From the NCBI GenBank assembly GCA_947497945.1, contig CANMIP010000008.1, forward strand, positions 124,001 through 188,000: 64,000 nucleotides of DNA. The letters are read 5' to 3'. Made by a program: the position numbers and the translations under genes. Position 1 is the stretch's first letter, and each line of letters begins with the position of its first letter. The DNA comes from an uncultured Tropicimonas sp. (GTDB lineage: Bacteria > Pseudomonadota > Alphaproteobacteria > Rhodobacterales > Rhodobacteraceae). The notes under the pieces are model-generated. The model was given only the letters and a program-made list of their open reading frames with translations. It had not been told where the DNA came from and did no database searches. Shown piece by piece: positions 1 through 64,000 of the stretch.

Positions 1-907
1 CGGCGGTACCTATGCCGTCGGCGCCGAGCCGCAGGGCACGAAAGCCCTGGCTGCTGCCCAGTCGGCAGCGGCCGAGCGGGATGCGTTCGGCCCCGGACAG
101 GCGGACATTGTCGATGGCGCTGACCGGAATCGGGATCTCGTCTCCGGGTTTCAGCTCGCTGATGGCCGAGATCGGCAGGTGGAACTTGTGCAGGACCGCG
201 TCCAACCGGACCTCTCCCTCGAAAACCCGCACCTGCAATCCCGAAGACCAGTTCGGATCCGAAATGGCATCGCCTGGCTCCGCCAGGTCCGGCGCCGCAA
301 GCACCGCGCCGCGACCCTCTGCCGGCAGGGCAAGGATGATATCGCCGGTCCTGGTCCCCATCTCGAAATCAAGGGAAATGCCGAAGATCCTGTAGTCGAT
401 CTCCTCCAGCAGAAGACCGAGCGGGCGCAGGTCCTCGACATGGCTGGAATAGCCGAAACCGCTCGCCCAGCGGGATTCCTCTCGCCCGGCAAGGGTTGCC
501 TCGAAGCGCTGAAGCACGGCATCGATCAGGTCGGCCACGAGCGCCGCATCCGTGCGCGTTGCCCGGCGGGCGGGCGGCAAGGATGTGCCCACAGCCCCGG
601 TCATCTGCTTCTCGATCACCGCAGACAGCGCGTTGAAGTCGAAAGCCATCAACCCCTGGCCATCCTCTGGCCCTTCGAGAACGGCCAGCAATCCGTTTTC
701 CGGCAGGCGTTCGAGAAGGTCCGGAAGCGAGGCAATCCGCTCCGAGGAACTCGTCGCGGAGACCGCCAGCCCCATGGCCGCCTCCGATGCCTTGCTCAAT
801 GCGGTAGAGAGTGCCCGGGCCGGAAGTACGACACGGCTGACGGGGGCGGATTCGCGTCCGGCCTCCACCTTGCGTCTCAATACTCTCTTTCGGGCCGCAT
901 CGGCCAT
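1..907 (-). CDS. FliM/FliN-family flagellar motor switch protein (3' end outside window)
   Basis: The frame read from ATG at 907 runs off the left edge, giving 302 codons. The protein starts MADAARKRVLRRKVEAGRES. Its middle part (DAALVADLIDAVLQRF, then GDIILALPAEGRGA) resembles the divergent FliM/FliN proteins of Rhodobacterales. The visible C-terminal part, with LKPGDEIPIPVSAIDNVRL and a following GRCRLGSSQGFRALRL stretch, has the pattern of a SpoA (FliN C-terminal) domain. Such proteins form the cytoplasmic C-ring that sets flagellar rotation. The gene lies about 110 bases downstream of the sensor kinase on the same strand. No terminator is seen between them. I recognise the family by pattern, and the exact subunit (FliM or a FliM-like paralogue) is not certain. 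Confidence 0.65.
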   Translation of the reverse strand, partial: MADAARKRVLRRKVEAGRESAPVSRVVLPARALSTALSKASEAAMGLAVSATSSSERIASLPDLLERLPENGLLAVLEGPEDGQGLMAFDFNALSAVIEKQMTGAVGTSLPPARRATRTDAALVADLIDAVLQRFEATLAGREESRWASGFGYSSHVEDLRPLGLLLEEIDYRIFGISLDFEMGTRTGDIILALPAEGRGAVLAAPDLAEPGDAISDPNWSSGLQVRVFEGEVRLDAVLHKFHLPISAISELKPGDEIPIPVSAIDNVRLSGAERIPLGRCRLGSSQGFRALRLGADGIGTA

Positions 908-1016
908 TCGACATCATCCCGTTATCCGCACATCACCGGCGCAGAGGTCGCTTTTGTGCAGATTGACCAGAACTCCCTTGGGAAATGGTTAACTTCCGGC
1001 GGCTTGACGGGATTAG

Positions 1017-3725
1017 CTAACTGGCCGCCACGGCGACGCCGCGCGCCTCTGCCAGGGGAACACTGACCCGGAAAGCCGCGCCCCCCTGCCCCGGCAGGTA
1101 CTCGATATTGCCGCCCAGCCGAGCCATGATCTCGCGGCAGATCGCCAGCCCGAGCCCCGCCCCACCGGCGGCGGACTGGTCCGAGAGCCGGGAAAACTTC
1201 TCGAAAATGATGTCCTGGCTGCGCGGCGGGATCCCGGAGCCATTGTCGATAAAGTCAATAACAGCGCGCCCATCGACCTTGCGGACACGGATCTTGAGCC
1301 GCGGTTCGGGCGCGTCGCAGTATTTTCGCGCATTGCCGATGAGATTGATGAAAACCTGGGTCAGCCGGTCCGCATCGGTCACCAGGTCGATCTGCTCGCG
1401 CGCCCTGTCGCGGTTGATGGCCAGCGCGCCGTCGGGGCGGATCTCGGTCATCTCGCCTGTTGCGGCAATGGCACGGTCGAGCAGGTCCGACAGGATCGCC
1501 GGTCCGACGCTGAGGCTGACCTGCGCGTTCTCGAGCACCGAAAGCTCCAGCAGGTCGTCGAGCAGACGGGTCAGGCGAATCGCCTCGTCATGGATGATTC
1601 CCGCGAATCGGCCGCTCTCGGTTGCGTCCATGTCGCCCTCGCGCAGGATCTCCGAGAAGGCGCGGATCGAGGTCATCGGCGTGCGCAGTTCGTGGCTGAT
1701 CTGGCTGAGGAAAGCGTCTTTCTGGATCGAGAGCTTGGTGAGTTTCTGGTTGGCCTCGCGCAGCTGGCGCGCGGTGCGTTCGAGCTCGGCCGATTGCGCC
1801 TCCAGCTGGTTGGAATATTCGAGGATCTGCTGCGCCTCGTCGGCCACCCGGATCAGGTCCTCGACCAAGATCGAGGAGGAGCCGGCGATCTGGCCAACCA
1901 TCGCATGGGCGGTCGCCGCGCCAACGGAAGCCGACAGTTCGCGCTCCAGGCTGTCGAGGAATTCCGGCGTGGTCTCGGGCAGGTAGCCGGACTTGCCCTG
2001 CCGCACGGCCTCGGCATGAAAAAGGGCCTGGGCCTCGGTCGGGCCGAGGATGCGCTGCGCCATGGTCAACAGGTCCTCCGCCTCGGCCGAGCCTCGCGTC
2101 CAGCCGCGCGCGCCAAGCGTATGCTCGAACACATTGACCACCTGCGCCCCCTGAAGCCGCTCCAGCGGGGTCGGGAAGGAAACGATGGAGACCCAGCAAT
2201 AGGCCACGGTGTTCAGCAACATCGACCAGAAGAGCGTGTGGATCAGCGGGTCCATCCCCTCGACGCCGAAGAGCGATTGCGGCCGCAGCCAGGACAGGCC
2301 GAAGGGACCGTACTCCATCATCCCGACGCTGAACGGACCGGCCGGGCCGAAGCTCGGCAGGAAGAGCGTATAGGCCCAGAGGACGAAGCCCACGATCAGG
2401 CCGGCAGCCGCGCCGGCGCTGGTGCCGCCGCGCCAGAACAGCCCGCCCAGCAGCGCCGGCAGGACCTGTGCCACGCCGAGAAAGGAGATCAGGCCGATCG
2501 AGGCCAGCGCCGCCGATCCGCCGGAATAGCGGTAGTAAAGATAGCCGAGCGTGAGCACGCCGGCGATGGAGAAGCGGCGGGCCTGCAGCGCCACCCTGCG
2601 CATGTCGCCCGCCATGGTCGCGCCTTCGGTGCGCGAGCGCAGGTAGACCGGCATGACGATATGGTTGGAGACCATGGTGGCCAGCGCCAGGGCGGCGACG
2701 ATGACCATGGAGGTCGCCGAAGAGAAGCCGCCGAGGAAGGCGAAGGTCGCGAGCCCGTGCCACTCCTCCTTCAGCGGCAGCGAGAGGACGAAGAGATCGG
2801 GATTGGCAGTGTCGGGAAGGGTTTCGAGCCCGACCACGGCGATGGGCACGACGAAGAGGCTCATCAGGCAGAGATAGAGCGGGAAGGCCCAGGACGCGAC
2901 GGCGAGATGGGCCTCGTCGTCATTCTCGACCACGATGACCTGGAACATGCGCGGCAGGCAGAGGATGGCGGCGGCAGATGTGAAGATCAGCCCCGCCCAG
3001 CGGGTGGGCACGATGTCCCAGTCGGCGATATGGGAGCGGTCGATCCGGGCGAGGATGTCGGCCGGCCCGTCCGCCATGCCCCAGACGACGAAAATGCCAA
3101 CGCCGATCAGGGCTGCCAGCTTGACCACGGCCTCGACGGCAATGGCCATGACCACGCCGTGGTGGCGCTCGTTGGCATTGAGGTTGCGGGTGCCGAAGAC
3201 AATGGTGAAGAGCGCCAGACCGGCGGCGACCCAGAGCCCGGTCGAGGCTGGGTTGGCCGGGTCCCAGAACTCGGCATCCGGCTCGGCAAAGACGCCGAAG
3301 GAGAGCGTGACCGACTGGAGCTGGAGCGCGATATAGGGGGTCGTGCCGATGACGGCGAGCAGGGTGACAAGGACGCCGAGGCCGCTGGACTTGCCATAGC
3401 GCGAGGAGATCATGTCGGCGATGGAGGTGATGCGCTGCGAGCGCCCGACCCGCACCAGCTTGCGCAGGATCAGCCACCAGCCGGTGAAGACAAGCGTCGG
3501 TCCGAGATAGATGGTGATGAATTCAAGCCCGGACCGGGCGGCATATCCGACCGCCCCGTAAAAGGTCCAGGCGGTGCAATAGACCGAGAGCGAGAGCGTG
3601 TAGACCAGCGGCGAGCGCAGCCAGGCGCCGCCCACCCGCCGCGAACGGCGCTCGGCATAAGCGGCCACGGCGAAGAGGAAGACCACATAGGCCAGCGAGA
3701 CCGTGACCAGCAGATTGAAGGACAT
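1017..3725 (-). CDS. Sodium/solute-symporter-like sensor histidine kinase
   Basis: A 902-residue hybrid. Residues 1 to about 500 are a multi-pass membrane domain of the sodium:solute symporter (SSS/PutP) fold. Next comes a coiled-coil linker around residues 640-665, then a kinase module. The phosphoacceptor is the His of ISHELRTPM near residue 678, followed by an N box (NLIGNARKYC) and G boxes (DNGSGIPP, GGAGLGLAI). The architecture is that of CbrA/CrbS-type kinases, in which a transporter-like domain senses or carries the ligand. The start at 3725 is preferred over 3746 because it follows a GGGGAGGG ribosome site and lies 4 bases after the upstream stop. It is the last gene of a three-gene set with the response regulator at 4110-4493. 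The ligand is unknown. Confidence 0.93.
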   Translation of the reverse strand: MSFNLLVTVSLAYVVFLFAVAAYAERRSRRVGGAWLRSPLVYTLSLSVYCTAWTFYGAVGYAARSGLEFITIYLGPTLVFTGWWLILRKLVRVGRSQRITSIADMISSRYGKSSGLGVLVTLLAVIGTTPYIALQLQSVTLSFGVFAEPDAEFWDPANPASTGLWVAAGLALFTIVFGTRNLNANERHHGVVMAIAVEAVVKLAALIGVGIFVVWGMADGPADILARIDRSHIADWDIVPTRWAGLIFTSAAAILCLPRMFQVIVVENDDEAHLAVASWAFPLYLCLMSLFVVPIAVVGLETLPDTANPDLFVLSLPLKEEWHGLATFAFLGGFSSATSMVIVAALALATMVSNHIVMPVYLRSRTEGATMAGDMRRVALQARRFSIAGVLTLGYLYYRYSGGSAALASIGLISFLGVAQVLPALLGGLFWRGGTSAGAAAGLIVGFVLWAYTLFLPSFGPAGPFSVGMMEYGPFGLSWLRPQSLFGVEGMDPLIHTLFWSMLLNTVAYCWVSIVSFPTPLERLQGAQVVNVFEHTLGARGWTRGSAEAEDLLTMAQRILGPTEAQALFHAEAVRQGKSGYLPETTPEFLDSLERELSASVGAATAHAMVGQIAGSSSILVEDLIRVADEAQQILEYSNQLEAQSAELERTARQLREANQKLTKLSIQKDAFLSQISHELRTPMTSIRAFSEILREGDMDATESGRFAGIIHDEAIRLTRLLDDLLELSVLENAQVSLSVGPAILSDLLDRAIAATGEMTEIRPDGALAINRDRAREQIDLVTDADRLTQVFINLIGNARKYCDAPEPRLKIRVRKVDGRAVIDFIDNGSGIPPRSQDIIFEKFSRLSDQSAAGGAGLGLAICREIMARLGGNIEYLPGQGGAAFRVSVPLAEARGVAVAAS

Positions 3726-3729
3726 CGTC

Positions 3730-4113
3730 TCAGCCCTCCCCGCCATCCGGCGGCCCAGTCTCCGGTTTCACTTCCGGCAAGGCCTTATCGCGCAGAGGCT
3801 CGGACAGACGGCGTGACAGGAAGGCAGCAGCGAGGATCAGCAGGAACCAGATCAGGAACGTGTAGACAGCGCCCGCGGCCGTGCCGTGATCCTTGGCCCA
3901 GAGCATCGGCAGCAGCAGCAGCGCGGTTCCGAAAGCCGGCAGAAGACGCGCGGCATCCATGATCCGGCGGCGACGATAGATCTCGCGTCCGAGAAAGACC
4001 GGCAATCTCGTGCGCTCGTCGCCCTCCAGCGGCAACTCGGCCCAGTCGTCCCACCCTTCCGGCAGACGACCGAAAGACAGCCCCTCCGGCGGCTCCCCCG
4101 GCGGGCGACTCAA
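3730..4113 (-). CDS. Small two-helix membrane protein of the kinase operon
   Basis: A 127-residue protein of unrecognised family. Its N-terminal half is hydrophilic and proline-rich (MSRPPGEPPEGLSFGRLPEG). Two hydrophobic segments follow, near residues 55-73 and 80-98, then a charged tail. Its start overlaps the end of the response regulator by four bases (ATGA), and its stop lies four bases before the kinase start, so the three genes are almost certainly co-translated. An accessory role to the symporter-like kinase, for example assembly or signal input, is inference from position only. Confidence 0.75.
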   Translation of the reverse strand: MSRPPGEPPEGLSFGRLPEGWDDWAELPLEGDERTRLPVFLGREIYRRRRIMDAARLLPAFGTALLLLPMLWAKDHGTAAGAVYTFLIWFLLILAAAFLSRRLSEPLRDKALPEVKPETGPPDGGEG

Positions 4114-4493
4114 GCCGCCCCCGCGGCGCCCTCGAACAGCGCGTTCACGGCCTCGAGGACCTCGGAATTGGCGAAAGGCTTGGTCATGAAGCAGTTGACG
4201 CCATAGCGCTCGGCCTGCTCGCGGTCGCGCAGCTGTCCCTTGGCGGTCAGCATCAGCACCGGCAGGCTCTCCGTCGCCGGCGCCGCGCGCAATTCGCGCA
4301 GGATATCGAAGCCGGATTTGCCCGGCAGCATCACGTCGAGCACCAGCACATCCGGCGGTGCGGCGAGAACCGCGTCAACCGCCGTCGCGCCATCGGAATG
4401 GGTTTCCACTGCCCACCCGTCGCGCGACAAGATGAAACGGATCGCCTCGATGATGTTCGGCTCATCCTCGACCAGCAACACGCGCTTGCCCAT
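4110..4493 (-). CDS. Single-domain (CheY-like) response regulator
   Basis: The 127 residues are one receiver domain with no output domain. The acidic pocket is E9-D10, the phosphoacceptor is D53 (VLVLDVMLPG), the switch Thr lies in LMLTAKG, and the conserved Lys is in MTKPF. It is the first gene of the operon that ends with the symporter-like kinase, which is its likely partner. With no DNA-binding domain it must act on another protein or pass the phosphate on. CbrA/CrbS kinases usually pair with regulators that bind DNA, so this pairing is unusual. Confidence 0.93.
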   Translation of the reverse strand: MGKRVLLVEDEPNIIEAIRFILSRDGWAVETHSDGATAVDAVLAAPPDVLVLDVMLPGKSGFDILRELRAAPATESLPVLMLTAKGQLRDREQAERYGVNCFMTKPFANSEVLEAVNALFEGAAGAA

Positions 4494-5476
4494 TCAGTTC
4501 CCCCCCGATCAGGCAGTCGACCGAATTTACTGGTCCTGCCTCGGCGCCACTATCGCCGCTTCGTGACGCGGTGTCAAAACGCCTGTTAAGGCAGGAGAGC
4601 AGACAGAGGCAGACTGAATGCAGGGGGTTACGCAGCCGGAATGCCGGGACATCTGGCAGGTTCGAGCGGACCGGCGGATGCCGCGCCGATGATGGCGCAG
4701 CTATCGCGGCCGGCAGTCTGCCCAAGCCTTCGCGCAGAGTGCAGACGCCACTCCGGTCTTCCTGCATCGGGCGCGATGCCCGAACCTCCCACCATGTGCC
4801 GCAGGACCGTTGGCAGGATGCGCGGACTGACCGCGTGTTGCCGCCACTGAGCCCGCGCCCTTTGCCGCAAGCGACCGGCTCCGTCCGGCCCGTCTGCCAT
4901 GTCCTGAAGACCACGCGCAGCCGAGAAACATGCCGCCCCTGATGGCGCGGCCTCGGGATCATTTGGAGCCTCGATACCTGCTTTTGAACCTGCCGAACTC
5001 CTTCTGCCCGGTCCCGTTCGCCATCGGATCGCTCTAGATAGACGTTCAGCGCAACCGGGCAGATTGCTCAATTCGGGCAGGAAAGGATTGGGATGAAGAC
5101 CAAGGATCAGACCCGACCCTTTCGCCTGCCAGAAGCGGGAGGACGGGAGAGCCGCAAGGCCAGGTTCACGCCGACCCTTCTGCGGATCGCCATCGCCTGT
5201 TTCACGCCCTGGAGAGCATCCCGATGGCGCAAGACCGCGGAACTGCGGGAAGCCTTCACCAGGGACCTCTCTGAAACCGGCCCAGCCCCGCTTTCGGGCC
5301 GTTTGCGCTAGTTCCCCCGGCATCGATGCGGCTCCGCCATGCCGCCGGCCCGACCGCCCGCAGCGTTCTGTCAGCGCCCCGAAGGCCATAAGAACAAGGC
5401 CGCGTTGCCCCGCGCCGTCGGCCTGGCTCCCCGGCATGTCGAAGGGCAGCCAGATCTCCGGGCCCCGCCGCCGATG
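4494..5476. other. Intergenic stretch without a convincing gene
   Basis: Almost 1 kb between the response regulator and the XRE regulator. Open frames exist on both strands. The longest is a minus-strand frame at 4628-5437, but it is rich in Arg, Gly and Ala, shows no known motif and lacks a good ribosome site. A 72-codon plus-strand frame at 5093-5311 follows an AGGAAAGG box but has no recognisable family. The first 70 bases should hold the promoter of the two-component operon. I see no RNA gene here. Confidence 0.6.
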
Positions 5477-6790
5477 TCAGAACGCCTCCGCCATGATCGA
5501 CGGCTCCCGCCGCGCCGCGCAGGCCCCGCGCGGGCAGATACGGCAGGACGTGCCCACTTCCCGGGGCGCTTCGGCCACCTGCAGAACCGCAAGCTCCTCC
5601 GGCAGGATCAACATCGCGGCCTCGATCACCTGCGGACCGTCGAACCCGCCCGGTTGCGACGGCTGGCAGACCGCATAGCAGACGAAACTGCGGGGGCTGC
5701 GCCCGCCCATCTCGACCCGGTTGCGGACCGGCGCCATCGGGCGCGACAGCGCGCTGTAGAGCGGCCAGAGCGGACAGGCGGCCGAGTAGCGCGGCAACGG
5801 GAAGCCCTCGACCGGCTTGCGGAAGGTCAGCGTGCCCGATCCATCGCAGACAACCAGCCCGATCTCCCCGCCCACCATCTCGGTTGGCAGCGCCGCCATC
5901 CGCCGGAACACCGCGCCTAGGTCGACCCCGAACCGCACCGCCAGCGCCGCCGGATCGAAGGCAAGCGCGCGCGCGGCCTCCTGGAAGGCTGCGAGCGGCA
6001 TGTGTTCGACATCCTGCCGGTAGCGGCGCAGATAGGCTTCCGCCATCTGCCGGGCCGCCGCGCTTGTCAGCCCGCTGCTGCGCCGGACCAGCGTCTCCGG
6101 GTCCGGCGCCAGGTTCCGCTCCAGATCCGCGACATGGAATCCGAGCGACCGCAGCCAGCCATCGAGCTCCTCTTGCGGGGTCGAGCCGGCGAACTCGGTC
6201 GAACTGGCCTCGTCGAGATAGCGCACCAGCGCCTCGGCGCTCTCGGCCAGCCGCGCGCTTTCCTCGGCCATGTTGCGATGGAACCGGTCGCGCCATTCAG
6301 GGTCGATATCGCGGGTCTCGGCCAGGATCGTCGCCGTGGAGCGGATCGCCGTGACGGTCGAGATCACCTCGTGCAGCGAGGCCGACAGGAACGGGTCATG
6401 CGTCATCCGGTCGGACAGGACCTCCACCGAATGCTCCAGTTCGCGCGCCCGGCGCCGCGTGTCCGACAGCAGCCGCGCCCAGCCGGGAAAGCGGCCGACA
6501 AACTCCTCCAGCCGCGGCAGGTCCTCGGCCGCGCTCTCGTGATCCACCGCCGCCTCGCGCAGCGTGTTCAGCAGTTCGACCTCGGCGCCTTCGGTCAGCG
6601 CGGAGGCGTCAACACCCAGTTCCCGCGCAATATCCATAATGAGTTTGCCGCCGATTCTTCGCCGATTGTGCTCGATCAGGTTCAGATATGACGGAGAAAT
6701 ACCGACGGAGCGCGCCAGGTCGGCCTGCTTGCGGCCCTGCATGGTGCGTCTTTCGCGAATTCGGGAGCCTGTCAGCGTGGATCGTGCCAT
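5477..6790 (-). CDS. XRE-family regulator with short-chain-acyl (DUF2083-type) sensor region
   Basis: A 437-residue regulator. Residues 8-65 form an XRE helix-turn-helix (RIRERRTMQGRKQADLARSV, then SPSYLNLIEHNRRRIGGK). A long helical region follows, and the C-terminal half resembles the DUF2083/RamB/ScfR group, ending in a Cys-containing segment (SCRICPRGACAARREPS). Members of this group control acetate, propionate or short-chain acyl metabolism. It diverges from a branched-chain-type ABC importer, so control of that importer is the simplest inference. AT-rich repeats in the shared promoter (6841-6880) are candidate binding sites. Confidence 0.85.
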   Translation of the reverse strand: MARSTLTGSRIRERRTMQGRKQADLARSVGISPSYLNLIEHNRRRIGGKLIMDIARELGVDASALTEGAEVELLNTLREAAVDHESAAEDLPRLEEFVGRFPGWARLLSDTRRRARELEHSVEVLSDRMTHDPFLSASLHEVISTVTAIRSTATILAETRDIDPEWRDRFHRNMAEESARLAESAEALVRYLDEASSTEFAGSTPQEELDGWLRSLGFHVADLERNLAPDPETLVRRSSGLTSAAARQMAEAYLRRYRQDVEHMPLAAFQEAARALAFDPAALAVRFGVDLGAVFRRMAALPTEMVGGEIGLVVCDGSGTLTFRKPVEGFPLPRYSAACPLWPLYSALSRPMAPVRNRVEMGGRSPRSFVCYAVCQPSQPGGFDGPQVIEAAMLILPEELAVLQVAEAPREVGTSCRICPRGACAARREPSIMAEAF

Positions 6791-6840
6791 TAACTTTTTA
6801 CTGCCTTCCCAAGGGCTTTCTGCACTGCGGTGAGGATTTA

Positions 6841-6880
6841 TTTACAACGTATACAATTGCATTGTGTATGTCTTTACAAA
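6841..6880. promoter_or_regulatory. Candidate operator between the XRE gene and the ABC importer
   Basis: In an otherwise GC-rich region this AT-rich block holds two direct copies of TTTACAA (6841 and 6873, 32 bases apart). They flank an imperfect inverted repeat, CGTATACAAT-TGC-ATTGTGTATG (6848-6870), in which 8 of 10 arm positions match. It sits between the divergent XRE regulator and the transporter operon. The repeats are seen directly; their use as regulator sites is inference. Confidence 0.5.
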
Positions 6881-7009
6881 AAAACTCAATATTCCAAAGG
6901 ATTTGTTGCCAGCCTTAACAACACCCCCCGATACTGTGAACGCCCGCAAGACGGGAAGCGCCGGCGAGGAGGACACCCGGCGCGACAAGAAAAACATTGG
7001 GAGGACTAC

Positions 7010-8359
7010 ATGACCAAAATGGATCTCACCCGTCGGGGTGTGCTCAAGACCACCGCCGCAGCCGGCGCGGGTCTTGCGTTGCCGACGATGTTCACCTCGT
7101 CGGCGCACGCCGTCACCAACGATCCGATGGGCGGCACCGTCACGCTCGGCTTCAACGTGCCGCAGACCGGCCCCTATGCGGATGAGGGCGCCGACGAGCT
7201 GCGCGCTTACGAGCTGGCGGTCGAGCACCTGAACGGTGGCGGCGATGGCGGCATGCTGAACACCTTCTCCTCGAAGGTTCTCGACGGCACCGGCATCCTC
7301 GGCAAGAAGGTCGAATATGTGACCGGCGACACCCAGACCAAGTCTGACGCCGCCCGCGCATCGGCCAAGTCGATGATCGAAAAAGACGGCGCGATCATGA
7401 TCACCGGCGGGTCTTCCTCCGGCGTGGCCATCGCCGTGCAGGGTCTCTGCCAGGAAGCCGGCGTCATCTTCATGGCCGGCCTGACCCACTCCAACGACAC
7501 CACCGGCAAGGACCGCAAGGCCAACGGGTTCCGCCACTTCTTCAACGGTTACATGTCCGGTGCGGCCCTCGCCCCGGTGCTGAAGAACCTCTATGGCGAC
7601 GACCGCAAGGCCTATCACCTGACCGCAGACTACACCTGGGGCTGGACGCAGCAGGAATCCATCGCCGCCGCCACCGAGGCGCTCGGCTGGGAGACCGTCA
7701 ACAACGTGCTGACGCCGCTCGCGTCCACGGACTTCTCCTCCTACATCGCCCCGGTCCTGAACTCCGGCGCCGACGTGCTGGTCCTGAACCACTACGGCGG
7801 CAACATGGTCAACTCGCTGACCAACGCGGTTCAGTTCGGCCTGCGTGAAAAGGAAGTCAACGGCAAGAACTTCGAGATCGTCGTTCCGCTCTTCTCCCGC
7901 CTGATGGCACGTGGTGCCGGCGAGAACATCAAGGGCATCGTGGGCTCCACCAACTGGCACTGGTCGCTGCAGGATGAAGGCTCCAAGGCCTTCGTGAAGT
8001 CCTTCGGTGAAAAGTACGGCTTCCCGCCGAGCCAGGCCGCGCATACCTGCTACGTTCAGACCCTGCTCTATGCGGATGCCGTCACCCGCGCCAACTCCTT
8101 CGCCCCGTGCGATGTTGCCGCTGCTCTCGAAGGCTTCGAGTTCGACGGCATGGGCAACGGCAAGACGCTCTACCGCGCCGAAGATCACCAGTGCTTCAAG
8201 GACGTGCTGGTCGTGAAGGGTAAGGAGAACCCGCAGTCCGAGTTCGACCTCCTCGAGGTTGTCGAAGTCACCCCGGCTGCTCAGGTCACCTACGAGCCGA
8301 ACCACCCGATGTTCGGCGGAGACGAGGCCTCGCTTGGCGAGTGCAACAACGGCGCGTAA
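7010..8359 (+). CDS. ABC transporter substrate-binding protein, branched-chain/amide type
   Basis: A 449-residue periplasmic receptor of the Peripla_BP_6 (LivJ/amide-binding) class. It begins with a Tat-type signal (LTRRGVLKTTAAAGAGLALP, cleavage near SAHA), so it is probably exported folded. The body has the type I fold pattern: NVPQTGPYADEGADE, ITGGSSSGVAIA, HLTADYTWGW and LNHYGGNMVNS. The start at 7010 follows GGGAGG. A 60-codon upstream extension of the frame lacks a ribosome site and is rejected. It is the first gene of a five-gene importer. The ligand is not readable from sequence; branched-chain amino acids, urea or short amides are the family options. Confidence 0.92.
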   Translation: MTKMDLTRRGVLKTTAAAGAGLALPTMFTSSAHAVTNDPMGGTVTLGFNVPQTGPYADEGADELRAYELAVEHLNGGGDGGMLNTFSSKVLDGTGILGKKVEYVTGDTQTKSDAARASAKSMIEKDGAIMITGGSSSGVAIAVQGLCQEAGVIFMAGLTHSNDTTGKDRKANGFRHFFNGYMSGAALAPVLKNLYGDDRKAYHLTADYTWGWTQQESIAAATEALGWETVNNVLTPLASTDFSSYIAPVLNSGADVLVLNHYGGNMVNSLTNAVQFGLREKEVNGKNFEIVVPLFSRLMARGAGENIKGIVGSTNWHWSLQDEGSKAFVKSFGEKYGFPPSQAAHTCYVQTLLYADAVTRANSFAPCDVAAALEGFEFDGMGNGKTLYRAEDHQCFKDVLVVKGKENPQSEFDLLEVVEVTPAAQVTYEPNHPMFGGDEASLGECNNGA

Positions 8360-8378
8360 TCCACTCACGCGACACTCC

Positions 8379-8405
8379 CCGGCCGCGCGCTAGCCGCGCG
8401 GCCGG
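8379..8405 (+). other. Perfect 11-bp GC hairpin after the receptor gene
   Basis: CCGGCCGCGCG pairs perfectly with its complement across a 5-base loop, 20 bases after the receptor stop and 66 bases before the permease start. There is no T-run, so it is more likely an RNA-stability or partial-attenuation element that lets the receptor be made in excess of the permeases. Confidence 0.6.
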
Positions 8406-8470
8406 ATTCGCTTGACGCCCGGGGGCCGGCTCCCCGCCGGCGCTCCGAAATTCTTTTACAGGTGGGGACA

Positions 8471-9493
8471 ATGGACGCCTTCTTCCTCCAGATCCTGAAC
8501 GGGCTCGACAAGGGCTCCGCCTATGCGCTGATCGCGCTCGGGCTCACACTCATTTTCGGCACGCTCGGCGTCGTGAACTTCGCCCATGGCGCGCTGTTCA
8601 TGCTCGGCGCCTTCTGTGCCGTCACCCTCCAGCGTCTCCTCTCGCTCTCCTTCGAGACGATCGACGAGACCAAGACCGACTTCCTCGGCAACCCGCTCAA
8701 GGTCAAGACACCCTATGTGGAAGGCTGGTTCGGCCCGGAGATAGGCGGCTCGATCATCGACTGGGCGGTCCCGCTCTCTATCCTGATCGCCATTCCCTTC
8801 ATGATCGGCGTCGGCTACGTGATGGAGCGCGGCCTTATCAAGCATTTCTACAAGCGCCCGCATGCCGACCAGATCCTCGTGACCTTCGGCCTCGCGATCG
8901 TGCTCCAGGAAGTCATCAAGTATTTCTTCGGCGCCAACCCGATCCAGACCCCGCCGCCCGACGCCCTGCTCGGCGTCGTCAATATCGGCGCCCCCTTGGG
9001 CCTCGAACTGGCCTACCCGATCTGGCGCATGGTCTATTTCCTCTTCGCCGTGGGCATCATCGGCGGTGTCTTCAGCTTCCTGCAATTCACCACCTTCGGC
9101 ATGGTGGTTCGCGCCGGCATGGCCGACCGTGAGACCGTGGGCCTGCTTGGCATCGATATCGACCGCCGCTTCACGTTCATGTTCGGCCTCGCCGCGGGGG
9201 TCGCAGGGCTTGCGGGCGTGATGTACGGCCCGATCAACCCACCGAATTACCACATGGGAATGGACTTCCTCGTCCTCTCCTTCGTCGTGGTCGTGGTCGG
9301 CGGCATGGGCTCGTTGCCCGGCGCCGTGCTCGCGGGCTTCATGCTCGGCATCCTGGAGAGCTTCGCCTCTACCACCTGGGCCACCACCACCATTCCCGGC
9401 ATCAACCAGATCATCATCTACCTGGTCGCCATCATCGTTCTGCTGACCCGTCCGAGGGGCCTTATGGGCCGCAAGGGCGTGATGGAGGATTAA
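8471..9493 (+). CDS. LivH-type inner-membrane permease
   Basis: A 340-residue polytopic permease of the branched-chain amino-acid class. The opening [20 protein letters not shown] and [16 protein letters not shown] segments are the LivH signature, and the cytoplasmic coupling loop is [20 protein letters not shown] at 8471 follows AGGTGGGG; a GTG three codons earlier lies inside that ribosome site. It pairs with the LivM-type protein that starts 4 bases after its stop. Confidence 0.93.
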
Positions 9494-9497
9494 TCCC

Positions 9498-10733
9498 ATG
9501 GGTCTCAACAAGAGTGACATGACGCTGCTCATCGTCGTCGCCATCCTGGCGCTCGGAGCACCGTTCATCCTGAACCCCTTCCCCGTCGACAGCGGCATGG
9601 CGCAGTTCAACGCCGGTTACCCGGACCTGATGCAGCGCTTCGTGATCTTCGGCATCCTCGCCATCGGCTTCAACATCCTGTTCGGCCTGACCGGCTATCT
9701 CTCCTTCGGCCACGCGGCCTTCCTGGGAGTGGGCTCCTACGCCGCCGTCTGGATGTTCAAGCTGCTGAGCTACAACGTGCTGCCGGCCATCGCGCTGTCG
9801 GTTGTCGTGGCCGGACTGTTCTCGGTGCTGATCGGCTATGTCTCGCTGCGCCGCTCGGGGATCTACTTCTCGATCCTGACACTGGCCTTCGCCCAGATGT
9901 CCTTCGCCCTCGCCTATTCGGTCCTGTCGAACCCCAAGTTCAACCTGACCAATGGCGAGACCGGCCTCCAGGTCTATGCCGGCGATCCGCAGATCTTCCA
10001 CCGCGAGGGCCTGCCGGATGTGCCGCATCTCTTCGGGATCGCCATGCGCGACAACTTCCTCGAGCTGAAGATGGGCGGCTGGGAGTTCACCTTCAACAAT
10101 GGCTACTATCTCTGCGCCATCATCATGCTGGTCGTGTTCTACCTGGCCATCCGCCTCTTCCGCTCGCCCTTCGGGCTGATGCTGCGCGCGGTCAAGTCGA
10201 ACCAGAACCGCCTGAACTATACCGGCCTGAACCCCAAGCCCTACACGCTCGCGGCCTTCATCATCTCGGGCATGTATGCCGGTCTGGCCGGTGGCCTGCT
10301 GGCCTCCATGGACCCGCTTGCCGGCGCCGAGCGCATGCAGTGGACCGCCTCTGGTGAGATCGTCCTGATGACCATCCTCGGCGGTGCCGGCACGTTGATT
10401 GGCCCGGTCCTCGGCGCAGGCTTCATCAAGTATTTCGAGAACATCTTCTCGAAGATCAACGACAACGTCCTGCACCAGTGGTTCGCCTTCATGCCGGACG
10501 GGATGGAAGACTTCATGGTCTTCATCGTGCATCCCTTTGTCGGCAAGGGCTGGCACCTCACGCTCGGCATCCTCTTCATGCTCGTCGTGACCTTCCTGCC
10601 CGGCGGCCTCGTCGAGGGCGGCCAGCGGATCGCCAACCTGTTCCGCAATCGCGGCAAGAAGAAGGGCGACGATGACAGCTACAAGCCCGACCCCGAGCAT
10701 CACCCCAAAGAAACGCCCCATGTGGCCGAATAA
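9498..10733 (+). CDS. LivM-type inner-membrane permease
   Basis: A 411-residue partner permease. [20 protein letters not shown] is the LivM signature, [17 protein letters not shown] is the coupling loop, and [17 protein letters not shown] is the C-terminal conserved segment. A hydrophilic tail of about 40 residues, rich in Lys, Asp and Pro, follows the last helix. A roughly 45-residue periplasmic insert after [12 protein letters not shown] is longer than in E. coli LivM. The gene is tightly packed between the LivH and LivG types. Confidence 0.93.
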
Positions 10734-10746
10734 GGAGACCTGAGAA

Positions 10747-11502
10747 ATGGGAATTCTTGAAGTCAAAGGGGTGAACAAGCGCTTCGGCGGCCTGCAAGCC
10801 CTGGGCGACGTGAACCTCTCCGTGGAAGAAAACATCGTCCACGCGATCATCGGCCCCAATGGCGCCGGCAAGTCCACGCTGCTCAATTGCCTCGTCGGCA
10901 AGCTCATCCCCGATACCGGATCGGTCACCTTCGACGGCCAGTCGGTGCTGGGGCGCACGCCCTACGAGATCAACCAGATGGGCATTTCACGGGTGTTCCA
11001 GACGCCCGAGATCTTCGGGGACCTGACCGTGTTCGAGAACATGGTCATCCCCGCCTTCGCCAAGCGCGACGGGTCGTTCCGGATGCACGCGATCGAAAGC
11101 GTTGCCGCCGAGAAGGATATCTGTATGAAGGCCGAGCAGATGCTGGTCGAGGTCAACATGCAGGACAAGATCCAGATGCATGCCGCCTCGCTCTCGCGCG
11201 GCGACAAGCGGCGGCTGGAAATGGCGATGTGCCTGCTCCAGGAACCGCGCCTGCTGCTGTTGGACGAGCCCACCGCCGGCATGGCGCGGGCCGATACCAA
11301 CAACACGATCGACCTCCTGAAGGAGATCAAGGAGCAGCGCGACATCACGATCTGCATCATCGAGCATGACATGCATGTCGTCTTCAGCCTCGCCGACCGG
11401 ATCACGGTGCTTGCCCAGGGCACGCCGCTGGTCGAGGACAGCCCGGAGAATATCCGCGGCAATCCGAAGGTCCGCGAAGCCTATCTCGGCGAAGCAGCGT
11501 AA
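10747..11502 (+). CDS. LivG-type ABC ATPase
   Basis: A 251-residue nucleotide-binding subunit. Walker A is GPNGAGKST, the Q-loop region is GISRVFQTPEIFGDLTVFEN, Walker B is LLLLDEPTAGM, and the switch His is in IIEHDMHVVFSLAD. The signature motif is SLSRGDKRR in place of the usual LSGGQ-type sequence, a variant seen in some Liv-type ATPases of this group. A GGAGACC box precedes the start. Confidence 0.92.
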   Translation: MGILEVKGVNKRFGGLQALGDVNLSVEENIVHAIIGPNGAGKSTLLNCLVGKLIPDTGSVTFDGQSVLGRTPYEINQMGISRVFQTPEIFGDLTVFENMVIPAFAKRDGSFRMHAIESVAAEKDICMKAEQMLVEVNMQDKIQMHAASLSRGDKRRLEMAMCLLQEPRLLLLDEPTAGMARADTNNTIDLLKEIKEQRDITICIIEHDMHVVFSLADRITVLAQGTPLVEDSPENIRGNPKVREAYLGEAA

Positions 11503-11514
11503 GGGAGAGACCAA

Positions 11515-12270
11515 ATGAACGTCAAACCGGACTTTTCCAAGAACGCCAATATGGCGTCCACCGCCCCGGCCTTCCTGTCGATCTACGACATGCATGCCTA
11601 TTATGGCGAGAGCTACATCATCCAGGGGATTTCCTTCAACGTCCACGAAGGCGAGATCCTGGCGCTCCTGGGCCGCAACGGCGCGGGCAAGACCACCACG
11701 CTGCGCGGCATCGCGCGGATGGACGACCCGCAGGTCACCCATGGCGAGATCTGGCTCGACCACCAGCACCTGCACACGATGAAGAGCCACCAGGCCGCCA
11801 AATGCGGCATCGGCCTGGTGCCGGAAGATCGCTCGATCATCCCCGGCCTGACGGTGGAAGAGAACCTGCAACTGGCGCAGATCGTCGAGCCCATCGGCTG
11901 GAGCATCGACCGCCTCTACGACCTCTTTCCCCGCCTCGGCGAGCGCCGGAAACAGGAGGGCACCACCCTCTCGGGCGGCGAACAGCAGATGCTCGCCATC
12001 GCCCGCGCCCTGGGCCGCGACATCAAGGTGCTGCTTCTGGACGAGCCTTATGAGGGTCTCGCACCGGTCATCGTCGACGAGATCGAGAAGACGCTCATCC
12101 ACATCAAGGAGCAGGGCATCACCACGGTCATCGTCGAGCAGAACGCGGTGCGCGCACTGGAACTCGCCGACCGCGCGGTCATCCTCGATACCGGCTCCAT
12201 CGTCTTTGACGGTGCCGCCTCCGAAGTGCTTGAAAACGCAGAGCTCAGAGCCGAGTACCTAGCGATCTGA
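11515..12270 (+). CDS. LivF-type ABC ATPase
   Basis: A 251-residue second nucleotide-binding subunit and last gene of the importer. Walker A is GRNGAGKTT, the signature is TLSGGEQQML, Walker B is LLLDEPYEGLAP, and IVEQNAVRALELAD is the LivF-type switch region. It starts 12 bases after the LivG-type stop with a GGGAGAG box. An extra N-terminal segment of about 20 residues precedes the ATPase core. A strong terminator follows. Confidence 0.93.
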   Translation: MNVKPDFSKNANMASTAPAFLSIYDMHAYYGESYIIQGISFNVHEGEILALLGRNGAGKTTTLRGIARMDDPQVTHGEIWLDHQHLHTMKSHQAAKCGIGLVPEDRSIIPGLTVEENLQLAQIVEPIGWSIDRLYDLFPRLGERRKQEGTTLSGGEQQMLAIARALGRDIKVLLLDEPYEGLAPVIVDEIEKTLIHIKEQGITTVIVEQNAVRALELADRAVILDTGSIVFDGAASEVLENAELRAEYLAI

Positions 12271-12316
12271 GCCATGATCCCGAAGAGACGGGAAATCCCG
12301 TCTCATTGGTTCCCTT

Positions 12317-12346
12317 GCCGGGTCCTTCGGGGCCCGGCCTTTTTTA
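12317..12346 (+). terminator. Intrinsic terminator of the ABC operon
   Basis: GCCGGGTCC and its near-complement GGCCCGGC form a GC stem with a TTCG-type loop, followed by CTTTTTTATT. It lies 47 bases after the livF-type stop. A second perfect inverted repeat (GAGACGGG-AAAT-CCCGTCTC at 12285-12304) precedes it. Confidence 0.88.
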
Positions 12347-12560
12347 TTGTGGCCAGGAGTTCAAACCCGACCGCTTCGAGCCGCTAGCGGACGTTGGAAC
12401 CGAGCGTCTGTTGGCATGGACTCAAGGCGAAGCCGCCATGCCAGCGCCTGCGTCGCCATTGTCGCTCGGACCAATGGCGCTCCCAATGGCGCCCCCTGCG
12501 GGCAGGCGCCGGCACGGCTTGCGTTGTGCTCTTTGCGTCTGCCGAGTCGGACCGATCTGT

Positions 12561-12588
12561 CCGCAAACCGGATTTCCCCGGTTTGCGG
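12561..12588 (-). terminator. Hairpin downstream of the GarR-like gene
   Basis: CCGCAAACCGG pairs perfectly with CCGGTTTGCGG across a 6-base loop, 18 bases past the stop of the minus-strand GarR-like gene. No T-run follows on that strand, so termination is possible but unproven. The remaining bases from 12347 to 12606 show no gene. Confidence 0.4.
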
Positions 12589-12606
12589 AATGGTCTTTCC
12601 GGCGGA

Positions 12607-13497
12607 TCAGACCTCGTCGCCGATCTCGAAGCCGGTCATCGCTTCCAGCGCCTTGACGATGGCCGAGTGATCCCAGGCCCGTCCGCCGGCACCGACGCAG
12701 GCATTCCAAAGCGCGTGGGTGGTCGCCGTGTTGGGCAGCGGCACGCCGAGCGCATAAGCTTCGGTCAACGCGAGGTTGAGATCCTTGCGGTGCAGCTCGA
12801 TACGGCCACCCGGCTCGAAATTGCGCTCGATCATGCGCTTGCCGTGGTTCTGGAAGACAAGCGAGTCGGCCCAGCCCCCTGCCAGCGCCTCATGCACCTT
12901 GCGCGGATCGGCCCCGGCCTTCGCCGCCAGCAGCAGCGCTTCGGCCACGGCTTCGATCGTGTTTCCGACGATGATCTGGTTGCAGATCTTGGTCATCTGT
13001 CCGATCCCGTTCGGACCGACAAGCGTCACGTTCTTCCCCATGCACTCGATGGCCGACCTGGCGCGGTCGAATGCGTCCTGGTTGCCGCCACACATGATCG
13101 CCAACGTGCCCGCCTGCGCGCCGACATCGCCGCCCGAAACCGGCGCATCGATATATTCGCAGCCCAGTTCGTTGATCTTCGCCGCGTATTCCCGCGTCTC
13201 TTTCGGCGCGATGGAGCTGTGATCGATGACGATCTTGCCCGGCGTCAGCCCTTCGGCCACGCCGTTCTCACCGAAGAGAACCTTTCCGACATCCGGCGTG
13301 TTCGGCAGCATCGTGAACACCATCTCGGAAGCCTTCGCCACCTCCGCCGGTGTTGCACAGACAACCGCCCCGCCCTCGATCAGGGCATCGGGAACTTTCG
13401 TCACATCGCAGACAAAAAGCTCGTGGCCGCCCTTTTGCAGATTGGCCGCCATCGGCCCGCCCATGATCCCTACACCGATGAAACCCAGTTTGCTCAT
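12607..13497 (-). CDS. Tartronate semialdehyde reductase / 3-hydroxyisobutyrate dehydrogenase family
   Basis: A 296-residue NAD(P)-dependent beta-hydroxyacid dehydrogenase. The dinucleotide site is GFIGVGIMGGPMAANL, the substrate motif is DAPVSGGDVGAQAGTL, and the catalytic Lys is K170 in GQMTKICNQI. The pattern is closest to GarR/GlxR, which reduces tartronate semialdehyde to D-glycerate, with 3-hydroxyisobutyrate dehydrogenase as the alternative. The start at 13497 follows AGAGGAGG. It diverges from a GntR regulator, and a TGTC-T-GACA palindrome lies 47 bases upstream. The nearby pyruvate kinase supports a glycerate route. Confidence 0.88.
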   Translation of the reverse strand: MSKLGFIGVGIMGGPMAANLQKGGHELFVCDVTKVPDALIEGGAVVCATPAEVAKASEMVFTMLPNTPDVGKVLFGENGVAEGLTPGKIVIDHSSIAPKETREYAAKINELGCEYIDAPVSGGDVGAQAGTLAIMCGGNQDAFDRARSAIECMGKNVTLVGPNGIGQMTKICNQIIVGNTIEAVAEALLLAAKAGADPRKVHEALAGGWADSLVFQNHGKRMIERNFEPGGRIELHRKDLNLALTEAYALGVPLPNTATTHALWNACVGAGGRAWDHSAIVKALEAMTGFEIGDEV

Positions 13498-13543
13498 CGA
13501 AGCCTCCTCTAGCAGATTCATTGCTGGACAAGGCATATTGAAA

Positions 13544-13639
13544 TGTCTGACAATTGCAAGGTGAATACGCAACTACCATCCTGCGCGACGAGTGTCGTGC
13601 CACTATGACGCAAGCAACCGCGCTTCATTTGTCAGACAA
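13544..13639. promoter_or_regulatory. Two TGTC-N-GACA palindromes in the divergent promoter
   Basis: TGTCTGACA lies at 13544-13552 and the 11-base perfect palindrome TTGTCAGACAA at 13629-13639. They sit between the GarR-like gene and the GntR/FCD regulator. FCD-type GntR proteins commonly bind short palindromes of this shape, so these are probably its operators. A third copy lies just downstream of the regulator gene. Confidence 0.65.
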
Positions 13640-13685
13640 GCGGGCTATAGACCCCGGACAAGGTGGCGCGGACAGGAGGCCGGCG

Positions 13686-14486
13686 ATGGAGCCGACAGTT
13701 ACGATCAGCAAGGATCTTCCGCTCGGCGACCAGATCGCCGCGTCTCTCGGGCATGACCTGCTCTCGGGCCGCTACCAGCCGGGCGAGGTGTTGCCGACCG
13801 AAATGGAGCTTGTCGAACGCTTCGGCGTGAGCCGCGCCTCGGTGCGCAGCGGGTTGCAGACGCTGACATCGCGCGGGATCGTCGAACGTTTCGTCGGCAT
13901 GGGCACGGTGGCGCGGGATTTCCGGGACTGGAACATCCTCGACCCGATGGTGACCGGCCTGCTTGCCGACCATGCCAACCCGCATCCGGATCTCGTGCGG
14001 TCGATCTTCGAGTTCCGCTATTCCGCCGAGCCGCTGATCGCCTCGCTCGCCGCGCGGCATGCACGGGCCCGCGACCTGGTTGCGATGGAGGATGCCGTCG
14101 AAGGCATGGCACGCTGCGGCGCGATGCTGGGGACGGAAGAGGCGGATTTCACCGCGCATGATGTCAGCTTCCACGTCGCGGTCTATCGCGGCACGCATAA
14201 CGCGATCTGGACGCATCTGGCGCATATCCTGCGCCCTGCGATCACGCTTGTCGTGCGGCGCAGCAACGAGAGGACCGAGGAACTCCGCGAGGCGCTCGCA
14301 CGGCACCGGGCGTTGATGGAAGCCATCCGCCTGCGCGACCCCGCCGGCGCGTTTGATGCCGCACTTCGGATCATGCAACTCACCGCCGTGGAGCTTGGCA
14401 TCGACCCGCTGCAAGGAGAGAAGTCGGATGTCTCGGCGATGCTGAAGGCGAGTTTCGGTGCTGGCAGCCCGGAGGAAGAGGCCTGA
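13686..14486 (+). CDS. GntR-family (FadR/FCD) transcriptional regulator
   Basis: A 266-residue regulator. The N-terminal winged helix covers residues 10-75 (LLSGRYQPGEVLPTEMELVE, then FGVSRASVRSGLQTL). A C-terminal all-helical FCD ligand domain has the metal-binding type motifs FRYSAEPLIASLAA, HDVSFHVAVYRGTHN and EELREALARHRALM. The start at 13686 follows ACAGGAGG; earlier in-frame starts lack a ribosome site and would place the coding start ahead of the second operator. It probably senses a hydroxy acid or sugar acid and controls itself and the divergent GarR-like gene. Confidence 0.9.
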   Translation: MEPTVTISKDLPLGDQIAASLGHDLLSGRYQPGEVLPTEMELVERFGVSRASVRSGLQTLTSRGIVERFVGMGTVARDFRDWNILDPMVTGLLADHANPHPDLVRSIFEFRYSAEPLIASLAARHARARDLVAMEDAVEGMARCGAMLGTEEADFTAHDVSFHVAVYRGTHNAIWTHLAHILRPAITLVVRRSNERTEELREALARHRALMEAIRLRDPAGAFDAALRIMQLTAVELGIDPLQGEKSDVSAMLKASFGAGSPEEEA

Positions 14487-14988
14487 ACCGGCAAGCTGTC
14501 TGACAGGTTTGGCGACCTCACTCCTGCGGTGCCCCGGTCCGCCGGGACAGTCGTATCCGCCCTCGCCCGAGTACACCCCGATTGACCCGGATCATGGCGC
14601 TTGCGGGCGTCGGAGGTGCAAAATGGCGGCGCAGCCTCAGGAAGAGTCCTCATGCCCGGACTTGCCGTGCCTTCCGTCATGCCCTCTCCCAGCTTCTCAC
14701 CTGCGGACAGCATTGCCGCCGGGGGGACAGCGTTGGAGCGGTTTCAGGACTTCTGGCAACGCAATCAGCCTGCCCCGACCATCCAGTCAGAAATAGGTGC
14801 CGGCGCGACCCAAAGCCCCCGCTGCGAATCTGCGCCCCGCGCGACTGCCACGTTCGGTGTCGCACTGGGCCCGCATGGCAGCTTTCCCGAAATCGACATT
14901 GTTTCCCGGGCCGGACGATCCCAGATTGCGCCCGAGAGGCCTTCGCGCCGCCACCCCGAACATTGTCACATTGAACAGGAGGTCCCTC
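14487..14988. other. 500-base leader of the pyruvate kinase gene with a third operator copy
   Basis: CTGTCTGACAG (14496-14506), a perfect 11-base palindrome matching the two upstream sites, begins 10 bases after the GntR stop. The rest of the interval contains no convincing gene; several overlapping frames are open but lack ribosome sites and motifs. The position of the palindrome suggests that the GntR protein also controls the pyruvate kinase gene. Confidence 0.5.
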
Positions 14989-16491
14989 GTGGAGCCGTCT
15001 CCCGCCGCCCATTCCCTTTCCCCCACCGAGAGCGCCACGGAGTTGCACGGGCGCCTGGCGCAGCTGCGCAACGGTATCGAGCGCGAGGCCGGAAAGACCC
15101 TGGATGACTGGCGACCGGCGATCCGCCGCGAGGAGTTCCTGCCATCGGCGACGAATCTCGCGCGCTATCTCGCCCTGCGCAAGGTCGACCTTCGCGACCT
15201 CCAGGACCGCCTGATCGTGCTCGGCCTCTCCTCGCTGGGCCGGTGCGAGGACCATGTTCGCGCCACGCTGGACGCCACCTCTGCGACGCTGGCCTCGATC
15301 GCCGGCCTGACGCCGGAAGGTTATCCGAGCGCACGCGCCTTCCATGACGGCGCCGCCAGGGTCGCGCTGGCCAAGGACGCGATGTTCGGCCCGGGTCAGG
15401 CGGATACCTGCATCATGGTCACCCTGCCGACCGAGGCCGCGGAGGACGAGAATATCGTCCGCCAGTTCGTCTATGCCGGCGCCGATTCCGTGCGCATCAA
15501 CTGCGCGCATGACGACGAACAGGTCTGGGGCGCGATGATCTCCCATGTGCGCCGGGTCTCGGAGGAGGTTGGCCGGCCGGTGCGGATCAACATGGATCTG
15601 GGCGGGCCGAAGCTGCGGACCGATCTTGGCGACCGGCTCAAGGGCAAGCGCCTCTTCACGGGCGATCGCTTCCGGCTCGTCCCTGGCCAGCCGGTGAAGG
15701 GCAAGGGCATTGCCGAGGCCACGCTCAACCATCCCGAGTTGATCGGGAAACTGGAGGTGGGCACGGAGATCTGGCTCGATGACGGCAAGATCGGCGGGCG
15801 GGTCGAAGCGCTGGAAGCCGGCACAGCGCTGGTCGAGGTGACATCGGTGCGGCCCACAGGCGTCAAGATCAAGCATGGCAAGGGGGTGAATCTGCCCGGT
15901 GTCGAGGTCGAGATCCCGGCGCTGACCGAGAAGGACCTGAACGATCTCGATTTCGTCGCCCGCAATGCGGACACGATCGGTTTCTCCTTCGTGCAGACTC
16001 CACAGGACATGCGCGACCTTATCGCGGCGCTGGAGGCACGGCTGGGCGACGGCGACCTGCCGGCCGTGATGCTTAAGATCGAGACCGAGCTGGCTGTGCG
16101 GAACCTGCCGCGGCTGCTGGTGCAGGCGGGCGGACGGTTGCCGGTCGCGGTGATGATCGCGCGCGGGGATCTCTCGGTCGAGCTGGGCATGAACCGGACC
16201 TCGGAGATGCAGGAGGAGATCCTTTGGATGTGTGCCGCTGCCCATGTGCCGACAGTCTGGGCAACGCAGGTGCTCGAGAGCCTGATGAAGGAAGGCCGCG
16301 CCAGCCGTGCCGAGGTGACCGATGCCGCGATGGGGCAGCGGGCCGAATGCGTGATGCTGAACAAGGGGCCATATGCGCCGCAGGGGATTGCCTTCCTGCA
16401 GGAAGTGCTGCGGCGGATGGATCGGCATCACGGCAAGCGGATCGCCATTCTCGGCCCGCTCCACTCCTGGCAGGAGCCGCAGGCGCTCTAA
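14989..16491 (+). CDS. Atypical pyruvate kinase-like protein lacking the C-terminal domain
   Basis: Pyruvate kinase transfers phosphate from PEP to ADP. This 500-residue protein starts at GTG 14989, directly after AACAGGAGG. About 120 residues of unfamiliar helical sequence precede the barrel. The barrel carries DSVRINCAHDD, VRINMDLGGPKLRT, a B-domain, the KIET variant of the usual KIEN active-site motif, and ARGDLSVELG. After the ATQVLESLM segment the usual SGET motif is replaced by VMLNKGPY. The chain ends soon afterwards, so the allosteric C-terminal domain is absent. The tartrate/glycerate operons of other bacteria carry a pyruvate kinase (TtuE), which fits the GarR-like neighbour. Catalytic activity is likely but not assured. 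Confidence 0.82.
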   Translation: MEPSPAAHSLSPTESATELHGRLAQLRNGIEREAGKTLDDWRPAIRREEFLPSATNLARYLALRKVDLRDLQDRLIVLGLSSLGRCEDHVRATLDATSATLASIAGLTPEGYPSARAFHDGAARVALAKDAMFGPGQADTCIMVTLPTEAAEDENIVRQFVYAGADSVRINCAHDDEQVWGAMISHVRRVSEEVGRPVRINMDLGGPKLRTDLGDRLKGKRLFTGDRFRLVPGQPVKGKGIAEATLNHPELIGKLEVGTEIWLDDGKIGGRVEALEAGTALVEVTSVRPTGVKIKHGKGVNLPGVEVEIPALTEKDLNDLDFVARNADTIGFSFVQTPQDMRDLIAALEARLGDGDLPAVMLKIETELAVRNLPRLLVQAGGRLPVAVMIARGDLSVELGMNRTSEMQEEILWMCAAAHVPTVWATQVLESLMKEGRASRAEVTDAAMGQRAECVMLNKGPYAPQGIAFLQEVLRRMDRHHGKRIAILGPLHSWQEPQAL

Positions 16492-16774
16492 GACAGGCCG
16501 GCACGCCGCTCCCAGCTGGCTGCGATAAAGCCCCCAAAAGAAGGAAACATGGCCGGAGGCCACCATGCCGGCACCCTCCCATGGTCAGATCCTGGCGCGG
16601 CTTGGGGTCCATTGCGTCGTGACCACAGGAATGGCAGGGTTCCCTGCATATTGGCCCCGGAGGCCGTTGCCGCGCCCGGAGTGGCATCTCCAGGCGGCGC
16701 GAGGTCATTCGGTGGCCGGCCTTGACGTCCGGGGCGGACATGACGATCTCTGCTCGATCCAACAGGAGACCAGA

Positions 16775-17794
16775 ATGAACATCCCCACCAAGATGCAGGG
16801 CCTCGCGCTGCTGAATGACGGCTACTCGAAAACACCGGCGACGCAGGAGCTGGACAACCTCTCCCCCTTCATCGAGCTTCGCGAGTTGGATGTGCCGCAG
16901 CCCGGACCGGGCTTTGCGCTGGTCAAGGTGGCGCGCGCGGCGGTGAACCCCTCCGACGCGGCGTTCATCAAGGGCGTCTACGGGCAGGCGCGGGTCGCCG
17001 GACAGGCGGCGGGCTTCGAGGGCACGGGCACTGTCGTGGCCGGCGACACGCCGCTGCTGGGCCAGCGCGTAAGCTTCTTTGCCGCCGGGTCGGGGAGCTG
17101 GGCCGAGTATTGCCTTGCCCCGATCCACATGCTGATCCCGCTGCGCCCGGACCTGCGCGACGAGGACGCGGCCGGGCTGATCGTCAACCCGCTCACCGCC
17201 GTCGCCATGTTCGACATCGCGCGCGAGGACGGGGCGGACAGCTTCGTCATCACCGCCGCCGGCTCCCAGCTCGGCAAGTTCCTGATCGGGCTCGGCAGGG
17301 ATAACGGCATCGGCGCGCTCGCCGTCATCCGGCGTGGGCAGCAGGAAGCGGCGCTGCGCGAACTGGGCGCGGCGGATGTGCTGGTGACCGAGGGCGACGG
17401 GCTGGCGGCGCGGATCGACGCGCTGTTCCAGGCGCATTCGCCGCGCGTCCTGCTCGACGCGGTGGGCGACCAGATCTCGGCCGATCTCTTCTTTGCCATG
17501 CCGGAGCGCGCCCGCTGGATCTCCTATGGCCGGCTGGCGCCCAAGCCGCCAGTGCTGACACAACTGCCGCAATTCATCTTCAAACAGAAGCAGATCGAGG
17601 GCTTCTGGCTCGCCGCCTGGCTCCGCAACACGGCGCCCGAGAAGATCGGCGCGGTGGTCCAGGAGGTGCAGGCGCGCTTTGCCGAGGGCAAGTGGCGCAC
17701 CGATATCACCGCCTCCCTGCCACTTGGCGAGGTCATGCAGGCGCTGCCGGCGGCCTATGCGGCCAAGGATTCCAAGGTGCTGATCCAACCCTGA
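16775..17794 (+). CDS. Zinc-independent MDR-family NAD(P)H-dependent oxidoreductase
   Basis: A 339-residue medium-chain dehydrogenase/reductase of the quinone-reductase or enoyl-reductase type. The N-terminal catalytic domain contains VNPSDAAFIKGVYGQ and GFEGTGTVV. The cofactor domain is around residues 150-260 (FVITAAGSQLGKFLIGLGRD), and no structural zinc Cys cluster is seen. The start at 16775 follows AACAGGAG. It stands alone between the pyruvate kinase and accB. The substrate is unknown. The 283 bases before it show no gene. Confidence 0.85.
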   Translation: MNIPTKMQGLALLNDGYSKTPATQELDNLSPFIELRELDVPQPGPGFALVKVARAAVNPSDAAFIKGVYGQARVAGQAAGFEGTGTVVAGDTPLLGQRVSFFAAGSGSWAEYCLAPIHMLIPLRPDLRDEDAAGLIVNPLTAVAMFDIAREDGADSFVITAAGSQLGKFLIGLGRDNGIGALAVIRRGQQEAALRELGAADVLVTEGDGLAARIDALFQAHSPRVLLDAVGDQISADLFFAMPERARWISYGRLAPKPPVLTQLPQFIFKQKQIEGFWLAAWLRNTAPEKIGAVVQEVQARFAEGKWRTDITASLPLGEVMQALPAAYAAKDSKVLIQP

Positions 17795-17801
17795 GCCACG
17801 A

Positions 17802-17835
17802 TTGCCCGTCCCGGCGCAATGCCGCGGGCGGGCAA
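17802..17835 (+). terminator. Weak hairpin after the MDR oxidoreductase
   Basis: TTGCCCG and CGGGCAA pair across a loop that itself holds GC-rich pairs. The structure begins 7 bases after the stop. Only AAAACG follows, so this is a possible but weak terminator. Confidence 0.35.
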
Positions 17836-17946
17836 AACGCCTCCGAAGAGCCGTAATATGCCAAATGCCGTAACGTCTCTTTTATCCGCTCCCCGCTTCG
17901 GCTAAATGCAGGGCAGTTTCCAAAGCACAAGAAAGGCATGGGCCCA

Positions 17947-18426
17947 ATGACCAGGACGAGTCAGGACGCGGATGTCGCCTTCATCGAGGCGCTCGCGGAA
18001 TTGCTGCGGGCGAATGATCTGACCGAGGTCGAGGTCATGCGCGAATATGGCGACAATGACAGCCTGAATGTGCGCGTGAGCCGTCAGATCACGGCCGCTC
18101 CAGTCGCTGTTGCCGCCCCCGTTGCGGTTGCCCCGGTTGCCGCCGCCGAGGCCGCGCCGGCCGCTGCCCCGGTCGAGGACCCCGCTCAGCTGCCCGGCGC
18201 CGTGACCTCGCCGATGGTCGGCACGGTCTATCTTGCCTCCGAGCCCGGCGCTCCGGACTTCGTTTCCGTGGGCGACAGCGTCTCCGAAGGCCAGACGATC
18301 CTGATCGTCGAGGCGATGAAGACGATGAACCAGATCCCCGCGCCGAAAGGCGGGACGGTCAAGCGCATCCTGGTTGAAAACGGCGCCCCGGTGGAATTTG
18401 GCGCCCCGCTGATGATCATCGAGTGA
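17947..18426 (+). CDS. accB: Biotin carboxyl carrier protein of acetyl-CoA carboxylase
   Basis: A 159-residue AccB. It carries the covalently bound biotin that moves CO2 between AccC and the AccAD transferase in fatty-acid synthesis. The N-terminal domain ([20 protein letters not shown]) is followed by an Ala/Pro/Val linker at residues 50-80, then the biotinyl domain with K125 in EAMKTMN. The ATG at 17947 is chosen because homologues begin at this point; an ATG three codons earlier is closer to a GAAAGG box and cannot be excluded. Its stop overlaps the accC start by one base (TGATG). Confidence 0.95.
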
Positions 18427-19772
18427 TGTTCCAGAAGATCCTGATTGCGAACCGGGGCGAGATTGCCCTGCGAGTCATCCGCGCCTGTGCCGAAATGGGC
18501 ATCAAGTCGGTCGCGGTCCATTCAACGGCGGATGCGGACGCAATGCATGTCCGCCTCGCCGACGAGAGCGTCTGCATCGGCCCGCCCTCCTCCACGCTGA
18601 GCTATCTCTCCTTCCCGGCCATCATCTCGGCGGCCGAGATCACCGGGGCGGATGCGATCCATCCCGGCTATGGTTTCCTCTCCGAGAATGCCGCCTTCGT
18701 GCAGATCGTCGAGGATCACGGGCTGAGCTTCATCGGCCCGACCGCCGAGCATATCCGCGTCATGGGCGACAAGATCACCGCCAAGGAGACGATGAAGGCG
18801 CTCGGCGTGCCGGTGGTTCCGGGCTCTGATGGCGGCGTGCCGGATTACGAGACGGCGGTGACGGTGGCCGAGGAGATCGGCTATCCCGTCATCATCAAGG
18901 CAACTGCCGGTGGCGGCGGCAAGGGCATGAAGCTCGCCAAGAGCCCCGCGGAACTGGAAACCGCCTTCCGCACGGCCCGCGCCGAGGGCAAGGCGAATTT
19001 CGGCAATGCCGAGGTCTATATCGAGAAATATCTCGGCAAGCCCCGCCATATCGAGGTGCAGGTATTCGGCGATGGCAAGGGCCATGCCGTGCATCTGGGC
19101 GAGCGCGACTGCTCGCTGCAGCGACGCCACCAGAAGGTGCTCGAAGAGGCGCCGGGACCGGCGATCGACGCCGAGACGCGGGCACGGATCGGCAAGACCT
19201 GTGCCGAGGCCGTGGCGCGGATCAACTATATCGGCGCTGGAACGATCGAATTCCTCTTCGAGGATGGCGAGTTCTATTTCATCGAGATGAACACCCGGCT
19301 TCAGGTCGAGCATCCGGTGACGGAAGGCATCTTCGGGGTCGATCTCGTGCGCGAGCAGATCCGCGTGGCGCAAGGTCTGCCGCTCTCCTTCGAACAGGAC
19401 GACCTTCAGGTGAACGGGCATTCCATCGAGGTCCGGATCAATGCCGAAAAGCTGCCGAATTTCACCCCCTCCCCCGGAACGATCGGCATGTATCACGCGC
19501 CGGGCGGGCTGGGCGTGCGGATGGATTCGGCGCTTTATGGCGGCTATTCGATCCCGCCCTATTACGACAGCCTGATCGGCAAGTTGATCGTGCATGGGCG
19601 CGACCGGGACGAGGCGCTGTCGCGACTGTCCCGCGCGCTTGGCGAGATCGTCATCGAGGGGATCGACACCACGCTGCCGCTCTTCGATGCGTTGCTGGCC
19701 GAGGAGGATATCCTCACCGGCAATTACGACATCCACTGGCTGGAGAAATGGCTCGCCGCGCATAACGGTTGA
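18426..19772 (+). CDS. accC: Biotin carboxylase subunit of acetyl-CoA carboxylase
   Basis: A 448-residue ATP-grasp enzyme that carboxylates the biotin of AccB. The biotin-carboxylase N-domain ([20 protein letters not shown]), the glycine-rich ATP lid ([11 protein letters not shown]), [20 protein letters not shown] and [14 protein letters not shown] are all present. The length matches the family. It is translationally coupled to accB, and a hairpin terminator follows. Confidence 0.97.
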
Positions 19773-19793
19773 GCCAGGCCCGGAAGTCGTCTT

Positions 19794-19823
19794 CGGCGCC
19801 GCGCGTGGCGCCGGAGACTTTTT
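19794..19823 (+). terminator. Terminator of accBC, followed by a REP-like segment
   Basis: CGGCGCC-GCGCGT-GGCGCCG is a perfect 7-bp stem followed by GAGACTTTTT. The next 30 bases (CTTCGGCGAGGATATTTTCG and on to about 19855) resemble short intergenic repeats I associate with Rhodobacteraceae genomes. That likeness is from memory and not verified. The aat gene begins at 19871 without a strong ribosome site. Confidence 0.7.
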
Positions 19824-19870
19824 GCCTTCGGCGAGGATATTTTCGGAAAAAGGAAGCCGGGGGCCGTTTC

Positions 19871-20506
19871 ATGGACATCACGCCACAACTGCTTCTGCGC
19901 GCCTATGCATCGGGGATCTTTCCGATGGCGGAGACGCGGGAGAGTGCGGAGATCTTCTGGGTCGATCCGGAGGCGCGCGGCGTATTTCCGCTGGACGGGT
20001 TCCGCATTTCGCGTTCACTGCGCAAGCGGATCCTCAAGGGCGGTTACGAGATCACCGTAAACGAGGACTTCGAGGGCGTTGTTGAAGGTTGCGCGGATCG
20101 GGAGGAGACCTGGATCAATGCCGGGATCTTCGAGCTGTATCGGCAGTTGCATCGGGCCGGGTTCGCCCATTCGCTGGAAGTTCGCGAGGCGGGGGCACTG
20201 GTCGGCGGGGTCTATGGCGTGACACTGGGCGGCGCGTTTTTCGGCGAGTCGATGTTTTCACGTCGGCGGGACGCCTCGAAGATCGCGCTGGCCTATCTGA
20301 TGGACAGGCTTCGTCTTGGCGGCTTCCAGCTCTTCGATACCCAGTTCCTGACCGATCACCTGGCCAGTCTTGGCGCGATCGAAATCAGCCGCGACGCGTA
20401 TCACCGTCAACTCAGCGAGGCGCTCAAGCTGGAGGCGGATTTCCGGGCACCCGGACCGGTGCCGGAGGCTCACTCGATGTTGCAGCGCAGCACCCAGACA
20501 TCGTAG
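19871..20506 (+). CDS. aat: Leucyl/phenylalanyl-tRNA--protein transferase
   Basis: A 211-residue Aat enzyme. It adds Leu or Phe to N-terminal Arg or Lys of proteins and so marks them for ClpAPS degradation (N-end rule). The family motifs FPMAETRESAEIFWVDPEAR, HSLEVREAGALVGGVYGVTL, FFGESMFSRRRDASKIAL and FDTQFLTDHLASLG are all present. The 3' end overlaps the convergent DUF2155 gene by 37 bases. Confidence 0.95.
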   Translation: MDITPQLLLRAYASGIFPMAETRESAEIFWVDPEARGVFPLDGFRISRSLRKRILKGGYEITVNEDFEGVVEGCADREETWINAGIFELYRQLHRAGFAHSLEVREAGALVGGVYGVTLGGAFFGESMFSRRRDASKIALAYLMDRLRLGGFQLFDTQFLTDHLASLGAIEISRDAYHRQLSEALKLEADFRAPGPVPEAHSMLQRSTQTS

Positions 20507-20832
20507 CGCGGGTGTTCCATCGGGTTGAGGGCCGGCGAGGAGGCGATCATCCAGCCGGAAAAGGCCACGCCATCCATAGAGTTGTCGCGAATCTTCAACC
20601 ATCCGAATGCATCCGAATTCGGGTTGTTGGTCGGGTAACGGCAATCGCCGAGCACGATGGAGAGCCGGCCGAACAGCTTGGTCTCGCTGCGGGCGATTTG
20701 GATGTCCGTGGCCTCACCGGAGATCTTGTCCAGCACCCGGATCGTCGCCGAGCCGGCGCTCGTCGCCTGCTGCTGCGCCGTGGCCGGCAGCGCCGTCAGG
20801 GCCGCAAGGGCCAGGATCGCCAGCCTGCGCAT
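20470..20832 (-). CDS. DUF2155 family periplasmic protein
   Basis: A 120-residue protein with a signal peptide (MRRLAILALAALTALPATAQ). The mature part matches DUF2155: ATIRVLDKISGEATD, FGRLSIVLGDCRY, PNSDAFGWLKI, FSGWMIASSPALNPMEHPRY and DVWVLRC. The two Cys are conserved in the family. The function is not known. Its ATG at 20832 overlaps the stop of the MlaD-like gene by one base, and homologues sit in the same place in other Rhodobacterales. Confidence 0.9.
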   Translation of the reverse strand: MRRLAILALAALTALPATAQQQATSAGSATIRVLDKISGEATDIQIARSETKLFGRLSIVLGDCRYPTNNPNSDAFGWLKIRDNSMDGVAFSGWMIASSPALNPMEHPRYDVWVLRCNIE

Positions 20833-21281
20833 CAATCGTCCTCGCTCGAAGAGACGAATTTCGCCAGCAGGCCGAGCAGGCTCAGCGCGCCCTGCGTGTC
20901 CTGGATCTCTTCGCCGGAGGCGAGGTTGAAGGGCGAACCGCCCGGGACCAGCTCGACGAAATTGCCGCCAAGCAGCCCTTCCGAAGAGATCGCGATCGAG
21001 CTGTCTTCCGGCACGTCCAGTGTTTCGGCGAGCGCGAAGGTGACATCGGCGCGGAAGGTCTCGGGGTTGAGTTCGAGCTCGGTCACGGTGCCGATCTTGA
21101 CCCCGGCCATGCGCACATCCGTACCAACCGAGATCCCCTGCACCGAGCGGAAGCTGGCATGCAGCTCGAATCCGTCCTGCGGCGCGGTCATGCCGGCGCC
21201 CTGCGCGGCATAGACCAGGAATCCGACGGCCACGGCCAGCGTGGCGCCGCCTGCGATGATTTCTCCGGGGCTCTCAGACAT
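20832..21281 (-). CDS. mlaD: MlaD-family outer-membrane lipid transport protein
   Basis: A 149-residue protein with one N-terminal membrane anchor (residues 8-28) and one MCE/MlaD domain (FRSVQGISVGTDVRMAGVKIG, EGLLGGNFVELVPGG). MlaD rings hold phospholipid between the MlaEF ABC transporter and the periplasmic carrier. No other mla gene is in the window, which is common for this locus in the group. Confidence 0.88.
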   Translation of the reverse strand: MSESPGEIIAGGATLAVAVGFLVYAAQGAGMTAPQDGFELHASFRSVQGISVGTDVRMAGVKIGTVTELELNPETFRADVTFALAETLDVPEDSSIAISSEGLLGGNFVELVPGGSPFNLASGEEIQDTQGALSLLGLLAKFVSSSEDD

Positions 21282-21338
21282 GAATTCCTCCGTCCCGCGC
21301 CTGCGGGGCTGTCAGCGCATCCGCAATGGCCGCAAGGC

Positions 21339-21725
21339 TCATTCGGGCGCCCAGGCCTCGTAATCGGAACGTTCCGCCGGGACAGCCCGCCGCAGCGAGC
21401 CCGTCGGCTTGTAGGACAGTTCGGGATCCGCGGTCACGTTCTCAAGATGCGGAATTTCCCAGTCCTTGTGGGGCAGCGGCGTTTCCGAGGGCGGCTCGTC
21501 ATAGAGCTTGTGCAGCCAGCCATGCCAGTCCGGCGGAATGCGGCTCGCCTCGACCTCGCCATCGAAGATGACCCAACGTTTGGAATCGTCTTCGTTGCGA
21601 TAGTAGACATTGCCTTGCGCGTCTTCGCCGACCTTCTCGCCATGGCGAGAGGTGAAGAGCTGGGTGCCGTAGGTCTGGCCGTCCCACCAGATGATGGCCC
21701 TCAGGACCGAATTCAGGATGCCCAT
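21339..21725 (-). CDS. NADH:ubiquinone oxidoreductase NDUFA12-type accessory subunit
   Basis: A 128-residue homologue of the mitochondrial complex I 17.2 kDa subunit (B17.2/NDUFA12). Typical segments are WWDGQTYGTQLFTSRHGEKV, GNVYYRN, RWVIFDGEVEASRIPPDWH and GWLHKLYDEPP. This supernumerary subunit occurs in complex I of alphaproteobacteria and mitochondria. ATG at 21725 follows GGAGGCATCC. It heads a minus-strand cluster with MlaD and DUF2155. The 265 bases upstream show no gene. Confidence 0.94.
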   Translation of the reverse strand: MGILNSVLRAIIWWDGQTYGTQLFTSRHGEKVGEDAQGNVYYRNEDDSKRWVIFDGEVEASRIPPDWHGWLHKLYDEPPSETPLPHKDWEIPHLENVTADPELSYKPTGSLRRAVPAERSDYEAWAPE

Positions 21726-21990
21726 GGATGCCTCCGGATGCATATTGGCCTTCCGTATGGACCAAAGCCGCCCCGAGGTCCAGAGACAGGGCGGCGCAGG
21801 GCGCCCGTTCCGGCGGGCTGGCGCTTCCCGGCGCTGATGCGGTCCGGTCATGGTCCCGAACCCGTCATCGCTCGGCGCCCTGCACACCGTCCTGGCGCCA
21901 TCCGGCGGACAGGCGTCCGTCACACTGTTACGCCATCGAGCAAAGGGCGCCCCGCCCCTCTCGCGCCTACCGCGGATTTCCCGGATCGCC

Positions 21991-22371
21991 TCAGCCCGGC
22001 AGCCGCGCCGTCACCTCGATCTCGATCTTCATCTCCGGCTCCTGAAGCCCTGCGACCATCATCGTTGCAGCTGGCCGGGCCCGCTCGAAGGCTGCGCGGG
22101 TTGCGGGCCAACAGGCCGGCCAATCCGCCTTGTCCGGCAGGATATAACGGACACGCACAACGTCATCGAGACTCGCCCCCGCCTCCTTTAGCGCCCTGGC
22201 GATCGTGGCCAGCGCATTGGCGCATTGCGCCTCCACGGCGTCCGGCATCTCCATCGTCGCGTAGTCATACCCGGTCGTGCCCGCCACGAAGACCCAACCA
22301 TCGCAGCAGATCGCGCGCGAATACCCGATCTCCGCTTCGAAGGGCGACCCCGAACTGATTCTCTTGCGCAT
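21991..22371 (-). CDS. RidA-family protein
   Basis: A 126-residue member of the RidA/YjgF/UK114 family, which includes enamine/imine deaminases. Recognisable segments are YSRAICCDGWVFVAGTTGYD, DAVEAQCANALATIARALKE, VVRVRYIL and MKIEIEVTARL. The Arg of ARPAATMMV corresponds to the family's substrate-binding Arg. It is in the less-characterised RidA subgroups, so deaminase activity should not be assumed. The start at 22371 follows AAAGGGG. Confidence 0.87.
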   Translation of the reverse strand: MRKRISSGSPFEAEIGYSRAICCDGWVFVAGTTGYDYATMEMPDAVEAQCANALATIARALKEAGASLDDVVRVRYILPDKADWPACWPATRAAFERARPAATMMVAGLQEPEMKIEIEVTARLPG

Positions 22372-22536
22372 CCGAATTTCCCCTTTCGCACCCACGAAAT
22401 TGCCCTGTTGACGCTTGGTCAATCGTGTTCAGACGCAGATAAACCCCGCCATGGCCCGCAACCGGGCGTTTGGTTAATGGCTCGTCAACTTCGAGCGGCT
22501 AGGCGGGATTCGTACAGAATGTCGAAGAGAACTGCC

Positions 22537-23724
22537 ATGAAACTCCGCTTGCTCGGAACAGCGCTGCTGTCTTGCGCCTTAACCTTTCCCGCTTTCGCCG
22601 GCGGGCTGGACCGCACCGGGCAAGGTATCGGTGTCCTCTTCGAGAATGGCGGGGAAAGCGGCAGCCATCTGCGCCTCGACTTCGCCCGTGCCTGGCCGGA
22701 CGTGACCGGAGAAGGCGCCGGGATTGCCCCCTATGTCGCCCCCGGCTACGCCTATGGGAACGCCGCCGCGATGATCACCTCGCCGTCGGCCGCGCTCAAG
22801 CTGGAGCTCGACGAAGCCTTTTCCGCGGCTCTGATTGCCGAAAAGCCTTATGGTTCGGACCTGCAATATCCCGGCGATGGCATGACAAGCGAACTCGGCA
22901 ATACGCTGGCCTGGGCCGACACATCCTCCCTCACCGCCCTTCTGCGCTATCGGTTCAACGAGAGCTGGTCGGTCCATGGCGGGTTGCGGTTGCAGCGGAT
23001 CGAGGGCGATATCCGCCTGAGCGGCTGGGCTTACGGCGCGCCAAGGGAGTTCGGCTTTCCGACCGCCAATGGCTACGAAGTCTCGCTCGGGCAGGACACC
23101 GCCCTCGGCTATGTGCTCGGCGCGAGCTACGAGATTCCCGAAATTGCCCTGCGGGCCTCGCTGACCTATAACTCGACCATCACTCACGAGATGGACACGG
23201 TCGAATCCGGCAACCCGAACCCGGCGCTCGACGGCAGATCGACCACCGAGGTCAAGACGCCGCAATCGATCAATCTCGATCTGCAAAGCGGAATCGCCAC
23301 CGATACCCTGCTCTATGGCTCGGTTCGCTGGGTGAAATGGAGCGAGTTCCGGATCGATCCGGTCGGATTCAGCAAACCGCTCGAACAGGGCGGCGGCGGG
23401 GTCGGACTGGTCGAACTTGACGATACCATCACCTACACGATCGGCCTGGCGCGCCAGTTCAACGAGGATTGGGCGGGATCGGCCGAACTGTTCTACGAAC
23501 CGCGCGAAGACGGGATCGTCGCACCGCTCTTCCCCTCTGTCGGCTTCTGGGGGGGCGGGCTCGGGGTGCAGCGTCGCTTCGGGGATGTGAGCCTTGCCCT
23601 CTCCGCCCGCTATACGCAGCTTGGCGACGGCCGGGTCGAAACGCTCCCCGTGGGAACCGCCAGAGCCTTTTTCGAGGAAAGCGAGGTCTGGGCCTTCGGA
23701 ATGCGCGTCGGCTATGACTTCTGA
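22537..23724 (+). CDS. FadL/OmpP1-family outer-membrane transporter
   Basis: A 395-residue outer-membrane beta-barrel with signal peptide (MKLRLLGTALLSCALTFPAF). FadL-type proteins move long-chain fatty acids or other hydrophobic molecules across the outer membrane. Visible traits are the hatch-like early region (YAYGNAAAMITSP), alternating amphipathic strands (LYGSVRWVKWSEFRIDP) and an aromatic C-terminus (MRVGYDF). A start six codons earlier at 22519 is equally in frame. It is divergent from the RidA gene. Confidence 0.85.
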   Translation: MKLRLLGTALLSCALTFPAFAGGLDRTGQGIGVLFENGGESGSHLRLDFARAWPDVTGEGAGIAPYVAPGYAYGNAAAMITSPSAALKLELDEAFSAALIAEKPYGSDLQYPGDGMTSELGNTLAWADTSSLTALLRYRFNESWSVHGGLRLQRIEGDIRLSGWAYGAPREFGFPTANGYEVSLGQDTALGYVLGASYEIPEIALRASLTYNSTITHEMDTVESGNPNPALDGRSTTEVKTPQSINLDLQSGIATDTLLYGSVRWVKWSEFRIDPVGFSKPLEQGGGGVGLVELDDTITYTIGLARQFNEDWAGSAELFYEPREDGIVAPLFPSVGFWGGGLGVQRRFGDVSLALSARYTQLGDGRVETLPVGTARAFFEESEVWAFGMRVGYDF

Positions 23725-23937
23725 CCGTCGGACCAGATAGCCCATCCCTGCTCTCGAATGCCGGTTCGTTCTGTGGCGCGGGGCGGATGAAAGCTTCGTC
23801 GCAACAGGATCCAGCCATATTGCCAGCGAAAAGAACAACTTCGACCTCCCCGGCTGACGGCAATTAACCGCTTCTGGAAAAGACCCGGTGTTGCGTGAAA
23901 CTGGCGCGGGATCAGACTGCACCGGAAACATGGCCGA

Positions 23938-24420
23938 TCAATCAGAGTTGCTGCAATCCGACCACTCATGGATCATGCCCCAATCGAATCCGTGATGTAT
24001 TCCCCGCTCGACCAGCCACCTGTCTTGAAGCAGGTAGGCTTCAAGCTCCGGCTCACCGACACAGTTCCAATCCCGGTTGCCAAGTTGGACATCATGAATC
24101 ATTTCATGAAGCAGGACGGACTGGTCGAACCTGTCCAGCGGGGACCAGGGCCGCACCAGGAATATATGGCGCCGCGACACGTCATATGCCGCGAGCAATC
24201 CCTTTTCCACGATCAGGTCGGTCCCCTGATAGGGCACGACCCTGTCGATCTCGCAAAAGGACATGGTGGCCGGAACCCGATAGGCGCGGAGCAAATCGTA
24301 GGAGGTATTAAGGGCGATCCAGCCGATCAGCTCGTCAAAGAGCTGCCGCGAGACCTGCGCGGGGATCGTGTCGTGACCGTTCTCTTGCGAGTCACCGGGC
24401 GCGGCCGCGCCGAAGTGCAA
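23938..24420 (-). CDS. Putative DUF6647-like protein with a zinc-protease HExxH motif
   Basis: The frame gives up to 160 residues. The core is LLHEMIHDVQ, an HExxH zinc-site pattern, followed by WNCVGEPELEAYLLQDRWL, whose Glu could be the third ligand. I recognise this as DUF6647-like, a family of unknown function. The start is unsure: the frame opens with a TTG at 24420, and no ATG with a ribosome site precedes the conserved region. Just upstream, in another frame and without a start codon, lies a signal-peptide-like stretch. A frameshift at the 5' end is therefore possible. Confidence 0.6.
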   Translation of the reverse strand: MHFGAAAPGDSQENGHDTIPAQVSRQLFDELIGWIALNTSYDLLRAYRVPATMSFCEIDRVVPYQGTDLIVEKGLLAAYDVSRRHIFLVRPWSPLDRFDQSVLLHEMIHDVQLGNRDWNCVGEPELEAYLLQDRWLVERGIHHGFDWGMIHEWSDCSNSD

Positions 24421-24810
24421 GAACGGCTGCGGCGCTTGCCGCAGTTTTCAGGACACATCACATGACCTCCCTCGACGCCTTTCTCCAATCGCCATGCCCG
24501 GCTATCGAAAAAGTGAAAGGCGCGCGCCCTGGTGCTGTTTCCGCCGAGCGTCGCAGGCCGCGTTCCGGGACAGAGCGCTCCTTGCGCCCCGGCAGGAACC
24601 GCCGGAAAGCCGCGCTGCAAGATCCGCAGATCGAAACCTTTCCTCAAGGAAGAAACGCCAAAGCTGTGACTCGGACGGTGCTCCCCTTTGCGCCGACCGG
24701 GGCTTGCGCGCTGCCTTGCCCTTGCAACCCCCACGGGTCGACACTACGACTCTTTGACGAATTTGAAGCGGCCTGCGCGTGAGCAGCCGCCCCGAAGCGA
24801 GGCAGTATCC
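24421..24810. other. clpP upstream region, no gene seen
   Basis: 390 bases between the HExxH protein and clpP. Open frames on both strands have no motif and no ribosome site. The last 30 bases carry the clpP ribosome site (GCGAGG, about 10 bases before ATG). The promoter of clpPX should lie here. Confidence 0.5.
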
Positions 24811-25443
24811 ATGCAAGACCCCCGTGAGACCTATATGAACCTCGTCCCGATGGTCGTCGAGCAGACCAGCCGCGGCGAGCGCGCCTATGACATTTTCTCC
24901 CGCCTGCTCAAGGAGCGGATCATCTTCGTCAACGGTCCCGTGCATGACGGCATGAGCCAGCTCATCGTCGCCCAGCTGCTGCACCTGGAAGCGGAGAACC
25001 CGTCCAAGGAAATCTCCATGTATATCAACAGCCCCGGCGGCGTCGTTACCTCCGGGCTCTCGATCTACGACACTATGCAATACATCCGTCCCAAGGTCTC
25101 GACGCTGGTCGTGGGCCAGGCGGCTTCGATGGGCTCGGTCCTGTCGGTGGGCGGCGAAAAGGGGATGCGCTTCGCACTGCCCAACAGCCGGATCATGGTC
25201 CACCAGCCCTCGGGCGGCTACCAGGGCCAGGCGACGGACATCATGATCCACGCCGCCGAGACCCAGAAGATCAAGAACACGATCAATGCCATCTACGTGA
25301 AGCATACCGGCAAGGCGCTCGAAGAGGTTGAAGCTGCGCTGGAAAGGGACAATTTCATGTCGGCGGAAGAAGCCAGGGACTGGGGCCATATCGACGAGAT
25401 CGTCGAGAGCCGCAAAACTGTCGAAGACGGCGCCGAAGGCTGA
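24811..25443 (+). CDS. clpP: ATP-dependent Clp protease proteolytic subunit
   Basis: A 210-residue serine protease that forms the ClpP tetradecamer. The catalytic triad is S106 (GQAASMGS), H131 (MVHQPSGG) and D180; their spacing (25 and 49) equals that of E. coli ClpP. The short N-terminal pro-sequence ends before [18 protein letters not shown]. It is followed by clpX on the same strand, the standard arrangement, with a 170-base spacer holding a hairpin. Confidence 0.98.
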
Positions 25444-25458
25444 CCGAACAGGACGACC

Positions 25459-25486
25459 GGCGGCTGGCATGCGCATGCCATCCGCC
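25459..25486 (+). terminator. Hairpin between clpP and clpX
   Basis: GGCGG-C-TGGCATGCGCATGCCA-T-CCGCC folds into a long, nearly perfect stem 16 bases after the clpP stop. Only GTCATTT follows, so it probably attenuates rather than ends transcription into clpX. Confidence 0.5.
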
Positions 25487-25612
25487 GTCATTTGGGCATT
25501 GTGCCCCGGAAGGGGCTGCCATAATCTTGCTTGGACGAGGTGGCGCGGAACGCCTCGCAAGCGGGCCGGTCGAACGGTCGCAACAATGGGCTCGGGCCCC
25601 TAGAGGATTGGC

Positions 25613-26872
25613 ATGGCGAATACATCCGGTGGCGACAGCAAGAACACGCTCTACTGCTCTTTCTGCGGAAAGAGCCAGCATGAAGTGCGCAAGCTGATCG
25701 CTGGCCCGACGGTGTTCATCTGCGATGAATGCGTCGAACTCTGCATGGACATCATCCGCGAGGAAACCAAGACATCCGGGCTCAAGGCCGCCGACGGCGT
25801 CCCGACGCCGAAGGAAATCTGCGAGGTTCTGGATGATTACGTCATCGGCCAGAACCGAGCCAAGCGGGTGCTCTCGGTCGCGGTACACAACCATTACAAG
25901 CGGCTCAACCATGCTGCGAAGAACTCCGAGATCGAACTGCAGAAGTCGAATATCCTGCTGATCGGTCCGACCGGCTGCGGCAAGACCTATCTGGCGCAAA
26001 CGCTTGCGCGGATTCTCGACGTGCCTTTCACCATGGCCGATGCGACCACGCTGACCGAAGCCGGCTATGTTGGCGAGGATGTCGAGAACATCATCCTCAA
26101 GCTGCTCCAGGCCTCCGAATACAATGTCGAGCGGGCGCAGCGCGGCATCGTCTATATCGACGAGGTCGACAAGATCACCCGCAAGTCGGACAACCCCTCG
26201 ATCACACGGGACGTTTCCGGCGAGGGCGTGCAGCAGGCTCTGCTGAAAATCATGGAAGGCACAGTCGCCTCCGTTCCGCCGCAGGGCGGCCGCAAGCACC
26301 CGCAGCAGGAATTCCTGCAGGTGGACACGACCAATATCCTGTTCATCTGCGGTGGCGCCTTTGCCGGCCTCGACAAGATCATCGCCCAGCGGGGCAAGGG
26401 GTCGGCCATCGGATTCGGCGCCGACGTGAAGGATGACAGCAACCAGGATGTGGGCGAGCTGTTCAAGGAGCTCGAGCCGGAAGACCTGCTGAAATTCGGT
26501 CTTATCCCGGAATTCGTCGGCCGCCTGCCCGTCATCGCGACGCTGGAGAATCTCGACGAGGACGCGCTGGTCACCATCCTGACCCTGCCGAAAAACGCCA
26601 TCGTCAAGCAGTACCAGCGGCTGTTCGAACTCGAAGACGCCGAGCTGAACTTCACCGAGGACGCGCTGCGCGCCATCGCCCGCCGCGCCATAGATCGCAA
26701 GACCGGTGCACGCGGTCTGCGCTCTATCATGGAAGACATCCTGCTCGACACGATGTTCGATCTGCCCGGCCTGGAAGCGGTCGAGGAAGTGGTGGTCAAC
26801 GAGGAGGCCGTGACCTCCGACGCCCAGCCGCTGCTGATCTATTCGGAGAATCGGGACGCCACGGCCGGCTGA
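25613..26872 (+). CDS. clpX: ATP-dependent Clp protease ATP-binding subunit ClpX
   Basis: A 419-residue AAA+ unfoldase. The N-terminal zinc domain uses C15, C18, C37 and C40. Walker A is GPTGCGKT, Walker B is [10 protein letters not shown], and the pore-loop segment GYVGEDVE is present, as is the ClpP-docking IGF-type loop (SAIGFGADV). The length fits the family. It unfolds tagged substrates and feeds them to ClpP encoded just upstream. A terminator follows at 26901. Confidence 0.98.
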
Positions 26873-26900
26873 CCTGGGCATTCCGGACGGACACAAGACC

Positions 26901-26930
26901 AACGCCGCTGCCAACGCAGCGGCGTTTTTT
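26901..26930 (+). terminator. Intrinsic terminator of clpX
   Basis: AACGCCGCTG pairs perfectly with CAGCGGCGTT across a 6-base loop, and the stem runs into TTTTTT. It lies 29 bases after the clpX stop. Confidence 0.92.
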
Positions 26931-27068
26931 CGTGATCCCTGGCAATCTGGTGTGCAACCTGTCGAGACCGCCGCTCTCGGCATCCAGATCCGAACGGGAG
27001 CCATCCGACTGCGCAATTCGGCTCGATCCAGGACATCTGATCTCACGGATCACCGATCATGAACCGGA

Positions 27069-27833
27069 TCAGGAAGACCCGAGCTGCGCCTCGATTGGTG
27101 CCGGCTTGCGCAAGGAACGCGGTTGCTGCCCGAACTGGCGCTTGAACGCGCGAGAAAACCCCTCCGCAGAACGAAAGCCGTATCTGTGCGCCACCCGCTC
27201 GACGCGCGCGCCAAGCGCAAGATCCTGGCGCGCGAGCGTCAAGCGCCACCGTCGCAGATAGGCCGCGGGCGTCTCTCCCACCCGCGCTTGGAAAAGCTCG
27301 ACAAACCGGCTCAGCGAGAGCCCGGCGACCTGCGCGAGGTCGTCATTCGTCCAGAGCCGGTCCGGCTGGTCGTGGATCGCCACGATACTGCGGCTCAACC
27401 GGGGGTCGGACAGCCCTGCCAGCAAGCCGGTCTCGACCGACCCCGCCTCGATCTGACCGCGCAGAATCCGGACCAGCAGCACTTCGGTCAGGCGGCCGAT
27501 GACCGAATCCGCGCCGCAGCGCGACGCCCGGATCTCCAGATCGATCAGGGAAAGGAGTTGCCGGGTACCCTCATCCGCCGACAGATCATGCACCATGAGA
27601 TCCGGCAGCGCCTGGAAGAGCGGGTTCGTCTCGCCTCCCCAATCGACCTTGGCCGCCAGCACGATATCCGTCGCGGGAAGGTCGACAATCACCGGCAAGG
27701 CGCCAAGGAACAACTGTCCCGCCGCCCCGCAGCCCGGGCGTGTCGCAATCAGCGTCGCCTCCCCAGGCGGCGCGCGGCGCGCGGTCAGACGAAAGCGGGA
27801 CATGAGAGTTGAAAGCCGGTCGATCTTTTCCAT
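27069..27833 (-). CDS. AraC-family regulator with cupin sensor domain
   Basis: A 254-residue regulator. The N-terminal half (DRLSTLMSRFRLTARR, then LPDLMVHDLSADEGTRQLLS) matches the cupin_6-type sensor domain. The C-terminal 100 residues carry two helix-turn-helix motifs (LWTNDDLAQVAGLSLSRFVE and RVAHRYGFRSAEGFSRAFKR). The ATG at 27833 matches where homologues begin, although no clear ribosome site precedes it; a TTG at 27878 is the alternative. Its targets are unknown. It does not adjoin an obvious partner operon. Confidence 0.86.
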   Translation of the reverse strand: MEKIDRLSTLMSRFRLTARRAPPGEATLIATRPGCGAAGQLFLGALPVIVDLPATDIVLAAKVDWGGETNPLFQALPDLMVHDLSADEGTRQLLSLIDLEIRASRCGADSVIGRLTEVLLVRILRGQIEAGSVETGLLAGLSDPRLSRSIVAIHDQPDRLWTNDDLAQVAGLSLSRFVELFQARVGETPAAYLRRWRLTLARQDLALGARVERVAHRYGFRSAEGFSRAFKRQFGQQPRSLRKPAPIEAQLGSS

Positions 27834-28212
27834 ATCGGTGTTTTGGTTCGATTTCCGGACATTTCCAAGCGGATTCAACCGAAAACCATGGGGATGACTA
27901 CAATCGCGGCCCCATCAGGACAGCAAAGCCCCCTGCCTGCCCCCGCCCGGCCTCACTCTGCCAGGGAAAAACCGGTTCTCCCTCGGCACAAAAGATGCTC
28001 CGGGAGGCTGATGAGGATTGGAACGCTTGCGACAGGCGGCTTCGGGCCGGCTGGGGAAAGCTCCCGCCGCCGAGGATTGCGGGAACGGCGCGATAACGCG
28101 CATTCCCATCAACAGTCGGCAGCGCAAGACGGAGTCCGTTGAGGATAGCCCCACTGGCGACGCCGGATCTCCAGCGAAATCAGTCCTGCTGCGCCTTTCA
28201 AGGATCAACCGT
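27834..28212. other. Intergenic region, no gene seen
   Basis: 379 bases between the AraC start and the end of the enolase-superfamily gene. Short frames on both strands show no recognisable motif. The first 100 bases should carry the araC-type promoter. Confidence 0.5.
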
Positions 28213-29379
28213 CTAGGCGATCCTGAAACGCTCAATGAACGCGCGGTCGGGCGTGACGCCCAGGCCCGGCCCCTGTGGGATCATCACCCGGCCGTCATTG
28301 CGTTTCACCTGCCCCTGGATATCCAGCGGCTCGGCCAGCAATTCGTCGCGGAACTTGTTGTCCGTCGTGTCGAACTCCAGCATCGGCTCCCATGGAAACA
28401 GCCCGCCCGGCAGCGTCGGCATGGCCGCGAGAAGCTGAAGATTCGTGGCGACCGACACCGCGGATCCCCAGACATGGTTGATGACCGGCGTGAAATGCGC
28501 ATGGCATAGCGCCAGAACGCGAAGGTATTCGGAGATCCCGCCGAGCGCACAGACCTCGGGCTGCGCGATGTCGAGCCCGCGCGCTTCCAGCAGGCGCCGC
28601 CAGCCCCAGCGATTGAACTCCGCTTCGCCGCCGGAAATGTTGACCTTGAGCCCCGCACGCAGCTCGGCGTAGCCGTCGAGATCTTCCGGGGCCACCGGCT
28701 CCTCGAACCAGTAGGCGCCCAGCTCTTCCAGCCCGCGGCCAACATAGAATGCATCGGAGGTGGTGTAGGCGTGGTTGGCATCCGCCATGAAACGGAAATC
28801 CTCGCCCACGCCCTTGCGCACGGCCGTCGCGAGGCGAACATCGTCCTTCGGCCCGACCCCGACCTTCATCTTTGTCGCGGCGAACCCCATCGCCTTGATC
28901 TCGGCGGCTTCGTCGACAAAGCGTGCCTCCATCTCGGCCACCGGTTCCGGACGAAGCATCATGCCGTAGCCATAGGCGGTGACGCTTGAGCGATGCGCGC
29001 CGCCAATGAGCTTGTGAACCGGCAGCCCCGCAACCTTGCCAGCAATGTCCCAAAGCGCGATATCCACACCGGAGAGCGACTGCAGAGGCATGCCCTTCTG
29101 CCCGTGATCGCGCATCAGGTTATAGACCTTGTGCCAGATCACATCGCGGTCGAGCGGGTCCATTCCGAGGATCATCGGCTGGATCACCTGCTCGACGATG
29201 CCCTTGTTCGCAAGCGCGACGGCGCCCGGACCGAAACATTCGCCCCAGCCGGTGACGCCCTCGTCGGTCTCGACCTCGACCAGATGGGCGGTGCGCTTGT
29301 CGTAATACTGTTGGGAATAGCCCAGCCGCTCCGGCATGTCGTAGCCGAGCACGTGGCTGGTGATCCTGGTGATCTTCAT
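28213..29379 (-). CDS. Enolase-superfamily enzyme, D-galactarolactone cycloisomerase-like
   Basis: A 388-residue member of the mandelate racemase/muconate lactonising group. The second-strand acid/base motif is K170-x-K172, the metal ligands are D200, E226 and E252, and the C-terminal His is in INHVWGSA. The sequence around GQKGMPLQSLSGVDIALWDI and the C-terminal PQGPGLGV segment recall D-galactarolactone cycloisomerase (Gci), which opens the lactone formed in galacturonate/galactarate oxidation. Other acid-sugar dehydratases share these traits. The start at 29379 follows GGGAGGAA. A GntR regulator diverges from it. Confidence 0.85.
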   Translation of the reverse strand: MKITRITSHVLGYDMPERLGYSQQYYDKRTAHLVEVETDEGVTGWGECFGPGAVALANKGIVEQVIQPMILGMDPLDRDVIWHKVYNLMRDHGQKGMPLQSLSGVDIALWDIAGKVAGLPVHKLIGGAHRSSVTAYGYGMMLRPEPVAEMEARFVDEAAEIKAMGFAATKMKVGVGPKDDVRLATAVRKGVGEDFRFMADANHAYTTSDAFYVGRGLEELGAYWFEEPVAPEDLDGYAELRAGLKVNISGGEAEFNRWGWRRLLEARGLDIAQPEVCALGGISEYLRVLALCHAHFTPVINHVWGSAVSVATNLQLLAAMPTLPGGLFPWEPMLEFDTTDNKFRDELLAEPLDIQGQVKRNDGRVMIPQGPGLGVTPDRAFIERFRIA

Positions 29380-29488
29380 GGTTCCTCCCAATTCGATCCC
29401 GCTGCGCAGGCCATCATGGCCGGCTCTTTGGCCTGGCACGCTAGTGAGAATAAAGTTGGCTTTCAAGAAAAACGTTGAATTGCCCCCA

Positions 29489-29518
29489 AATCTCGGGATT
29501 ATGGAAAAAGCCGAGATT
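29489..29518. promoter_or_regulatory. Inverted repeat in the divergent promoter of the Gci-like and GntR genes
   Basis: AATCTCGG and CCGAGATT form an 8-bp perfect inverted repeat with a 14-base spacer, 24 bases before the GntR start. It lies between two divergent genes and is a candidate operator or a leader hairpin. Confidence 0.4.
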
Positions 29519-29541
29519 GACGACTCAGTGAAGGGACATCC

Positions 29542-30204
29542 GTGGAAGCTGAAGGCCTCTTCGAGCGAATGCGCGACCGGACGGTCAGCGGCGAATTTGC
29601 GCCCGGGCAGAGGCTCCGCGCGGAGACACTTCGTGCGGATTATGACGTGTCCGCCACGACCATGCGGGAGATCCTCCTGCGGCTGTCGACCCTGGGGCTT
29701 GTGGATTTCCAGGAGCAACGCGGCTTCCGGCTCCCCGAGCAGTCGGCCGAGCTGCGGCGGGACCTGACCCTGTTCCGCATCCTTCTGGAGGCCGAAGGGG
29801 CCAGCCTGTCGATCCGCCGCGGCTCCGTGGAATGGGAAGCGCGGCTCACGGCGGCGCATCACGCCCTCGGGCATATCGAGTCGTGCGTCCTCGTCGGCAA
29901 GCCTTCGCCGGACCTGCTTGCACTCTGGGTGCGCGCAGAGCTGGATTTCCACCGAACCCTGATCGACGGATGTGGGAGCGATGTTCTCAAGCAGGCGCAT
30001 CTGGCAGTCTATTACCGCTTCCGCCAGCAACTGATCACGACCGACAGTGGCTTTCACTGGGTTCCCAAGAATATCGAACAGCACCGGGGCATTGTCGATG
30101 CGGCGCTGGACAAGGATGAGGAGCTGGTCCGCGAGCGTATCCGGGAGCACCTGATGCGCAACATGACTGATCCCGTCGAGAATTACATGAAAGTGAGAGC
30201 CTGA
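29542..30204 (+). CDS. GntR-family (FCD) transcriptional regulator
   Basis: A 220-residue regulator. The winged helix is residues 5-65 (SGEFAPGQRLRAETLRADYD, then SATTMREILLRLSTLGLVDF) and the rest is an FCD-type helical ligand domain (RAELDFHRTLIDGCGSDVLK, KNIEQHRGIVDAALDKD). The start is GTG 29542 after GAAGGGA. It is divergent from the Gci-like gene and upstream of a TRAP receptor gene, so control of sugar-acid uptake and breakdown is the likely role. Confidence 0.86.
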   Translation: MEAEGLFERMRDRTVSGEFAPGQRLRAETLRADYDVSATTMREILLRLSTLGLVDFQEQRGFRLPEQSAELRRDLTLFRILLEAEGASLSIRRGSVEWEARLTAAHHALGHIESCVLVGKPSPDLLALWVRAELDFHRTLIDGCGSDVLKQAHLAVYYRFRQQLITTDSGFHWVPKNIEQHRGIVDAALDKDEELVRERIREHLMRNMTDPVENYMKVRA

Positions 30205-30360
30205 GATGTGCCGTTGCCGCACCCACGCCGCGACAGGACCTCAAGGCAGCGAGATTGCCCGGAGAAGCGTTTCGACACGGCTGACAGCCGGTCGAACCGG
30301 AGGAAACTACAAGCGTTTCCCGGGTGAAGACGGACCCAATCGCGGGTCTAGGGAGGAGTT

Positions 30361-30377
30361 CGGATCGCTGCGATCCG
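30361..30377 (+). other. Palindrome upstream of the TRAP receptor
   Basis: CGGATCG-CTG-CGATCCG is a perfect 7-bp inverted repeat 38 bases before the GTG start. It could be an operator or a leader hairpin. Confidence 0.35.
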
Positions 30378-30414
30378 GACACCTGCATGTTCCAGCACCA
30401 GGAAAGGAAATCAG

Positions 30415-31434
30415 GTGAAACTGACTAGCAAACTGGCCGTGACCACGGCCATTGGCCTCGGCCTTATGGCGTCTGCCGCCACCGCTGCCGACGTGACTCT
30501 GCGCATCCAGTCGCACCAGGGCACCAACACTACGCAGGGCCGGCTTCTTGCCAATTTCGTCGATGACGTGAATGTCATGACCGACGGCGAGGTCGAAATC
30601 GAGATGTTCTACTCCTCGGCGGTCGTTGCCTCTGCCGAGACCTTCGATGCAGCCTCCAACGGCATCATCGACTGCGACATGACCAACGGCTCTTACCAGA
30701 CCGGCAAGAACCCTGCGTTCCAGTTCGTGGCCGACACGATGGGGGGCTATGACACCCCGATGCAATATCTTGCCTGGGTGAACTTCGGCGGTGGCCGCGA
30801 AGCGATCAACGAGCTCTATGCGCCCTATGGCATGCATTTTGTTGGCGCGCAGGTTGGCGGCCAGGAATCGCTGAACTCGTCCAAGCCGCTTCCCGGCATC
30901 GAAGCCCTGGACGCCTTCAAGTTCCGCTCGCCTCCGGGCATGGAAACCGAGATCTTCCAGTCGCTCGGCGCCTCGCCGATCGTGATGGACTTCACCGAGA
31001 TCTTCACCGCGCTTGAAACCGGCATCATCGACGGCGCCGACGCGTCCACGCTGGCCGTGAACACCTCGCTCGGCATCTACGACATCGCCAAGCACACGAC
31101 CTATCCGGGCTTCCATTCGATGTCCTCGGACCAGCTCGCCTGCCGCACCGATGTCTGGGAAGGGCTCAAGCCGTCCTACCAGCGCGTCATCGAGACCGCG
31201 CACAAGAAGCTGATGGCCGATTACGTGATGGTCACCATGGTCGAGAATGGCGAAGCACTTGCCAAGATGCCCGAGATGGGCGTGACGACCTATGACTGGT
31301 CGGCCGAGGATCGCTCCAAGTTCCGCGATGCCGCCAAGGGCGCCTGGGAAGAGTGGGCCAAGAAGACCCCCGAAGCCGCGAAGATGGTCGAAAGCCACAA
31401 GGCCTTCCTGAAGCGGATCGGTCTTACCAACTGA
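30415..31434 (+). CDS. TRAP transporter solute receptor (DctP family), permease genes absent
   Basis: A 339-residue periplasmic binding protein with a cleavable signal (KLAVTTAIGLGLMASAATAA). DctP traits are VTLRIQSHQGTN, a helix-rich core, FKFRSPPGMETEIFQSLGAS with the conserved Arg that binds the carboxylate, and ALETGIIDGAD. It begins with GTG, 6 bases after GGAAAGGAAA. No DctQ or DctM gene is in the window, so it is an orphan receptor here. Lying between two acid-sugar enzymes, it probably binds a sugar acid. Confidence 0.9.
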   Translation: MKLTSKLAVTTAIGLGLMASAATAADVTLRIQSHQGTNTTQGRLLANFVDDVNVMTDGEVEIEMFYSSAVVASAETFDAASNGIIDCDMTNGSYQTGKNPAFQFVADTMGGYDTPMQYLAWVNFGGGREAINELYAPYGMHFVGAQVGGQESLNSSKPLPGIEALDAFKFRSPPGMETEIFQSLGASPIVMDFTEIFTALETGIIDGADASTLAVNTSLGIYDIAKHTTYPGFHSMSSDQLACRTDVWEGLKPSYQRVIETAHKKLMADYVMVTMVENGEALAKMPEMGVTTYDWSAEDRSKFRDAAKGAWEEWAKKTPEAAKMVESHKAFLKRIGLTN

Positions 31435-31440
31435 TCTGCC

Positions 31441-31471
31441 TGGCCCCTCGGCGTTTCGCGCCGGGGGGCCA
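31441..31471 (+). other. Strong GC hairpin after the TRAP receptor gene
   Basis: TGGCCCC-T-CGGCG pairs with CGCCG-G-GGGGCCA across TTTCG, six bases after the stop. ATTCTCATTTTC follows. It may terminate, or may protect the receptor mRNA from 3' decay. Confidence 0.65.
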
Positions 31472-31580
31472 ATTCTCATTTTCAGGATACCATCCGGAAC
31501 CGCCGGACCTGTTCGCGGCCGCACTCGACCGGCCACGATAGGCGACGTGGTGGTTTCGCCGACACCGCCAGGAGATCGAA

Positions 31581-32678
31581 ATGGCAAGGATTCAGTCCGT
31601 CCGGACCCGATTGTTCGATGTGCCGCTGGCCGAAGTGCTGGTCGATGCCAAACACGGCGATCACACGCAATTCGAGCTGATCACGGTCACCATCACGCTT
31701 GACGATGGCACTGTCGGCACCGGCTACACCTATACGGGCGGCAAGGGGGGCCGGGCGATCGCGGCAATGCTGGAGCATGACCTCGCGCCGTTCCTCACGA
31801 ACCGCGATGCCTCTGCGGTGGAACATCTCTGGGACGAGATGCAATGGCATGTGCATTATGTCGGTCGGGGCGGGGTCGCCTCCTTCGCCATCTCGGCGGT
31901 CGACATTGCCTTGTGGGACCTGCGCTGCCAGGCCGCCGGCCTGCCGCTGTGGAAGATGGCCGGAGCAAGCTCGGACCGGTGCCGCGCCTATGGTGGCGGG
32001 ATCGACCTGAATTTCCCGATCCCGAAGCTGCTGAAGAATGTGCAGGGCTATCTCGACCGCGGCCTGAACGCCGTGAAGATCAAGGTCGGCCAGCCGACGC
32101 TGGCGGAAGATGTCGAGCGCGTGCGGGCGGTTCGGGACCATATCGGCCCGGATGTCGCCCTGATGGTCGACGCGAATTACTCGATGGATATCGAACAGGG
32201 GATCGCCGCGGCCCGCGCCTTCGAGCCATTTGATCTTGTCTGGTTCGAGGAACCGATCATTCCCGACGATTTCGGCGGCTTTGCCCGCATTGCCGAGGCC
32301 ACCGGCCACCCGCTGGCCGCGGGTGAGAACCTGCACACCATGATCGAGTTCGAGATCGCCTTCGAGCGATCGAAACTGTCCTATATCATGCCAGATTCAG
32401 GCAATTGCGGCGGCGTGACTGGGTTTCTCCGGGTGGCCGAGATGAGCCGGAAGCACGGCCTGCCGGTCTGTAGCCACGGGATGCAGGAACTCAATGTCAG
32501 CCTGCTGAGCGGGCAATCCAATGCCGGCTGGCTGGAGGTTCACTCCTTCCCGATCGACGAGTACACGACCCGCCCTCTGGTCATCGAAGATCATCTTGCC
32601 GTCGCCCCCGGCGAGCCCGGCACCGGCGTTCGCTTCGCCTGGGAGAAACTGGCGCCTTTCGAGGCCGGACAGCGGTAA
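31581..32678 (+). CDS. Enolase-superfamily acid-sugar dehydratase (mandelate racemase group)
   Basis: A 365-residue enzyme. K166-x-K168 is the acid/base motif, D197, E223 and E249 bind the metal, and [15 protein letters not shown] holds the C-terminal His. An active-site lid loop rich in Gly/Tyr/Thr lies at residues 46-58. The family removes water from, or epimerises, acid sugars such as talarate or galactarate; the exact substrate cannot be read. The start follows GGAGATCG. It is the second such enzyme within 4 kb, and the TRAP receptor gene lies between the two. Confidence 0.85.
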
Positions 32679-32879
32679 ACCGGGAAGGTTGGTCCCGCCC
32701 GGCCGAGATCCAGTCGTTTCGGCATTTCGGCTGGGGCCGGTTTTGCCAGAGCGGGTCCGTCTTGCAACGGACCTCGAGCGATGCCTGGGAACACCCGAAA
32801 ACAGGCCGCGCCTGTTCATCGCAGGGAGCGATGCCCCCTGCCCCACTCAAACCGGCTTGTCCTGAATTCGCCCTCGGCG

Positions 32880-34961
32880 TCAGCCGATCCGGAAGGCCGG
32901 CGTGTCGCTTGGATGATCCAGCAGGTCTCTGAGCTGCTCGTCGAGCTGCATCATCGTGACCGACATCCCGACCATGTCCAGAGAGGTGCAGTAATGCCCC
33001 GCCCAGCTCCGGGCTACGGAAATGCCCCGCGCCTTGAGACGCTGCCGCACGCGTCGACCGACGATGTAGAGCTCCATCAACGGCGTCGAACCAAGCGAGT
33101 TCAGCAAAAGCGCGACTTCGTCTCCACGCGCCGGATCCATCTCCGACAGGATCCTGTCGACCACCAGGTCGGCCGTGTCATCGGCCGTTTCCACGCTCTG
33201 GCGCAGCACGCCAGGCTCGCCGTGAACGCCAACCCCCACCTCCATCTCGCCTTCGCCCAGCATGAAGAGCGGGCGGCGCGTCTCCGGCAGCGAACAGGAT
33301 TCCAGCGCCACGCCGACCGTGAAGGTCCGCCTGTTGGCCTTCCGCGCCAGCAACTCGACCTGGGACAGCGGCATCATCCTGTCACAGGCAGCGCCTGCGA
33401 CCTTGAACACGAACAGATTCCCGGCAACGCCCCTGCGTCCGGAGCGATCTTCCGCCGCCGAGGAGGCAATGTCGTCGGTCGTCACGACGGTGCTGACCTC
33501 GATCCCCTCCATCTGCGCCATTTCCGCCGCCATCTCGAAATTCATCACGTCGCCGGAATAGTTTCCGAACAGGTGCAGCACGCCCGCGCCCCGGTTCACT
33601 GCGCGCGTGCAGTCGAAAATCGGGCCGGGCGGCGGCGACGCGAAGACATTGCCGATCGCGACGGCATCGGCCATCCCGCGCCCGACATAGCCGAGAAAGC
33701 AGGGGTCGTGCCCCGAGCCACCACCGATGACCAGCCCGACCTTGCCCTCGCGCGGGCCGTTGCGCGCGATCAGGGCACGGTTCGAGTCCCGCACGGGACG
33801 CAGGAATGCGGCGTGCTCGGCAACGGCGCCCTCCAGGGCTTCATCGACGGCATCTTCCGGCGTGTTCAGGAATTTCTTGACCGAACTGCGCGCCGGAAGC
33901 GCCGTTCCCGTCTCCGGGACCGGGGTCGCGGCGGCGCGTGCCGGCTGGATCTCGCGGCCATCGGCACTGAGAATGCCGGCGCCGGTCGCGGCATCGGTGA
34001 TCAGGACATTGACGAATCCGCCCCGCAACGCGGCGAGAATTGCCGGAACCTTGTCGATTCCGGAGGCGATCGCGATACGCTGCGGCGTCGCCGCGATCTG
34101 CTCAAGCGAGATCCCGATGATCCGACCGTCCAGCGGGCCATCGATCCTGCGCCCCATATCGTCGATATAGTGGCCGGCAATGGCGCCGACGGCACCGGAA
34201 TAGGCATCGCGGAATTTCGGGGTGTCGTTCAGGAAACCGGAGCTGTAGAGCGTCGAATTCGGTCTGAGGGAGGCGATCCCGAAGACGATCCGGTTCAGCT
34301 CCTCCAGGCTGGCGAGCTGCTCTTGCACCGGGGTCTCCTGCACGAGCATATCCCGCAATTCCCTGCGCGACACGATGGCCGGGGCGGAGATCGGGATGCA
34401 TTCGGCCCGGATCGCTGTGGCCATGGCGGTCGCGCAGGCCGCGGGCGTGTAGGGCACATGGGCGCTGGTCGAACCGGTCGCCTGCACGACGCGCACATCC
34501 TGCAACCCGTCCACGGAGAGCCGTTCGGCGGCAGCCAGCACCGAGCGCCCCCAGCCCACGCCGATCGTGTCGCCGGGTTTGATGATGGAGCGCAGCGCCT
34601 GCGCGCCGCCGCTTCCCAGGCTCTCGAACGGGCTGCGCCCCCCGCCCTCGCCGGGAATGACGAGGCAATCCTTGAGACCGAAATGCTCCTGCAGCGCCTT
34701 CGCGATGGTGAGCGAGCGCAGCTTTTCCGTCTTGATGGCGATATTGACGATGCCGCGTTCCCGGGCATCGGCGAGATAGGAGATCACGGAGGCGCGCGAG
34801 ACACCGATGATGCGCGCGATGTCGCTCTGCGTCAGCCCCTCCTCGTAATAGAGCCAGCTGGCCCAGAGCAACAGGTCGTCGCCGAAGCGGAGCGGAACCC
34901 CGCCCTCGGAACGCGCCGACCCGACCGCAGCGGCCGGTCCGGTTCCCGCTTTCGCAGCCAT
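32880..34961 (-). CDS. SorC-type regulator fused to a DhaK kinase subunit
   Basis: A 693-residue fusion. Residues 1-70 carry a helix-turn-helix (LTQSDIARIIGVSRASVISY) and residues 75-340 a SorC sugar-phosphate sensor domain (GDTIGVGWGRSVLAA). From about residue 365 to the end is a full DhaK domain. The three residues needed by DhaK are kept: the His of GGGSGHDP (about 418), the Asp of GNYSGD (about 471) and the covalent-binding His of GVHGEPG (about 580). The chain may both bind DNA and hold or phosphorylate a keto-sugar through a DhaL partner. Its start overlaps the upstream dhaL stop by one base. This architecture exists elsewhere in databases, to my recollection, but its working is little described. 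Confidence 0.9.
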   Translation of the reverse strand: MAAKAGTGPAAAVGSARSEGGVPLRFGDDLLLWASWLYYEEGLTQSDIARIIGVSRASVISYLADARERGIVNIAIKTEKLRSLTIAKALQEHFGLKDCLVIPGEGGGRSPFESLGSGGAQALRSIIKPGDTIGVGWGRSVLAAAERLSVDGLQDVRVVQATGSTSAHVPYTPAACATAMATAIRAECIPISAPAIVSRRELRDMLVQETPVQEQLASLEELNRIVFGIASLRPNSTLYSSGFLNDTPKFRDAYSGAVGAIAGHYIDDMGRRIDGPLDGRIIGISLEQIAATPQRIAIASGIDKVPAILAALRGGFVNVLITDAATGAGILSADGREIQPARAAATPVPETGTALPARSSVKKFLNTPEDAVDEALEGAVAEHAAFLRPVRDSNRALIARNGPREGKVGLVIGGGSGHDPCFLGYVGRGMADAVAIGNVFASPPPGPIFDCTRAVNRGAGVLHLFGNYSGDVMNFEMAAEMAQMEGIEVSTVVTTDDIASSAAEDRSGRRGVAGNLFVFKVAGAACDRMMPLSQVELLARKANRRTFTVGVALESCSLPETRRPLFMLGEGEMEVGVGVHGEPGVLRQSVETADDTADLVVDRILSEMDPARGDEVALLLNSLGSTPLMELYIVGRRVRQRLKARGISVARSWAGHYCTSLDMVGMSVTMMQLDEQLRDLLDHPSDTPAFRIG

Positions 34962-35611
34962 CAGCCGAGCCTCTGGGCGAGGATATCGGAGAAGCTGTCA
35001 ATTATGATCGCGGCGGAGGCGGCGCCGGGATCGACATGGCCGATGCTGCGCTCGCCAAGCCGCGCCGCGCGCCCCTTGGACGCGATCATGCTCCTGGTGG
35101 CTTCTGTCGCGTGCCCGGCCACGGTCTTGACCTCGGCCAGGGTTTCGCCGAGCGGCGCACCCTTCGCACGGGCGGCCTTGACCGCCTGCCCGACCGGCAG
35201 CCAGACATCCATCATCGTCTTGTCCCCGGCGACCGCCTTGCCACGGCTTCCGATCCCGTCACCAAGCGCGACCAGGAGCATCGGCGCCTCCTCAGCGGGC
35301 AGCGACACCCGACCTTCCGCATAGGCGCCCGCCCGCAGAAGCCCCGAGGCATAGAGCGGACCGGTCGTGGCGCCGACGGAATCGAGGAAGCTGCCAGCGC
35401 AGAGCGCGAAGAGCGTTGTCAGGTCGCTCGACCGGGGATCGACCTCGCCAAGCGCACGGACAATCGCCGCGAAACCACGCACCATCGTGGTGCCGTGATC
35501 CCCGTCACCGATCTCGCCGTCGAGCTGTCCCAGATGTTCCGAAGCGCTCGCGAGGCGGGCCGAAGCCTCGCGCAGCACTGCCATGATGTCGTCAACGCCT
35601 ACTTCCGCCAT
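34961..35611 (-). CDS. DhaL nucleotide-binding subunit, second copy
   Basis: A 216-residue DhaL. The magnesium-ADP aspartates are D31, D36 and D38 in DGEIGDGDHG, the same numbering as in E. coli DhaL plus one, which supports the start at 35611; an ATG at 35653 just after the upstream stop is possible. GATTGPLYASG and AAIIIDSF are the other family segments. It donates phosphate to a DhaK-bound keto-sugar. It is coupled to the SorC-DhaK gene and may serve that fusion. Confidence 0.9.
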   Translation of the reverse strand: MAEVGVDDIMAVLREASARLASASEHLGQLDGEIGDGDHGTTMVRGFAAIVRALGEVDPRSSDLTTLFALCAGSFLDSVGATTGPLYASGLLRAGAYAEGRVSLPAEEAPMLLVALGDGIGSRGKAVAGDKTMMDVWLPVGQAVKAARAKGAPLGETLAEVKTVAGHATEATRSMIASKGRAARLGERSIGHVDPGAASAAIIIDSFSDILAQRLG

Positions 35612-35656
35612 GCGCCCATGTAGACCCGACAGTATTGGCGAGAGCAAGCGCATTCA

Positions 35657-36298
35657 TCATCCGTCCAGGCGGCGTTTCACTCCCTCGGCCAGGGTCCCGA
35701 GGATCAGGCTGCAGGAGGTCGCGCCGGCGTCGAGAACGCCGCGGGAGCGCTCGCCCAGACGGGACGCGCGCCCCACCTTCGCGATCATGTCGATGGTGGA
35801 ATCCCGTCCCGCCTCGGCCGCCGCGCGCATCGCGTCCAGCGCCTCTGCCATGGGCTTTCCGTCCCCGATGGCGGATCTGTAGGCGTCCAGGGCGGGCGCA
35901 TAGGCATCGAGCAGCGTCTTGTCGCCAACGTCCGCCGAGCCGATATCCTTCACCTCGTCGAGGCCGTTCTGCAACATGTCCCCGAACAGGACCGCGTCGA
36001 TCTCCCAGGCCTCCTCGATGGCTTCGGCCATGCCGGAAAACATCATGCCGTAAAGCGGCCCCATCGAACCGCCGATCTCGCTCATGAGCACGTCGGAAAG
36101 CACAGACATCGCCTCGTCGAGGCTTTCGGTGCCGTCGAGCTTCTCGGCCGTGCGCCCGAACCCCTTGGCCATGTTCACGCCATGGTCGCCATCGCCGATC
36201 TTGCCGTCGATCTCCGAGAGATAGGCCTTGTTCGCGACGATCACCCGCGCGATCTCCGCAACAATCCCGCCCGCGTCCGCATTCGAAATCCGCTCCAT
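35657..36298 (-). CDS. DhaL nucleotide-binding subunit, first copy
   Basis: A 213-residue DhaL with D31, D36 and D38 in DGKIGDGDHG, GGSMGPLYGMMF, and a C-terminal GVLDAGATSCSLIL segment. Its start overlaps the dhaK stop by one base (TGATG), so it is most likely the partner of that DhaK. No DhaM phosphotransfer gene is present in the window, so the phosphate may come directly from ATP. Confidence 0.92.
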   Translation of the reverse strand: MERISNADAGGIVAEIARVIVANKAYLSEIDGKIGDGDHGVNMAKGFGRTAEKLDGTESLDEAMSVLSDVLMSEIGGSMGPLYGMMFSGMAEAIEEAWEIDAVLFGDMLQNGLDEVKDIGSADVGDKTLLDAYAPALDAYRSAIGDGKPMAEALDAMRAAAEAGRDSTIDMIAKVGRASRLGERSRGVLDAGATSCSLILGTLAEGVKRRLDG

Positions 36299-37302
36299 CA
36301 GCCCCTCCAGTTAAAGCCGGGGGCTTCGGCATCGACGTCGAGCAGCCCCTTGAGTTCTTCGTCCAGCGCCATGACCGTCAGGGTCGCGCCGACCATTTCC
36401 AGCGACGTGAAATAGTTGCCGACAAAGGCGCGGTACACTTTCAGCCCACGCGCCGCCATCTGGCTCTCCATCCGGTCATACAGCACGTAGAGCTCGTCCA
36501 CCGGCGTCGCGCCGAGACCGGACACCAGCACGGCCAGTTCCGTGCCTTCCGGCAAGTCATGGTCGTCGAGCACGATCTGTGTCATCTCGTCGGCGATCTC
36601 GTCGGCCGTTTTCAGCGCCTCGACGCGGGTTCCCGGTTCGCCGTGATGGCCGATACCGACCTCCATCTTGCCCGGTTCGATCTCGAAATTCGGATGGCCG
36701 ACGGCCGGCAGCGTGCAGGGGCCGAGGCCCACGCCGACAGACCGGCAGGCATCGATGGCCTTCTGCGCGGCGGCCTGGACCTCCTCCAGCGTCGCGCCTT
36801 CCGACGCCTTGGCGCCGCCGATCTTCCACATGAAGATCTCGCCGGCCACGCCGCGCCGTTTCGCGCGCTCTTCGGGCGGGGCGGAGCAGACATCGTCATT
36901 GGCCACCACCGTGGCGACGGGGATCTTGTCCTTCTTCGCCATTTTCGAGGCCATCTTCACGTTCATGTTGTCGCCAGCATAGTTACCATAGAGCACCGCC
37001 ACGCCCGCGCCGCCATCGGCGGCCTTGATCGCGTCGTGGAAGCTCTTCGCGGTCGGCGAGGAGAACAGCTCTCCCACCGCGACCGCGTCCACCATGTTGC
37101 GCCCGGTATAGCCGATGAAGGCCGGCTCATGGCCCGAGCCGCCCCCGGTCACGATGCCGACGCGCCCTTCGGTGCCGGCCTGCCGGCTGACCACGACGCG
37201 GGCGTTGTCCGGGTCGAGGCGCACCAGGTCGTCATGCGCCTTGACGAATCCACGGACCGTCTCGTCGACGATATCGTCGGGATTGTTGATGAACCGCTGC
37301 AT
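36298..37302 (-). CDS. Dihydroxyacetone kinase-like subunit DhaK
   Basis: A 334-residue DhaK. H58 (GGGSGHEP), D111 (GNYAGD) and the covalent-binding H220 (GIGHHGEPG) match E. coli DhaK H56, D109 and H218, with the same spacing. It binds a short keto-sugar as a hemiaminal for phosphorylation by DhaL. Related DAK kinases also act on L- or D-erythrulose, so dihydroxyacetone is not the only candidate. It lies after the ABC importer genes and before two dhaL genes. The start at 37302 follows AGGAGCG. Confidence 0.93.
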   Translation of the reverse strand: MQRFINNPDDIVDETVRGFVKAHDDLVRLDPDNARVVVSRQAGTEGRVGIVTGGGSGHEPAFIGYTGRNMVDAVAVGELFSSPTAKSFHDAIKAADGGAGVAVLYGNYAGDNMNVKMASKMAKKDKIPVATVVANDDVCSAPPEERAKRRGVAGEIFMWKIGGAKASEGATLEEVQAAAQKAIDACRSVGVGLGPCTLPAVGHPNFEIEPGKMEVGIGHHGEPGTRVEALKTADEIADEMTQIVLDDHDLPEGTELAVLVSGLGATPVDELYVLYDRMESQMAARGLKVYRAFVGNYFTSLEMVGATLTVMALDEELKGLLDVDAEAPGFNWRG

Positions 37303-37383
37303 GAGAATGCGCTCCTGTCTGTTCGTTATGGCCGACTCGCCGGCCTGTCCTGGCTGCCCGCCGGAAGGTGCGGGCAGAAGTAT

Positions 37384-38412
37384 TCACTTTTTTTCCGTCA
37401 GCGTGAAGAACAGCCCGGCGAAGAGGATGAACCCTCCGAGGATCGCCGTCTGCCAGGTCGAGGGGATGCCGACCAGCACGAGCACGTTGTTGACCAGCGT
37501 GATCAGCAGGACCCCCAGCATCGTGCCGCCGACCGTTCCCGCGCCCCCGGTGATCCGCGCCCCGCCCAGCACGACGGCGGCGATCACCGCAAGCTCGCTG
37601 CCCGCGAGGTCGAACGGGTTTGCCAGCCGGTTGGCCGAGACATGCAGGATCCCCGCGATCCCTGCGAGCATTCCGGCGAAGGAAAAGACGAAAAGCTGCA
37701 CCCGAGGAACACGGAAGCCGAGCCGCTCGGCGATCTCCGGCTTGCCGCCAACAGCATAGATGGCCCGGCCGATCAGGGTCCGGTTGAGGATCACCCAGGT
37801 GACGCAGGCCGCGACAACCAGGATCAGCACATAGGCGGGCAGCTTCACCTCGAATTCCGAACTGTTGGTGATGGTCATCAGGTTGACCTGGCCGAACGCG
37901 TCCATGCTGACGGGAATGTTCATGAAGAGCGACGTGCCAATGAAGGTCAGCACGATGCCCCGGAAGGCATATTGGGTGCCGATGGTGACGATCAGCGCCG
38001 GCGCTTTCAGCCAGTTGACCAGCATTCCGTTGAGCATGCCGCAAAGCGTTCCGCCGGCAGCGCCCATGACGAGGATCGGCAGGATGCCGAGATCGGGGGC
38101 GTAGTTCACCACGAATTTGGTCACCGAATACATCACCAGCGCGGCGATGGAGGCGAAGGAGACCTCCAGCCCGCCCGCGGCCAGCACGGTCAGCACGCCG
38201 AGCGCGAAGAGGCCGCGCACGACCGAGGCGCGCAGGATGTCGAAGAGGTTCGCCACCTGCCAGAAGGAGGGATTGATTGCGCCGACCACGAGGCAGACGA
38301 GGCAGATCAGCAGCACCGGGAAGGCGATGGGGTTGCGCGCCAGCCATTCGATGGCCTGGGTGAAACGGTTTTCGCGGTCACGCGATGCGGTGCCGAAGGT
38401 GGTATCCGTCAT
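37384..38412 (-). CDS. ABC sugar permease (RbsC/LsrC-D type), second copy
   Basis: A 342-residue polytopic permease of the ribose/AI-2 class. Helices run from about residue 35 to the end, with a coupling region GFRVPRVQLFVFSFAGMLAG and the conserved GGARITGGAGTVGGTMLGVL. Its start overlaps the ATPase stop by four bases (ATGA). It pairs with the other permease of the same operon (41183-42190) to form a heterodimeric channel. Confidence 0.92.
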   Translation of the reverse strand: MTDTTFGTASRDRENRFTQAIEWLARNPIAFPVLLICLVCLVVGAINPSFWQVANLFDILRASVVRGLFALGVLTVLAAGGLEVSFASIAALVMYSVTKFVVNYAPDLGILPILVMGAAGGTLCGMLNGMLVNWLKAPALIVTIGTQYAFRGIVLTFIGTSLFMNIPVSMDAFGQVNLMTITNSSEFEVKLPAYVLILVVAACVTWVILNRTLIGRAIYAVGGKPEIAERLGFRVPRVQLFVFSFAGMLAGIAGILHVSANRLANPFDLAGSELAVIAAVVLGGARITGGAGTVGGTMLGVLLITLVNNVLVLVGIPSTWQTAILGGFILFAGLFFTLTEKK

Positions 38413-40022
38413 GCCTGCGCTCCCTCGCTTGCGTTGAGCTCATCGCCCTTGAGGCTCGCGCCCATTTCGACATAGAGCCGATCCTGCGTGATCTCGTCGG
38501 CCGGCACGACGGCCTTGATCCGTCCCTTCTGCATCACCGCGATCCGGTCGCAATTCTGCAGCAGTTCCGGCAGGTCGTCGCTGATGATCAGCACGCCCAT
38601 GCCGGCCTCCGCCTGGGCCTGGATGATGCGATAGATCGTGTCCTTGGAGCCGACATCGACGCCCACGGTCGGCCCGTGCAGGATCAGCACCTGTGGCGCC
38701 GTGGCCAGCCAGCGGCCGATCAGCACCCGCTGCTGGTTGCCGCCCGAGAGCGACTTGACCGGGGCGCTGACATCCGGCGCGACGATCTGCAACTCGCGGC
38801 TCATGCGCTCGGCCTCTTCCACCGCGCGGCGCTTGTCGAGCAGGCCGAAACGGTTGCGCAGCCGGTCGAGAATGCCCATCACCGTGTTGTCGAGGATCGG
38901 TTTTTCCAGGAACAGCCCCTCGGTCAGCCGGTCTTCGGGCACGTAGCCGATCCCGGCCTGCGAGGCGTCATTCGGCACTGCGAGATGCAGCGCCTTGCCC
39001 GCCATCGTGATCGCGCCCGTATCGGCGGGCGCCACGCCGGCCAGCGCCTTGGCCAGCTCGTTGCGCCCCGAATCCAGCAGGCCGGTCACGCCGAGGATCT
39101 CGCCGCGCGCCAGCGTCAGGTCGACATCGCGGAAGCCGCCCCGCCGCCCCAGTCCACGGACCTCCAGCAGCGGCGTTTGCGCCGCCCGCGCCTCCCGGTA
39201 GCGGCCCTCTTCCAGTTCGCGCCCGGTCATGAGGAAACCCAGCCGGGCCTTGGAAATCTCGCCGATATCGCAATCGGCAACCATCTCGCCGTCGCGCATG
39301 ACCAGCGCGCGGCCGCCGATCGCCTTGCACTCGTCGAGCTTGTGGGTGACGAAAAGCACCGCAACACCCTCGCGCTGAAGCTTTCGGACCACGGAGATCA
39401 GGTTCTCGACCTCGAAGCGGGTCAACGCGGTGGTCGGCTCGTCCATGATCACGAAGCGCGCCTTGCCGGCGATGGCGCGGGCGATGGCGACAAGCTGCCG
39501 GGTCGCGATGGGCAGCCGGGAGACCTCGGTCTTGCGGAATTTCGCATCCGTGGGCAGCTCGACCGCTTCCAGCGCCTTGCGCGCCGTCCGCCGCAACTGC
39601 CCCGGCTTCAGCCAGCGGAACAGCCGGCCATTCGACTGCACGAGCTGCTGGCTCAGCCCGATATTCTCGGCCACGCTCAGGTTCGGAAGCAGGGAGAGAT
39701 CCTGGTAGACGGTCTCGATCCCGGCGGCCAGGGCGCGGATCGGATCGAATTCCTGCTGTGCGGTCCCGTCGATCAGCAATTGCCCCTCGCTCTGGGGATG
39801 GGCGCCGGAGATCACCTTGATCAGGGTGCTCTTGCCGCAGCCATTTTCGCCGAGCAGGTGATAGATCTGCCCGGGCTCGATCTTCATGTCGACTCCGCGC
39901 AGCGCATGCACGCCGCCGAACCGCTTGTGCAGGTTGCGCACTTCGAGGAAGGGCGCCTGCGCCTCGGACGCCGGGAACTCCACGACGTTGTCTTGTGCTT
40001 CCTGTGTTTCCGAGCCTGCCAT
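38409..40022 (-). CDS. Sugar ABC transporter ATPase with two nucleotide-binding domains
   Basis: A 537-residue RbsA/LsrA-type subunit. The first domain has Walker A GENGCGKST, signature LPIATRQLVAIARAI and Walker B FVIMDEPTTALT. The second has a degenerate Walker A (GLLDSGRNE), signature LSGGNQQRVLIGRW and VLILHGPTVGVD, where the usual DEPT is replaced by HGPT. Residues 1-20 are acidic and extra. A degenerate second site is normal for this class. It serves the two permeases and receptor of this operon. Confidence 0.93.
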   Translation of the reverse strand: MAGSETQEAQDNVVEFPASEAQAPFLEVRNLHKRFGGVHALRGVDMKIEPGQIYHLLGENGCGKSTLIKVISGAHPQSEGQLLIDGTAQQEFDPIRALAAGIETVYQDLSLLPNLSVAENIGLSQQLVQSNGRLFRWLKPGQLRRTARKALEAVELPTDAKFRKTEVSRLPIATRQLVAIARAIAGKARFVIMDEPTTALTRFEVENLISVVRKLQREGVAVLFVTHKLDECKAIGGRALVMRDGEMVADCDIGEISKARLGFLMTGRELEEGRYREARAAQTPLLEVRGLGRRGGFRDVDLTLARGEILGVTGLLDSGRNELAKALAGVAPADTGAITMAGKALHLAVPNDASQAGIGYVPEDRLTEGLFLEKPILDNTVMGILDRLRNRFGLLDKRRAVEEAERMSRELQIVAPDVSAPVKSLSGGNQQRVLIGRWLATAPQVLILHGPTVGVDVGSKDTIYRIIQAQAEAGMGVLIISDDLPELLQNCDRIAVMQKGRIKAVVPADEITQDRLYVEMGASLKGDELNASEGAQA

Positions 40023-40061
40023 TGCGCGTCGAAGCTCCTTCGCGTCCTTGCCTTAGCGATC

Positions 40062-40088
40062 GGCCCGGCGCCGCGCGGGCGCCGGGCC
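40062..40088 (-). other. Perfect 11-bp GC hairpin after the receptor gene
   Basis: GGCCCGGCGCC pairs with GGCGCCGGGCC across a 5-base loop. On the minus strand it starts 13 bases after the receptor stop and lies before the ATPase gene. No T-run follows. It resembles the hairpins behind the two other receptor genes of this window. Confidence 0.6.
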
Positions 40089-40101
40089 GGGTTTCGAACC
40101 C

Positions 40102-41100
40102 CTAGAACGGGTATTCCTTGTAATTGGCGGCATCGACATCGACCCAGGCCTGGCCGCGCACGATGATGCCTTCGCCCGGTCCGGCGGAGACCTTGACGTT
40201 GTTGTAGCCCTGAACACCGAGATCCATGCCGTCCTTGATCTCTTCGCCCATCACCGTCATTTTCGTCAGGATATTCATGACATAGCCGGCATCGAGCGGA
40301 TCCCAGAAGGCGATGGAGTCAACCGCGCCCGTCTCGAGATAGGGGCCGGTATCCTTCGGCAGGCCAAGCCCGATCACGCAGGTCCGATCCTCGAGCCCGG
40401 CTTCCTCGACCGCGCGACCGATGCCGATCACGTCGATGGCGGAGCCGCCCTGGAAGCCCTTGATGTCCGGATAGGTACGCAGGATTTCCTTGGCGATCTC
40501 ATAGGCACGGTTGGCGTCGTTGAAGCTCTCGTTCTTCGGCGAGACCAGCTCCATCCCCGGGAACTTGGCGGCATATTCCTCGCCACCATCGGCCCATTGC
40601 ACATGGGTCAGCGAACCGAGCGAGCCGACGAAGGAGGTCCACTGGCCTTTTTCGCCCATGCATTCCACGATCTGCTCGGCAAAGTGGGCGCCGAATTCGT
40701 GGTTGTCGAAGGCTTCCATGTCGACCTGCGTGTTCTGCAGGTTGTCGGCCTCATGCGTGGTGATGACGATGCCGCGCTTCATGGCACGGCGCAGGACGCC
40801 TTCAAGTGCAGAGGGGTCCATCGGCACGATGGTGATGGCATCGACGTCCTGGGCGATCAGGTCCTGGATGATTGCCGTCTGCTGGGCGGCATCCGCCTTG
40901 GCCGGGCCGACCTGCCGGGCGGTGATCCCGTCCGTGTCGGCGCCATACTTGTCCACGCCCTCTTCCATGCGGGTGAACCAGTTTTCGCCGGTCACCTTGA
41001 CGACCGTGACAATCTCCTTGTCAGCGGCCGCGGCCGGAAGACCGATGCAGACCATGGCAAGTGCAGAGACCCCCGCCAGCAGCAGCTTCGAATGTCCCAT
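40102..41100 (-). CDS. Sugar ABC transporter substrate-binding protein (RhaS/LsrB-like)
   Basis: A 332-residue periplasmic receptor with signal peptide (KLLLAGVSALAMVCIGLPAA). The type I sugar-binding fold is visible: VTVVKVTGENWFTRMEEGVD, IIQDLIAQDVDAITIVPMDP, GIVITTHEAD and FQGGSAIDVIG. It belongs with the LsrB/RhaS group, which binds AI-2, rhamnose or small polyols. The LsrB ligand residues near the C-terminal domain do not seem to be kept, so AI-2 is not assured. The start at 41100 is preferred over 41154, which would precede the signal peptide with 18 charged residues. Confidence 0.92.
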   Translation of the reverse strand: MGHSKLLLAGVSALAMVCIGLPAAAADKEIVTVVKVTGENWFTRMEEGVDKYGADTDGITARQVGPAKADAAQQTAIIQDLIAQDVDAITIVPMDPSALEGVLRRAMKRGIVITTHEADNLQNTQVDMEAFDNHEFGAHFAEQIVECMGEKGQWTSFVGSLGSLTHVQWADGGEEYAAKFPGMELVSPKNESFNDANRAYEIAKEILRTYPDIKGFQGGSAIDVIGIGRAVEEAGLEDRTCVIGLGLPKDTGPYLETGAVDSIAFWDPLDAGYVMNILTKMTVMGEEIKDGMDLGVQGYNNVKVSAGPGEGIIVRGQAWVDVDAANYKEYPF

Positions 41101-41182
41101 AACGTCTATCCTCCTCAGAGTTCTGCCCACGAATGAATTCTGGCAGGGGCGCAAGGGGCGCCACCCCGGCCTCGTCTCCCGG

Positions 41183-42190
41183 TCAGGCCCTCCCTGGTCG
41201 GACCGGTGTCCGAAAACGCAGATACATGCTCAGATCGACCTTCGACGCCGCGAGGAACAGGAGCAGCAGCAGCCCCCAGGCGCAGTCACGGAAGAAGTTC
41301 GACAGGTGCATGAAGTTGAACAGGCTCGACATGAGCTGCAGCGCGCAGGCCGAGATCACGACGCAGATGACACGCCCATAGCCGCCCTCGGGGCGCACCC
41401 CGGCCATGACGGCGATCAGGATGGCGACCATCACGTAAGAGGTACCGTAGTCCCATTTCACCGAAGATGTGCGCGCGGCGATGATGATTCCGGCCACCGA
41501 GGCCAGCATGCCGGCGATGGTGTAGGTGATGAAATACATCCGCCGCACCGGGATGCCGGCATAGCGGGCGGCGACGTCGTTGCTGCCCAGCAGGAACAGC
41601 CGCATGCCGTATTTCGTGTAGCGCAGGACGATGGCCAGCGCGAAGGCGATGCCGAGGAAGAGCGCGAAGCTGATCGGCACCCCCATGACCGGCAGGTTGG
41701 CGAAATCGTCCAGCGGCGGGATATAGCCCAGCCGCAGCGCCGAACCGCCCGTCAGCCCCACGGCGACGCCGGTGAACAGCATCTGCGTCCCCAGGGTAGC
41801 GATGATCGGCGTCAGGCCGGCATAGCCCACCAGCGTTCCGTTGATCGCCCCGCCGAGAATGCCGACAACGATCGAGATCGCGGCAAAGACCCAGCAATAG
41901 AGCATCGGGGCATCGGTCGCGGTGGCAAATTGCGGGGCGAGGTTGAAGGCGATCACGCCTGACAGGTTCGCCAGCGCGATCCCGGAGAGGTCGATCCCGC
42001 CGCGCCCGGCAGCCATCGCCAGCATGACGCCGAGCGCCAGCAGGCCGAGTTCGGAAACCTGGGTCGCCATGGATTGCATGCTGTACAGGCCGACGAATTT
42101 GGGGCCGACAAGGAACAGGGACGCCACGATTACCACCGCATTCACCAGGGCCAGGAAACCAAGCTGCCCGTCATAGAATTTCGAAGACAT
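41183..42190 (-). CDS. ABC sugar permease (RbsC/LsrC-D type), first copy
   Basis: A 335-residue polytopic permease and first gene of the operon. GGIDLSGIALANLSGVIAFN and IIATLGTQMLFTGVAVGL are typical, and the coupling region is FLLGSNDVAARYAGIPVRRM. The order permease, receptor, ATPase, permease is followed directly by the DhaK/DhaL genes. All eight genes from 42190 to 32880 point the same way, with overlaps or short gaps. Confidence 0.92.
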   Translation of the reverse strand: MSSKFYDGQLGFLALVNAVVIVASLFLVGPKFVGLYSMQSMATQVSELGLLALGVMLAMAAGRGGIDLSGIALANLSGVIAFNLAPQFATATDAPMLYCWVFAAISIVVGILGGAINGTLVGYAGLTPIIATLGTQMLFTGVAVGLTGGSALRLGYIPPLDDFANLPVMGVPISFALFLGIAFALAIVLRYTKYGMRLFLLGSNDVAARYAGIPVRRMYFITYTIAGMLASVAGIIIAARTSSVKWDYGTSYVMVAILIAVMAGVRPEGGYGRVICVVISACALQLMSSLFNFMHLSNFFRDCAWGLLLLLFLAASKVDLSMYLRFRTPVRPGRA

Positions 42191-42811
42191 CTCTCCCCCT
42201 CGGCATTCCCGGAATCACGCGAGGTCGGGCGCGGCGCCACCTCGGCATAATGCATACGCTAGAATCGCCTTTTACATATGTCAACAGCAAGTAGACAATT
42301 GATCTATCCGCCTCACATGCTCCCCTGGCGCACGGGCCGAGCGCATTCAGAAAACAGCCCCCTCAAGGGCCGCAAAATCCGAATGCAGACCCCGAAAGGG
42401 TCTGCAAGACCCCAGGCATGCAACCCTCCGCGACAGAAACTCCGACGTAAACCATTTAAATTCAAGCCACTGTAAAGAATTGAAACGCTGCCGCATCAAA
42501 AGTCATCATGCAATTGACAAAAGTACGAGCGCTCTCTAAAGTCCGGTCCAAATGCGCTTGCGGCCCGATGCGTCGCCAACCGGACGCATGAACGGGATCA
42601 CGGAACGAATGCTTCCAGAGGCTTCCACTGCACATCCGAAAGGCGAAAGCCTCAATAAGATATATTTGCGCCTCCGCTTTATGGGCGGTTGCGCCGGCTC
42701 GACGACCTCATCCGGACGCCGGGCAAACATCGTTCTTCGGCACAACCCCGGCAACAGAAAATGCCGGGCGGGTCGGTGACGATCTGGACGAAATGACAGG
42801 AGGCTTTAGAT
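42191..42811. promoter_or_regulatory. Divergent control region with a TTnACATATGTnAA palindrome
   Basis: This 621-base region separates the importer/kinase operon from the TIM-barrel gene and holds no gene. It is distinctly AT-rich between about 42240 and 42680. A 14-base palindrome TTTACATATGTCAA lies at 42271-42284, about 80 bases before the permease start. SorC-type regulators often bind palindromes with an ATAT core, so this is a candidate site for the SorC-DhaK protein. The ribosome site of the rightward gene (AGGAGG) is at its right edge. Confidence 0.5.
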
Positions 42812-43744
42812 ATGTCGAAATACAGATGGACCCGCGATAACTGGCCAATCGCTTGCGCAATGATCCCCTTCGCACCCACGCTGCCCGATGGCTCGCTGGT
42901 GCAGGATGCGTCGGCGGAGGTCTGGGACGAGGCGCTGGCGCAGGTGGCCGACGAGGGCTTCACCGAGCTTGACCCGACCGACAGCTGGATGCGGGTGGCC
43001 GATCTCGAACCCTCCCGGCTCAACGAGTTCAAGGCGGTGGTCAAGCAGAACGGCCTGACGATCCCCTCCATGTCGACCTCGCGCAAATGCGTGATCGACC
43101 CCGAGGTGGGCGACGAGATGCTGGCCTATTGCCACCGCTTTCTCGACACCGCCGCCGATCTCGGCGCGGAGGAAGTGGCGTTCGGCTTCTTCGGCCCCTT
43201 CACCGAGGCACAGACCAAGGAACTGTGGTTCTGGCTGGCCGAGGGTTACACCAATCCCGACGATCCGGCGACATGGAAGCTGGCTGTCGAGCGCATTCGG
43301 GAACTGGCAGACCACGCCAAGGAAGTCGGCATCACCATCGCCATGGAGATGTATGAGGACACCTATATCGGCACGCCCGAGAGCGCCGTACGCTTCGTGA
43401 CGGACGTGGATCGCGACAATGTCGGCATCTGCGCCGATATCGGCAACCTCGTGCGCCTGCATCGCCCGATGCCGAAATGGAACGAGATGCTGGCCCAGGT
43501 CGCGCCCTTCATGAAGTACTGGCACGTCAAGAACTACATCCGCGACGAGGACCCGGCGACCGGCACATACTCCTCCGCGCCGGTGCCGATCGAGTTCGGT
43601 ATCATCAACTACCGTGAGGCGATCCGGATGGCGCTGGCCGAGGGCTTTGCCAGCCCGATCCTTCTGGAGAGCTATGGCGGCGACGGCCTGTCGGTTTGCG
43701 GCAAGAACCTCCAGACCCTGCGTCGCATTCTGCCGCGCGCCTGA
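42812..43744 (+). CDS. Sugar phosphate isomerase/epimerase-like TIM-barrel protein
   Basis: A 310-residue protein of the AP-endonuclease-2/xylose-isomerase-like barrel family. Likely metal ligands lie in AMEMYEDTYIGT (Glu), GICADIGNLVRLHRP (Asp and His), YWHVKNYIRD (His) and ILLESYGGDG (Glu). Members isomerise or epimerise keto-sugars, their phosphates or hydroxypyruvate. The ATG follows ACAGGAGG. It diverges from the importer/kinase operon and probably converts the substrate or its phosphate. Confidence 0.87.
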   Translation: MSKYRWTRDNWPIACAMIPFAPTLPDGSLVQDASAEVWDEALAQVADEGFTELDPTDSWMRVADLEPSRLNEFKAVVKQNGLTIPSMSTSRKCVIDPEVGDEMLAYCHRFLDTAADLGAEEVAFGFFGPFTEAQTKELWFWLAEGYTNPDDPATWKLAVERIRELADHAKEVGITIAMEMYEDTYIGTPESAVRFVTDVDRDNVGICADIGNLVRLHRPMPKWNEMLAQVAPFMKYWHVKNYIRDEDPATGTYSSAPVPIEFGIINYREAIRMALAEGFASPILLESYGGDGLSVCGKNLQTLRRILPRA

Positions 43745-43911
43745 TCGCGGCGCAGTTTAGGAAAACGTGCTGTTGAGGCCGCCCCGCGGGTGGCCCAACC
43801 GATCCGGTTTCCACGAGACCGACCGTCGAAACAAGCCGTTGCAAACGCTGAAAAAGCAAAGCCCGCCCTCGCGATGACGCCTTGCTTGTGGTGGGACTCG
43901 ATACAAGAAAG

Positions 43912-43946
43912 CCTGTCGCGATGGTCGCGGCAGGCTATCGTTTTTT
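43912..43946 (+). terminator. Intrinsic terminator downstream of the TIM-barrel gene
   Basis: CCTGTCGCG pairs with CGCGGCAGG (one mismatch) across ATGGT and is followed six bases later by TTTTTT. It lies 168 bases after the stop. Nothing else is seen between 43745 and the IS remnant at 44085. Confidence 0.75.
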
Positions 43947-44084
43947 CGAACAAAACGGACGCCATCATTGCCGTCCAACGCTGTGGATGTGCGAGTAATT
44001 ATCTCGCTGGAGCGCCCCCGTCCCTGCTGCAAGGAAAACTCGGAAAATCGGCAAGGTTTTTCTTCTGGTTTCAAAGCAGGGTCA

Positions 44085-44690
44085 AAAATTCTTAGGCTCT
44101 GGACCCATTGATTTGGTTGCGGTCGATGCACCGGGCTGAGTCACGCTCCTGAACTTCAAGCGCGGGATGAGCAACTTGGTCTGGCCGAGCGCCGAGCAGA
44201 TGGCTCGGTTGAAGCCGAGTTTTCCCAAGAGCGATGGCAAGCCACGTGTCGATGATCGGCATGTGTTGAGCGGGATTATCTTCATCAATGGCAACGGCTT
44301 GAAAGGGTCGGATGCTCCAAGGGAGTACGGCCCGCTTTGGACCTTCGACAACCGCTGAAAACGATGGAGCGACAAGGGCGTGTTTGCCCGGATCATGGAC
44401 GGGTTGGCCGCCGATTGGATGATCGCTGATCGCGGATACGATGCAGACCGGTTCCGGGATGGCTTGAAAGACAAGGCGAGACGGCCCTACATCCCAGGCA
44501 GGAAGTCTCGCGACACGCCGGGGCGATACGACACGCGCAGATACAAGCGTCGCAACCGTATCGAGATCATGTTCGTTCGGGTGAAGGATTGGCGTCGCGT
44601 AGCAACACGCACCGACAGATGTCCGAAGGTATTCCTGTCGGCCATCTTTCTGACGTCAACGCTTATGGGGCCAAATGGGGCAATTTGATA
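44085..44690 (+). mobile_element. IS5-family (IS427-like) insertion sequence remnant
   Basis: A broken IS5-type element. The left end carries TTAGGCTCTGGACCCATT, a typical end sequence of this group; a matching right end is not clearly kept. The transposase frame starts at 44167 (MSNLVWPSAEQMARLKPSFP). At 44356-44358 it has a TGA where relatives have Trp (NR-stop-KRWSDKGVFARIM). A large internal piece is missing between MDGLAA and DWMIADRGYDADRFRD, which removes the first catalytic Asp region. The end (VFLSAIFLTSTL) is typical. It cannot code an active transposase. Confidence 0.88.
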
Positions 44691-44694
44691 AGAG

Positions 44695-44852
44695 AGTGTT
44701 TCTGGCTCATCGTCACCACAGGGAGTGGGACATGAGACAGCCAACCAAGAGCCCCGGCGAGAAGATCGTCAAGGATATCAAGCGGGCCACTCGCAGGCAG
44801 TATACGTCGGAAGAGAAGATCCGGATCGTCCTCGATGGTTTGCGGGGCGACC
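44695..44852 (+). mobile_element. IS3-family OrfA fragment
   Basis: From ATG 44732 the frame reads MRQPTKSPGEKIVKDIKRAT, then YTSEEKIRIVLDGLRG, the N-terminus of an IS3-group OrfA. Relatives continue with a second helix-turn-helix half, but here the match ends at about 44852 inside a foreign gene. Only about 40 codons of OrfA and no OrfB remain. Confidence 0.85.
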
Positions 44853-45188
44853 CGACCCAACGTTGCGCCAGCTTTCGCCACCGTCTTCGGACACGGCCAA
44901 CCCGCCGCCTTCCAGCGCGGTGATCACGCGGTCCTGACGCTCCGGGTGGCCGGTCAATGCTGTGAGTCGCCTGTCCGGCCCGGTGCTGTCACGCCATGTG
45001 GCACCGCCGTCCTCGCTCCGCAGAAGGCTGTTTCCGGCGGCAAGGACGGTGCTGCCTGCGAAGGCGCGTGCGATCGTTCGAGGGGCCGTTGTCGCGAAGA
45101 GCGGATGTGCTGTCGCGATAATCAAGGCTCCCGTGGCGGCACCGAGAAAGGTACGCCGGGAAATCCCGCCTGTCTTTGGTATGGTCAT
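44853..45188 (-). pseudogene. BNR-repeat Tat-secreted protein, cut by the IS3 fragment
   Basis: The N-terminal 110 or so residues remain. A Tat signal (GISRRTFLGAATGALIIATA) is followed by two sialidase-type BNR/Asp-box repeats (LLRSEDGGATW and LAVSEDGGESW). The reading frame then runs into the IS3 fragment and loses similarity. Intact relatives are several hundred residues long and form beta-propellers. The start at 45188 follows AAAAGGG. It is the last gene in the direction of the two-component operon, so it probably belonged to the same metal-response unit. Confidence 0.8.
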
Positions 45189-45274
45189 TTTCCCTTTTCC
45201 GAGATTGGGGCCGCATTGGCCAAAAGGCCCGCGGTATCGTTCCCAGAAGCTACGCCGGAGACCGGCGCGGAGAG

Positions 45275-45571
45275 TCAGATCGGAAAATGGGATCGCGGCG
45301 GCGAAGTCGCCGGTGGGTCTGACCGCCCCGGAATGACTGTGCGGTGGACTTCGTGCTCGGTCACTCTCTCAACATTGGCTACTGCGCCGATGCCGGGAAA
45401 GACGGCCAACACCAGCGACACGCAATCGCCGGCGCAACCGGTGACGTCCTCCATGTCGTCGCAGCTATCGCAATCCGTCATGTTCCCGGAATACACGGAG
45501 GCCATTTCTGCGGTCATCCCGCCCAAGGAGGCCACCTGCGCCACCGACCCCAACAGGAAAGCGGTGAGCAA
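45275..45571 (-). CDS. Small Cys-containing exported protein, possibly broken near its start
   Basis: An unrecognised small protein with a hydrophobic start (LTAFLLGSVAQVASLG) and a paired-Cys segment (MTDCDSCDDMEDVTGCAGDC) that could bind metal. The frame opens at a TTG at 45571. Directly upstream, in the same frame, GTG 45604 and eight codons (VTSLFNLF) precede a TGA. They would extend the hydrophobic stretch into a full signal peptide, so a nonsense mutation is plausible. It lies between the kinase and the BNR-repeat remnant, same strand. Confidence 0.5.
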   Translation of the reverse strand: MLTAFLLGSVAQVASLGGMTAEMASVYSGNMTDCDSCDDMEDVTGCAGDCVSLVLAVFPGIGAVANVERVTEHEVHRTVIPGRSDPPATSPPRSHFPI

Positions 45572-45680
45572 ACCGATTCAGAACAGGTTGAACAGGCTTG
45601 TCACGGCTGAAAGCTTCTCTGTCCGAGGCGGCGTTGTCGATGCGTCATGGATGCAATTCGCCGTGATTGGAGACTTGTCA

Positions 45681-47063
45681 TTAGATCGGCAATGTTACTG
45701 TGGCTTTCAGCCCGCCGTCCTCCCGGTTCTCGAGCGAGATGTCGCCGCCATGCGACTGCACGTTGGTCCGTGAGATCGACAGCCCCAGGCCCGTTCCGCC
45801 CGTGTCCCGGGATCGCGACGTTTCGAGCCGGACGAAGGGATCGAAGACGTGCTCGAGTTGATCCTCTGGAATCCCCGGTCCGCGATCTTCAACGGCGACA
45901 CGTGCGAACTCCCCGTCGCGCCAGACTCGAATAACGGCGTGCCCTCCATAGCTCACGGCATTCTCGATCAGGTTTCTCAAGGCACGGCGCATCGATGTCT
46001 GGCGGAGCCGCACCGGGACCGGATCGGAAGAGGTCTCGAGCGTTACCACATCCGCGGAAACGTCCATGTCGGCAACCAACGCGGCGACAAGTTCCGCAAG
46101 ATCGACTGTCTCGACGGGTTCGGAATTCGAGACGCCGCGCGCGAAGGCGAGCGTGCTCTCGACCATCTCCTGCATTTCTTCGGTCGTCGCGATGATCCGT
46201 TCTCGGGTCTCGTCCTCCTCAACCATCTCGGCGCGGACGCGCAGGGCCGTCAACGGCGAGCGCAGATCGTGGCTCAGCGCCGCGAGCAGCCGTGTTCGGT
46301 CGTCGACGAAGCGCCGGATTCGTTCCTGCATCTGGTTGAAGGCGACGGTCAGGCTGCGCATCTCGTCTGGCCCCGAGGGCGTGATGGCCCGAGCCTCGGC
46401 GCCTCGTCCGAATTCCTCCGCCGACCGGGCCAATCCCCGAAGGGGACCCGTCAGCTGCCCCAAGGCAATCCAGACGGTGGCGCCGATCAGGATCGCCGAA
46501 ACCCCGAAGGTCGCGACTGCCGTCCAGGCAAGTTGATAAGGCGGGCGATGGAAACGGGTCAGGACGTTGAGCCATGAACCATTCGCCATCGCGATGGAAA
46601 TATTCATCTCCACCGAAGAGATCGGGACCGGCTGCATGGCCCGGTGCATCTGGGCCATCTGGCCAGGCATTCCGGTCATCGGCGGAGGCTGGTCGTCCGC
46701 CTGATGCAACTCCAGGCGGACCTCCGGCAAAGGTGTCGTCCCGATCTGCGCAGCGATCTGGCCCGCCAACAGCTCGGTGCCATGGCCCGCGTGATCGACG
46801 GCCGGGGTCAGGGCCAGCGAAAAACGCACAAGCGGGGAGTCGGCCGCCCGCAGGATCGAGGCATGAAGGTCCTCGGGGGCCTCGTCGATCAGCCGGGCGA
46901 CGTTCGCCGCACGGCTGGCCGCCTCCTGCCCGAGCGCTGTGCGCAGCGCCATCTCGCGCTCGTCGGCGAAGAACCACGCGACCAATGCCTGTGCCACCGC
47001 AAGGGTCAGCAGGATCAGCAGAAGCAACTGCCCTCGCAGGGATCCAGGGAAAAGCCGCCTCAT
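45681..47063 (-). CDS. Sensor histidine kinase with a methionine-rich periplasmic loop
   Basis: A 460-residue kinase. A membrane helix at residues 12-32 and another near 177-200 bracket a periplasmic domain that contains MTGMPGQMAQMHRAMQ, suited to bind Cu(I) or Ag(I). HAMP follows (LGQLTGPLRGLARSAEEFGR), then the phosphoacceptor motif LSHDLRSPLTALR, N box NLIENAVSYGG, and G boxes DRGPGIPE and GGTGLGLSI. Its start overlaps the regulator stop by four bases. The metal link rests on the Met loop and on the copper genes around it. Confidence 0.93.
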   Translation of the reverse strand: MRRLFPGSLRGQLLLLILLTLAVAQALVAWFFADEREMALRTALGQEAASRAANVARLIDEAPEDLHASILRAADSPLVRFSLALTPAVDHAGHGTELLAGQIAAQIGTTPLPEVRLELHQADDQPPPMTGMPGQMAQMHRAMQPVPISSVEMNISIAMANGSWLNVLTRFHRPPYQLAWTAVATFGVSAILIGATVWIALGQLTGPLRGLARSAEEFGRGAEARAITPSGPDEMRSLTVAFNQMQERIRRFVDDRTRLLAALSHDLRSPLTALRVRAEMVEEDETRERIIATTEEMQEMVESTLAFARGVSNSEPVETVDLAELVAALVADMDVSADVVTLETSSDPVPVRLRQTSMRRALRNLIENAVSYGGHAVIRVWRDGEFARVAVEDRGPGIPEDQLEHVFDPFVRLETSRSRDTGGTGLGLSISRTNVQSHGGDISLENREDGGLKATVTLPI

Positions 47064-47782
47064 GTCTCAACCTTCACGTCGGTTGCGAAGCTGTATCCAC
47101 CGCCCCGGACGGTGGTGATCAGGCCTGGTCGGGCCGGGTCTTCCTCGATCTTCCTGCGAAGACGGCTCACCTGGTTGTCAATGGTGCGGTCGAAGACATG
47201 GGCGGCGCGGCCGGAGGTTAGTTCGAGCAATTGATCCCGGCTCAGCACGAAACGTGGCCGTTCGAGAAAAACCGTCAGCAGCCGGAATTCCGCCGTGGTC
47301 AGGTGAACCTCGCGCCCGTCGGCATGGCGCAATTCCTGCCGGTCAGTGTCGAGCGTCCAGCCCGCGAAATGCACCCGATGACTGGTCAGGCTGCCGGCAT
47401 GCGCCTTGGCACGCCCGCTGCGCCTCAGGATCGCCTTGATCCGGGCCAGCAGTTCGCGCGGGTTGAAGGGTTTGGGCAGGTAGTCGTCCGCGCCCACCTC
47501 CAGTCCGATGATCCGGTCGGTCTCCTCGCCAAGTGCGGTCAGCATCAGGATCGGCACGGTGCCTTCCGCGCTCAGCCGACGGCAGACCGAGATCCCGTCC
47601 TCTCCGGGCATCATTACATCGAGCACGACGAGGTCGAAGCGACCGGTCTTCAGCTTCGCGTCCATCTCGACGGCGTCCCCCGCGGTACTGGCACGCATAC
47701 CGTTGCGCTCCAGATACCGGCTCACGGCATCGCGGATCTCGCGGTGATCATCGACAATCAAGATGTGTGGTATGTCCGTCAT
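47060..47782 (-). CDS. OmpR-family response regulator
   Basis: A 240-residue regulator. The receiver domain has D11-D12, phosphoacceptor D55 (LVVLDVMMPG) and Lys in LPKPF. The C-terminal winged helix is of the OmpR/PhoB type (DNQVSRLRRKIEEDP, TVRGGGYSF). ATG at 47782 is chosen because homologues start with MTD-x-PHILIVDD; an earlier start would add seven residues. It is divergent from the EF-hand gene and should control it together with its own operon. Confidence 0.94.
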   Translation of the reverse strand: MTDIPHILIVDDHREIRDAVSRYLERNGMRASTAGDAVEMDAKLKTGRFDLVVLDVMMPGEDGISVCRRLSAEGTVPILMLTALGEETDRIIGLEVGADDYLPKPFNPRELLARIKAILRRSGRAKAHAGSLTSHRVHFAGWTLDTDRQELRHADGREVHLTTAEFRLLTVFLERPRFVLSRDQLLELTSGRAAHVFDRTIDNQVSRLRRKIEEDPARPGLITTVRGGGYSFATDVKVET

Positions 47783-47882
47783 GTTTCCCACATAGCGCAT
47801 CAAACCGGGAGAGGCGCAGGAAATTGGTCGCGGGAGGTATCAACCCGCCACTTCTGCGACAAACCGATACAAGTCTCTTCCC

Positions 47883-47926
47883 GATTGGCATCATGCTGCG
47901 ACACGCGTCTCCCAGATTGGTGTCAT
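47883..47926. promoter_or_regulatory. Direct repeats in the promoter between the regulator and EF-hand genes
   Basis: GATTGGCATCAT (47883-47894) and GATTGGTGTCAT (47915-47926) are direct repeats with 10 of 12 identical bases, 32 bases apart, about three helical turns. OmpR-type regulators bind direct repeats, so these are the best candidate sites of the adjacent regulator. Confidence 0.55.
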
Positions 47927-47955
47927 CAGAACGAAGACACACAGGAGACGTGGTC

Positions 47956-48552
47956 ATGAAACGCTCAAAGAAAATTGCAGTCGCGCTGATCTCGGTTGCC
48001 GCGGTCGGCGCAGCCGTTTCCATCCCGGCACTGGCCCACGGGCCGCAGGGCGGTGGCTGGATGCAGGGATGGCAAGGCGGCCCGGGCATGATGCGCGGTT
48101 ATGGTGGAATGGGTCCGTCAATGATGGGCGACCCGGACTTCATCGAACAGATGCAGGAAATGCACCCACAGATGGGCGGCATGATGGGAGGCATGGGTGG
48201 CCCCGGCATGATGGGCGCTTTCTTCGGCGATCTTGACGCCGATGGCGATGGAACCGTTTCAGCAGACGAAGTCCGCAACGGCCTCTCGGCGGTGCTGACG
48301 GAAAACGATGGCAACGGCGATGGCACCCTCTCGCTGGAAGAGTTCCAGGCACTGCATGACGATGCGATCCGCCCACAGATGGTGGACCGGTTTCAGGCCT
48401 TTGACGAAGACGATGATGGCCAGTTGACTCCGGAAGAGTTCGCGGCTTCAGCCGACTGGATGGCGCAAATACAGGCTCGCCACGCCGCGTTCTGGCAGAA
48501 TTGTCCGTGGCTTCAGGATGACGACGCGGCCGCGGCCGAGGACAAAAACTGA
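47956..48552 (+). CDS. Secreted Met-rich EF-hand protein
   Basis: A 198-residue exported protein. After the signal peptide (AVALISVAAVGAAVSIPALA) comes a region of about 60 residues with many Met and Gly (MMRGYGGMGPSMMGDPDF, HPQMGGMMGGMGGPGMM). Three EF-hand loops follow: DLDADGDGTVSADE, DGNGDGTLSLEE and DEDDDGQLTPEE. The Met clusters could hold Cu(I), the EF-hands Ca. It is first in a row of four small genes and diverges from the two-component regulator. Confidence 0.88.
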   Translation: MKRSKKIAVALISVAAVGAAVSIPALAHGPQGGGWMQGWQGGPGMMRGYGGMGPSMMGDPDFIEQMQEMHPQMGGMMGGMGGPGMMGAFFGDLDADGDGTVSADEVRNGLSAVLTENDGNGDGTLSLEEFQALHDDAIRPQMVDRFQAFDEDDDGQLTPEEFAASADWMAQIQARHAAFWQNCPWLQDDDAAAAEDKN

Positions 48553-48615
48553 TCCTATGGCTGGGCGGCCCGAAACCGGGCCGTCCACCTCTCAACCGCA
48601 GTACGGGAGAAGAAA

Positions 48616-48945
48616 ATGGCACGCGAACTGAAACTTGGTTTTCTGCTTGCTTTCGCGCTGGCGGCTCCGTCGCTTGCTCTGGCCCATGGTCCGGGCCCCG
48701 GCAACGGGCAGGCCCCCGGTTGGAACGGTTGGCAAAATCCACCTTGTGCAACGACCGGCACAGTAGTGCCGCCCTGCGGAGCGACGCCCGGTGGAAGAGG
48801 ATACGGCCCTTATGGGAACGGCATGCCGGGCCCGGCCGCAGGCCATGGGCCGCAGATGATGCAGCAATACGGGGTTACCCCGCGTCGGGGGACGAGCTGG
48901 CCGCACTGGCCCGAAAGTGGTCCCGGCAGGAACTGGCGAAACTGA
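48616..48945 (+). CDS. Small secreted Gly/Pro-rich protein
   Basis: A 109-residue protein of no family I know. The signal peptide is GFLLAFALAAPSLALA. The mature part is rich in Gly, Pro, Trp and His and has two Cys (NPPCATTGTVVPPCG). The ATG follows ACGGGAGAAG. A periplasmic metal-binding or protective role is inferred only from its neighbours. Confidence 0.65.
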   Translation: MARELKLGFLLAFALAAPSLALAHGPGPGNGQAPGWNGWQNPPCATTGTVVPPCGATPGGRGYGPYGNGMPGPAAGHGPQMMQQYGVTPRRGTSWPHWPESGPGRNWRN

Positions 48946-48998
48946 ACCAGTGATGGAACGCATCGCTGTCAAGAGCGTTAACGGCAGGAAAGGACGAG

Positions 48999-49118
48999 AT
49001 GATGATGGGTGGATACGGACATAGCTGGGGCATGGGATTTGGCGGTATCTGGATGGTCCTGCTGATCATCGTGACGCTTCTGATGATCCTGGCTCTGGTC
49101 AAATACCTCTCGAAATAA
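48999..49118 (+). CDS. 39-residue Met-rich single-helix membrane peptide
   Basis: A short frame that begins MMMGGYGHSWGMGFGGIW, continues with one long hydrophobic helix (residues 17-34, VLLIIVTLLMILALV) and ends with KYLSK. The ribosome site AGGAAAGGACG precedes three consecutive ATG codons, and any of them could start. It lies between the secreted protein and DUF302, so it belongs to the metal-response unit. The function is unknown. Confidence 0.7.
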   Translation: MMMGGYGHSWGMGFGGIWMVLLIIVTLLMILALVKYLSK

Positions 49119-49149
49119 CGTCTCGCCACAACCGAAAGGAGACGCTCAA

Positions 49150-49536
49150 ATGAGCTATACCGTCGACAAGCTTTTCCAGAATGGCGATATTGCCGATGTC
49201 GAGGACCGCACGCGCAAGGCCCTCTCAGACAAGGGCTTCGGTATCCTGACCGAGATCGATGTAAAGGCGACGATGAAGGCAAAGATCGACGCCGATATCG
49301 CAGCTTGCAAGATCCTCGGCGCCTGCAATCCGAACATGGCCTACCAGGCGATCGGGATCGGGCCGCGCGTCGGTGCGATGCTGCCCTGCAACCTGATCCT
49401 TCGCGCGGTCGAAGGTGGTGTCGAGGTCAGCGCAATCGACCCGGAAGCCTCCATGCGGGCCATCGACAACGATGATCTCGAGAAGGTGGCCGCCGAGATG
49501 CGTGGGTTGCTGAGCGAAGCGCTTGAAGCCGTATAG
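49150..49536 (+). CDS. DUF302 family protein
   Basis: A 128-residue DUF302 protein (FQNGDIADVEDRTRKALSDK, GFGILTEIDVKATMK, CKILGACNPNMAYQAI, AMLPCNLILR). The two Cys near residues 53 and 58 and a third in MLPCN are typical. DUF302 proteins often accompany heavy-metal resistance genes, but their action is not settled. The ATG follows GAAAGGAG. Confidence 0.92.
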   Translation: MSYTVDKLFQNGDIADVEDRTRKALSDKGFGILTEIDVKATMKAKIDADIAACKILGACNPNMAYQAIGIGPRVGAMLPCNLILRAVEGGVEVSAIDPEASMRAIDNDDLEKVAAEMRGLLSEALEAV

Positions 49537-49582
49537 CGAGCCCAACAGGTTGCGGTGGAACTCGCGCAATCAGGAGAACAGC

Positions 49583-49604
49583 GCGCGCGGGATAACCCTC
49601 GCGC
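49583..49604 (+). terminator. Hairpin after DUF302
   Basis: GCGCG-C-GGG pairs with CCC-T-CGCGC across ATAA, 47 bases after the DUF302 stop. No T-run follows, so termination is possible but weak. Confidence 0.4.
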
Positions 49605-49660
49605 ATACAAACCGTACACGTTGTACTTGCCCGGACGCCTTTCCCAAAGTAGCCTTCTTG

Positions 49661-49856
49661 GATCCGGTTCTCCCGTCAGGCACAAAGTGCCGGGAGACTA
49701 AAAGGGAATTCGGAGGGACGGTACCCACATCGGGCCGTCCTGACCGAAGCCGCCCCCGCGACTGTCAGCGGAGAGTGCGGGCCGACGATGCCACTTGCCG
49801 TGCGCAGGGAAGGCAGGCCCACACCGAGACCCGCGAGCCAGGAGACCTGCCGGATC
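49661..49856 (+). promoter_or_regulatory. Cobalamin riboswitch
   Basis: The closing stem P1 is perfect: GATCCGG at 49661-49667 pairs with CCGGATC at 49850-49856. Inside are the family landmarks in the right order: AAAGGGAATTCGG, GAAGCCGCCCCCGCGACTGT, GCGCAGGGAAGGC and the B12 box GAGCCAGGAGACCTGCC. Cobalamin binding normally switches the downstream gene off. The downstream genes are cbtB and cbtA, 46 bases further on. Confidence 0.96.
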
Positions 49857-49902
49857 ATTGAAACTCGATACTGTCGGGTGTGACAGTGAAAGGAGCTACA
49901 AC

Positions 49903-50079
49903 ATGATCGCTGCACTTCAACGGAAGGCAATTCCCGGCACCTCAAGCCGCCAAGTGGCAATCCTGGTTTGCGGTATTCTCGGCCTCGGGCTCATCACCGT
50001 CGCGGGGAATGTCCAGGCATCGGCATTGCATGCTGCCGCCCACGACGTGCGCCACGCCAACGGCTTTGCCTGCCACTAA
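49903..50079 (+). CDS. cbtB: CbtB cobalt transporter small subunit
   Basis: A 58-residue protein with one membrane helix (residues 19-38) and the His/Cys tail typical of CbtB (AAHDVRHANGFACH), which probably binds the cobalt ion. It follows a cobalamin riboswitch and lies 3 bases before cbtA. The ATG follows GAAAGGAG. Confidence 0.93.
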   Translation: MIAALQRKAIPGTSSRQVAILVCGILGLGLITVAGNVQASALHAAAHDVRHANGFACH

Positions 50080-50082
50080 CCT

Positions 50083-50766
50083 ATGATCCTAAAAACTGTG
50101 TCCAGCGGCATTGTCGCTGGGGCTGCGGCAGGCCTGTTCGCGGGCCTGCTTCAGCTTGCATTCGTGCAGCCTGTGCTGCTCCACGCTGAACTCTACGAGA
50201 CTGGCGAGCTGGTGCATCGAGGGGCGGAGGCTGTTTCGGCGCAGTGGGAATGGAGCGGGATCGACCCGGCGCGAGACGGGTTGAGCCTGCTGTTCTCCAT
50301 GCTGGTCTTTGCCGGTTATGGGCTGCTTCTGGCAGCAGCGATGTCGCTGGCAACGGAGGACGAAACATCCAACTCAACGCGCACCGGTGCCATCTGGGGT
50401 GTTTGCGGCTTCGTCGCGGCGCACCTCGCGCCTGCATTCTCCCTGCCGCCGGAAGTGCCGGGGGCTGCGCATATCGACCTCTCCCAACGGCAGATCTGGT
50501 GGTACGCGACTGTCACCGTCACGGCCGTTGCCCTTTGGCTTCTGGCCTTCGGCCGAAGCAATTGGCACGTATTGCTCGCCATCGTTCTTTTGCTCGCCCC
50601 GCATGTGATCGGCGCTCCGCAGGCCGAGCATTTCGAAGGACCGGTACCGCAAGAACTTGCTGCGCTTTTCGCCAGCCGTGCCCTCGGCGCCGGGCTTGCC
50701 GGCTGGACCGTTCTCGGCGCAACACTTGCTTGGCTGCGAAAACACACTGCCGAAAGCTCCGGTTGA
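50083..50766 (+). CDS. cbtA: CbtA cobalt transporter subunit
   Basis: A 227-residue CbtA. Several membrane helices and the conserved GIVAGAAAGLFAGLLQLAFV opening are visible, as are WSGIDPARDGL, APAFSLPPEVPGAAHIDL and LAPHVIGAPQ. With CbtB it forms the predicted cobalt importer used when vitamin B12 is low. Cobalamin synthesis genes, usually next to it, are absent here. It converges on copA with a 30-base gap. Confidence 0.93.
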   Translation: MILKTVSSGIVAGAAAGLFAGLLQLAFVQPVLLHAELYETGELVHRGAEAVSAQWEWSGIDPARDGLSLLFSMLVFAGYGLLLAAAMSLATEDETSNSTRTGAIWGVCGFVAAHLAPAFSLPPEVPGAAHIDLSQRQIWWYATVTVTAVALWLLAFGRSNWHVLLAIVLLLAPHVIGAPQAEHFEGPVPQELAALFASRALGAGLAGWTVLGATLAWLRKHTAESSG

Positions 50767-50796
50767 GTCGGGCAGAACCGCCCGGAAAGACCGAGT

Positions 50797-53124
50797 TCAG
50801 ATCTCCGCCTTCCTTAACCGGAGCGAGTTCAACACCACCGAGATCGACGAGGCGCTCATCGCGAAGGCGGCGAACATCGGGCTGATCAGTATGCCGAGAA
50901 CCGGGAACAGGACGCCCGCCGCAATTGGAACACCGACCGCGTTGTAGATCAGCGCGAAGAACAGGTTTTGGCGGATGTTGCGCATCGTTGCGTGCGCGAG
51001 ACGCCGCGCCCGCACGATGCCGTCGAGATTGCCCTTCACGAGAGTAAACCCGGCGCTCTCGATCGCCACGTCGGCGCCGGTGCCCATCGCGATACCGACA
51101 TCGGCCTGCGCCAGCGCGGGCGCGTCGTTCACCCCGTCGCCGGCCATCGCAACTTTGCGCCCGGCTTCCTGAAGCTCGCGGATGATCGCCGCCTTGTCTT
51201 TCGGCAGAACTTCGGCGCGGATCTCGTTGATCCCCAGCCTTCCCGCGACCGCCTTTGCTGTCCGCTCGTTGTCACCGGTCGCCATGATGATGCGGAACCC
51301 CAACTCGTGTAGCGTCCGGAGCGCGTCGGGCGTCGTTTCTTTCACCGGGTCGGCGACACTGACCAGCCCGACGACCGCGCCGTCGATCACGACGAACATC
51401 ACCGTCTCGCCCTCGTCGCGTCGGACATCCGCCTTTTCCGAGGCTCCTCCGGCGTCCAGTCCAAGTTCCTCGATCATCCGGGCGTTCCCCAGCGCGACCG
51501 GCCGCCCGTCGACCGTGCCCTTCACGCCCATGCCCGTGACCGCCTCGAAGTCGGTGGCATTGGCCAGATCCACGTCGCGATCCTCAGCGCCACGCACGAT
51601 CGCCTCCGCCAGCGGATGTTCGGAGCCGCGTTCGAGGGAAGCCGCGAGGCGAAGGAGTTCGGTCTCGTCATGGCCTTCCTCAGGATATATCCCGACCAGC
51701 CGCGGCTTGCCCTCTGTCAGCGTGCCGGTCTTGTCCACGATCAGCGTGTCGACCTTCTCGAAACGCTCAAGCGCCTCGGCGTTCTTGATCAGGACGCCAG
51801 CCTGTGCCCCGCGACCGGTGGCTGTCATGATCGACATCGGCGTGGCCAGTCCGAGCGCGCATGGGCAAGCGATGATGAGAACCGAAACCGCAGCGATCAG
51901 CGCGTATGACAGCGCCGGCGCTGGACCCCAGCTGGCCCAACCGATGAAGGCCAGAATGGCCACGCAGATCACGGCGGGGACAAACCAGCCGGACACCTTG
52001 TCGGCATATTTCTGGATCGGCGCCCGGCTGCGTTGGGCCTGCGCCACCATCTCGACGATCTGGCTTAGCACGGTGTCGGCACCCACGCGCTCCGCCTCGA
52101 CGATTAGGCTTCCGGTTCCGTTGATCGTGGCCCCCGTCACCGGGTCTCCCTCGATCTTCTCCACCGGGACCGGCTCGCCGCTGATCATGCTCTCGTCGAC
52201 CGACGAGCGCCCATCGACGACCTTTCCGTCCACCGGCACCTTGTCACCGGGCCGAACACGAAGCCGGTCTCCGACCTGGACCTCCTCCAGCGGAATTTCC
52301 TCTTCGCTGCCGTCGTGGCGGATGACGCGCGCCGTTTTGGCCGCCATGTCGAGCAGCGCCCGGATCGCCTTGCCTGTCCCCTCGCGGGCGCGCAGTTCCA
52401 TGAGTTGACCCAAAAGGACGAGAACGACGATCACCGCCGCGGCCTCGAAATAGACCGCGACATGTCCCTCGGCATCGCGAAACCCTTCGGGAAAAATGCC
52501 CGGCGCCAGCATGGCCACGGTGCTGAAGATCCAGGCCGCCGAGACGCCCATCGCAATCAGCGAAAACATGTTCAGGTTCATCGAACGGAACGAGTTCCAG
52601 CCACGCACAAGGAACGGCCAGCCGCCCCAGAACACCACGGGCGTCCCGAGCGCGAACTCGGCCCACAGCGCGGCACGCTCGCCAAACGCTGCCCGGATAC
52701 TGCCAAGCCCGACCATCGGTCCCATCGCCAGCACCAGAAGCGGCACGGTCAATGTGGCGCCAACCCAGAATCGTCGTTTGAAATCAACAAGCTCCGGGTT
52801 CGGGCTGGTATCTTCCCCGGACGCAGTATCCAGCTCCAGTCCCATGCCGCAGATCGGGCAGGAGCCCGGTTCGGGCTGGCGGACCTGCGGGTGCATCGGG
52901 CAGGTGTAGACCGGGCCGACATGACCATCCGGCACAGTGTCGTAGTTGCCGGAAGGAACCTCACCATGATGACCGGAGTGGCCGTGATTGTCGGACTCCT
53001 GACCACTGGGCACCAGGGCCATCCCGCATTTTGGGCAATCTCCCGGCGTCTCTTGCCGGACTTCGGGATGCATAGGGCAGACAAATTCGGCCGCCGCGTT
53101 TGCGTTGCCCTTGGGAGCTTCCAT
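50797..53124 (-). CDS. copA: Copper-exporting P1B-type ATPase
   Basis: A 775-residue P-type ATPase. The cytosolic N-terminus has two heavy-metal-binding YHS-like motifs ([20 protein letters not shown] near 16 and a second near 75) with a His-rich stretch between. Core motifs are SGEP, the ion-path ACPCALG, phosphorylation site [16 protein letters not shown] and [10 protein letters not shown]7 has YN and TM8 has MSASS, the Cu(I) signature. No HMA (CxxC) domain is seen at the N-terminus. It exports Cu(I), possibly Ag(I). A CueR-type operator lies upstream. Confidence 0.95.
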
Positions 53125-53475
53125 TAGACAATCTCCTGTGTTTGCGCTTGGTCGCCGGAACGCGCCTCGTGCAGCAGCTGGTACTTTCCGGGCTGAAGTA
53201 CCGACGTGCTTGCTGCGCGGCGCTCTCTTGGATTCATGTGAAAGGAACGCGCCTATCCGCTAAATGTTCAATCTGGGCCTTCCGGCAGGTGGAAGGTCAA
53301 GCGTCTCGAAAGTCACCGTTTCATTACACTCGCTCGGTTGACCCTCCAGCGCAGGAAGGTCTTGTACTGCAATTTGGCGACCAAGGAAGTCCGAATCCAA
53401 CGAGATATCAAAACCATGGAATATCCCGTGAAATGGGCGCGGTTGTCGCCAATGGAGTTTGATACACCGGGCGAG
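53125..53475 (-). promoter_or_regulatory. copA promoter region with CueR-type operator
   Basis: On the minus strand TTGACC (53300-53295) is the -35 box. A dyad CCTTCC-N7-GGAAGG overlaps it (53296-53278), followed by a weak -10 (CAGATT) after a 19-base spacer. This is the layout of promoters that MerR-family copper sensors (CueR/HmrR) activate. The start of the copA gene is about 150 bases further on. No MerR gene is present in the window. No other gene is seen in this stretch. Confidence 0.75.
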
Positions 53476-53691
53476 TTCGTTTCCGGCGCTCGCCCCACCG
53501 CACGACCATTCTGGTCATATCTGGCGCGACAAGATGTGGAGTTCGAGAGCGGCATGCCAGGGTTTGGCGAGAGCCTGAGCAACCAGAAAAAATGGAATAT
53601 CATCTCCTATTAAAAATCCAAATGGCCAGATCGGATCTGCGAAATTCAAGCGTCCCGAACCGAGGCAGAACAAATGCAACAGGGAAAATGA
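53476..53691 (+). pseudogene. Remnant of a c-type cytochrome
   Basis: The frame ending at 53613 reads FESGMPGFGESLSNQKKWNI and ISY before TAA. Past that stop, in the same frame, it goes on KSKWPDRICEIQASRTEAEQ and MQQGK to TGA 53689-53691. GMPGFG plus a W-x-x-I-x-Y helix and K-S-x-WP is the C-terminus of class I cytochromes c with the Met haem ligand. About 60 bases before, in another frame, FPALAPPHDHSGHIW matches the middle of such proteins. So the gene has a nonsense codon and an internal deletion or frameshift. The CxxCH part is not found. Confidence 0.7.
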
Positions 53692-53834
53692 AATCAACGA
53701 AGCGAACCGTGTTTGAAACTGCCGCAGACATGACCAGAGAGAAGCCTTCGGACAACGAGTCCACATCGTCCAAGACCGCTCCACAACGCCCGAACCTCAC
53801 AGGTTGCAGTCCACGCTACGATAGTCCGGAATGA
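53688..53834 (+). CDS. Unrecognised short frame overlapping the cytochrome remnant
   Basis: An ATG overlaps the final stop of the cytochrome remnant (ATGA) and opens 48 codons, hydrophilic (MKSTKRTVFETAADMTREKP). I recognise no family. The overlap suggests it was the next gene of an operon, now cut short. It may well not be expressed. Confidence 0.25.
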   Translation: MKSTKRTVFETAADMTREKPSDNESTSSKTAPQRPNLTGCSPRYDSPE

Positions 53835-53934
53835 CGAACTGCAATGTAGCAGCGCTTTGGAACCGCAAATGGCCGGAATGGGTCGGTCATGCTTGTTTGG
53901 ACCGACCAACCCAAAGCTTGGAAGGTTCGCGCGC

Positions 53935-54944
53935 TAGCAGCCCGAATAAGCCCGCGGCGAACGACATGGTGTGTTTGCGGCGGTCGCTCTCCTGAGGCGA
54001 ATGAGGTCCGATAAGATCGGCCTCACAAGAACCAGCCGTGAAGGAGAACGACCTTTTCGCATAATGTTGGCCTCGACGTGTCCGTCAAATCGGTATCGAT
54101 CTGCGTTGTGAACGCTGCGGGGGCGGTGCTTGCCCGAGGAGAAACCACGTCCGACCCCGACGAGATCTCTGCGTTTATCGCACAGCACGTGCCCGGCCCC
54201 GAAAGAGTTGTCCATGAGAGTGGCATCCTTGCAATCTGGCTCACGCGCGAGCTGGAGAAGCGTGGCCTGCCCATCATCTGCATCGACGCACGGCTGGCAC
54301 ACAAGGCGCTGTCCGGTCGGATCAACAAATCCGATCCGGGCGACGCTGAGGGGCTCGCGCACCTTGCCAGAACCGGTTGGTTCAGTCGGGTGCATATTCG
54401 CAGTGAAGTTTCGGAGCGCGTGCGTGTCCTGATCGGAACCCGCGCGCGGTTGATCCGTCTGCGCAAGGATCTGGAGGCGCATGTCCGCGGCGTGCTGAAG
54501 GTGTTCGGCATCTGCATGGGGGCTGTGGGCCGGGCAGAAATGCGGCAGAGGTTCCGCGATCAGCTGTCCGAAGCAGGTCAGGGCGATCTGGCGATCAGCG
54601 TTATGGCCGACATGTTCAACCCGATTCACAAGGCGCTCTGCGCGGCAACCGAGGCCATGGACAACGAGCTGAAAGCCATAGCGCGCGAAAGCAGTGTCGC
54701 GCGCCGCCTGATGACCGTCCCGGGCGTCGGGCCGGTGGTCGCGCTGTCCTTCATCGCCACGCTGGACGATGCACGACGATTCCGACGGGCGAAAGACGTC
54801 GGAGCCTTTTTCGGGCTCACGCCCAGGCGCCACCAATCCGGCGACATGGACTGGTCGGGCCGGATCTCCAAATGCGGGGATCGGGATCTCCGGCGACTGC
54901 TCTACTCGGCTGCCACCACCCTGATCACGCAAGTCAGGAAACCG
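53935..54944 (+). mobile_element. IS110-family insertion sequence remnant
   Basis: The transposase reads from GTG 54038 as VKENDLFA and then meets TAA. Two missing bases at about 54062 restore the frame as HNVGLDVSVKSVSICVVN. The DEDD domain follows (VVHESGILAIWLTRELEKRG, CIDARLAHKALSGRINKSDP), then the C-terminal Ser domain (MTVPGVGPVVALSFIATLDD, GLTPRRHQSGDMDWSGRISK, LLYSAATTLITQVRKP), which stops at about 54944 at the DUF4357 remnant. So the copy is frameshifted at the 5' end and truncated at the 3' end. The roughly 100 bases before the gene could be the former bridge-RNA region of IS110 elements. Confidence 0.85.
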
Positions 54945-55252
54945 TCGCCACGGCGACGCTTGAGGGCAGCGAGTTCGTTGTACTTGCCGGATCGCAAACT
55001 AGGGATGAATGGAGAGGCGATACTACGGACAAGACTTCTTACTGAAAGCTATTCAATAATCTGGTTGAGCAAGGCATTCTCAAACGAGAAGGTTCCTTCA
55101 ATGCTTTTCAGCAGAACTACGCGTTCTCTAGCCCTAGTGCGGCGGGTGCCGTGGTTGCAGGTCGCTCTTGCCGAGGTCCCCAGAGTGGAAAGTGAAGGCT
55201 GATGGACGCACTTATCGCGAGTGGGAGAAAGACCAGTTAGAGGCTGGCTAGA
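54945..55252 (+). pseudogene. C-terminal remnant of a DUF4357 protein
   Basis: In frame from the end of the IS110 copy, the sequence reads ATATLEGSEFVVLAGSQTRD, EWRGDTTDKTSY, a TGA at 55043-55045, then KLFNNLVEQGILKREGSF and NYAFSSPSAAGAVVAGRS. After a one-base shift near 55185 it ends WKVKADGRTYREWEKDQLEA-G at TAG 55250-55252. The FVVLAGS, Y-x-FSSPSAAGAVV-x-GRS and W-K-x-x-GRT-Y-x-W order is the DUF4357 domain, usually C-terminal to nuclease or methylase modules. One nonsense and one frameshift make it dead. Confidence 0.75.
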
Positions 55253-55323
55253 AGGTTTATCCATGCTTGGGTGTAACCCAAAGGGCCGCCAAATCTTGCA
55301 CGCCATTGAATTTATTAGGTTTG

Positions 55324-55413
55324 TGGCGGAGAGACAGGGATTCGAACCCTGGAGACGGTTTCCCGCCTACACACTTTCCAGGCGTGCGCCTTCGACCACT
55401 CGGCCACCTCTCC
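55324..55413 (-). tRNA. tRNA-Ser (anticodon GGA)
   Basis: Read on the minus strand. The acceptor stem GGAGAGG pairs with TCTCTCC, the discriminator is G and CCA is encoded. The anticodon arm CACGC-CTGGAAA-GTGTG gives anticodon GGA. There is a long variable arm of the class II type and a T-arm CAGGG-TTCGAAT-CCCTG. It marks the right border of the IS-rich island, a usual position for integrated DNA. Confidence 0.97.
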
Positions 55414-55506
55414 GGTGCCGGTGGGTTTAGCCTCAAGCACGGGGAAGATGCAAGGGCCGAAAAGAGAGTTTTTCCACTTCTCGAGAACTCTTTTCAGCCC
55501 CGGCCC

Positions 55507-56226
55507 TCAGCCCTCCAGATGCAGGTTCACCCGGCGGTTCCGCGCGCCCTTCTTTTCAACCTTGCCGATCCGAATCCGGCCGATCTCGCCCGTGGTCGCA
55601 ACGTGGGTGCCGCCGCAGGGTTGCAGGTCGACCTGCTCCTCCTCCGATCCGATCCGGACAAGACGCACACGCCCCTGCCCGACTGGCGGTTTGACCGACA
55701 TCGTCTTCACAAGCCCGGGATTGGCCGCAAGCTCTTCATCGGAGATCCAGCGCTCGGTCACGGACAGATCGCGGTCGATCAAGGCCTGCAGCGCGGCCTG
55801 AACCCCCTCCTTGTCCTCCAGCGCCTCCGGCATATCGAAATCGAGCCGCCCCTTCTCGGCCCCGATGGAGCCGCCCGTCACCGGCAGCGGGATCACCACG
55901 GAGAGAAGGTGCAGCGCGGTGTGGACCCGCATATGGCGGTAGCGCCGCTCCCAGTCCAGCGCCTGGCGCAGCTCGGTTCCCACCGGCGGCAGCGGCGCCG
56001 GCTCGGCGGGGACCAGCACGATCGTGTCGCCCTCGCCCTTTACCGTCGTGGCGACCTCCAGGACACGGCCGTCCCAATGCAGCGCACCATTGTCGCCCGG
56101 TTGCCCGCCGCCCTGAGCGTAGAAGATCGAGCCATCCAGGACAACGCCACCTTCCGGCGTGTGGGCAAGCACGGTGCCCTCGGCTTCGCGCGCATAGGCA
56201 TCCTCGCGAAAGAGCGTTGCGGTCAT
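55507..56226 (-). CDS. Alanyl-tRNA editing protein (AlaX type)
   Basis: A 239-residue free-standing editing domain homologous to that of alanyl-tRNA synthetase. It removes Ser or Gly from mischarged tRNA-Ala. The zinc/active-site motifs are HTALH (in RVHTALHLLSVV) and CGGTH (in DLQPCGGTHVATTGEIG). The N-terminal beta-barrel region FYAQGGGQPGDNG is present. Its start overlaps the MscS-like gene stop by four bases (ATGA). Confidence 0.94.
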   Translation of the reverse strand: MTATLFREDAYAREAEGTVLAHTPEGGVVLDGSIFYAQGGGQPGDNGALHWDGRVLEVATTVKGEGDTIVLVPAEPAPLPPVGTELRQALDWERRYRHMRVHTALHLLSVVIPLPVTGGSIGAEKGRLDFDMPEALEDKEGVQAALQALIDRDLSVTERWISDEELAANPGLVKTMSVKPPVGQGRVRLVRIGSEEEQVDLQPCGGTHVATTGEIGRIRIGKVEKKGARNRRVNLHLEG

Positions 56227-58715
56227 CAGTCATCCTCCGACGGAAATTCAGGTTGGGAATCGGGCGCTTGCGGCCCGGTGGGCGGCGCTGTCCCGGGGGC
56301 GGGCGCCGGCCCTGCCCCGGCGGCTCCGCCCGGACGCAGCGCCTCGGGATTGCGCAGCCAGATATCGCGCTGCGCGAAGGGGATTTCGATCCCTTCTGCG
56401 GCGAAGCGCTCGGCGATCTGGTGATTGAGTTCGGACCGCGTGCCGAGGCCGAAATTGATGTCCCGCAGGATCACCCGCATCTCGAAATCGAGTGAATCCG
56501 CGCCGAAACCCTGGAAGACGACCAGCGGCGGCGGGTTGACGATGACCAGCGGATGCGCTTCGGCGATCTCCTGAAGAATCGCCGTAACCTTGCGCGTGTC
56601 CGTGCCATAGGCCACGCCCACGGGGAGGATCAGTCGGCCGGACAGGTTGCCGCGCGTCCAGTTCGTAACCTGGTTGGAGACGAAATCGGAGTTCGGCACC
56701 ACGACATCGGTGCGGTCGAAGGTCTCGACGGTGGTGGCACGTACGGAGATCTTCTTGACCGTGCCCATGATGCCGCCAACCTCGATCCAGTCGCCCTCGG
56801 TTACCGGGCGCTCGATCAGCAGGATCAGGCCAGAGACGAAGTTCGACACGACATTCTGCAGACCGAAGCCAACACCAACCGAGAGAGCGCCCGCGACGAT
56901 GGCCAGGTTGCTCAGGTCCAGCCCGGCCGCCGAGACGGCAACCATTGCCGAGGCGAAGAGCCCGAGATACCCGATCCCCGAGACCATCGCCTTCTGTCCA
57001 CCCGGATCGATCCTCGTGCGCGGCAGGATCGAGGCGCGCATCGCGGCCTGCACCAACCGCGTGACAATAATACCGGCGCCGAGAGCCACCAGGAAGATCA
57101 ACAGCACCATCGGCGAGATCCGGGTGTCGCCGACCATCACCCCTTCCCCGACATTGACCCAGAGTTCGTCGAGATCGGCCTGCCGCACGCCCCAGGCGCG
57201 GGCGACGAAGGGCAGCGCTGCGACCATCAGGGCGAAGTCGATCAGGACTGGCACCAAGCCCTTGGCGCCGTCCGTCGTCACGCCAAAAACGAGTTCGAAC
57301 AGGCTCCGGGAGAGTCGCTGCAGGAAGGTGACGATGGCGAAGATAGCCAATGTAAGCGATGGCGAAAGCGAGAAGAAGATTGCAGCCCGCGAGTAACCGA
57401 GAATAGCCAGGAAAGGCGCGGCGATGGCGAAAGCGAGACATGCGCGACCGATCAACAGGACCGAGCGGTCGATGAAGCTGCGCTCGTCGGTCGCGTCTGC
57501 GCCCGCAGCGGCGGCGCTACCCGTATCAACGTCCTTCGCGCCATGCGAGATCAGCAGCCGCGCCAGGCCAACGAGGCAGAGCGTGGTGAGGACGATGATC
57601 GGGAAGGCGATGACCGGCGAGGTCTCCGCCTCAAGCGCGAACAGGCGAACCGCGTTCTGCACCAGCAGCGCCGACGCGAAGAGCAGGCCGAGAGAGGAGC
57701 TGTAGAACCGGCCGCGCACTCTTTCCCGCGGCGTCAGCTCCAGCGTGACGGGCCAGTCCTCGTGCCGCGGGAAGGTCTGCCCCCCCAGCCAGCGCGCGGT
57801 AAAGAAGGCGATGCCCATGCTGGGGATGACATTCAGCAGTCCTTCCCCGCTGGGCCCGAACATCGAGCTTGTCTTGAGCGCCTGGGTCAACAGCATCACG
57901 CCGAAGACCGGCAGGATGACCTGCCCCAGCGAGACCACCATGGCCACGACCCTGGCCCGGCCCCCGCCCTCGCCCAGGCGCAATATCCAGTCCACCAGCC
58001 GCCGGAACCATTCACGCCCCCGGATCAGCAGCAGCAAGGCCAGCGATGTAAGGACAAAAATCTGCAGGAGGTTTTCGCGCAACCGGGTCCGGTCGCTCTG
58101 CAGATGCGCCGCCGAACTGATCTCCGCAATGACGATGGCAAAGACCCGCTGAATGTCCTCCACAGCCGTGACGACATGGTTCGGGTTCACCGGGGAAGGG
58201 CTGCGCTGGAGCAGCAGGTCCTTCTGGCGCGAGCGGATCAGCCGGTCGATCTGGCCGATCAGCCCGTTGGCGCGGGCATAGGCCTCCTCCGCCTTGCGAA
58301 CGGGCGTGATCAGCGCCTCATATTCGCTCTGCAGCTCGTTGCGTCGCGCGGCCAGCTCGGCACTCTCGCTTTGCCCCTCCTCAGGAGCCGGGCCGAGCGC
58401 CGCAATCTGCGATTCCAGGAGCTTTATCCTGTCGACATCTCTGGTTTCTTCAGCATGGAACCTGGTACGCCAGCTCGCAAGGTCCCCACGCAGCACCTCA
58501 AAGGCGGCATCGGATGCAGCCCGTCTCGTCAGTGACGCCGCTGCCCGCTCGGCAACCTTCTCCCAGGCTTCGTAGTCTTCCTTGCCCAGTGACGCCTCTG
58601 CCGCCTCCTGCGCGACAGCCGCAGCTCCGCCGCTCCCGACCTCCCGCAGCGCCGCTCCGTTAAGAAGGAGCAGCGATAGAAGGAAGACACAGAGGAACCC
58701 GATGAGCCGGCGCAT
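56226..58715 (-). CDS. Mechanosensitive channel of the MscS family with DUF3772 domain
   Basis: An 829-residue membrane protein. The signal segment is FLCVFLLSLLLLNGAAL. A periplasmic coiled-coil DUF3772 domain covers about 50-200. Eight or more helices follow, and then the MscS core: pore helix LAIVAGALSVGVGFGLQNVV, NFVSGLILLIERPVTEGDWI, VRATTVETFDRTDVVVPNSD and a C-terminal alpha/beta domain. The tail after residue 790 is Pro/Ala/Gly-rich. It would release solutes on hypo-osmotic shock. It sits 3 bases downstream of cysK. Confidence 0.93.
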   Translation of the reverse strand: MRRLIGFLCVFLLSLLLLNGAALREVGSGGAAAVAQEAAEASLGKEDYEAWEKVAERAAASLTRRAASDAAFEVLRGDLASWRTRFHAEETRDVDRIKLLESQIAALGPAPEEGQSESAELAARRNELQSEYEALITPVRKAEEAYARANGLIGQIDRLIRSRQKDLLLQRSPSPVNPNHVVTAVEDIQRVFAIVIAEISSAAHLQSDRTRLRENLLQIFVLTSLALLLLIRGREWFRRLVDWILRLGEGGGRARVVAMVVSLGQVILPVFGVMLLTQALKTSSMFGPSGEGLLNVIPSMGIAFFTARWLGGQTFPRHEDWPVTLELTPRERVRGRFYSSSLGLLFASALLVQNAVRLFALEAETSPVIAFPIIVLTTLCLVGLARLLISHGAKDVDTGSAAAAGADATDERSFIDRSVLLIGRACLAFAIAAPFLAILGYSRAAIFFSLSPSLTLAIFAIVTFLQRLSRSLFELVFGVTTDGAKGLVPVLIDFALMVAALPFVARAWGVRQADLDELWVNVGEGVMVGDTRISPMVLLIFLVALGAGIIVTRLVQAAMRASILPRTRIDPGGQKAMVSGIGYLGLFASAMVAVSAAGLDLSNLAIVAGALSVGVGFGLQNVVSNFVSGLILLIERPVTEGDWIEVGGIMGTVKKISVRATTVETFDRTDVVVPNSDFVSNQVTNWTRGNLSGRLILPVGVAYGTDTRKVTAILQEIAEAHPLVIVNPPPLVVFQGFGADSLDFEMRVILRDINFGLGTRSELNHQIAERFAAEGIEIPFAQRDIWLRNPEALRPGGAAGAGPAPAPGTAPPTGPQAPDSQPEFPSEDD

Positions 58716-58718
58716 GGA

Positions 58719-59756
58719 TCAGGTCTCTTCTTCGAATACATCCGGCAGGATTCGCGGCGCATCGTCCAGCCAATGCGGCACCGGCAGGCCCTTGCCACGC
58801 AGGAAATCCGGATTGAAGAGCCGCGACTGGTAGCGCGTGCCGTAGTCGCAGAGCACGGTGACGATGGTGTGGCCCGGCCCCATCTCGCGCGCCATATGCA
58901 TGGCGCCGGCGATATTGATGCCCGAGGAGCCGCCAAGGCAGAGCCCTTCATTCTCCAGCAGGTCGAAGACAATCGGCAGGGCCTCGGCATCGGAGATATT
59001 GAAGGACATGTCCGGCGTGAACCCTTCGAGATTGGCAGTGATCCGCCCCTGCCCTATCCCCTCGGAGATCGAGCTACCCTCGGCCTTCAGCTCGCCGGTA
59101 GTGTAGAAGCTGTGCAGGGCTGCGCCGTCCGGATCGGCCAGCCCGATCTTGACGCCCTTCGGTTGCAGCGCGGCGGCGACACCGGCCAGTGTGCCGCCGG
59201 ACCCGACGGCGCAGATGAAGCCGTCGACCTTGCCGCCGGTCTGTTCCCAGATCTCCGGGCCGGTTCCCTCCAGGTGGGCCCGTCGGTTGGCCACGTTATC
59301 GAACTGGTTGGCCCAGACCGCGCCATTGGGCTCGGTCTTGTCGAGCGCGGCCGCCAGGCGCTCGGAATAGCGAACAAAATTGTTCGGCTTGCGATAGGGC
59401 GCGGCCGGCACTTCGACCAGTTCGGCGCCCGCGAGCCGGAGCATGTCCTTCTTCTCCTGGCTCTGGGTCTCAGGGATCACGATCACCGTGCGAAAGCCCA
59501 TCGAGGCGCCGACCAGCGCCAGCCCGATGCCGGTATTGCCCGCCGTGCCCTCGACAATCGTGCCACCCGGACGGAGCGTGCCGGCCTCGATCGCGTCGCG
59601 GATGATGTAGAGCGCGGCGCGGTCCTTGACCGACTGGCCCGGGTTGAGGAATTCGGCCTTGCCGAGGATCTCGCAACCCGTCGCCTCGCTGGCAGCGCGC
59701 AGGCGGATCAGCGGCGTGTTCCCAACGGCCGCGGCAAGGTCGGTCCTGATAGTCAT
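58719..59756 (-). CDS. cysK: Cysteine synthase A-type enzyme of the trg locus
   Basis: A 345-residue PLP enzyme that makes cysteine from O-acetylserine and sulfide. PLP Lys is K44 (NPGQSVKDRAA), the phosphate loop is EGTAGNTGIGLALV, the substrate loop is FDNVANRRAHLEGTGPE, and GGSSGINIAGA is near the end. It is longer than E. coli CysK (323). The start at 59756 follows GGAG; a start 20 codons earlier is less likely. In Rhodobacter sphaeroides cysK lies with trgAB in a tellurite-resistance locus, and the same order is seen here. Confidence 0.93.
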   Translation of the reverse strand: MTIRTDLAAAVGNTPLIRLRAASEATGCEILGKAEFLNPGQSVKDRAALYIIRDAIEAGTLRPGGTIVEGTAGNTGIGLALVGASMGFRTVIVIPETQSQEKKDMLRLAGAELVEVPAAPYRKPNNFVRYSERLAAALDKTEPNGAVWANQFDNVANRRAHLEGTGPEIWEQTGGKVDGFICAVGSGGTLAGVAAALQPKGVKIGLADPDGAALHSFYTTGELKAEGSSISEGIGQGRITANLEGFTPDMSFNISDAEALPIVFDLLENEGLCLGGSSGINIAGAMHMAREMGPGHTIVTVLCDYGTRYQSRLFNPDFLRGKGLPVPHWLDDAPRILPDVFEEET

Positions 59757-59812
59757 GATCTGGAGTGCTCCCTGGGTGTTATGCTCCCTTGCTAGCCCAG
59801 GGATGCGCCATG

Positions 59813-60943
59813 TCAACCTGCCCCGGCCATGCCCGCCCGCAAGCTTTCGCGTTGGCGCGCAAGGTAAAGCAGCAGGATGATCAGCGGGCCGACATTGATC
59901 TCCCCGCTTTCCAGCAGCTCCATAGCCCGATCGAAAGAGATGACATGGGCGCGGATATCCTCGCCTTCACCCTCCAGCCCCCCGAGCCCGGCCGCCTCGT
60001 CCGGCAGGTCCGCCGTTGCGAGATAGCCGAAGAGATATTCTGTCTTGGCCCCGGGCGTAGGGTAATACTGCCCCACAAGCTGCAGATCCCGCAGGGAAAT
60101 CCCCGCCTCCTCTTGTGCCTCGCGCAGCACGGCCTCTTCCGGGCTCTCGCCGCCATCGATGCGGCCCGCGATAGCCTCCAGCAGCCAGGGCTGGGCGTCG
60201 CCGCGCGCATAGGGACCGGCGCGGAACTGCTCGACCAGCAGGACCCGGTCGCGGACCGGGTCATAGGGCAACACGGTGATCGCGTCGCCGGAGACAAAGG
60301 CCGCGCGGTTCAGCTCCGCGCCATGCCCGCCGGCAAACCGATCATGGGTCAGCTCGTATTCCTCGACCGAGAAGAAGGCCGAATAGACCAGCGAGCGGCG
60401 CCTGAGGCGAATATCCTCCTCCCGCGCGTTCCGGCGCAGCGTGGTCGGCGCGGTCTGGCGCGCATTCAGCCGCGCCTGCGCCCGTGCCCGCAGCGGCCCG
60501 AAGCGCCGCGCCACCGCTTTCGAGCTGCGCCGGTCCATATCCGTCATGATTTCTTCGGCGGCCAGGCAGCTCAGCGGCCCCCATCGCTCCGCCCAGTCCG
60601 CCAGGTCCCAGGGCGCGCCGGGCCGCAGGCCGGCCTGCGGCGGCACATACATGCAGGCCCTGCGCAATTGCCCCTCGTCAAGCACCTGAACCGTCTCCAG
60701 CCGGTAGCCGAAAGCACCCTCGTAGTAATCCATCCGTGCCAGCGCCGCCGCGGACGGGTCGGCCAGCAGAAGCCCTTCGGCACAGCCGCCTTCCCGCGCA
60801 AGGATGAGCGGGAAGCTCTCGCCCTGCGCCCAGTGGACTGCATGATCCATCAGCCGCGCCGGGCGGGTCCCCGCCTCTTCACCAATGACAATTGCGCGCA
60901 ACATGTCATGGCACAGGGTGCCGTAGAGAAAGATCGGTTCCAA
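59813..60943 (-). CDS. trgB: TrgB-type gamma-glutamylcyclotransferase/NUDIX hydrolase fusion
   Basis: A 376-residue two-domain protein. Residues 1-150 have the gamma-glutamylcyclotransferase (AIG2-like) fold with IFLYGTLCHDMLRAIV and YYEGAFGYRLETVQV. Residues 185-376 are an ADP-ribose pyrophosphatase-type NUDIX domain whose box reads GGESPEEAVLREAQEEAG. The start is taken as TTG 60943 because it puts the conserved FLYGTLC at the N-terminus; the next in-frame start would overlap trgA. Named after the tellurite-resistance gene of R. sphaeroides. Confidence 0.88.
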   Translation of the reverse strand: MEPIFLYGTLCHDMLRAIVIGEEAGTRPARLMDHAVHWAQGESFPLILAREGGCAEGLLLADPSAAALARMDYYEGAFGYRLETVQVLDEGQLRRACMYVPPQAGLRPGAPWDLADWAERWGPLSCLAAEEIMTDMDRRSSKAVARRFGPLRARAQARLNARQTAPTTLRRNAREEDIRLRRRSLVYSAFFSVEEYELTHDRFAGGHGAELNRAAFVSGDAITVLPYDPVRDRVLLVEQFRAGPYARGDAQPWLLEAIAGRIDGGESPEEAVLREAQEEAGISLRDLQLVGQYYPTPGAKTEYLFGYLATADLPDEAAGLGGLEGEGEDIRAHVISFDRAMELLESGEINVGPLIILLLYLARQRESLRAGMAGAG

Positions 60944-60974
60944 GCCTGTACGCCCCCGAGATTGCGCCGAGGCC

Positions 60975-61418
60975 CTAGGCCCAGCGATCCGCCGCCCATT
61001 CCGCCATGAAAGCCGCGAGGATTCCTCCGGCCACAAGGACTATCGGCACTTCCGGTCCGCTTAGCATCAGCAGGAAATACTCCGCAATGAGATCCATCAT
61101 CGCGGTCAGCGCCTCGGTCGGGCCCTCGTAATGCAGCGACGTCGAGCGCTCCAGCATCTCGACCCCGGCCCAGAGCAGCAACACGTAGAAGAGAATGACT
61201 GCGACGGTCCGGAGCGCCGAGCCGATCGCCACATAGCGGCCCTGCCCGGCCAGCCGCCCCATCACCGACCAGCCGACAAGCGCGCCGATCACGGTGTTGA
61301 CCGGCGACAGCATGCCTGTCTGCGTGCCCTCGGGCAGCAGCGGCTTGTAGATTTCGGAGGCGAAAAAGGCCACCAGGGCAAAGCCGAAGGCGGCGAAAAG
61401 CTTGGCGGCGGTGGGCAT
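60975..61418 (-). CDS. trgA: TrgA family membrane protein
   Basis: A 147-residue protein with about four membrane helices (KLFAAFGFALVAFFASEIYK, VNTVIGALVGWSVMG, TVAVILFYVLLLWAGVEML, IVLVAGGILAAFMAEWAA). It matches the TrgA tellurite-resistance family of Rhodobacter. The start at 61418 follows GAGAGAG. It heads trgA-trgB-cysK. The 280 bases upstream to the photolyase stop hold its promoter and no gene. Confidence 0.9.
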   Translation of the reverse strand: MPTAAKLFAAFGFALVAFFASEIYKPLLPEGTQTGMLSPVNTVIGALVGWSVMGRLAGQGRYVAIGSALRTVAVILFYVLLLWAGVEMLERSTSLHYEGPTEALTAMMDLIAEYFLLMLSGPEVPIVLVAGGILAAFMAEWAADRWA

Positions 61419-61698
61419 TCCGATGTCTCTCTCGTTGCGCATTCTGCGATCTGGCCAGTCCGGTCGGGTCGACCGTGACCAGCTTTACATCACAGATTCC
61501 GGACGAAAATGTGGCAGCCGCGCGCGGGCGGACAGGTTGACGCCGCGATCATCCCGTCCGGCAAGAAAACAGGCCGGCATGAAGGATCACGCATCACTTC
61601 AAGAGAAATTCGCAAGACGCTGTTTTAAAATAACGTTTATCCCCACAAACCGAAAGCCTCACCCGCCTTGGCCCGGCTGTTGCCCGGCTGCCGGAGGA

Positions 61699-63126
61699 TC
61701 ACGCTTCCACTTCACCACGGTTCCGAAACGCCTGCCATCCGGCGAGCGCGACAGCCCGACCTTCCGCAAGCCCGACCACCGGCGCGGGCACGGCATCCTG
61801 CGGCGAGAGCTTCCAGGCGCGCGGCGCCGCCTCGTGGAACTCGAGCGCCGTCGGCTCCGGGACAAGCGTGCCTTCGGCCAGCCACCGTCGCCTGTAGGCG
61901 CCATCGGGGTCGAATTTCTTTGCCTGGGTGTCGGGGTTGAAAACCCGGAAGAATGGCGACGCATCCGGCCCGCAGCCGGCAACCCATTGCCAGCCGAGCG
62001 CGTTATTGGCCGCGTCCCAGTCGACAAGGTGCTGCGCGAACCAGCGCAGCCCGATCCGCCAATCCGCCATGAGGTGCTTGCACAGATAGCTGGCCACGAC
62101 CATCCGGGCGCGGTTCTGCATCACCCCCGTCACCATCATCTCGCGCATCGCCGCATCGACCAGCTCGATCCCCGTGCGACCCCGCTTCCAGGCGCGGATC
62201 TCGGGGCGGTCCTCATCGGCGCGCCAGGGAAACGCTTCCCATTCCGCCCGCCAGCACCGCCGGTCCAGTTCGGGCGCGTGCCAGAGCAGATGCGCGGCAA
62301 ACTCGCGCCACATCAGCTGTCGCAGGAAAGGCTCCGCCCCCGGGTTGCCCATGTCCCGGGCGTGTAGGCCCGCATGCCAGCATTGCCGGATGCCGATCTC
62401 GCCATTGGCCAGGAAGGCGCTCAGCCCCGAACAGGCATCCGCGGCGAGGCGGTCGCGTCCGGCCTCGTAGCCGGCAAGATCCTCATCCAGGAACGCTGCC
62501 AGCCGCGCCTGTGCCGCCGCCTCGCCGACCCCGCAATGGCGCGCCAGCACCGGCCCGCCGCGCCCGATATCCGACCCAAGCCGCCAGTCTTCGAGACGGT
62601 CGGACCGCGGGATCTGCGCAGGTGGACGAAGCGTCGTCGGGATTGGCGCCGGCGGCGCGATATCCGCTCCGCGCATCGCGCGCCACATCGCGGTGAAAAC
62701 GCGAAACTGCCCGCCGGAAGCATTCCGGACCCGCCCCGGATGGAACAACCTGTTGCCGTCGAAACTCCGGGTCTCCGGGAGATGCGCCTCGAGCCCGTCG
62801 AGGCCGACAGGCTCGTCCCCCTCGGTCCGGGAGAGGAAGAGCGCCCGCGCCCCGGTCTCCTTGGCAAGCGCGGAGAGGGCCTCGGCGGGCAGGCCGCTGC
62901 GCAGGATCAGCGGCATGCCCCGCGCCGCCAGGGTCTGTGCGAAGCTCTCCAGCGCCTTCTCCAACCGCCAGCGCGGTGCGGCGCCAAGCCGGTCGACGGC
63001 GGCATCGCGCAGGAAGACGGGCAGGATGGGGGCGCCGGTCCGGGCCGCCGCGCTCAGCGCTGGCTGGTCGGCCAGCCGAAGGTCGCCGCGGCGCAGCCAC
63101 AGCAGGATGGGATGTTCATTGCTCAT
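61699..63126 (-). CDS. phrB: Deoxyribodipyrimidine photolyase (cryptochrome/photolyase family)
   Basis: A 475-residue light-driven DNA-repair flavoprotein that splits cyclobutane pyrimidine dimers. The N-terminal antenna domain begins PILLWLRRGDLRLADQPALS. The FAD domain has RLAAFLDEDLAGYEAGRDRL, LSAFLANGEIGIRQCWHA, REFAAHLLWH and the signature GLRWFAQHLVDWDAANNALG with WQWVAGCGPDASPFFRVFNP. The length is normal for class I photolyases. It is downstream-facing to the trg locus. Confidence 0.95.
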   Translation of the reverse strand: MSNEHPILLWLRRGDLRLADQPALSAAARTGAPILPVFLRDAAVDRLGAAPRWRLEKALESFAQTLAARGMPLILRSGLPAEALSALAKETGARALFLSRTEGDEPVGLDGLEAHLPETRSFDGNRLFHPGRVRNASGGQFRVFTAMWRAMRGADIAPPAPIPTTLRPPAQIPRSDRLEDWRLGSDIGRGGPVLARHCGVGEAAAQARLAAFLDEDLAGYEAGRDRLAADACSGLSAFLANGEIGIRQCWHAGLHARDMGNPGAEPFLRQLMWREFAAHLLWHAPELDRRCWRAEWEAFPWRADEDRPEIRAWKRGRTGIELVDAAMREMMVTGVMQNRARMVVASYLCKHLMADWRIGLRWFAQHLVDWDAANNALGWQWVAGCGPDASPFFRVFNPDTQAKKFDPDGAYRRRWLAEGTLVPEPTALEFHEAAPRAWKLSPQDAVPAPVVGLAEGRAVALAGWQAFRNRGEVEA

Positions 63127-63185
63127 GGCCGCTCAGCTAGCATCCGTCGCGCGCGCGTCAAATGCCCGGGCGTGCCCCGTCAGCA

Positions 63186-63653
63186 TCAGATGTTGGAGCC
63201 GATATCGAGGCTGCCGACATTGCCGAAGAGCTGTTGCAGGAAGTTCAGGCCCTCGACATTGGAGGCGGTCACGCGGCGCGACAGCGCGACGACATTGCCG
63301 TCCTGCAATCCGAACCGTTCGATATTCGTGACCACGCCGTTGGAATTGAAGCTGATTGCGACAACCTCGCGCTCGATCACTTCCGGAGCATGCCAGACAT
63401 AGCTGCGAATTCGCTGGGAGACATAGTAATAGCCGGAATCGCGCAGCACGCCCGAGGAGGACGGCGCACCGACCGCATCGGCCACCGTGTCCCGGGTATC
63501 GACGCCGACGACGATTTCGGCCAGCTCCGCATCCGTGGGCGTGTAACCGTGATGGTCATAAAGCGGCGTGCAGGCGCCCGCGAGCGCGAGTCCCGCGCCG
63601 AGGCAACCCCCGCGCACCGACCGGCCCAGATATCCGTGCCAAACCCTGCCCAT
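63186..63653 (-). CDS. bamE: BamE-family outer-membrane assembly lipoprotein
   Basis: A 155-residue SmpA/OmlA (BamE) protein. The lipobox is LAGAC, with Cys about residue 28, followed by TPLYDHHGYTPTDAELAEIV, DTRDTVADAVGAPSSSG and YYYVSQRIRSYVWHAPEVI. It assists the BamA complex in folding outer-membrane proteins. The start at 63653 follows GAGGGC; GTG 63665 is an option. It is divergent from the DUF177 gene, a pairing common in alphaproteobacteria. Confidence 0.9.
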   Translation of the reverse strand: MGRVWHGYLGRSVRGGCLGAGLALAGACTPLYDHHGYTPTDAELAEIVVGVDTRDTVADAVGAPSSSGVLRDSGYYYVSQRIRSYVWHAPEVIEREVVAISFNSNGVVTNIERFGLQDGNVVALSRRVTASNVEGLNFLQQLFGNVGSLDIGSNI

Positions 63654-63737
63654 AACTGCCCTCACGCCTCTTGCTCGTCTGATTGTCTTCCGGCTTATAT
63701 CAATGGCATTCTTTTCTTCAAGAAAGGAAGACCCGCC

Positions 63738-64000
63738 ATGAATGCGACCGATTCGAACCGGAGGCTGGTGCTTGCGCGCCTCGCCAAGACCGAACCGACG
63801 CCCTTTCGGGTGGCGCCGGAGGCGGTGGATCTTGCCGCACTCCAGCGCGAACTGGACCTGTTGGGCCTGCGCAAGCTGCGCTTCGAGGGCCAGTTGATCC
63901 CCGAGGGACGCAATGACTGGCGGCTGGAAGCGATGCTCGGCGCGACGGCCATCCAGCCCTGCGCCATCACGCTTGCCCCGGTGACCACGCGAATCGACAC
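63738..64000 (+). CDS. DUF177/YceD family protein (5' part)
   Basis: The first 87 codons of a YceD/DUF177 protein. ALQRELDLLGLRKLRFEGQL, NDWRLEAMLGATAIQPCAIT and LAPVTTRIDT are family-like. In most bacteria it precedes rpmF and plsX, which probably lie just beyond the right edge. The ATG follows AGAAAGGAAG. It is linked to ribosome or 23S rRNA maturation in plants and bacteria, with no known enzymatic activity. Confidence 0.88.
   Translation, partial: MNATDSNRRLVLARLAKTEPTPFRVAPEAVDLAALQRELDLLGLRKLRFEGQLIPEGRNDWRLEAMLGATAIQPCAITLAPVTTRID

Follow-up and report, generated by a model that had tools for sequence, protein, structure and literature searches.

The window, i.e. the whole 64-kb stretch of DNA that was analysed, carries a run of genes on the minus strand in which, according to the ORF list and Pfam, transporter genes are followed by dhaK1, dhaL1, dhaL2 and a SorC-dhaK fusion. 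The run starts at position 42190 and its first four genes encode an ABC transporter, making it longer than reported in the initial annotation. Two DhaK and two DhaL subunits in one operon, with one DhaK fused to SorC, had been described there, and the four corresponding ORFs were indeed found and identified by Pfam. The genes had also been said to be joined by short overlaps, which holds for dhaK1/dhaL1 and dhaL2/fusion (1 base each), while dhaL1 and dhaL2 lie 3 bases apart. The genes of the locus are:

41183-42190, minus strand: ABC transporter permease 1, heading the gene run (PF02653)
40102-41154, minus strand: periplasmic sugar-binding protein, RhaS/LsrB-like (PF13407)
38409-40022, minus strand: sugar ABC transporter ATPase (PF00005, two stretches)
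37384-38412, minus strand: ABC transporter permease 2, transporter type A (PF02653)
36298-37302, minus strand: dhaK1, stand-alone DhaK (PF02733, 371.4 bits; in a tree clade apart from the fused DhaK)
35657-36298, minus strand: dhaL1, predicted partner of DhaK1 (PF02734, 169 bits)
34961-35653, minus strand: dhaL2, predicted partner of the fusion (PF02734, 148 bits; TIGR02365 above cut-off)
32880-34961, minus strand: SorC-DhaK fusion, 693 aa, single ORF (Pfam Sugar-bind and Dak1)
42812-43744, plus strand: xylose-isomerase-like TIM-barrel protein, divergent neighbour of uncertain cluster membership (PF01261)

The periplasmic binding protein scores 121 bits against RhaS and 103.6 bits against LsrB, both far under their NCBIfam cut-offs. 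A 64% identical copy of the TIM-barrel neighbour adjoins the DhaK-DhaL/TPI cluster of the same genome (contig C5).

The fusion is real and conserved. A sequencing artefact or a chance event is ruled out, as the reading frame is uninterrupted and 95 other loci carry the same fusion. Its parts are the following:

34740-34874, minus strand: HTH region, residues ~30-74 (phmmer alignment to LsrR, DeoR and SorC)
33969-34715, minus strand: SorC-type sugar-phosphate-binding domain, residues 83-331 (PF04198, 197.9 bits, cut-off 27)
33897-33947, minus strand: linker, residues 339-355, predicted flexible (AlphaFold pLDDT <50 between two confident halves)
32883-33881, minus strand: DhaK half, residues 361-693 (PF02733; Foldseek)
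33708-33710, minus strand: codon of H418, equivalent to E. coli DhaK H56 (alignment)
33549-33551, minus strand: codon of D471, equivalent to E. coli DhaK D109 (alignment)
33222-33224, minus strand: codon of H580, equivalent to E. coli DhaK H218, the covalent substrate site (alignment)

The PF04198 score, together with the N-terminal HTH aligned with LsrR, DeoR and SorC, places the fusion in the SorC/DeoR family. In the AlphaFold model, the HTH helices span residues 30-39, 45-52 and 56-68; Pfam gives sub-threshold matches only for this region. The SorC half resembles SorC, LsrR and DeoR structures (Foldseek), with LsrR as the nearest among solved structures in the phmmer alignment. These regulators and CggR, of the same family, share the HTH and PF04198, and the SorC half aligns over nearly the full length of SorC, LsrR and DeoR. 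The solved chains of the family that were matched count 254-346 residues, too short to include a DhaK domain. SorC-family members studied so far bind sugar phosphates, and SorC/DeoR regulators sit as tetramers on operator DNA until released by a sugar phosphate. Judging the alignment by eye, the Schiff-base lysine of DeoR is missing from the corresponding place in the SorC half. The DhaK half matches E. coli and L. lactis DhaK with target TM values of 0.86-0.94 (Foldseek). The relative placement of the two halves is not fixed by the model (pTM 0.51).

Both DhaK proteins belong to Dak1 (PF02733), with 389.6 bits for the fusion and 371.4 for DhaK1 against a gathering cut-off of 31.4, and both DhaL proteins to Dak2 (PF02734; 148 bits for DhaL2 and 169 for DhaL1, cut-off 27). 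The DhaL equivalog TIGR02365 is also matched above its cut-off of 138.3 bits by DhaL2 (167.7) and DhaL1 (169.1). The fusion (367.9 bits) and DhaK1 (350.7 bits) fall below the cut-off of the DhaK equivalog TIGR02363 (406.25), and by this measure neither would be classed as a dihydroxyacetone kinase proper. The substrate His, the Asp and the covalent His, reported earlier for both DhaK domains, were confirmed as H58, D111 and H220 in DhaK1 and H418, D471 and H580 in the fusion. In the alignments, equivalents of all three are kept in 96/96 fusions, and among the DhaK1 proteins in 94/94, 94/94 and 93/93 (one being gapped at the last position). The nucleotide-site Asp residues of DhaL2 are kept as well (D30 in 94/95, D35 in 95/95 and D37 in 94/95). 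A TIGR02364 search gave 0 DhaM matches in the genome itself, with DhaM being found in 3 of 14 genomes in the control, E. coli included. Therefore, ATP rather than the PTS is expected to drive phosphorylation.

A database search, as proposed with the initial annotation, yielded 95 relative loci, 93 of them with dhaK1, and a RefSeq product name that already existed for the fusion. Two contigs are counted twice among these loci (L037/L120 and L035/L130) and two are S. meliloti strains (L055 and L107). Transporter and SDR calls outside the window are based on tblastn similarity unless a Pfam or NCBIfam call is given. The fusion is intact in 95/95 loci, which were retrieved as fusion relatives, with lengths of 681-712 aa. 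It is spread across several orders of Alphaproteobacteria. Within the order, 14 of the 390 genomes have it at full length, as do all of the best 80 loci from the named-genome scan. Identity to the window is 52-58% for SorC, 59-63% for the fused DhaK and 40-47% for DhaL2, and 61-84% for DhaK1 and 57-71% for DhaL1.

Gene order in these relatives suggests how the subunits pair, refining the earlier picture: the fusion appears to go with DhaL2 and DhaK1 with DhaL1. Indeed, dhaL2 adjoins the fusion in 95/95 loci, and dhaL1 adjoins dhaK1 in all 93 dhaK1-bearing loci, the two forming one ORF in six. Seven rearranged loci (L036, L067, L105, L124, L127, L128 and L133) break along these same pairs. Together with the kept residues, this predicts that the operon encodes two full kinases, each DhaK having its own DhaL partner (DhaK1:DhaL1 and SorC-DhaK:DhaL2), which is new here. 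A tree was built from a subset of the sequences (33 of the 96 fusions and 31 of the 94 DhaK1 proteins), after removal of 13 repeat fusion rows from small loci and a second E. coli DhaK copy. In this tree, DhaK1 forms a clade apart from the fused DhaK (support 1.0), and the nearest relatives of the latter are stand-alone DhaK genes, each with its own adjoining dhaL. Relatives L048 and L049 carry separate SorC and DhaK genes near each other.

The region at 42.2-42.8 kb, for which DNA binding had been proposed, was found by a matrix scan to hold a specific candidate operator:

42271-42305, minus strand: candidate operator, with boxes at 42292-42305 (AGATCAATTGTCTA) and 42271-42284 (TTGACATATGTAAA), 21 bp apart

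The motif consists of two 14-bp palindromes (TTGACAWWTGTCRA) spaced 21 bp, with a variable spacer between them. In the analysis it first took the form of a single TTGACA-N23-TGTCAA dyad; with <=2 mismatches allowed, 62 of 92 promoters have it, compared with 0.9 in 20 shuffles. In the window, the dyad gave six matches at 3 mismatches versus 9.3 expected by chance and missed 42271-42305; this form was resolved into the two palindromes. The paired palindromes occur in 78 of 91 promoters (92 table entries, one being removed as too short) versus a mean of 0.07 in 30 shuffles, the promoters coming from related genomes and not being independent samples. A matrix derived from Rhizobiales promoters ranks the site ahead of the operon first in the window (9.5 versus -5.3 for the next), albeit as a weak match, since Rhizobiales sites mostly score >25. 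A pattern fitted to it has one match in the 5.79 Mb genome at <=3 mismatches. The cross-clade test with the matrix is not fully blind, because all promoters, including that of the window, had been used together to find the seed word and the spacing of 21 bp.

Across the 95 loci, a set that contains the training loci, the top matrix site precedes cluster genes in 89. In four of the six not counted (L059, L089, L104 and L109), a top site of 15-41 could not be assigned to a cluster gene by the rule; one of the other two is cut by the contig edge, starting within dhaK1, and the other has an upstream stretch of N only. A third S. meliloti strain (L057), outside the 95, was scanned separately together with L144 and L145. 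A Paracoccus locus retrieved later has a top site of 25.6, followed by -8.4 (same matrix). Sixteen control stretches without the fusion, 14 of which carry a DhaK gene, score at most -3.3; as four are sub-stretches of others, they represent 12 places. In L089 and L104, which both lack dhaK1 and of which the former has a different kind of transporter, the operator likewise precedes the first gene of the run and therefore follows the fusion. In five of the seven rearranged loci, the operator precedes the unit of the transporter, the SDR or dhaK1 rather than the separate fusion gene, so that the fusion would there control the genes of the other kinase. In L124, the best site (4.5) precedes the transporter unit holding the fusion, and the dhaK1 unit is preceded by a partial match only. 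Sites are weaker in L040 and L042 (-3.8 and 1.1). Residue 60 of the recognition helix is N in 92 of 96 fusions, whereas the window and L058, L040 and L042 have I or V there. A link between this residue and weak operator scores is no more than suggestive, as several loci with N from the same group score equally low. By analogy, paired palindromes 21 bp apart would fit a SorC-type tetramer on DNA.

The substrate might be hinted at by neighbouring genes in the relatives. An SDR gene adjoins dhaK1 in 82 of 93 loci, and the one SDR tested belongs to the GolD/DthD family (NCBIfam). An RpiB-like gene is present in 15 of 95 loci (one match being partial and two lying on the same contig) and a TPI gene in 3 of 95. 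No SDR, RpiB or TPI gene was found within the 64-kb window. In the relatives, such neighbours hint at a four-carbon ketose (tetrulose) as substrate.

The architecture, its conservation, the gene pairing, the kept catalytic residues and the occurrence of a specific operator motif are shown by the sequences. The fusion is probably a kinase subunit that helps control its own operon. The reading we favour, and consider reasonably likely, is that of a trigger enzyme: a kinase subunit and a repressor in one chain that senses the phosphorylated product. The operon would serve the uptake of a small ketose, possibly a tetrulose such as erythrulose, and its phosphorylation by two distinct kinases, DhaK1 with DhaL1 and SorC-DhaK with DhaL2. 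As a tetramer, the fusion would grip the two 14-bp palindromes, two helical turns apart, through its HTH and repress the transporter. An active DhaK half would keep the substrate on H580 and phosphorylate it with DhaL2 and ATP, after which the product would bind the attached SorC domain as effector and the DNA would be let go. Weighing against this reading are the weak operator matches of the window, L040 and L042, the site placement in L124, the DhaK scores below the TIGR02363 cut-off, the minority of loci with RpiB or TPI, and the DeoR lysine missing from the SorC half. The initial interpretation, in which a single chain would bind substrate, product and DNA and may read the flux through its own kinase, is partly supported: the fusion is conserved, the residues are kept, the regulator belongs to the SorC family and a candidate operator is located in the region. 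A more specific version, in which the SorC domain answers to product made by the kinase half tethered to it and the docking of DhaL2 controls how the tetramer grips the two palindromes, is possible, though doubtful. If true, DNA binding would be a readout of turnover (of substrate, DhaL2-ATP and product jointly) and not of the pool of a metabolite; in split loci, the fusion would be a kinase subunit switching on a second, different kinase.

Another explanation might be a DhaQ-like sensor, in which the DhaK half binds the ketose after loss of kinase activity, with DhaL2 as co-regulator and DhaK1:DhaL1 as the sole enzyme. In its favour, DhaQ of L. lactis is a regulatory DhaK paralogue that shares the fold (PDB titles), DhaR is bound by DhaK in E. 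coli (title of 4lrx), and the SorC half, fused DhaK and DhaL2 of the window have less similar counterparts in the relatives than its DhaK1 and DhaL1 have. However, the catalytic trio is present in 96/96 fusions and the three DhaL2 Asp residues in at least 94/95. The fused DhaK is closer to DhaK (3ct4, 9.4e-76) than to DhaQ (2iu4, 2.5e-48), and its closest tree relatives are stand-alone DhaK genes with their own dhaL. A dead kinase was kept as a rival and, given the scores and the kept residues, is disfavoured as unlikely. The same low likelihood is given to a neutral fusion, joined for dosage or translation only and without cross-talk. A linker predicted to be disordered and the separate, close genes in L048 and L049 would agree with it; against it stands a single fused clade across several orders with 0/95 loci split, a biased sample for splitting because the loci were retrieved as fusions.

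Ownership of the palindromes by another regulator, with whose regulon the fusion merely co-occurs, is quite improbable. TTGACA also resembles a -35 hexamer, but a -35 box cannot account for a pair of palindromes whose distance is constant at 21 bp and whose spacer varies. Moreover, the site tracks the fusion across several transporter types, the fitted pattern matches once in the genome and the fusion-less controls score no higher than -3.3. Finally, an Lsr-type uptake system for the quorum signal AI-2 was raised by LsrR being the nearest solved structure to the SorC half and by the binding protein of S. meliloti ml66 being annotated as AI-2 binding. It was dropped as highly improbable: ten aligned type-A binding proteins keep only 2 of the 6 LsrB ligand residues (the six contact AI-2, and their letters agree with E. 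coli LsrB), and the LsrB score of 103.6 compares to a cut-off of 384.

The fusion architecture is not new, as the RefSeq name ‘bifunctional sugar-binding transcriptional regulator/dihydroxyacetone kinase subunit DhaK’ denotes the same arrangement, with comparable genes around it in Thalassospira marina, S. meliloti ml66, Shinella HZN7 and Paracoccus seriniphilus. Literature searches on the fusion, its family, S. meliloti dihydroxyacetone kinase and candidate substrates or pathways brought up no published study of its function, partner or operator. Dihydroxyacetone kinase subunits that regulate their own operon are known as separate chains. E. coli DhaR is such a separate chain outside the SorC family, has DhaL as co-regulator and belongs to a PTS-driven system with DhaM. 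The likeness to the fusion lies in kinase subunits co-regulating their own operon (DhaR-DhaK complex, 4lrx), whereas DhaM of the E. coli system has no match in the genome of the window (TIGR02364). DhaS had been named as a partner of DhaK; more precisely, L. lactis DhaS, a TetR-type regulator, pairs with DhaQ, a DhaK paralogue. This system likewise has a DhaK-fold protein in regulation (titles of 2iu4 and 2iu6), but its chains are separate and the fused DhaK is nearer to true DhaK than to DhaQ.

Here, regulator and kinase form one molecule, conserved in several orders of Alphaproteobacteria. It has a sharply delimited candidate operator, a probable partner and a sister group without the fusion, which makes it a testable case of metabolic flux sensing. 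The analysis also suggests that, in these bacteria, other ketoses may be the substrates of many proteins whose genes are annotated as dihydroxyacetone kinase. The tetritol pathways of M. smegmatis use DAK-type erythrulose kinases and are not known to include a SorC fusion. Their GolD/DthD-type dehydrogenase, DAK kinases and, sometimes, RpiB/TPI are also encountered in relatives of this cluster.

The four kinase genes of the initial annotation (two dhaK and two dhaL, one dhaK fused to a SorC regulator) were all recovered as open reading frames at the positions it had assigned, and its observation as a whole is confirmed. The short overlaps described between them hold for two junctions, which overlap by 1 base, while the remaining junction is a 3-base gap. 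The genes form the 3' part of an eight-gene run, in the order permease, sugar-binding protein, ATPase, permease, dhaK1 (the stand-alone DhaK), dhaL1, dhaL2 and SorC-DhaK.

From 42190 (first gene), minus strand: run of eight genes (ORFs and Pfam)
36298-37302, minus strand: dhaK1
35657-36298, minus strand: dhaL1
34961-35653, minus strand: dhaL2
32880-34961, minus strand: SorC-DhaK fusion, 693 aa
Fusion residues about 30-74: HTH (alignment)
Fusion residues 83-331: SorC sugar-phosphate domain (Pfam)
Fusion residues 339-355: linker, predicted disordered (AlphaFold model)
Fusion residues 361-693: full DhaK domain (Pfam)

A xylose-isomerase-like TIM-barrel gene (42812-43744) is divergent from this operon. 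Past it, at 44380-44923, short ORFs resemble, by eye, remnants of IS5- and IS3-type transposases.

The AlphaFold model of the fusion (41 sequences, mean pLDDT 80.1) has a low pTM of 0.51, so the mutual placement of the two halves is not fixed by it. A structure search with this model gave a target TM of 0.86-0.94 against E. coli and L. lactis DhaK, and of about 0.7-0.9 against SorC, DeoR and LsrR chains. With E. coli DhaK and DhaL as reference and numbering, equivalents of H56, D109 and H218 are present in 96/96 fusions and, for DhaK1, in 94/94, 94/94 and 93/93 ungapped sequences, respectively. The DhaL residues D30, D35 and D37 are likewise retained in DhaL2 (94/95, 95/95 and 94/95 ungapped) and DhaL1 (92/92 ungapped). 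Near the active site, every ungapped DhaK1 has N110, V113, K/R114 and H217; the fused DhaK has V/L/T/I at 110, F at 113, mostly E/D at 114 and I/V at 217. These residues suggest that the two kinases act on different substrates. Neither DhaK part reaches the equivalog cut-off of NCBIfam for DhaK, so neither is filed as a dihydroxyacetone kinase proper. Since a profile search found no DhaM in the window's own genome, ATP rather than the PTS is expected as phosphate source.

A full-length match to the fusion occurs in 14 of 390 genomes of the order, the own genome included, with 55-60% identity to the window's protein in the 13 others. Among 398 genomes sampled across the phylum, five have a full-length match at E ≤ 1e-100: the own genome, two more of its family and two from other parts of the class. 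The best 80 loci from a scan of named genomes all carry a full-length fusion; 78 record titles name what we take to be alphaproteobacteria, and the other two read just 'bacterium' or 'Proteobacteria'. Among plasmid records, 313 have a match; in 102 of them it spans 80% of the query or more. RefSeq already uses the product name 'bifunctional sugar-binding transcriptional regulator/dihydroxyacetone kinase subunit DhaK'. As the architecture is on record, what is new is a variant: co-regulation by kinase subunits, a known principle, is here transferred to a single chain that includes a SorC regulator. Literature searches, some of them on substrates, found no study of the fusion in open-licence papers. 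Proposed here from comparison are its partner, its history and its candidate operator.

For this comparison, 95 loci were assembled from 13 genomes of the order, S. meliloti 1021 pSymB, Thalassospira marina and the best 80, a few of which duplicate one another. The search for SorC-DAK1 fusions beside a second dhaK, as put forward in the initial annotation, found dhaK1 in 93/95 fusion loci, the two others being L089 and L104. In all 95, dhaL2 adjoins the fusion (before it in 29, after it in 68, with one on each side in two loci), and dhaL1 adjoins dhaK1 in 93/93, six times as a single ORF. By the script's rule, the four genes are contiguous in 81 loci. Five more miss this rule solely because of an additional dhaL-like gene (L066, L080, L082), an additional SorC gene (L094) or a gap of 464 bp (L134). 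The seven rearranged loci (L036, L067, L105, L124, L127, L128, L133) break into the fusion with dhaL2 and dhaK1 with dhaL1, the latter often with an SDR gene and a transporter.

The window's two DhaK parts are 44% identical. In the tree, the fused DhaK form one clade (33/33 sampled, support 0.98) and DhaK1 a separate one (31/31, support 1.0). Five stand-alone DhaK genes group with the fused clade (support of 0.99 for the combined group). Three of them lie in L048-L050 and adjoin a dhaL2-like gene; RpiB is nearby in each of these loci and TPI in two, and L048 and L049 also have SorC as a separate gene. The simplest history would be a single fusion of neighbouring SorC and DhaK genes. In L089 (8254-9901) and L104 (8158-9790), a stand-alone DhaK of the fusions' sister group and a dhaL2-like gene replace dhaK1-dhaL1, so one gene run holds fused and unfused close relatives.

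Upstream of the first transporter gene a dyad is over-represented: at ≤2 mismatches it occurs in 62/92 cases, against a mean of 0.9 in shuffles. It is made up of two 14-bp palindromes, TTGACAWWTGTCRA, whose starts are separated by 21 bp (two helical turns), with seven non-conserved bases between the boxes. At this spacing 78/91 promoters reach 21 or more of 28 (mean 0.07 in 30 shuffles), whereas no other spacing between 14 and 39 gives more than 43. Because promoters of relatives are not independent, a matrix was trained on 59/65 Rhizobiales promoters and run on the other loci, a test not fully blind since seed word and spacing came from all promoters. The window's best site is as follows.

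42271-42305: candidate operator, best site of the 64-kb window (Rhizobiales matrix score 9.5, next -5.3)

The maximum in 20 shuffled windows is 5.5, and a pattern fitted to this site has one match in the own genome at ≤3 mismatches. The top site lies upstream of a cluster gene in 28 of the 29 other test loci, which include two repeats, and in 89/95 overall, training loci counted in. Sixteen fusion-free control stretches, including E. coli dha, score ≤ -3.3; fourteen contain a DhaK gene, and four are parts of other stretches in this set. The top site is also found upstream of the cluster in three plasmid loci that the tables do not include: Paracoccus (25.6, next -8.4), Shinella HZN7 (30.1) and S. 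meliloti ml66 (34.7). More than two boxes seem present in L035 (16596-16651, two pair matches that overlap, offset by 21 bp) and L109 (7646-7724, two separate pairs). The latter retains a strong site, the kinases and the fusion, while its transporter and SDR genes (7718-8081) are apparently short remnants by eye, the SDR match being 126 bases. A further dhaK-dhaL pair of the own genome (L052, contig C4, 3356-9722) immediately follows a transporter that shares 51-57% identity with the window's, and has a LacI-type regulator; the matrix scan of this locus found no paired-box site.

The first unit behind the site varies: transporter B (the other type in relatives) with SDR, transporter A (the window's ABC type), or dhaK1 itself (L044). 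In L089, and by similarity L104, it is an SBP_bac_1/MalK-type transporter with a PfkB kinase, without dhaK1. Common to these loci is the fusion. In L036, L067, L105, L127 and L133, the site precedes the SDR, transporter or dhaK1 unit rather than the fusion gene, which stands apart. In L128, the site has the dhaK1 unit on one side and, on the other, an opposite strand bearing RpiB and, further on, the fusion, and could thus serve both sides. L124 has its best site (4.5) before the transporter A unit, which also holds the fusion, while the dhaK1 unit is preceded by a partial match. The central step is that the fusion would bind the candidate site and act there as a repressor; repression is proposed because one half-site resembles a -35 hexamer and SorC-family members often repress.

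The apo-fusion on the paired palindromes would keep the operon down. An incoming ketose would be bound on H580 and phosphorylated together with DhaL2, and the phospho-ketose would reach the SorC site of the same assembly, releasing the DNA. SorC proteins are tetramers and DhaK proteins dimers, numbers which agree, as four chains give two DhaK dimers. The interpretation in the initial annotation is partly supported overall; as for its idea that one chain reads flux through its own kinase, the two halves may or may not cross-talk.

Regarding the substrate, SDR adjoins dhaK1 in 82/93 loci, including 78/78 with transporter B; the one tested with this transporter is a GolD/DthD-family member (367 bits against a cut-off of 286). 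Transporter A occurs with neither SDR nor transporter B in nine loci, and four carry both transporters; the window, where SDR gave no match, is of the former kind. This fits transporter B importing a polyol that needs oxidation and transporter A the ketose itself. RpiB-like isomerases occur in 15/95 loci and TPI in 3/95. Contig C5 of the own genome (L051) holds a similar TPI and DhaK-DhaL together with a 64% copy of the TIM-barrel protein, suggesting a pathway shared with the operon, and a similar RpiB about 12 kb beyond. According to PMC12780249, erythrulose phosphates are intermediates of erythritol breakdown in alphaproteobacteria. Based on these intermediates and the SDR, RpiB and TPI neighbours, a tetrulose is our guess for the substrate, at roughly even odds; it may also be dihydroxyacetone. 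AI-2 is an unlikely ligand, as ten aligned type-A binding proteins keep 2 of 6 LsrB ligand residues. A PfkB/ribokinase-like sugar kinase lies in two fusion clusters (L145, 16919-17872; L089, 7249-8208).
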